Shown piece after piece: positions 1 through 21,677 of a stretch of DNA of 21,677 bases; the stretch's first letter is position 1, and every line of letters starts with the position of its first letter. Below the pieces are notes generated by a model. The model was not told where the DNA came from. It saw only the letters and a list, made by a program, of their open reading frames with translations, and did not search any database. Both the position numbers and the translations under genes were made by a program. Origin of the DNA: a virus; IMG/VR virus record IMGVR_UViG_3300011252_000670, positions 1-21,677 of that record; one strand, 5' to 3'.

Positions 1-47
1 GGAATCGTCTAATGGTAGGACCATCAACACCCCAATAAAAACAACGG

Positions 48-114
48 GGTTTAGCACTTTCCCCCTTTTGTTCCCGTTAGCAAAAACAAGCACTTGCGAG
101 CCGAGTGCTAAACC
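48..114. repeat. 11-bp perfect inverted repeat with CIRCE-like half-sites
   Basis: GGTTTAGCACT (48-58) is the exact reverse complement of AGTGCTAAACC (104-114), with 45 nt between. A third partial copy, AGCACT (89-94), lies inside. The half-sites TTAGCACTT and GAGTGCTAA resemble those of CIRCE, the HrcA operator (TTAGCACTC-N9-GAGTGCTAA). The spacing does not fit: the closest pair leaves 9 nt between AGCACT and AGTGCT, where CIRCE leaves 11. The repeat lies 16 bp upstream of the ORF starting at 130 and may regulate it. The inverted repeat is certain; any HrcA link is speculative. Confidence 0.5.
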
Positions 115-129
115 ATTTCACTCTCTTAG

Positions 130-441
130 ATGAAACAGACCCCCGTGCGACTTCACGTCACCACGTTGGGCGATCTGATTGAACGGCGCTCAGAGGGCAT
201 TGTCGGGGGACTGCTGGCCTGGTGCTATTCGAGATCGTGCGATGTGGTGAGTGTCCCGATTGACCTCGATGCGCTCGCCCGCGAGCGTGGACCCAACTAC
301 GACTGGAAGCAGCTCAAGGCCGTCTGCACAACGTGCGGAAGCCGAGACACCTCAATCTCCTTGTTCTGGACCCACACCAAGCACATCACCTATGGGCACC
401 ATGGGAGCCGGACGCCAAACAGCGCTAGGTCACCCAGGTAA
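130..441 (+). CDS. Short protein with two cysteine pairs (putative zinc ribbon)
   Basis: This 103-residue ORF carries CYSRSC (Cys32, Cys37) and CTTCGSRD (Cys66, Cys69), which could form a four-cysteine zinc ribbon. The segment between them (DLDALARERGP) looks like small zinc-ribbon proteins common in alphaproteobacteria, where a leucine-rich stretch separates the cysteine pairs. The last 20 or so residues are rich in His, Arg and Ser and look less conserved, so the C-terminus may be altered. No good Shine-Dalgarno sequence precedes the ATG. The large inverted repeat at 48-114 lies just upstream. The gene is on the strand opposite the late phage genes and may be host or phage accessory DNA. 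Function is unknown. Confidence 0.5.
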   Translation: MKQTPVRLHVTTLGDLIERRSEGIVGGLLAWCYSRSCDVVSVPIDLDALARERGPNYDWKQLKAVCTTCGSRDTSISLFWTHTKHITYGHHGSRTPNSARSPR

Positions 442-487
442 GTGCAGACATCTGCATTGGGGATGGTCAGTTTTCCTCACGTTTTCG

Positions 488-505
488 TGTTGCTCTGCAG
501 CAACA
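488..505. repeat. Perfect 7-bp inverted repeat upstream of the TA-like operon
   Basis: TGTTGCT (488-494) and AGCAACA (499-505) are exact reverse complements separated by CTGC. The repeat lies about 100 bp upstream of the toxin-like gene at 609, in a 167-bp gap without a supported gene. There is no T-run after it, so it does not look like a terminator. It could be an operator for the HTH protein encoded at 956. Confidence 0.4.
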
Positions 506-524
506 AACATATGAAATCAACATT

Positions 525-538
525 TTCACTATGGTGAA
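525..538. promoter_or_regulatory. Candidate operator palindrome of the TA-like operon
   Basis: TTCAC-TATG-GTGAA is a perfect 5-bp palindrome with a 4-bp spacer, 70 bp before the toxin-like start codon. Type II antitoxins with a C-terminal HTH usually autoregulate by binding such a palindrome over their own promoter. I could not find a convincing -35/-10 pair here, so the operator assignment is inference. Confidence 0.35.
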
Positions 539-608
539 GAATCGGCTTATTCTCTAGGAAATGCGTTGTTCTACTGCCGCATCCCCAACATCTAGTTGAC
601 AACAACTT

Positions 609-932
609 ATGCCCCACACTCCCGACGAGCCCTTTAATCCCAAAATCAGCCTCGAAGAGGTTGTTGAAATCTTCAAATCCGCGCTATCTCTAGAGTTCCC
701 CCAGTTTGATGCTAGGATGCTCACGCGGATGGAGGACGTGGGCGTCACGGTGACGGAGGTCGTGACGGCACTTGAAGGGTGTCATGTCGTGCGCTACGAA
801 GTGCCACCGCACAGCCGATGTGAAATTCGGCTGGAAATGAAGGGGGTGCGAGGTGACATGCAACGCTTTGTCGCAGTCGTATATATCGGTACTAACCATA
901 GAATATTCTTAACCGATATCAGGGATAATTAA
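609..932 (+). CDS. Putative toxin, DUF4258/RelE-like
   Basis: The protein has 107 residues. It looks like an N-terminal helical half (about 1-60) followed by a short beta-rich half with basic residues (VVRYEVPPHSRCEIRLEM, then FVAVVYIGT, then IFLTDIRDN). That pattern of small antiparallel strands with Arg and Tyr resembles DUF4258 and related MqsR/RelE-fold mRNA interferase toxins. The main support is context: an HTH protein of MqsA-antitoxin type follows 23 bp later on the same strand, giving the toxin-first order of mqsRA and higBA. No strong ribosome-binding site precedes the ATG, so weak translation is likely. Family assignment is by eye and only moderately sure. Confidence 0.5.
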   Translation: MPHTPDEPFNPKISLEEVVEIFKSALSLEFPQFDARMLTRMEDVGVTVTEVVTALEGCHVVRYEVPPHSRCEIRLEMKGVRGDMQRFVAVVYIGTNHRIFLTDIRDN

Positions 933-933
933 A

Positions 934-947
934 GTAGCGAGAGCTAC
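934..947 (+). promoter_or_regulatory. GNRA-tetraloop hairpin between the TA-like genes
   Basis: GTAGC-GAGA-GCTAC is a perfect 5-bp stem capped by a GAGA loop, a stable GNRA tetraloop. It starts 1 nt after the stop codon of the upstream gene and ends 8 nt before the first ATG of the HTH gene. No T-run follows. It could adjust the ratio of the two proteins by affecting mRNA decay or ribosome access. Confidence 0.4.
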
Positions 948-955
948 ACAACAGG

Positions 956-1417
956 ATGAGATCACAAATGGAATGTCTTGGAAACTTACTGACCGAAGCG
1001 TCAAGTATAGGCCCAGGCGGCGTGCTGATTGAGGCGGGTAATGGGCCGGTTTGGCGTTACCCAGGTTGCCTGATCAGTAATGTCTACGTTCGTGGCGGCG
1101 TCAGCGCCGTCGACGGTTCCGACGTTTGGTTTACGTTCGACGATATTCGAGGTCTCCACGACCAGATAGCGGACCACTTCCTTGAGGCTGATGCTCCTAT
1201 CAAAGGAGAGGTTTTTCGTTTCCTTCGCAAGGAACTGCTGCTGACTATTGATGACGTCTCATCGCTCACCGGTGCTGACGCTCAAGCAATAACAGACTGG
1301 GAAGAGAACAAAGGCTTCGCAGTGGACGGGTGCGTGGATTTCATACGCTCGGCTTATTCCGTATTCCGTACCAATGGCATCTACCCAGAGGTATCCAGCG
1401 CTCAGAACAGAGCCTAG
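956..1417 (+). CDS. MqsA-like HTH antitoxin/autoregulator lacking the usual zinc finger
   Basis: The 153-residue product ends in an Xre-type helix-turn-helix: FLRKELLLTIDDVSSLTG, then DAQAITDWEENK (about residues 87-120). Together with the preceding DIRGLHDQIADHFLE segment this matches the C-terminal half of MqsA-type antitoxins. The N-terminal CxxC zinc-finger pairs of MqsA/YgiT proteins are absent: only isolated cysteines occur (near residues 7, 38 and 126). ATG at 956 is assumed, but a second ATG at 968 would place AGGATGAG as its ribosome-binding site, giving 149 residues. Expected role is to neutralise the upstream protein and repress the operon. A clear terminator follows the gene. Confidence 0.6.
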   Translation: MRSQMECLGNLLTEASSIGPGGVLIEAGNGPVWRYPGCLISNVYVRGGVSAVDGSDVWFTFDDIRGLHDQIADHFLEADAPIKGEVFRFLRKELLLTIDDVSSLTGADAQAITDWEENKGFAVDGCVDFIRSAYSVFRTNGIYPEVSSAQNRA

Positions 1418-1442
1418 TCAAAGCACCCATAAATTCTGAAAG

Positions 1443-1470
1443 AGGCTGCCTTCATCGGCGGCCTTTTTTT
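1443..1470 (+). terminator. Rho-independent terminator of the plus-strand TA-like operon
   Basis: AGGCTGCC (1443-1450), loop TTCATC and GGCGGCCT (1457-1464) pair over 8 bp with one G-T wobble. They are followed by an unbroken T-run to 1470. The hairpin starts 25 bp after the stop codon of the HTH gene. Confidence 0.85.
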
Positions 1471-1548
1471 GTTCACACCGTCTTAGGGCTTTCGATCTAG
1501 GGTCCAATTGTCCTGGGGGAGAGGCACCCACCACCCCCCGGCCCCAAA

Positions 1549-1566
1549 GCACTCCCTCCCGAGTGC
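1549..1566. terminator. Third hairpin of the late-operon terminator array
   Basis: GCACTC (1549-1554) and GAGTGC (1561-1566) form a perfect 6-bp stem with a 6-nt loop, directly abutting the next hairpin. On the minus strand only TTT follows, so it would be a weak terminator alone. It may serve as a back-up. Confidence 0.4.
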
Positions 1567-1602
1567 AAAAAGCCACCTCCTGCGTATCGGGGGTGGCTTT
1601 TT
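1567..1602. terminator. Bidirectional rho-independent terminator
   Basis: AAAAAGCCACC (1567-1577) is the reverse complement of GGTGGCTTTTT (1592-1602). The GC stem is flanked by A5 on one side and T5 on the other, so it can stop transcription in both directions. It separates the plus-strand accessory operon from the minus-strand phage late operon. Confidence 0.85.
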
Positions 1603-1617
1603 CTTTGCCCTGAGCAC

Positions 1618-1656
1618 AAAAAAAGACCCGGGAACCAACTCAATGGCGCCCGGGTC
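1618..1656 (-). terminator. Main terminator of the minus-strand late operon
   Basis: GACCCGGG (1625-1632) and CCCGGGTC (1649-1656) form a perfect 8-bp GC-rich stem. On the minus strand it is followed at once by T7. It lies 57 bp after the stop codon of the last lysis gene (1713) and is the first of three tandem hairpins met by polymerase leaving the late operon. Confidence 0.85.
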
Positions 1657-1712
1657 AGGTCTAGGGAGGAAACGCCCATGGTGGGCTAGGTTCCGGCTGG
1701 GCCGGATCCGTA

Positions 1713-2021
1713 TTAGGGAGGCTCGTCAGCCGCCCAAGCTTTGAGTGCGTCAATCCTGCCTTTCAACACGATGAGCAAAGAACGAAGGCGCTGCTCACCC
1801 TCAGCCGTCAATGCGGAGGTGGCAGCAGGGTCTGTTGGTGAAACGAAGGACGGAGTCGGCACATCGATGCGGGCCGTTAGCGCATCAGGTACGTCAGCCC
1901 GCACGGGGACCGGCACCTTCACCTCGATCGTCTCTGTGAGGGTGATGGTCCTTGGAGGCTGATCAGAAGCACACCCAGCAGCTATCAGCAGCACAAGCGC
2001 CGCAAGAGTTGGTCGGATCAT
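1713..2021 (-). CDS. Outer-membrane spanin lipoprotein (o-spanin, Rz1-like)
   Basis: This 102-residue protein begins with a lipoprotein signal peptide. A hydrophobic stretch (residues 5-15) ends in the lipobox AAGC, with Cys17 as the lipidation site. The rest is a short periplasmic domain rich in Thr, Val and Pro (VPVPV near 35-40), ending in an amphipathic helix. It overlaps the upstream TM/coiled-coil gene by ATGA, the usual coupling of separate Rz/Rz1-type pairs. The o-spanin would join the i-spanin across the periplasm and fuse the two membranes in the last step of lysis. It is the last gene before the late terminators. Assigned from architecture and position, as spanin sequences diverge strongly. 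Confidence 0.75.
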   Translation of the reverse strand: MIRPTLAALVLLIAAGCASDQPPRTITLTETIEVKVPVPVRADVPDALTARIDVPTPSFVSPTDPAATSALTAEGEQRLRSLLIVLKGRIDALKAWAADEPP

Positions 2022-2380
2022 GGGAAAGCCTCCATCATGAATGCATTCATGCGCTCAGGCCCCGTCGTTGGATCCTCAGCGTCAAGACGGCGGGCCTCCG
2101 CCAGGTCAGCAAGCACATCAGAGGCCGCTCTGTTCGCGTCGGCCTCTTCTGAGCGACACTCGCCCGCGAGCGCTTCGGCAGCCGCATTCTGGCGCTCAAC
2201 CGCACCCTTCAGCTTGTCCCGGTCTCCTTCGACCTTGCCCAAGTCAACAAGGCACTGAGCTGTCTCCTGCTCTGCGTAGTGAACGTCTTCTTCAAGACTG
2301 GAGACCGTCCAGACGTGGTAGGTGATCGCCGCCATGATGGCCAGCGCAGCACCGCCGATCAGATAAGGGCTCGGGATCAT
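2018..2380 (-). CDS. Inner-membrane spanin (i-spanin, Rz-like)
   Basis: The 120-residue product has one N-terminal transmembrane segment (about residues 7-27). A charged helical periplasmic part follows (28-110) with coiled-coil character and two cysteines, and with the Glu/Ala-rich heptads typical of Rz. The stop overlaps the start of the o-spanin lipoprotein by 4 bp. A good ribosome-binding site (AAAGGAAG) stands 4 bp before the ATG. In Gram-negative phages the i-spanin pairs with the o-spanin after endolysin has degraded peptidoglycan. Position, topology and overlap all agree. Confidence 0.75.
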   Translation of the reverse strand: MIPSPYLIGGAALAIMAAITYHVWTVSSLEEDVHYAEQETAQCLVDLGKVEGDRDKLKGAVERQNAAAEALAGECRSEEADANRAASDVLADLAEARRLDAEDPTTGPERMNAFMMEAFP

Positions 2381-2411
2381 CGGTCTTCCTTTCCCTGATT
2401 TGTCTCACAAA

Positions 2412-2789
2412 TTACCAATTGCACCAGTACCGAATAGCAGCCACAGCCGCGGCCAATCCACCGACGGCTTTCCAGATAAGGTTTTCATGAGACCATCCCA
2501 GCGTTGCCGTGCGGATATGGGTCAGGCCGCTTGTGATAAATAGGATCGAATACACGGCGACGATCCACGACGCCGTCCCCTCAGCCCATGCCACATTCTT
2601 TTCAGTCCAGTAGAGGGCAAGCATGCAGTGTCCAGCCGCGCCCTGCATAATGGCGTTTGCAAAACAGCGCCGCTCCACCGCGCCCTCACCCCAAGCGCGA
2701 ACGAATATCGGGGCAAAAGCTAAGAGCACGGCACCCCAAACCACCGCATTGGCATAATAGAGCGCCGCGATCCATCCAGGCTCAAGCAT
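2412..2789 (-). CDS. Multi-span membrane protein in the lysis cluster (possible holin)
   Basis: The product has 125 residues with three or four likely membrane segments: about 10-32, 44-62, 70-90 and 104-121. I place the start at ATG 2789 because GGGAGGAG stands 4 bp before it; an in-frame TTG 18 bp upstream has no such site. It overlaps the preceding basic-peptide gene by 8 bp. Lying between the endolysin and the spanins, it is a good candidate for a holin, antiholin or pinholin, but I do not recognise a named family. The holin role could instead belong to the 112-residue protein upstream. Confidence 0.6.
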   Translation of the reverse strand: MLEPGWIAALYYANAVVWGAVLLAFAPIFVRAWGEGAVERRCFANAIMQGAAGHCMLALYWTEKNVAWAEGTASWIVAVYSILFITSGLTHIRTATLGWSHENLIWKAVGGLAAAVAAIRYWCNW

Positions 2790-2952
2790 GGCGCTCCTCC
2801 CGTTCAATAATCTGATCCATGATTGCTGCCCCGGATTTTGCCGTCTTCGCCAACTTGTCTGCCGCTTCCTTTTGACGTTTCAACTTGTCAAGGGTTTGCC
2901 GGTGGCGCTCACGGTCGCCGAATAGGAACACAATTGCCCGTTTCCAGATCAT
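2782..2952 (-). CDS. 56-residue basic peptide of the lysis cluster
   Basis: ATG at 2952 overlaps the stop of the 112-residue gene in an ATGA motif, and the reading frame runs 56 codons. The N-terminus (MIWKRAIVFLFGDRERHRQ) is a short amphipathic or hydrophobic start. The remainder is a Lys/Arg/Ala/Glu-rich helix (LKRQKEAADKLAKTAKS near 22-41). No domain is recognised. The overlaps at both ends and absence of internal stops argue that it is translated by coupling. It may be a regulator of the neighbouring holin-like proteins, which is inference. Confidence 0.6.
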   Translation of the reverse strand: MIWKRAIVFLFGDRERHRQTLDKLKRQKEAADKLAKTAKSGAAIMDQIIEREERHA

Positions 2953-3287
2953 TGCCCGCCCCGCGCCTTTAGCTCCGCGACACCTACGTTCAGGCCATTC
3001 AGCGCCGCAACAATCTCTGAGCTTCGCCCAGCGGCTGTGTCCGCTTTATCGTGCAAGCGCTCGATCAGCCGACTATTGGACGCGGTTTGCTCCGTCAGGG
3101 CTGTCAGAGCATTGGTCGTAGCATCCGTCGCAGACGCTATTGCATCATCCGTCGCACGCGCCTGACGCTGATCAAGCCACATCCGCCAGATCAGAAAGCC
3201 TGACAGGCACGCGAGCCCTACGGATACGCCAGTAATGCCCAGCGCATTCATCGCACTGGCAAACGCCGTGATGGTCTCGCCGTTCAT
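2949..3287 (-). CDS. Single-TM coiled-coil protein, holin-like
   Basis: This 112-residue protein has one transmembrane segment near residues 16-37 (ITGVSVGLACLSGFLIWRMW). A polar, Ala/Thr-rich helix follows (40-105) and probably oligomerises. A single N-terminal span with a long cytoplasmic or periplasmic helix fits type III-like holins or holin accessory proteins. Its start overlaps the stop of the 21-codon ORF and its stop overlaps the start of the 56-residue gene (ATGA), so it sits in a tightly coupled chain right after the endolysin. GGAGA about 9 bp upstream is its ribosome-binding site. Function is inferred from topology and context. Confidence 0.6.
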   Translation of the reverse strand: MNGETITAFASAMNALGITGVSVGLACLSGFLIWRMWLDQRQARATDDAIASATDATTNALTALTEQTASNSRLIERLHDKADTAAGRSSEIVAALNGLNVGVAELKARGGQ

Positions 3288-3349
3288 GGGGAACGGTCTC
3301 CGTCGATGATTTCAATTGTCACCCGCTCGGGGGCTAAGGCCTCACTCAT
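3284..3349 (-). CDS. 21-codon ORF bridging endolysin and holin-like genes
   Basis: ATG (3349-3347) overlaps the endolysin stop in ATGA. The frame reads MSEALAPERVTIEIIDGDRSP and stops with a TGA that overlaps the ATG of the next gene. The whole 58-bp gap between the two flanking genes is thus coding in one short frame, joined to both by one ATGA-type overlap each. The peptide is acidic with no membrane segment. It may be a functional micropeptide, or simply a translational relay carrying ribosomes from endolysin to holin. No homologue is known to me. Confidence 0.45.
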   Translation of the reverse strand: MSEALAPERVTIEIIDGDRSP

Positions 3350-3798
3350 TCTGGAAGCCCATGTGTTTTCAGGTTCTTGCCTATCGTCAAGACCTCGTTG
3401 CGGTTGCCCAGGTGACGATAGGAGACATGGACCCAGCCGGCGCTCGGATCTTCCGAGTTCCAAAACTCAAGGATCAACTGGTCGAACTCCAAGTTTGCTT
3501 TGATCCACCGTGCAAGCTCTATGTTGGGGACGCCTGGGAGTTCAATATCAACGGCCTCCCCAGTCATGTGCTGAGACTTTTTGGCGCCGCCGATGGCCTC
3601 ATTCAGTTCTGGCCCTCTGTACCAAGAGTTCGGCGAGAAAGGCTTGCCGTACCACTTGCGGATAGGCTCCAGTATGTGCCGCGCTGTCGCCTTCAGGTTA
3701 CCGTGCAGATGCTCTGGCGGTCTGTTGTCGATCCCCCGTCGCACCGCTGTTTGACTCTTGCCTGCTTCGGCCAAGCTAAAGTGGTCAGAGAGCTTCAT
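3346..3798 (-). CDS. Endolysin: M15-family zinc D-Ala carboxypeptidase/endopeptidase
   Basis: The 150-residue protein is a full-length single-domain M15 peptidase of the phage and VanY-like type. The zinc-binding pattern is clear: SQHMTGEAVDIE gives His77 and Asp84, and WVHVSY gives His124. The N-terminal part (LSDHFSLAEAGKSQTA, LEPIRKWYGKPF, then SWYRGPELNEAIGG) is typical of the subgroup. It would cut peptide cross-links of peptidoglycan. There is no signal peptide, so it needs a holin for release, consistent with the membrane proteins just downstream. A strong ribosome-binding site (GGGAGAGGAG) precedes the ATG. The family's usual SGYR is SWYR here. Confidence 0.9.
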   Translation of the reverse strand: MKLSDHFSLAEAGKSQTAVRRGIDNRPPEHLHGNLKATARHILEPIRKWYGKPFSPNSWYRGPELNEAIGGAKKSQHMTGEAVDIELPGVPNIELARWIKANLEFDQLILEFWNSEDPSAGWVHVSYRHLGNRNEVLTIGKNLKTHGLPE

Positions 3799-3907
3799 TG
3801 CGCTCCTCTCCCTTCAATATGTCCCAGATTATCCAGATAATGACGGCCGCTATGATGCAGCCCAGAATGAAGTCAGCTATGCGGTCGGCTATGCGCTTGT
3901 GACCCAT
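3785..3907 (-). CDS. 40-residue single-span membrane peptide
   Basis: Reading MGHKRIADRIADFILGCIIAAV and onward, this ORF has a basic N-terminus, one strongly hydrophobic segment (about residues 13-30, rich in Ile and Trp) and a charged tail (KGEERNEAL). It starts inside the last codons of the tail-fibre gene (19-bp overlap) and its end overlaps the endolysin start by 14 bp. The charge and membrane pattern is not expected from a chance frame. It may be a small holin-type or holin-regulating protein placed just before the endolysin, but no family is recognised. Confidence 0.55.
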   Translation of the reverse strand: MGHKRIADRIADFILGCIIAAVIIWIIWDILKGEERNEAL

Positions 3908-5004
3908 ACTTCGTAATCGCAAGTTATCGTGCCGGCACTGAAGAAGAACTGGATGGCATCAACGTCAGCAAAAAGAAGTCGCCGACCATGCCCGTTTATG
4001 GATGTGAAGTTTCCAGACGACCCCTCAAAGCTGCCGTTGAAACGCAGGAAGGTTGAACCGGTCCCACCTGGATCATCGAGAACAACCTCAAACGCGCCTT
4101 CGTCCCCGCCTGCCGTTCCCCAACCAGCTGCAATATCGATCTTTGTGTCGGCGTTTAGCCCTGCACCAGCAGTGGAGTTGAAGACCGTCTCCGGACGAGT
4201 GTGACTGTAATCCGACGCGCCAGAATCCCAGGTGGAGCCGTTGTTGGTGCTTGTGCGGCACGAAAGGGTCGCAGCAGAAGAAGAACCAACGATTTTCCTC
4301 AGCTTTACGGTCACTTCAGACGCATTGGCGGGAAGATCTGTGATGTCCAAACTGGTCGCTGCCGAGACGCTCCCCGATGCGTGAAGGTTGGTGCTAATCA
4401 CCGTCGGATTGAGCACGACCCACTTGTTGGCTGCGTTGAATCTGAACAGATAGAAACGCCCTGACTTTAGGGCACCCGCGTGAGGTGCCGAACCATCCGG
4501 CAGGACGATGTTATCCGCCCCAGCCGCATTCCTGTTCAGCGTGGCCACACCAACAGGATTGTCATGATTGGCCGTCGCCCCAATCATCATGCCTTCATAG
4601 GCTGTAACACCGCTCAGGGTCGTAAGCGTGTAGGCGCCGCTTGAACCAGCCAGGTCATGATCGCTATCGATCACGTCTGCCAGAATGTTTAGCAACTCAG
4701 CCGATACCGTCCCAGTAACAATGTGGGTGCCAGTGGTCAGGCTGATTTTGTTGCCTGAGTTCGAGCTGTCGATAACCTGATCACGGGACAAAGTAGTGGT
4801 TGCGCCGATCGTGACCGTGCCAAGCCCCATCTCATAAACAGTGGACGACGATACGCTGTCAGCGATCAGATAGATCGTTACGTCACCAGAGTTGAGCTCG
4901 TCTGAATACGCTCGATAGCCAGTTTGCGCGCCATCGAGCTCAATTGTCCCGGTGCCGGTAGACACCGTGGTTTCAACTACGCGATTTACGATTTTGGGCC
5001 GCAT
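3889..5004 (-). CDS. Tail fibre / receptor-binding-type protein
   Basis: About 371 residues, rich in Thr, Ser, Gly and Ala. The N-terminal ~100 residues (VVETTVSTGTGTIELDGA, YEMGLGTVTI, TTTLSRDQVIDSSNSG) match a module found at the start of many siphovirus tail-tip fibre proteins. The middle and C-terminal parts (WVVLNP, a Cys-containing beta domain, an F-rich end) would be distal and variable, and could contact the host surface. I place the start at ATG 5004 with GGGAG 8 bp before it; it overlaps the previous stop as TGATG. Last of the tail genes, directly before lysis. Host receptor cannot be read from the sequence. Confidence 0.75.
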   Translation of the reverse strand: MRPKIVNRVVETTVSTGTGTIELDGAQTGYRAYSDELNSGDVTIYLIADSVSSSTVYEMGLGTVTIGATTTLSRDQVIDSSNSGNKISLTTGTHIVTGTVSAELLNILADVIDSDHDLAGSSGAYTLTTLSGVTAYEGMMIGATANHDNPVGVATLNRNAAGADNIVLPDGSAPHAGALKSGRFYLFRFNAANKWVVLNPTVISTNLHASGSVSAATSLDITDLPANASEVTVKLRKIVGSSSAATLSCRTSTNNGSTWDSGASDYSHTRPETVFNSTAGAGLNADTKIDIAAGWGTAGGDEGAFEVVLDDPGGTGSTFLRFNGSFEGSSGNFTSINGHGRRLLFADVDAIQFFFSAGTITCDYEVWVTSA

Positions 5005-5780
5005 CAAAGAGACTCCCTGACTTCAATTGGTTGAGATGACAGCTGAAAGTGCGTCTTTCGGAGCGCAGCATTTCGTGCAAAGCGCCCTATCAATGCCTCG
5101 CGACCGAGATCCGAGGCTTCCGGGTTCGTGATAAGCAAAAGCTGCTTGGATATACCGTTGGCGCGGATAATCTCGCGCACCGCTGATCGATCATCCTCGC
5201 CGAGGTAGGCCAATAAAAATGAAAACGCCCGTTGCCGTTGCTTCTCGTCGGCATACTCCGCGCCGCTACGTCCAGCCGTGGTGATCGAACTCCGGTCAAC
5301 CCAGGCGTCAGAGTATCCGTACTGGACATTCCGCTCGGGCACGAACTTCGATCCGGCCCACGCTCGACCTATGTCAATAAATGCATTTGGCACATTGAAG
5401 GCCGCGCGCCAGTATTGAGCCGTGATCGGTGACGATGGGACGTAACAGTGATAGCCATACCCTTCATAGGTGCCGACCGCCACAGCGCCGCTACTATGCG
5501 CCGCGCCCGTTCCTGCCATCCCGCCGCTGGCGTCAAAGCTATGAGTAATCGTACCGGTCAACGGAAACACCGTGTCGCGCGGAAACCGCAACACCACGAC
5601 ATCGATCGTGACATCGGCCCTAAAATCGACATCCAGCCAGGACATGCCACCTGACAGCCTGGCACGACGTCCAATGATGGGATTGGTCACATAGCTGGCC
5701 GCAAGGTCTGCAGCGATAGAAGAGCCACTGACCACGGCCCCGTCGACCAGATTGACATTCGACAATAGAATATTGCTCAA
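5004..5780 (-). CDS. Tail tip protein (distal-tail-like)
   Basis: The 258-residue protein has a beta-rich first half and a C-terminal helical-plus-strand section (EKQRQRAFSFLLAYLGEDD, then LLLITNP). That section resembles the part of siphovirus tail-tip proteins that packs in the baseplate ring. The start is unusual: TTG at 5780, one base after the stop of the upstream gene, with only a weak GGGG upstream and no ATG nearby, so it probably depends on re-initiation. It lies between the hub-like protein and the fibre, which fits a structural role connecting the two. No named family is certain. Confidence 0.6.
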   Translation of the reverse strand: MSNILLSNVNLVDGAVVSGSSIAADLAASYVTNPIIGRRARLSGGMSWLDVDFRADVTIDVVVLRFPRDTVFPLTGTITHSFDASGGMAGTGAAHSSGAVAVGTYEGYGYHCYVPSSPITAQYWRAAFNVPNAFIDIGRAWAGSKFVPERNVQYGYSDAWVDRSSITTAGRSGAEYADEKQRQRAFSFLLAYLGEDDRSAVREIIRANGISKQLLLITNPEASDLGREALIGRFARNAALRKTHFQLSSQPIEVRESL

Positions 5781-5781
5781 G

Positions 5782-7500
5782 TCAGCCCCACAAGTTGAGT
5801 ATGGTTTCTTCGTTCCGCCCGTCTTCCTCGATCCCGAAGATCACAAAGCGTTTGCCTGATTGCAGGCCAAAGCGTGGATAGGTGAGCTGCACCACACGCC
5901 CCATATCAAACTGAAACCCCAGCCGCTTCACCTTCATCTGGAAGATCTGACGATCCACCTTGTGCAGGTCTAGCTTTTCATCCCGCAGCCGAATGGCGTC
6001 AGCTTCATTGTGGTAAAGGCTCAATATTGGCGGCGGCGATACCGCCTCATTGTGACGGACTCGGACTTGCGTATCGGCGGCTGTCGATACTTGATAAGGC
6101 TCCGCGAGTGACTGCCGTCGAGCATCTGTCACCGCATCCGCCAGATCTTCACCGCGCTGCACTGACCAATTGCGCTGGTACGCCACTCCCTGCCGGTATC
6201 GCGGCACTGGAGCGGCCAGGATATTCAACGAGATCACGTCATACTCATCAAACCGATAGATTGGGTTGGCAGCCTCCGGAGAGATAAGGCGCCCCGCCGT
6301 AATGCGACCTTTGCGATCAGTGCCCCACCACGCCCCTGTTGCCGATGCCAGCATGTTCAGCACGTCGGCAGTCGTCGGCAGTTCGTTTGGGCCAATATAG
6401 AACCCCAACTCGCCAGAGAGGCTCGCTGCGCCCGCCCATCCCGTTGGGTTCACGAAGGTGTCAGCGATACCTGCAACTGTCTTGATCAAACGCATCGCAA
6501 TGACATCTAGGGTATCGGCGTAATCCGGGCTCGCATCACCGCGCGCATCAAGTGTAACCAGCCCTTTCGGGCTGGACCCCAGCTTAAACAGGCCTTCAGC
6601 TAGACAGGTCGCATACTTACCGGCGGCGACGGTCGCAGCGACCAACGCTGCATAATTGGCAACATCACCCACCGCAACGTCATAGGTCAGCCCAAGGCCT
6701 TGATCGAACACGCCATCAACCGCAAAAGCCGCGCCGTCGTGAAACTGATAGATCAGGTTTGTGGTGTCGAGAAACAGCGGCGTGACGTTCATCACCCGGC
6801 CAAACATCAAGGGCTTTGGCTTGCCGGTCAGCTCTGAGGTGCCTTCTGCGCCTCCCGTGCCGGCATAAAGATTGGATTGCAACCGTTGCTCAAGCGCATA
6901 GGTACGATCACGCAGGCTGATGCGCACCGTGCTCTCATTCGCAGATTGCCAGCTGACACCCAACAGATCGGCAACGACGGCAAAGTTCTTGTAAGCTGAC
7001 ATGTGAGGGCCGTATTTGATGCACACGCGGCGTCCATCGACCGCATATGACTGCACGATCGGATCCAGCTCGCCATCACCATTTTGAAGCTCTAGCTCCC
7101 CAAATTGCCTTTGAACACGGCGGTCCGCTTCAGGCGAGATAGGCATATGCCGCGACACCCGGATCGGTACCGATACCCGCCCCTCATAGGCAATGTTTGG
7201 TTTATCCTCATCGGACGGATCGCCAACCCAATGGTCATCGGAGTAGAGAAGCGTGGTAAGTGATCCACTGCCCGCGCCCGCATAAGGTAGATCGGCAACG
7301 GCGGCAGCGCCGACCGGCATGTCCCCAATCATCGACCGGGCGCCCAGCCGAATGTCACCGCCCTTGAAGGTTTCGATTTCCACCAGGAACTGACCGCGCT
7401 CTTCCGGGCTTGCCAGCAAAGCCGTAAAACTATTGTCCGGCTCCCGACCGACAACAAACCCGACCTCCCTTGCCCCAACGGGCACAGCAAATCCGAGCAT
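5782..7500 (-). CDS. Tail hub / baseplate protein
   Basis: At 572 residues directly after the tape measure, it sits where the tail hub is normally encoded. The N-terminal ~150 residues (PVRVSRHMPISPEADRRVQ region near 105-130, GELELQNGDGELDP) form a beta-rich domain. The C-terminal ~80 residues (LHKVDRQIFQMKVKRLGF, GRVVQLTYPRFGL, ILNLWG) resemble the end of long phage tail hub proteins. The start ATG overlaps the tape-measure stop as TGATG, so the genes are translationally coupled. It would form part of the ring or plug at the tail tip. Position supports the role more strongly than sequence. Confidence 0.65.
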   Translation of the reverse strand: MLGFAVPVGAREVGFVVGREPDNSFTALLASPEERGQFLVEIETFKGGDIRLGARSMIGDMPVGAAAVADLPYAGAGSGSLTTLLYSDDHWVGDPSDEDKPNIAYEGRVSVPIRVSRHMPISPEADRRVQRQFGELELQNGDGELDPIVQSYAVDGRRVCIKYGPHMSAYKNFAVVADLLGVSWQSANESTVRISLRDRTYALEQRLQSNLYAGTGGAEGTSELTGKPKPLMFGRVMNVTPLFLDTTNLIYQFHDGAAFAVDGVFDQGLGLTYDVAVGDVANYAALVAATVAAGKYATCLAEGLFKLGSSPKGLVTLDARGDASPDYADTLDVIAMRLIKTVAGIADTFVNPTGWAGAASLSGELGFYIGPNELPTTADVLNMLASATGAWWGTDRKGRITAGRLISPEAANPIYRFDEYDVISLNILAAPVPRYRQGVAYQRNWSVQRGEDLADAVTDARRQSLAEPYQVSTAADTQVRVRHNEAVSPPPILSLYHNEADAIRLRDEKLDLHKVDRQIFQMKVKRLGFQFDMGRVVQLTYPRFGLQSGKRFVIFGIEEDGRNEETILNLWG

Positions 7501-10500
7501 CAGGCTGCTCTCGCCGCTGCATCAGCCCGCTGTTGCGCGAGGAGCTCATCCAACTTTGTTACAACGCTGTTCAGCGCATCAAGTTGGGAGGTTTGCACAT
7601 CCAGGCTCGCGATCAGTGTGTTCGTTTGGTCCTGAATGAAATCTTCGCTTGTGATGCCCTGATTGACTGAATTGAGTGAAGATGTCACGAACCGTTCAAG
7701 CCCGACGAAACTCTCGGTCGATGCGAAACGGGAGGAACCGATGTCCAGCAAGGTCGACGCCGCACCCGTCAATTCACCAACCTTGGAGAGATCGCCACCC
7801 CTTACGTCCGCGAGCAGATCACCAAATTGGTTCTGGGCAGCCTCAAACCGAGCAAGAGGATTGAGCGATGAATTCGCCGATAGCTGCTGTGCGTCCAGGA
7901 ATGAACTGATAGACCCTGAAGCGCTTAGAACCCCAGACAGTACCGTTGATCGCGCCGACAGGTCTCGTTGCTGCAGAACTGACTGCGCATTGCTCAACGC
8001 CACATCGTTTATGGCCGTCAGATCCTGAATGCTGAAACCGAGCTCACTGGCCTTGGCGATCATGTCACGGGCATTGTCCCAGATCGCATCAATCGCCTGC
8101 TGCACCTGACCTGTGTTGTCGTTCGCAGCCGAAATGAAATCACTGATCCCTTGTGCCGTTGCAGCATCAGCCAACAAACCGTTTACATCACTCGCCTGGC
8201 TGTTCTGTAGGGCACGCGTGATCGTCGGATCACCACCGGTCAAACGATTGTCAACGAGGTAGCTTAAGAGCGCAGTCTCATCGTCGAAGGCAAGCCATTG
8301 ACCATTATTGTCACTCAGACGGAGGCCAGAGAGCTCCGAATTGGAGATGTAAGCGCCACCGTTCAGAGTGCCCCCTGATACATCCAACAGCGCTTCGATA
8401 GCCGTGCCGAAACTGTTCGCAAGCTGTCTCGCCGCGCCCATGTCGCCGTCATTGTCGACCCCCAAACCCGTGCGCCTGCCGTTATTGTCAAACACAGCCT
8501 CAAGGGTCGGTCCTTCACTCACTGATGAGTTGCCAAACAATCCGCCGATAGCGTTGCCAGCAAACGCGCCAATAGCTGTACCCAGAACTGGAATTGGAAT
8601 AAACGAGCCCGCGATCGCTCCAATTGAGCCACCAATGCTCGCGCCCGCGCCCCGGTCGCCCAATAGGCTATCTGCCAAGAAGTTACCAGCGAAGCCGCCA
8701 GCGATGCCACCGATCGAACCGCCCCGCGCAAACGCGTTGCCGAAGAGCGCCTGCGTTTCTGCGCCACCGCCGATGAATTGTGCGATATTTACGCCGAAGT
8801 TTCCGGCGCCGGCATTGAAGCCAAGGCTGCCCAGCCCACCACCGGAAAGCAGGCTACCTATATCGCTGAGCCCACCGAGGCTGAAGCCTCCGCCACCAGC
8901 CGATTGACCGCCGATTGAAAATACGGTTCTAAACTGCAACGTGGCAAACTCAGCCGCGGCCCGGCGTCCGGCGGTCACCAGAGAGTCAAATAGATCTTCC
9001 CCTTCAAACAGAGTGTCGGCAAAGGCGTCTGAGATTGCATCGCCAGCGTTCTCCCACACCCGCTGGGTTTCCCGCGCCGCTTTCTCTGCCGCCCGCTCCA
9101 GCTCTTTCTCTGCTTCTTCCTGAGCCTTCAAAACCCCGGTCAGCTCTTCTCGGGTTTCGATGAGACCCCTGAGTTCCTCTACCTCTTCAGGGATGAGATC
9201 GCGTCCCAGCTGCTGTCGCAGTTTCGCTTCCGCTTCGAGCAAAGGCACCTGCTCTTCACGCCCTTCCACCTCGGCGCGAAGCAACTCGTTTCCGTCTTTG
9301 AGAGACCCGATGTATTTCGAGTAAGCCTGCTCTTCTCGTTCTATTGCTCGGGCATGATCTTTCGCCGCTTTCTCAGCAGCCTTTGTCGCATCGGTGATCG
9401 CTTTGATTTCATCGCGACCGTCAACAAGTTTCTCTGCCAGCGCACGGGCGGCTTCTTCGGTTCCGTCAAAGCCGTCGCGGGAAAGTATCTTCAGAGACTC
9501 ACGGGTAACATCATACTCCCGTTGAGAAACACGAAGGGCGTCTGCAAGGTCTGTGTTTGCGTCGATCTCTTCTCGAAGTGTTTTTGTAACGCTACCTCCG
9601 GTCTCACGAACACCAGCCAATGCTTCTTGTAGCGTTTCAAGCGACAACCGGCCCTGATCTACAGCTACGAGCCAGCGCTCCAAAGAATCTCGATTATCTT
9701 GAAGATCCTCAGTGATTTCGTCCAGGTCGCCGATCACACGGTCATCAATGGCTCCAGAGAGGCCCCTGGAGGCGAAAATCGATCCGAGACCATCATCAAA
9801 TGCTCTTGGCTTGGCGTCCTGAATCGCCTGCAACTGTGCTTCAAGTGGTTCGATTTCCGCTCGCAACTCAGCAACACGGCTTTCAGCCAATGTAAGGTCT
9901 GCTGCCTGCTGGCCGACAAGCGCTTGCAACTGCTTCCGGGGCAAATCTGCAGCGTCGGCCAACACATCATTAATGGACTCTTGCGACCGCCGTACTTTAT
10001 CCAACTGTTCAGCGTATGAATCTAGCGCATCGCCTGCGTCAAACAGTGTGGTTGCAAAGGCGCCGACGATCGCAACTGCGGCACCGATCACTGCACCCAT
10101 GGGTCCAAACATGGATACCAGCTGGGTTCCCTGCTGGATGAACGGGCGCAGTACGCCTTGACCAGAAGCTATCTGGACAGCAAAGTCACCAACCTGAAAG
10201 CCAGCTTGCTGAACAGCCTGACCCATTTGGCGAGATCCACGGGCTCCAGTTCCCATCGTGTTTGAGAACCGTTGACCAGCAACACTCGCTTTGCCGTAAG
10301 CCGGAGCAAGGCCATTCAGCCGCGCAATCGTCTGCTCATACTGGGTGTTAAGGCGGTCCTGGACCTTCGCAGCTCGGTCAGAAGAGACAACACCAGCATC
10401 TAGCGCGCGTTTGACCTTTGCAGTGTCCCGTTCAAGGCGTTGCAGCGCCCTGGCCGTCGGATCAAGAGCCGCTTCGAGGCGCTTAAACTGATCGCTGGAC

Positions 10501-10628
10501 CGCTTCGTCGCGCGCTCCATGCCATCCACAGTGGTTTCAACAACCTGGCCAGCAGAAGCCATGTTCTGCTCAAAACGCTCTAGTTGTGCCTCAATAGTGA
10601 GGGCAATGCCGATCTCTTCCGTTGTCAC
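7500..10628 (-). CDS. Tail tape measure protein
   Basis: The longest gene in the window, 1042 residues. Residues 143-191 (GFQVGDFAVQIASGQGVLRP, QQGTQLVSMFGPMGAVIGAA and following) are the conserved tape-measure motif and hydrophobic stretch. Long coiled coils follow (about 210-350 and 415-560), then a Gly/Ala-rich hydrophobic region (about 590-745) with several possible membrane-inserting segments, then a helical C-terminus. The protein sets tail length and may help DNA cross the inner membrane. The start is GTG at 10628, 3 bp after the stop of the frameshifted chaperone frame; AGGAGG lies 9 bp before it. By the usual 1.5 angstrom per residue, about 150 nm of tail is expected (inference). Confidence 0.93.
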   Translation of the reverse strand: MTTEEIGIALTIEAQLERFEQNMASAGQVVETTVDGMERATKRSSDQFKRLEAALDPTARALQRLERDTAKVKRALDAGVVSSDRAAKVQDRLNTQYEQTIARLNGLAPAYGKASVAGQRFSNTMGTGARGSRQMGQAVQQAGFQVGDFAVQIASGQGVLRPFIQQGTQLVSMFGPMGAVIGAAVAIVGAFATTLFDAGDALDSYAEQLDKVRRSQESINDVLADAADLPRKQLQALVGQQAADLTLAESRVAELRAEIEPLEAQLQAIQDAKPRAFDDGLGSIFASRGLSGAIDDRVIGDLDEITEDLQDNRDSLERWLVAVDQGRLSLETLQEALAGVRETGGSVTKTLREEIDANTDLADALRVSQREYDVTRESLKILSRDGFDGTEEAARALAEKLVDGRDEIKAITDATKAAEKAAKDHARAIEREEQAYSKYIGSLKDGNELLRAEVEGREEQVPLLEAEAKLRQQLGRDLIPEEVEELRGLIETREELTGVLKAQEEAEKELERAAEKAARETQRVWENAGDAISDAFADTLFEGEDLFDSLVTAGRRAAAEFATLQFRTVFSIGGQSAGGGGFSLGGLSDIGSLLSGGGLGSLGFNAGAGNFGVNIAQFIGGGAETQALFGNAFARGGSIGGIAGGFAGNFLADSLLGDRGAGASIGGSIGAIAGSFIPIPVLGTAIGAFAGNAIGGLFGNSSVSEGPTLEAVFDNNGRRTGLGVDNDGDMGAARQLANSFGTAIEALLDVSGGTLNGGAYISNSELSGLRLSDNNGQWLAFDDETALLSYLVDNRLTGGDPTITRALQNSQASDVNGLLADAATAQGISDFISAANDNTGQVQQAIDAIWDNARDMIAKASELGFSIQDLTAINDVALSNAQSVLQQRDLSARSTVLSGVLSASGSISSFLDAQQLSANSSLNPLARFEAAQNQFGDLLADVRGGDLSKVGELTGAASTLLDIGSSRFASTESFVGLERFVTSSLNSVNQGITSEDFIQDQTNTLIASLDVQTSQLDALNSVVTKLDELLAQQRADAAARAA

Positions 10629-10631
10629 GAA

Positions 10632-10877
10632 CTAGCCCTCCTTTCCAAACATTTCACGCACCTTCTTGTGCAGATCCGCCCGGGAGGGTTCTGCTGTCTC
10701 GTCTTCCCGTTGGAAGCCTGGTGTGGTTGTTTTGATGAAGTCGATCCGGCCCTCAAGCGCCAGAAGAATGCGCGGGATCGGTGTGGACATAGCTTCGGCG
10801 TCATCCCACCCAAGCCATCCTGTTGCATACTGGTAGAGGCGATCCCACCACTCATCCAGCGTCAGGCGTTTCCCAGT
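10632..10877 (-). CDS. Tail assembly chaperone, -1 frame extension (T-like segment)
   Basis: This open frame has no ATG near its upstream end; the only Met is well inside (AEAMSTPI). It reads TGKRLTLDEWWDRLYQYATG, then LGWDDAEAMSTPIPRILLAL, and ends KKVREMFGKEG. It overlaps the end of the upstream chaperone gene in the -1 frame, across a GGGAAAC heptamer. After slippage, 122 codons of the upstream frame join 78 codons of this one, giving a 200-residue fusion equivalent to lambda gpG-T. The Trp-rich, helical content is typical of the T part in HK97-like phages. It ends just before the tape measure gene, as in lambda. Confidence 0.85.
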   Translation of the reverse strand, partial: TGKRLTLDEWWDRLYQYATGWLGWDDAEAMSTPIPRILLALEGRIDFIKTTTPGFQREDETAEPSRADLHKKVREMFGKEG

Positions 10878-11233
10878 TCACCGTCTACATCGACCTCATC
10901 GTCATGGTCGTTCTCAGCAGTATTGCCGCCCGACATGAGCAGATTGAGGTATTCATTGAGGCCTTTCGAATAGCTTTCAACCGGCTCTCGGAACACGGCC
11001 ATTACGAATTTGTCCGCTGCTTTCTGCTTCTCAAAGCTCAAGCCTGCGCCAGCAATGATCAGAACAGCGGTTGTATCGATATTGCGGTTGTTGAAGCCTC
11101 TGTACGCGGGCAGGACTCCATCAAGGCTCTGGTTAATCTTTCGGATCGCATCAAGGGTGGCTTCCAGTTCATATTTTTTGCCGGCGATGGAAACCGTGAT
11201 GGGTTTGGAAGTGGCGACTGATTTATTGCTCAT
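10862..11233 (-). CDS. Tail assembly chaperone (gpG-like)
   Basis: The 123-residue product (ATG at 11233, GAGGAA 6 bp upstream) is helical with a short beta start (KPITVSIAGKKYELEATLDA). It ends in an acidic tail (ENDHDDEVDVDGELGNA). Lying between tail tube and tape measure, it fits the chaperone that coats the tape measure during tail assembly. A longer reading from GTG at 11299 would add 22 residues but lacks a ribosome-binding site. Near the stop the gene carries the slippery heptamer GGGAAAC, so a minor product continues into the -1 frame. The chaperone and its extension are not expected in the virion. Confidence 0.85.
   Translation of the reverse strand: MSNKSVATSKPITVSIAGKKYELEATLDAIRKINQSLDGVLPAYRGFNNRNIDTTAVLIIAGAGLSFEKQKAADKFVMAVFREPVESYSKGLNEYLNLLMSGGNTAENDHDDEVDVDGELGNA
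10868..10874 (-). promoter_or_regulatory. -1 ribosomal frameshift site GGGAAAC
   Basis: On the minus strand the zero frame reads CTG GGA AAC GCC TGA. G GGA AAC fits the X XXY YYZ rule exactly and allows both tRNAs to re-pair on GGG AAA. The -1 frame then continues CGC CTG ACG without a stop for 78 codons. Lambda uses the close relative GGGAAAG in the same gene. The zero-frame stop lies one codon after the slip site. Confidence 0.88.
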
Positions 11234-11262
11234 CTGATATTCCTCGTCGGGAAATGTCGGGT

Positions 11263-11295
11263 GGTGTGGCGAGCCCCCGACAGGCCCGCCACACC
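11263..11295 (-). promoter_or_regulatory. Strong 9-bp hairpin after the tail tube gene
   Basis: GGTGTGGCG (11263-11271) and CGCCACACC (11287-11295) are perfect reverse complements with a 15-nt loop. The hairpin starts 21 bp after the tail tube stop and lies before the chaperone start. There is no T-run on the minus strand, so it probably acts as an mRNA 3'-end stabiliser or attenuator rather than a simple terminator. Confidence 0.55.
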
Positions 11296-11316
11296 TCACT
11301 CAGCTAAGTGTCTGAA

Positions 11317-11778
11317 TTAGGCCGCTGCGACCTCAACAGTGTCGGAGTTGATTGCAAGCTGAACTGCGCGACGGACCATGTTGTTGGCCGTCCCAATGGT
11401 GATTGGTGCGCCCATCACCAGGACGCGCGCATAGAAGGTCGAGCCATTGGTTCCACCGGAATTATCTAGCTCAATTTTGATTGCGTATTGGCTGTCGGAC
11501 GCCGCGGCTGCCTTCAGGTTGGTTTGCCCTGTGTCGCTGTCATCAAAGTCATAGACAACCCGCGGAGTCCCACCTTTCTTCTGGCCCTTCAATGTTTTTG
11601 TACGCCGGTCACCGAGCTGGTCTGTAGTCACGGGATCAAATGTGTCTCCCGCACCTTCAATATCGACGATGTTGCCGACTTCAACATAGGTGAGGGCGGC
11701 GTAGGCGGTTGCATCATTGGCAACGCTGTTGGCCGGGCCGATTGAGAACTTTGCCCCGGCGGCTGTGGTTTCTGTCAT
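11317..11778 (-). CDS. Major tail tube protein
   Basis: A 153-residue beta-rich protein in the standard position before the chaperone pair. Residues 30-60 (LTYVEVGNIVDIEG and the following DPVTTDQLGDRRTKTLKG) and the C-terminal part (MVRRAVQLAINSDTVEV) follow the pattern of siphovirus tail tube proteins, including a loop rich in Asp, Ser and Gly. It should polymerise into hexameric rings around the tape measure and be among the most abundant late products. The start has GGGAG 7 bp upstream. Hairpins flank the gene on both sides, one of them a good terminator, so its expression may be set separately. Confidence 0.85.
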   Translation of the reverse strand: MTETTAAGAKFSIGPANSVANDATAYAALTYVEVGNIVDIEGAGDTFDPVTTDQLGDRRTKTLKGQKKGGTPRVVYDFDDSDTGQTNLKAAAASDSQYAIKIELDNSGGTNGSTFYARVLVMGAPITIGTANNMVRRAVQLAINSDTVEVAAA

Positions 11779-11792
11779 GGATTTCTCCCATC

Positions 11793-11820
11793 AAAAAAGC
11801 CGCCTCACAATGAAGCGGCT
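11793..11820 (-). terminator. Intrinsic terminator or attenuator just before the tail tube gene
   Basis: On the minus strand AGCCGC (revcomp of 11815-11820) pairs with GCGGCT (revcomp of 11798-11803) around an 11-nt loop, then T6 follows. It ends 14 bp before the tail tube start codon and is preceded by a CCCCG-GAG-CGGGG hairpin (11828-11840). No room for a promoter exists between it and the gene, so a normal stop here would silence the tail genes. It must be read through, anti-terminated, or act as a 5' mRNA stabiliser. Confidence 0.65.
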
Positions 11821-11843
11821 GGTTAAACCCCGGAGCGGGGATC

Positions 11844-12230
11844 TCAGTGTTTGATATGGCAGCGGATGGTCACCCTGCCTTTGAATATCTCTTTGTCGAT
11901 GTCGGGCTCCACCCCGCGTGCTGTTACATATGAACGGATCATGGTGCCCGTATTCATCGTCAGGCGGGCTCGATGGAGCGCAGCATAGATCGTCGCCACC
12001 AACTCATTTGCTTGCTTGGTGCCGCGATACCTGCTCCAGACAGTCAGATAGATGAACGTCCTGTCTTTCAAGGATGACAGTTGATCGTCTGGTGTTGCGA
12101 GCATGGTATCCAGTGTCACGTAAGGCATTTCAGCGCTGGCCGGCGCCCGCGTGTACACCTTTACGGGATCAAGCGCTGTGTTGAGCGCCGTGATTATAGC
12201 TGTCACCAGGGCACCGTTCGGATCACTCAT
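11844..12230 (-). CDS. Tail completion protein, DUF3168-like
   Basis: The 128-residue protein has the DUF3168 pattern: an N-terminal helix (ALVTAIITALNTALDPVKVY) followed by PYVTLDTM, a Trp-containing strand (FIYLTVWSRYRGTKQAN) and a helix-strand end. DUF3168 proteins are tail terminator/completion proteins that close the tail tube at the head end. Its ATG overlaps the gp10 stop as ATGA, so the two are coupled. A terminator-like hairpin lies just after its stop. Confidence 0.8.
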   Translation of the reverse strand: MSDPNGALVTAIITALNTALDPVKVYTRAPASAEMPYVTLDTMLATPDDQLSSLKDRTFIYLTVWSRYRGTKQANELVATIYAALHRARLTMNTGTMIRSYVTARGVEPDIDKEIFKGRVTIRCHIKH

Positions 12231-12664
12231 GCCTGTCGAAGACCTTCTGCAATTGCTTCGCGCACCATGCGTTCAACCTCTGCAATTTTGCCGTCCTTTG
12301 CCCTCTCACGGATACGCAGAGCCGGTCGGGCGGGAACCTGCATTGTAAAGCGAGCACCATTCTTTCGATAGGTCACTTCGCCGCCAGCCGTCCCTCCGTC
12401 GAGAAACTTGAACCAGAAATATTTGCTCTCCAGTTCATATGTCGGGAGTCCAATCCGTGCCCGCAGCCCATCCTTCTCATACTCAATAGTGAGTCCATCC
12501 GCTGCATGAGAACCCGGGTTAACAGCGTCTCGCGGTGTGAGGTTCTTCATGTCCTGAAGAACCAAGCCGCTCGCTTCCGGCATCACGTCAACGACCGACT
12601 GGCGCACCTGTTTTGGTATGTTGCTAAACTTCTGAACCGCCTCACGGCCACCGATTACAGGCAT
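12227..12664 (-). CDS. HK97 gp10-like head-tail/tail terminator protein
   Basis: The 145-residue protein (ATG at 12664, GGAG 6 bp upstream; a TTG 30 bp earlier is less likely) contains VVDVMPEASGLVLQDMKNLTP and later YFWFKFLDGGTAGG near residue 85. The first resembles the N-terminal helix of HK97 gp10 proteins and the second their conserved glycine-rich turn. It should sit at the head-tail interface. It is the first morphogenesis gene after the antirepressor insert, and the terminator closing that insert overlaps its upstream region. Confidence 0.8.
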   Translation of the reverse strand: MPVIGGREAVQKFSNIPKQVRQSVVDVMPEASGLVLQDMKNLTPRDAVNPGSHAADGLTIEYEKDGLRARIGLPTYELESKYFWFKFLDGGTAGGEVTYRKNGARFTMQVPARPALRIRERAKDGKIAEVERMVREAIAEGLRQA

Positions 12665-12678
12665 GGTGTGCTCCAAGG

Positions 12679-12704
12679 AAAAGGGCGGCTCCAAGGAACC
12701 GCCC
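12679..12704 (-). terminator. Terminator-like hairpin closing the antirepressor insert
   Basis: GGGCGG (12683-12688) pairs with CCGCCC (12699-12704), with a further TCC/GGA pairing inside the loop. On the minus strand TTTT follows. It lies 20 bp after the antirepressor stop and 15 bp before the gp10 start. The T-run is short, so termination may be partial. Confidence 0.5.
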
Positions 12705-12724
12705 GCTTCAGGGTGTGTAATTGG

Positions 12725-13303
12725 TCAAGCTGATTGCTGATCGACCGTCTTTATCTGATTGTAGCTCAATAGGTCCATTTGTGGCTTACCTTCCATCATC
12801 GCTGGGACAATTGGCAACCCAAGAGTGAACCAAAGCTGGCCTGCAGCGTGATTACCGAAGGTCTGTCGCGCCTCTGTTACCAATCGAACGCGGCTCTGTT
12901 CCGGCTCGGCCTTGTCTTCATCAAGATCAATGCCGCCGGGCAGACCCTTCTCACCCTTGTAGAAGTGCTCAAACAGCACCCCGTAACACTCACGTTGGTA
13001 GAGAATAACCCGCTCTCGGACCTCATCATTCTTGATCCGAGAGCTATCAATCGTGAAAAGCCAGCCGTTAAGGAGCTCAAACTTAAGACACAGAGTATCT
13101 TGAGCGCCGCCACGACCGAAAGGTACACGTATCATACGTGCACCTTCTGAGAGGATCGGGTCTCGATTTACCCGTTCGCGCTGTCCATTCCAGGACAAGC
13201 CCATTCCTTCAACGATGGGCTTCAACGCGATGAAGGTCCCATCATCGTGTTTGAACCCATACAACTCATCGCTTCTGAAATTTACCGTTACTATCTCGCC
13301 CAT
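12725..13303 (-). CDS. ant: P22 Ant-type antirepressor
   Basis: The 192-residue product starts at ATG 13303, with GGAGG 5 bp upstream (an earlier in-frame TTG is unlikely). Residues ~6-110 match the P22_AR_N domain: VNFRSDELYGF, the signature FIALKPIVEGMGLSWNGQ, and LNGWLFTIDSSRI, then RVILYQRECYGVLFEHFYKG. The C-terminal part (VTEARQTFGNHAAGQLWF) resembles other phage antirepressors. In P22, Ant binds the prophage repressor and allows lytic growth, and it must be tightly controlled. Here it sits among virion genes, behind a structured non-coding segment and opposite an RHH gene, which matches an immI-like arrangement. Confidence 0.85.
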   Translation of the reverse strand: MGEIVTVNFRSDELYGFKHDDGTFIALKPIVEGMGLSWNGQRERVNRDPILSEGARMIRVPFGRGGAQDTLCLKFELLNGWLFTIDSSRIKNDEVRERVILYQRECYGVLFEHFYKGEKGLPGGIDLDEDKAEPEQSRVRLVTEARQTFGNHAAGQLWFTLGLPIVPAMMEGKPQMDLLSYNQIKTVDQQSA

Positions 13304-13329
13304 TTGGGCCTCCGTTGTTTGCCCGACAC

Positions 13330-13460
13330 CGCCAAGCGCCGGAAGGCAATTCAAGCCCCGCGCGCCATACGCGGAGGCTCACCATGAGTGAGGCAGCGCA
13401 GCACCCGATTGCCTTGGCGAGTGCGCGCCACCTCACAACCACCCGTTTGGCGCCGGGTGG
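13330..13460 (-). ncRNA. c4: Putative C4-type antisense RNA or structured leader upstream of ant
   Basis: The 183 bp between the 134-residue gene and ant carry no convincing ORF but strong structure. The 8-bp stem 13343-13350/13408-13415 (AAGGCAAT/ATTGCCTT) encloses two hairpins: 13358-13362/13370-13374 (CCGCG/CGCGG) and 13378-13382/13388-13392 (CTCAC/GTGAG). Upstream on the transcript lies a third, 13439-13445/13454-13460 (CCACCCG/CGGGTGG). TTGGCG (plus strand) occurs in that hairpin's loop (13448-13453) and at 13414-13419; both copies can pair with CGCCAA (13330-13335), 27 bp before the ant start. In P1/P7 and many phages a C4 antisense RNA of this kind, located before ant, blocks its expression. 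The structure is seen; the C4 identity is inference. Confidence 0.55.
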
Positions 13461-13486
13461 ATTGCTGTATTCGTCGATTTCAGTTG

Positions 13487-13891
13487 TTAGGCCGCGGCTC
13501 GCTCGCGAGCGGCCAAATAGCCTGCAAGTGCGGCTAGTGCCCCACCCATGTCGCCACAGTGCAGTTCATGACTTGTCACCAGACTGGCAATCCGGTCTGC
13601 TTCAATGTCGTTCTTAGGGCGTCGTTGTTTAAGTTCGGCGACGATCGCATCACCCAAATAGCCAAACTCAGCCGCTAGTGCTTCGGTCAAGTCATTGACC
13701 TTGTCACCAGCCTTGGCATCGGTTGGCACCATGTTCGTCCAGCCGATTTCTTCCATCGTCTGACTTGATCGATACAAAGCACACAGCTCAACGATGCTCA
13801 ATTCTGGCAGCGCAGCAGTTAACGCACTGAAAGGATTAACCCTTTCAGCGTTGATCGACTCGGATTCTTGACGTAAAGCTTGCTCAGCCAT
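13487..13891 (-). CDS. Protein of unknown function, first gene of the ant transcript
   Basis: A 134-residue protein I do not recognise. It is largely helical and acidic: LPELSIVELCALYRSSQTM near 29-47, a helix rich in Glu and Ala (VNDLTEALAAEFGYLGDAIV near 65-84), and ALAALAGYLAARERAAA at the C-terminus. There is no membrane segment or signal peptide. AAAAGGAG precedes the ATG. It stands first in the presumed ant transcript, divergent from the RHH gene, the place that icd or arc occupies in P1 or P22. Whether it controls ant or is an accessory protein cannot be told. Confidence 0.65.
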   Translation of the reverse strand: MAEQALRQESESINAERVNPFSALTAALPELSIVELCALYRSSQTMEEIGWTNMVPTDAKAGDKVNDLTEALAAEFGYLGDAIVAELKQRRPKNDIEADRIASLVTSHELHCGDMGGALAALAGYLAARERAAA

Positions 13892-13931
13892 CGCGCTCTC
13901 CTTTTCAGAGTGTGGCGGTTAGGCCTGCTTT

Positions 13932-13945
13932 GGTGTTGTAGCACC
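13932..13945. promoter_or_regulatory. Candidate operator between RHH and ant-side genes
   Basis: GGTGTTGTAGCACC is an imperfect palindrome (GGTGnTnnAnCACC, five of seven positions paired) in the 89-bp divergent region 13892-13980. It is about 35 bp from the RHH start and 40 bp from the opposite start, where a dimeric RHH repressor could control both promoters. No strong -35/-10 boxes are visible. Confidence 0.3.
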
Positions 13946-13980
13946 TTGGCGGGCCGCTTAATTTGCGCTACCAATAAACC

Positions 13981-14169
13981 ATGGCCCGAGAATTAACACA
14001 ACCAAAAAAACAACGTGGTCGACCGCGAACAGGTGTTGGTGCACCTATTCATGTCCGTATGAAACCTGATCAAGTTGAAGCAGTTGACGCATGGGCTGCG
14101 GAACAACCCGACAACCCCTCACGCGCCGAGGCGATCCGGCGTCTTGTCGAAATGGCGCTTGAACTATAG
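13981..14169 (+). CDS. Ribbon-helix-helix transcription regulator (Arc/Mnt/CopG type)
   Basis: The 62-residue protein has an N-terminal basic arm with an AT-hook-like RGRPR (12-16), then the RHH core: strand PIHVRMKPDQ, helix VEAVDAWAAEQ, turn PDNPSRAEA, helix IRRLVEMALEL. It should bind DNA as a dimer of dimers. It is the only plus-strand gene in the late cluster and is divergent from the 134-residue gene and ant, as Mnt is from arc-ant in P22 immI. Its 3' end meets the lipoprotein gene within 3 bp. A role as repressor of the ant operon is the leading hypothesis. Confidence 0.85.
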   Translation: MARELTQPKKQRGRPRTGVGAPIHVRMKPDQVEAVDAWAAEQPDNPSRAEAIRRLVEMALEL

Positions 14170-14172
14170 AAT

Positions 14173-14541
14173 CTAAGGGCAAAATGAAGAGGATTCAGAA
14201 ATACGTTTGATCCGCTTCCCATTCATCCAATAGTGCACTGTTCTCGATCCGACATAAGCTCCGTATGCATTCTTCGCATTGTATGTCACCGGAATCCGCC
14301 AACCATAAAACTTGCCGTAAATCCCGATATTACATGAGGATTGTACGGCATCACTCACTTGAATCTGAGCACTGTAAGGGTCCTTGAGCTCGCCTTTAAG
14401 GTGAGTCTCAACAACCTCTCGGTAGTTTTCTGGTAACTCGCCGACATCAGCCGCAAGATTAGCTCCGACAAAGTTGCCCCCGCGCTGTGGTGCGCACCCA
14501 AGCAACACCCCAAGGACCATCGCTAGAATGACTAGTCTCAT
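14173..14541 (-). CDS. Accessory lipoprotein (moron candidate)
   Basis: The 122-residue product has a lipoprotein signal peptide with lipobox LLGC (Cys16). The mature part contains THLKGELKDPYSAQIQ and later WRIPVTYNAKNAYGAYVGSR, phrases seen in small envelope proteins of proteobacteria, with single cysteines at two places that could pair. A strong ribosome-binding site (GGAGGAAC) precedes the ATG. It lies between two head-tail genes where no lipoprotein is needed for assembly, so it probably acts on the host envelope, for example in superinfection exclusion or lysogenic conversion. That role is inference. It could also be an accidental insertion. Confidence 0.75.
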   Translation of the reverse strand: MRLVILAMVLGVLLGCAPQRGGNFVGANLAADVGELPENYREVVETHLKGELKDPYSAQIQVSDAVQSSCNIGIYGKFYGWRIPVTYNAKNAYGAYVGSRTVHYWMNGKRIKRISESSSFCP

Positions 14542-14577
14542 GGTTGTTCCTCCAAAACCCTAAGCCTGCCTTGAGCG

Positions 14578-14910
14578 TCAGCTGTTCACAACCCCTATTT
14601 CAGCTTCGATCATTCGGTACATATCTCTCCCGGCGGCGGGCGCCGTTCGGACGTTCATTTCACTACCGTTCCAAACGAGGGTATCCGTCGTCACAACGCC
14701 CGCCCAATGCCCCTGATTCCGCGCCGTTATACGATAGGTCTGTGTTCCAGCCTGACGATCGGCGATAACCCGCTCTTGGCCTCGAACCGGCTCGATCTTC
14801 GCCCAGACCGTACCGACCGTGACTTCTGTCGGGGCTGAGCCACCCTGCCCGTCATCAACATCGGTTTTGCGCTTGATCATGACGCGCTGGTCCAATTCAC
14901 CGGCATTCAT
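14578..14910 (-). CDS. Head-tail joining protein (HK97 gp7/Phage_H_T_join)
   Basis: The 110-residue product begins MNAGELDQRVMIKRKTDV and continues with VWAKIEPVRGQERVIADRQA, the hallmark of the Phage_H_T_join family (short beta barrel of head completion proteins). The ending YRMIEAEIG also fits. It should attach to the connector ring below the portal. The ATG overlaps the stop of the gp6-like gene as ATGA. The insert of non-structural genes begins 36 bp after its stop. Confidence 0.9.
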   Translation of the reverse strand: MNAGELDQRVMIKRKTDVDDGQGGSAPTEVTVGTVWAKIEPVRGQERVIADRQAGTQTYRITARNQGHWAGVVTTDTLVWNGSEMNVRTAPAAGRDMYRMIEAEIGVVNS

Positions 14911-15485
14911 ATTGAGATCCGACGATAGGGCGCCAGCAAAGCGTAAACGCCAAGCGGAATCTCTTGCATAGACCTGCCGCTGGCCTCCCGGTTCTCATAC
15001 CAATGCCCCACCATAAGAAAAAGAGCCTGCTTTATGCTGTTGGGAACATCCGAAGCAGCGCCATACCCCACAACCATCTCGATGCGAACGGCATCAAGCC
15101 GGTCATTAACAGACGGCCAGTTTTGCCCATCCAGAAGCCAGAGAAACGGCCCGACATCATCTGTGTGCAGCGAGTAGAATGTACCAGAAAGCGTCTGTTC
15201 AACGTTCGCGGTGTCGCTGTACACCACAGTGACGGACTGCACAGGATCTAGCGGCAGCCTAATCATTCTCCCAGACGGGAAATCCTGAAAGTCCTGCCGC
15301 CAAGTCTGCGTGAACACGCACCGACCAAGAATCCCCGACCAGCCATCGATGAGATCCACTGCTGCCCCGATGAGCGACGTTATCAGCGCATCTTCATCCG
15401 TCCCATCAACGCGCATATTCGCCTTCGCTTCTGCAAGGGAGATTGGCGTGTCCGCAGGGGCCGTGATCCGTACAGGTTTCAGCAT
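14907..15485 (-). CDS. Head-tail connector protein (gp6/gp15-like)
   Basis: I place the start at ATG 15485 (192 residues), preceded by GGGA 6 bp upstream; a GTG 27 bp earlier would add nine residues. The first half has PISLAEAKANMRVDGTDEDA followed by ITSLIGAAVDLIDGWSGI, the helical start of HK97 gp6-type connectors. The second half contains RIEMVVGYGAASDVPNSI and KQALFLMVGHWYENR, the family's conserved end. It would form the ring binding the portal on the tail side. It overlaps the joining protein gene by 4 bp. Confidence 0.85.
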   Translation of the reverse strand: MLKPVRITAPADTPISLAEAKANMRVDGTDEDALITSLIGAAVDLIDGWSGILGRCVFTQTWRQDFQDFPSGRMIRLPLDPVQSVTVVYSDTANVEQTLSGTFYSLHTDDVGPFLWLLDGQNWPSVNDRLDAVRIEMVVGYGAASDVPNSIKQALFLMVGHWYENREASGRSMQEIPLGVYALLAPYRRISI

Positions 15486-15503
15486 GATGCATCCCAAGCT
15501 AGG

Positions 15504-15527
15504 GCGGGCCACTTTTCAGCAGCCCGC
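15504..15527 (-). promoter_or_regulatory. Hairpin upstream of the gp6-like gene
   Basis: GCGGGC (15504-15509) and GCCCGC (15522-15527) form a 6-bp GC stem with a 12-nt loop between the decoration protein stop and the gp6 start. No T-run follows on the minus strand. It may limit decay or moderate translation of the downstream gene. Confidence 0.4.
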
Positions 15528-15534
15528 GTAGGCA

Positions 15535-15972
15535 TTAAGCCTGGTTATCTTGTGGGTTGCTGAAGCCGTCACCCTTGAGCACCATGGCTGCAATCGGCGT
15601 CCCAGAACCATGAGTGCCTGAGAAATCCGCAAGCAGCTTCAGGTAACGCTTGTTGCCAACATACCCAAACCGGTAAACATCAGCCGCAGCATGGGCAGAC
15701 GTCAACGATTTGATGATGCCGCTAGTAATGCTGGAAACCCCGAGCATATCGGCGTCCGCAACATCCGTATAGGTGCTATCATCGTCAGAATGAGTGAGTT
15801 TGAACTCAACCTTGTTGGTGCCCGAAAAGGTGATGCCACCAATCCCAACAGCAAGTACGACCTCAGCGCTGTGATAGCCCTGGAGATCAATCGCCGCGGG
15901 GGTGTTGTCTGCGCTCAGCACTGCGGCACCAATTGCTGAGACGACCGTGAGGCCGGAATGGAGATCCTTCAT
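15535..15972 (-). CDS. Probable capsid decoration/head protein
   Basis: The 145-residue protein (start KDLHSGLTVVSAIGAAVLSA, then VLAVGIGGITFSGTNKVEF, KLTHSDDDSTYTDV, and a closing AADVYRFGYVGNKRYLKLLA stretch) resembles a short beta-rich protein found just after the major capsid in many alphaproteobacterial HK97-like phages. Such proteins usually coat the capsid or stabilise it, but the family has no secure function. The ATG follows AAAGGGAC at good distance. Its position between capsid and connector supports a head role; a head-fibre or minor tail identity is less likely. Confidence 0.7.
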   Translation of the reverse strand: MKDLHSGLTVVSAIGAAVLSADNTPAAIDLQGYHSAEVVLAVGIGGITFSGTNKVEFKLTHSDDDSTYTDVADADMLGVSSITSGIIKSLTSAHAAADVYRFGYVGNKRYLKLLADFSGTHGSGTPIAAMVLKGDGFSNPQDNQA

Positions 15973-16015
15973 GGGATGTCCCTTTCATCAATGAGAAAAT
16001 TTCGAGAAGAGGCGA

Positions 16016-16030
16016 GCGACCATAGGTCGC
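16016..16030. repeat. Perfect hairpin after the capsid gene
   Basis: GCGACC-ATA-GGTCGC is a 6-bp inverted repeat with a 3-nt loop, in the 67-bp gap between the decoration and capsid genes. No run of T follows on the minus strand, so it is probably not a terminator. It lies 10 bp before the capsid stop in plus-strand terms, i.e. directly 3' of the capsid coding sequence in the mRNA. Confidence 0.45.
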
Positions 16031-16039
16031 CCGTCCCAA

Positions 16040-17302
16040 TCAGGTTGCGATTTTGAGAAGCTTCAACGCCTCAAAGTTCGTCATGCCGCCGCCAACACGC
16101 TTCGTCGTGTAGAACATGACGTAAGGTTTATTGGTGTAGGGATCACGAAGAACACGGATACCGGCCCGGTCAATGATCAGATAAGCCCGGTTGAAATCTC
16201 CAAACGCCACGGGGAAGTTATTCGCTCCCAGTGCCGGCATATTGTCATCGGTCACAACCGGCTTGTTCAGAATGGTTGGAACACCGCCCGCCGCAGCGGG
16301 TGCTGCCCAGAGATAGTTGCCCTGACCGTCCTTAAACTTGCGAACAGTCTCAACAACTGCGTCCGACAACATCCAAGTCGCATTGTTCCTATACCCTGAT
16401 TTCAGGGCATAGTAGAGCGCAATAAGAGCGTCGGCAGGTGCAGTATCGGCAAAGCCAGAGGCCTTGCCGGAGGTGACAAAACCCGTCTTGCCCCAGGCAT
16501 GTGAAGCGTTCGCGACCTTGTCGTAGCCGAGGAAACCGCGAGGTTTTTTATTGCCGTCACCAGAGACGAATGCGGCGCCTTCTTGTTCCGCAAACTCGAT
16601 GGATACTTCATCTGCAATCCAGGCCGCAATATCAATGCGGCTGTCATCAAGAAGCGTCTGCGTGGCAGCTGGGTTGGCATAGATCTCCTGGGCTTCGATG
16701 GCGATCTCACGCAGATTGGGCGTAGAAGTCTCTTCGCGCGAGTCCTTCTCACCAACCCAACCAGAGTTTGCACCACCCATATTGACCAATTTCTTGTAGG
16801 TGGGCGCCGAGATAGTCATCGTCCGGGCGACAGAGCGAACATTCGACACGGTACCAAGAACACGGTCGATCGTGCTCTCGGTCTCTTCAGGCACCACGTA
16901 TCCCCCATCGGGGTCTGACGAAGTGTTTAAGCTTGCCTTTGCCTCAAGCTCCCGAAGGCCAGCGTCCGGCCCCTTCCGGAAGAATGTGTTGAACGCCTTG
17001 GCGTGCTCCGCAGCTTCGGGTCCAATGGCGTCGCCGCCACCGCCAATCTGCATCGCTGAGATTTTGGCGTTTAGATCGTTCAGCGCCTTCTCAAACTCAG
17101 TGACCGAAGCATTGATGCGATCAACCTTCTCATCCTGAACAACGTCAGACATACCTTTTTCAAGGTCAGTCAGCCGTTTGTCGTTGGCTTCCTGCATCGC
17201 CTCGACTGCCTGCCGAAGATCAGCAAACACTTTATTTGGGTCGCTCGCATCTGCGCGCACCCCTACGATACCGCGCGCACGCGGTTTAACATGAGCATTC
17301 AT
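16040..17302 (-). CDS. Major capsid protein, HK97 fold
   Basis: The 420-residue protein has a basic start, then a coiled-coil delta domain (about 25-85: LRQAVEAMQEANDKRLTDL and following) and a linker. The HK97-fold core starts with AKASLNTSSDPDGGYVVP near 121-138. The delta domain is normally removed by the prohead protease encoded just upstream; cleavage should fall at about 115-125, leaving ~300 residues. Other family marks are VARTMTISAPTYKKLVN, AAWIADEVSIEFAEQEGAAF, GNKKPRGFLG and a C-terminal VMFYTTKRVGGGM. A good ribosome-binding site (AAGGAA) precedes the ATG. Confidence 0.95.
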   Translation of the reverse strand: MNAHVKPRARGIVGVRADASDPNKVFADLRQAVEAMQEANDKRLTDLEKGMSDVVQDEKVDRINASVTEFEKALNDLNAKISAMQIGGGGDAIGPEAAEHAKAFNTFFRKGPDAGLRELEAKASLNTSSDPDGGYVVPEETESTIDRVLGTVSNVRSVARTMTISAPTYKKLVNMGGANSGWVGEKDSREETSTPNLREIAIEAQEIYANPAATQTLLDDSRIDIAAWIADEVSIEFAEQEGAAFVSGDGNKKPRGFLGYDKVANASHAWGKTGFVTSGKASGFADTAPADALIALYYALKSGYRNNATWMLSDAVVETVRKFKDGQGNYLWAAPAAAGGVPTILNKPVVTDDNMPALGANNFPVAFGDFNRAYLIIDRAGIRVLRDPYTNKPYVMFYTTKRVGGGMTNFEALKLLKIAT

Positions 17303-17314
17303 GGGTCTAGTTCC

Positions 17315-18151
17315 TTATGACCTGATTTGTTCAACAAACTGCTGCACGGCAGCAATGTTCAAGTCAGCGTTCTGCGTGACCTCTTCGGCAGCGTCGCGCG
17401 TGCCGGCTACTTCCTTCAACAGTCTCCGCCGCTCCGACCGGGGCATTCCCGTCTGCGCAAGCGACGCATCAAGGAGTCGCTTTGCATGGACTCTGGAGGT
17501 GTTTTCGTTCTTTGCGTCAGTTTGATCCTGCTGGATCAGTGTGTCCGCGAAGCCCTTCGCCAAAGCATCCTTGGCTCCCATGTATGTGTCAGCGTCCATG
17601 AGCGTTAAAATGTCTGCTTTGTTCATTCCTGATCGTGCTTCGTAAACGTCGGCCAAAGCTCCGTCGAAGCTCTCGAAGATCTCCGCGGCGGCAACAAAAT
17701 CGTTCCTGTTGCCAATCACACCACCCCAGGCATTGTGGATCATCACAAATGAACCGAGTCCCATACGGATTTCGTCGCCCGCCATTGCTATTACAGAGGC
17801 AGCTGAAGCAGCTATGCCCATAACATCGACAGTTACTTTGGCAGGATGCTCGGCGAGCAGATTATAGATCGCGAGACCTTCAAACATATCGCCGCCGGGC
17901 GAATTGATCTTGACGGTAACCTCGCTTGCGCCGATTGAGCGCAGAGCCGCTGCCAACCGTCTTGCGGTAAATCCACCACCCGTCCAATCGTCCTCGCCAA
18001 TCACGTCATAGATCGAGATCGTATTCGGATCATCGGCTTCCGCCGCGTGCGGGCTCTCTACCCACTTCGCCAAGACGTCCGTCGGCGCATCCCACTGAAA
18101 CCCGTCTGGCCGTTCAAATGCCTTCGGTTTAGCTAACTGTCTCAGGCTCAT
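17315..18151 (-). CDS. Prohead protease, ClpP/S14-like
   Basis: The product has the ClpP-type serine protease core. Residue numbers here count from an in-frame GTG at 18172; I prefer ATG 18151 (seven residues shorter, 278 total) because AAGGGACGAG lies just before it. INSPGGDMFEGLAIYNLL (90-107) is the oxyanion and helix region, GIAASAASVIAMAG has the probable nucleophile Ser123, MIHNAW gives His146, and DADTYMGAKDALAKGF the Asp near 198. It would cleave the capsid delta domain and itself during head maturation. The start overlaps the portal end by 23 bp. Confidence 0.9.
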   Translation of the reverse strand: MSLRQLAKPKAFERPDGFQWDAPTDVLAKWVESPHAAEADDPNTISIYDVIGEDDWTGGGFTARRLAAALRSIGASEVTVKINSPGGDMFEGLAIYNLLAEHPAKVTVDVMGIAASAASVIAMAGDEIRMGLGSFVMIHNAWGGVIGNRNDFVAAAEIFESFDGALADVYEARSGMNKADILTLMDADTYMGAKDALAKGFADTLIQQDQTDAKNENTSRVHAKRLLDASLAQTGMPRSERRRLLKEVAGTRDAAEEVTQNADLNIAAVQQFVEQIRS

Positions 18152-19385
18152 CTCTCGTCCCTTCGCTTTCACCAGCGGTGTTTGGCGGGTCGTAATAGAC
18201 GTCGCCGCCTTCTCTTGGATTGTCGTCTTCCAATGCTCGCACCTCGTTGGGGCTGTTCACGCCCCACTGGAGGCTCTTCACATAGGCCTCCCAACGTGCT
18301 TTCAGGTCACCCCGAACCAAAGCGGCTCTGTTGAATTTGGCGTAGATGTCAGGTTCATCGATCAAATCCGCATTAATGGACTCTTCCCAAGTCGTCAGAT
18401 GATCTTCCAGCGAGAAGGTAATGAAGCCTTGCGTCTGCTGCTCCATCCCTGTTCCCCAACTGGTAGACTTCTCGGTGTCACCAAGCATGTGGGGCGGAAC
18501 ACCAAAGAACATCGCAATGTCTGTCCGCGTAAACTTCCGAGACTCTATCCACTGAGCGTCGGTTGAGCTCATCGTGATGTTCTCGAACTTCATTCCCTCT
18601 TCAAGGATGAGCGCTGCCCCTGCTTTGTCCCCGTTAGACCTATATGCATCCAGTGATGCTCTGAGGTTCGTTTGACCGTCCGGCCCCAGGGTGCTCGGAT
18701 GACTCAGAACACCGCCGACTTGGGCGCCATTCTTAAAGACATTTGCTCCGTGCTTTTCCATCGAAAGCGAGGCCCCTATAGACTCCCGCGCATAAGTGAT
18801 CGGGCTCACGCCAGTGATGCCGTCAAGCGTAAGTCCCATCAGGTGAAACACATCTTCCTGAGCAAACACCCGTCGCGAGCCATCTTTCGCCGTGTAGTGA
18901 TACTCAAGAAGGAGATCGTCCCTTTGCTTCACCTGGATGCTGCCAGGGCGAAACGGGATTAGCTCTGTGACCTGTTTCTTGCCGAGTGGTGACCGGACTT
19001 TCAGTGCAAAGGCATTGCCACGGAGCTGTTTCTGGGCCTCCATCATGCGCCGAAACTGAGCCGGTTTCTGCCAGCGGTTTGGCTTCCTCTTCAGAACGCT
19101 CCAGAGCGGATGATCGTCTGCATCCTCCCGAGTCTTCTTATCGACGCGGCGTTTGAGATCGAGCGGCATGGTCGCAACCGCTCCCGAAATCAGGCCGACT
19201 GACCGATAAGTTACCGCCTCGCGCATGGCGGTGTCCGGAGTGACCGGAACACCAGAGTTAGAAACGCCCTCTCCTTTTAGAGCAGCTTCGAGCTCTTGCG
19301 TCGTACTAATCAGAACGCCAGCATCGGATGCTCGCGGCGCCGCAGTCGGGCGGCGCCATGCCACCAATCTATCGAAGAACGCCAT
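18129..19385 (-). CDS. Portal protein, HK97 family
   Basis: A 418-residue portal with family marks in order: AVTYRSVGLISGAVATMPLD near 57-76, NRWQKPAQFRRMMEAQKQLR near 103-122, ELIPFRPGSI near 141-150, DGITGVSPITYARESIG near 188-204, and GVPPHMLGDTEKSTSW near 295-310. It forms the dodecameric ring at one head vertex through which DNA is packaged and ejected. GAGG stands a few bases before the ATG. It lies 6 bp after the large terminase and its end overlaps the protease gene, the usual order in HK97-like phages. Confidence 0.95.
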   Translation of the reverse strand: MAFFDRLVAWRRPTAAPRASDAGVLISTTQELEAALKGEGVSNSGVPVTPDTAMREAVTYRSVGLISGAVATMPLDLKRRVDKKTREDADDHPLWSVLKRKPNRWQKPAQFRRMMEAQKQLRGNAFALKVRSPLGKKQVTELIPFRPGSIQVKQRDDLLLEYHYTAKDGSRRVFAQEDVFHLMGLTLDGITGVSPITYARESIGASLSMEKHGANVFKNGAQVGGVLSHPSTLGPDGQTNLRASLDAYRSNGDKAGAALILEEGMKFENITMSSTDAQWIESRKFTRTDIAMFFGVPPHMLGDTEKSTSWGTGMEQQTQGFITFSLEDHLTTWEESINADLIDEPDIYAKFNRAALVRGDLKARWEAYVKSLQWGVNSPNEVRALEDDNPREGGDVYYDPPNTAGESEGTRDEPETVS

Positions 19386-19391
19386 TGATCC

Positions 19392-21209
19392 TCACAGTGT
19401 CAAAATCCCTCGTTCCCCATAGACCGAAGGACGCTCAGTCACCGCCGCGGCCTTTGCAGCTCCTACCGCCATCGCCAACGCGACCAGTCCGTCGATACGG
19501 CTTCGCGATTTCCGCTTATCGAAAATCCAGTTGTCAGTACCTGCAGGGTCTTCCCTGACCACTACACTTGCAGCGTTCCATCTCAAGAGTGGGTTCTTGT
19601 GAACCTTCAACCGTCCCTCAATGATGGCGTTCTCTGTCTCCTGACAGCTGTTTGGCATCCACAAAGGGTTGTCCATAGGCTTGCCGTCAGTGCCGATGAC
19701 ATCATTGCCTTTAGCGTCCTTCAGCTTTCCGCCACGACGAAACCCCTGCGGATGCTCCATCATTGGTGCGATGACGTTCAGGTCAGCAAGATCGTCTGCA
19801 AGCTCCTTATGCCGATACCGATCATACGCAACAGATGAAAGATCAAACTGATCCACCGCCTCCGCAATTCGCTGACCTATCGGCGGCAACTTGATCACTT
19901 TGCCTGGCGTCAAGCGCAACACTCCGCGCTCCGCCCACAAGCCATATGGCTGGCGATCATTGTCGATTGCTGTTTGTAAGTCTTCTTTTGGCTTCCAGAA
20001 GTCGACATACGCTTCATAACAATCGTTGCCGGTCGGCCAAACAATCGCGAAGGCACTCAGGTCGGTCGTGTAAGAGAGGTCCAACCCACCATAGGCCTGT
20101 TGTCCGGCGTGAGCTTCCCAGGTGATGCCTTCCTGCTCACAGGACTCCCACACTTCCCTTGAGATCCAAGCTGTCTCGGAATCTGTCCACCGACAGAAGT
20201 TAAGACGTAAAATCTGGTTTTGCTTACGCGGCATAGCCCGAGCTGATGCCACCTGCTTAGCCAGGTATTCTTCTGTTATCGTCACGCCGAGTGTTGGGTT
20301 TGCTTTTCCCCAGCATGATGGATCGTTCAGCGGATCATCGTCTTCATCGAGCGCAGCAATGTAAGAAAATATCTGGTCAGCGGCTTCCTGCTGGCCTTCT
20401 GCAATATCACCAAGGGCAATCTTGCCAGCAAACTCATGGTATTCGCCGCACGGCGAGCTCAGATCTGAGCCGCTGTTCGTGATGATCACCAGAAGCGGCT
20501 CTTTGCGCCCCTTAAATCCAGCCTCCAACATCTCCAGCGTGTCAGCTGTTTTGTGCTCATGGTACTCATCAACCAGCGCACAGTTTGGCCGCGGCCCGCT
20601 TTGTCCATCATCATTCGAGATGGGCTTAAAGAACGACCCGCTCGGCAAGTGAGACAATTGCCAAACCGGCTTGGCCCCAGACTTCGTTATGCGTGAACTC
20701 AACGCGGGCGAACTATCCACCATCGACACTGCGTCACGGAACAAGATCATCGCTTGGTCTTTTTTGGTGGCAGCGGCATAGATTTCTGCCCGCTTGACCC
20801 CATCCGCTACAAAACAGTAGTGACCAATACCAGCAGCAAGTGGTGACTTTCCAGATCCCTTGCCCGTTTCAATATAGGCCGTCTGGAACCGACGGCGTCC
20901 GTTCAACATCCACCCAAACAGCGAGCCGATAATGAAAGCTTGAGGCGGCTCCGGTATAAACGGAACAGTCTCATTGTCCTTTTCGACGGTTAGGACCTCG
21001 CAGAAAAAGTCATAGGCTCTTTCAGCAGCTTCAACATCGAAGAACAAACCGCGTTTGTGGCCTTCCCTAAGATCATCTAGGTGGCGTTTGCATGTGCCTC
21101 GTACAAATGGGCCAGCGAGCTCTTCGCCGGCAACAACCCGCTCCGCATAATCTGTTGTGCGGTCATTGATGGAAGAAACGGCCTGACGGGTCGTCCTCTT
21201 CTTCGTCAT
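19392..21209 (-). CDS. terL: Large terminase subunit
   Basis: A 605-residue packaging motor. The ATPase half carries Walker A TGKGSGKS at 115-122 and Walker B ALVDEYHE at 211-218 (Asp214, Glu215). The nuclease half has candidate metal-binding acids at Asp377 (GLDLSYTTDLSA), Asp463 (AYDRYRH) and Asp573 (RIDGLVALAMAVGA). The length and motifs fit the Terminase_1/HK97-like group. It cuts concatemers and drives DNA into the prohead through the portal. The start lies 47 bp inside the small terminase gene, with AAGGTGAG as ribosome-binding site. Confidence 0.95.
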   Translation of the reverse strand: MTKKRTTRQAVSSINDRTTDYAERVVAGEELAGPFVRGTCKRHLDDLREGHKRGLFFDVEAAERAYDFFCEVLTVEKDNETVPFIPEPPQAFIIGSLFGWMLNGRRRFQTAYIETGKGSGKSPLAAGIGHYCFVADGVKRAEIYAAATKKDQAMILFRDAVSMVDSSPALSSRITKSGAKPVWQLSHLPSGSFFKPISNDDGQSGPRPNCALVDEYHEHKTADTLEMLEAGFKGRKEPLLVIITNSGSDLSSPCGEYHEFAGKIALGDIAEGQQEAADQIFSYIAALDEDDDPLNDPSCWGKANPTLGVTITEEYLAKQVASARAMPRKQNQILRLNFCRWTDSETAWISREVWESCEQEGITWEAHAGQQAYGGLDLSYTTDLSAFAIVWPTGNDCYEAYVDFWKPKEDLQTAIDNDRQPYGLWAERGVLRLTPGKVIKLPPIGQRIAEAVDQFDLSSVAYDRYRHKELADDLADLNVIAPMMEHPQGFRRGGKLKDAKGNDVIGTDGKPMDNPLWMPNSCQETENAIIEGRLKVHKNPLLRWNAASVVVREDPAGTDNWIFDKRKSRSRIDGLVALAMAVGAAKAAAVTERPSVYGERGILTL

Positions 21210-21546
21210 GGCTCACCTTTGAAATGTCTGCTGGAGTCGCGCCCATTGAACTCAAACACATGCGCAGTTGGTTCATCCCAGCCACCGGCATTTCTGCAGG
21301 ATCTTTCATCAAACGTGCGTACAGCGTAGCGGTGATCTCAACCAGAACTCGATCGCTCTCCTTCAACCAAGGAATGGCTTTTCTGATTTGCTCGAAGGCC
21401 GCTTTCTGATCTTTCTCCATCCACTCAAACGCGCCGCCAAGGCCGGGTACTTTCGGTGCGCTCTTTCGGGAGGAATACCTCTTCTTGTTTTTTGTGCTTT
21501 GCCCAGTAATGTCCGCTTTTTCAGTCGGCGTTCGCGGTCTTGGCAT
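21163..21546 (-). CDS. terS: Small terminase subunit
   Basis: The 127-residue protein has a basic N-terminus (RPRTPTEKADITGQSTKNKK), followed by a helical core (FEWMEKDQKAAFEQIRKAIP, then LVEITATLYARLMKDP) and a conserved P27-like motif MNQLRMCLSSMGATPADISKV. It ends with an acidic tail. These are features of P27-family small terminases that recognise the packaging site and regulate TerL. Its first position in the late cluster and 47-bp overlap with terL support the call. The ribosome-binding site is weak (CAGGGAC). Confidence 0.9.
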   Translation of the reverse strand: MPRPRTPTEKADITGQSTKNKKRYSSRKSAPKVPGLGGAFEWMEKDQKAAFEQIRKAIPWLKESDRVLVEITATLYARLMKDPAEMPVAGMNQLRMCLSSMGATPADISKVSHDEEEDDPSGRFFHQ

Positions 21547-21677
21547 GAACTAGAATGTCCCTGATTTCCGATTGTTTGAATTGTGGCGTTAAACACGTCA
21601 CCTCGGGATCGGTCTTAAGCCCGTGGGCCGTGAGGTTTCGACCTCCCCCCCTCTTTCGGGGTGGACGTGCCTACGGT
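21547..21677. other. Non-coding DNA upstream of the terminases, possible packaging site region
   Basis: No convincing gene is seen in the last 131 bp. GAGGT-TTCG-ACCTC (21632-21645) is a perfect 5-bp hairpin with a TTCG loop, followed by a C-rich run and CTTTCGGGG that can pair with it. Cos or pac sites usually lie next to terS in HK97-like phages, and an HNH gene is often upstream, but neither can be shown here because the window ends. No late promoter is recognised. Confidence 0.35.

Follow-up and report, generated by a model that had tools for sequence, protein, structure and literature searches.

We consider it probable that the window, a 21,677-nt stretch of viral DNA, carries a self-contained cassette for an antirepressor, placed within the late operon of a temperate phage of alphaproteobacteria. 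The gene order, a conserved control region, a covarying hairpin and complementary RNA loops were each established by sequence comparison (Table 1). We infer that the RHH protein, bound beside the −10 region, represses both the operon and its own gene, and that the leader prevents translation of the antirepressor gene (ant) by loop-loop contact, either in cis or after release as an antisense RNA, in the manner of C4 in P1. The RHH protein and the leader would jointly keep ant silent in the lysogen; the block would be lifted by induction, or on entry into a cell that lacks the RHH protein and leader RNA, and the Ant then made would inactivate the repressor of the same or another prophage.

Table 1 Features of the insert and its flanks in the window.
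Feature	Position	Strand	Evidence or remark
Tail completion gp17 gene, after gp10-like gene	11844-12230	-	Tail-side flank
gp10-like tail connector gene, downstream flank	12227..12664	-	Position only; without Pfam or PHROG profile match
Terminator-like hairpin after ant	12683..12704	-	9-bp stem then TTTTCC; fold z=-3.7
P22-type antirepressor (ant), 192 aa	12725..13303	-	P22_AR_N plus C-terminal part conserved in alphaproteobacterial orthologs; Pfam, PHROG, orthologs
Structured leader, C4-like anatomy	13304..13486	-	Fold z=-2.8; kissing-loop analysis
Leader hairpin 2, loop with AUUGCCUU	13340..13360	-	Complement of hairpin 1 loop; 8 nt complementary
Leader hairpin 1, loop with AAGGCAAU and CGCCAAG	13401..13424	-	Loop complementarity
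134-aa orphan protein, first operon gene	13487..13891	-	Without relatives
Divergent control region, ~95 bp	13892..13980		Start-to-start spacing 87-97 nt, seven compared loci
R1 hairpin then CUAACC, upstream of operon's first gene	13917..13965	-	R1 model match; covariation in 52 sequences
RHH regulator, 62 aa, divergent from ant operon	13981..14169	+	PHROG 4738, RHH_1, relatives at same position
Lipoprotein-like gene, first gene of insert	14173..14541	-	PHROG 2320, unknown function, E=2.6e-16
Head closure / head completion protein, upstream flank	14578..14910	-	Pfam Phage_HCP E=1.2e-16

The insert and its place in the virion operon

The minus strand of the window encodes a standard virion operon (small and large terminase, portal, protease, capsid, head-tail adaptor, head closure, tail terminator, major tail protein and tape measure), interrupted between the head closure gene and the next connector gene by an insert of 1.9 kb. 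The insert holds, in this order, the lipoprotein-like gene, the RHH gene on the plus strand, a divergent gene for a 134-aa protein, the structured leader, the P22_AR_N antirepressor gene and a terminator-like hairpin. No nucleotide relatives of the window were found among phages; an Rfam suhB/mmgR RNA match at 1611-1693 on the minus strand (46.7 bits, exceeding the gathering score) points to an alphaproteobacterial host. Two CtrA site matches, with one mismatch, were not above chance and lay outside the insert.

We compared the junction with that of eight virion relatives in which tblastn detected both flanking genes. Head closure and tail completion lie 446-568 nt apart in seven of the eight, which by its length is space for a single gene, versus 2351 nt in the window; the remaining relative (L062) gave 3 nt, probably an atypical match or order. 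In L054, whose large terminase is 63% identical to that of the window, and in L086, the two junction genes directly overlap. None of the testable virion relatives carried an insert between head closure and gp10, in line with the absence that the preliminary description had envisaged at this junction, and the insert of the window is therefore not fixed. The closest virion relative, L054, has an insert of its own (10958-13379), which lies between adaptor and head closure and contains a Rha-like gene along with several unknown ones; the Rha-type gene was identified from sequence and is backed by similarity to L315 and L328.

The interrupted virion gene order and all the parts named in that description were confirmed by Pfam and PHROG matches, fold z-scores and the terminator-like hairpin. 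Its head-side flank was upheld by the Phage_HCP match, whereas the name HK97 gp10 for the other flank found no profile match and reflects position only. The extent it gave, 12679-14169, encloses parts of the insert, but the insert also includes the lipoprotein-like gene outside that interval. As for the proposed self-contained mobile unit, the terminator-like hairpin was recovered (a scan for such hairpins gave 3 found versus 2.3 expected, which is not above chance), but no direct repeats or target-site duplication were found at the insert ends. Different junctions in different phages would fit ordinary mosaic exchange. Late transcription may reach ant, as that description proposed, in a unit that the terminator-like hairpin would close. 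In an Avibacterium prophage (L213, 7260-7550), ant is immediately preceded by a relative of the lipoprotein gene, so the lipoprotein gene and ant may travel together.

The divergent RHH gene and the R1 hairpin element

The RHH gene of the window matches PHROG 4738, a transcriptional repressor (E=2e-6). Against RHH_1 its protein scored 20.1 bits, just below the cut-off of 20.5, which the L178 relative exceeds. The monomer model has two predicted helices, with the strand not formed, and found no significant PDB fold match, the best being MazE antitoxin (E=3.7). RHH relatives are divergent from the ant operon, at near-constant spacing, in the non-identical loci L178, L267, L269, L270, L273, L285 and L287, and the first operon gene behind RHH changes almost every time across L178, L267, L269, L270, L273 and L285. 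Scanning with the RHH alignment revealed 80 more loci, most with the same control region. Operator palindromes between the divergent genes were enriched in the relatives and poor in the window (5/9 pairs).

Within the control region lies a hairpin element, R1, for which an alignment of 52 distinct hairpin regions revealed a two-part stem, a conserved loop and a CUAACC tail. The window matched the R1 model at 44.8 bits (E=6e-11), having itself belonged to the training set. Across the 52 sequences, 85.5% of stem cells were paired (60.9% when shuffled), with 137 two-sided changes versus 41 (sd 4.7) and a covariation of 0.586 versus 0.168, values that kinship of the sequences alone can raise above shuffles, structure or not. 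Kinship as the sole source of this signal is unlikely, because all slide controls were far lower and the pair types are spread. In 24 of the 52 loci, the motif TTGAC is found 34-38 nt ahead of the R1 hairpin, a position consistent with a promoter whose transcript would start near the hairpin.

At E<=0.001, the R1 model matched 31 of 151 genomes in the Corticibacterium family, 33 of 151 in the Sphingopyxis family, and 1 of 24 genomes that were mostly gamma- and betaproteobacterial. Searches for R1, made without RHH, led to an RHH gene at the element in 9/30 and 8/12 fetched loci. Next to ant in L175, L276 and L280, R1 lies downstream, not upstream. HNH or homing-endonuclease-like genes follow R1 in L375, L382, L383, L395 and L052; at seven loci in rhizobial genomes (L380, L381, L384, L386, L388, L391 and L393) R1 precedes a family of ~350-380-aa proteins, whose L388 member is without a Pfam match. 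No Rfam 15 family matched R1 in 14 loci. Sub-cut-off matches near the control region to SymR (30 bits, gathering 61) and R1162 antisense were taken as chance matches on the R1 hairpin. We found no description of the R1 control module in open-licence papers.

RHH and R1 stand together ahead of unrelated first genes in ~50 phage loci, including HNH endonucleases, Rha- and KilAC-type antirepressors and many orphans, and R1 occurs in ~20% of sampled Rhizobiaceae and Sphingomonadaceae genomes; the control module is therefore more general than ant. This reuse, and the divergent RHH gene that recurs at independently found R1 elements, give an even chance that the insert is an ordinary moron, that is, an accessory transcription unit driven by a regulated promoter of its own, with ant as one of many cargo genes that can replace each other, and with RHH and R1 serving the module rather than lysogeny control. 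Like a moron, the insert is absent from the junction in relatives and has its own predicted promoter and predicted terminator. Antirepressor-type genes (P22_AR_N, Rha, KilAC) nevertheless recur behind the module, and the leader is a second, ant-specific control, both of which argue against the moron reading.

R1 could also act as a DNA element (a cruciform or single-strand site) and not as an RNA hairpin, which we regard as possible but unlikely. In alignment A9, G-U pairs are nearly absent from the R1 stem (5 one-sided versus 137 two-sided changes), which is unusual in RNA and makes a DNA-level role possible; however, R1 has a fixed orientation and a conserved loop and CUAACC tail, and lies directly behind the TTGAC-type promoter, ahead of the start codon.

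The ant leader and the antirepressor gene

All 13 leaders tested, that of the window included, have a two-hairpin form: one hairpin lies ~110-120 nt ahead of ant and the other 33-60 nt ahead of it, and their loops are complementary to each other over 6-8 nt. In the window, the loop pair AAGGCAAU/AUUGCCUU is complementary over 8 nt, reached by none of 60 shuffles, with hairpin 2 at -57 versus the usual ~-40. A second pair, CGCCAAG/CUUGGCG at -116/-33, gave p ~0.06 alone, and the window leader alone at the conserved positions is only suggestive (p ~0.06). Taken singly, most leaders gave no significant result in simple longest-complement tests, cross-locus permutation being the better test. The loop sequences vary between loci, while complementarity holds within each locus: among 21 non-redundant leaders, the complement run was longer within the own locus (mean 6.3 nt) than between loci (4.7 nt), a difference reached by 0 of 20,000 permutations, although this p-value is somewhat weakened because the search windows were positioned after inspection of the leaders.

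The window leader had no match to Rfam C4 (RF01695), even at E up to 5, while the positive control, in L182, did match; no Rfam match was found in the tested alphaproteobacterial ant leaders. RNAalifold failed on the ant leaders, whose stems are not alignable by sequence, so that the sequence-based model R2 is weak and little weight attaches to its not finding the window leader. Anti-SD pairing was seen only in the window leader, and is weak. The two hairpins have complementary loops that differ per locus, which is what C4-type antisense control would predict, and the window leader would act like C4 while standing outside the Rfam C4 family as modelled.

The C4-like leader was found in L178, L267, L269 and L287 but not in L270; the ant orthologs of L175, L265, L272 and L276 are also without this leader type. 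Upstream of ant in other lineages we found Rfam C4 (L182), opposite-strand sar (L167), and sRNA-Xcc1 (RF02221), the last just upstream of P22_AR_N genes in L165, L166, L180, L181 and L183 (Pasteurellaceae, Moraxella), with a second copy after the gene in L183; sRNA-Xcc1 may have a C4-like role. Taking leader and control region together, we lean towards a twofold reading: R1 and the divergent RHH gene would form a portable control module (promoter, structured 5' leader, autoregulator) that is undescribed and that alphaproteobacterial phages reuse for accessory genes of many unrelated kinds, and the ant leaders would make up an undescribed group of C4-like kissing-loop RNAs.

The protein encoded by ant contains a P22_AR_N domain (Pfam E=4.2e-27, 95 bits versus a cut-off of 30.7) and matches PHROG 524, anti-repressor Ant (E=2e-44). 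Its start is likely the ATG at 13303, because orthologs start MGxIVTVNFR. Full-length orthologs with 55-69% identity occur in Corticibacterium, Aquamicrobium, Mesorhizobium, Pararhizobium, Sphingopyxis and Brevundimonas, and also in ~20 viral contigs; they are rare, being present in 4/398, 1/251 and 1/199 genomes of three families (centre genomes counted in).

The window holds no repressor for Ant to target. That the P22_AR_N protein has no antirepressor role in its own phage, and acts instead on the host or on superinfecting phages, is rather unlikely. The C-terminal part usual in P22 Ant is absent from the window protein, which has only the N-terminal domain in common with it and a group-specific C-terminal part, and P22 Ant has itself been reported to act on superinfecting phage (PMC11016777), both of which favour such a target; the site behind RHH and leader controls, however, matches that of antirepressor genes in many phages. 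The 134-aa protein had no relatives in Pfam, PHROG, phages, viral contigs or genomes, and that its gene and RHH form a toxin-antitoxin pair unrelated to ant is very improbable: RHH antitoxins are common and the best, non-significant fold match is to the MazE antitoxin, but the two genes are divergent and not one operon, and in relatives RHH is kept while the first gene is wholly replaced.

Relation to known immunity cassettes

The cassette of the window is a variant of the immI type, probably built on a widespread and seemingly undescribed alphaproteobacterial control module. P22 immI likewise combines an RHH repressor divergent from the ant operon with a P22_AR_N antirepressor, and sits within the late operon, between virion genes (PMC8022706); the late-operon site of such a cassette is therefore not new. 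The window differs from P22 in having one RHH gene and an orphan gene before ant, in its kissing-loop leader where P22 immI uses the sar antisense RNA, and in the ant C-terminus. No second RHH (Arc) was found in the window ant operon, the gene upstream of ant being without an RHH match in Pfam or PHROG. In Pararhizobium (L175, 7778-7987), a gene for an Arc-like small protein immediately precedes ant, nearer to the P22 arc-ant order.

In P1/P7 C4-ant (RF01695), as in the window, a leader hairpin loop is complementary to a target shortly before the ant start; in the window this target is itself a hairpin loop. Salmonella phage Oslo (ES18-like) has an Arc-like regulator divergent from arc-ant, and phage CUS-3 has mnt divergent from ant. 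The Oslo Arc/Arc/ant cassette lies between the major tail protein and tape measure genes, a place corresponding to that of the L178, L273 and L269 cassettes, which stand, where the context is readable, between the major tail/tail chaperone genes and the tape measure and not, as in the window, between head closure and gp10. Oslo differs from the window in host lineage, in leader and in having two Arc-like genes. Also close to the window in make-up are the alphaproteobacterial prophages L178, L267, L269, L270, L273 and L287, which have the RHH gene, the R1 control region, a variable first gene and an ant ortholog.

Of the likeness to immI drawn in the preliminary description, the RHH gene facing the ant operon was borne out, in independent alphaproteobacterial phages as well as in Oslo and CUS-3. 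Its C4-like RNA held for loop-loop complementarity, but not for membership of the Rfam family. The unit of RHH gene, promoter and hairpin is not specific to ant, as it precedes many other genes.

These results extend immI-type secondary immunity beyond the enteric phages in which it is mainly known, to phages of alphaproteobacteria, where similar cassettes occupy different late-operon junctions. The common regulatory module may explain how phages control newly acquired genes within a highly expressed operon, and concrete sequences are now available for testing such module-based control of acquired genes.
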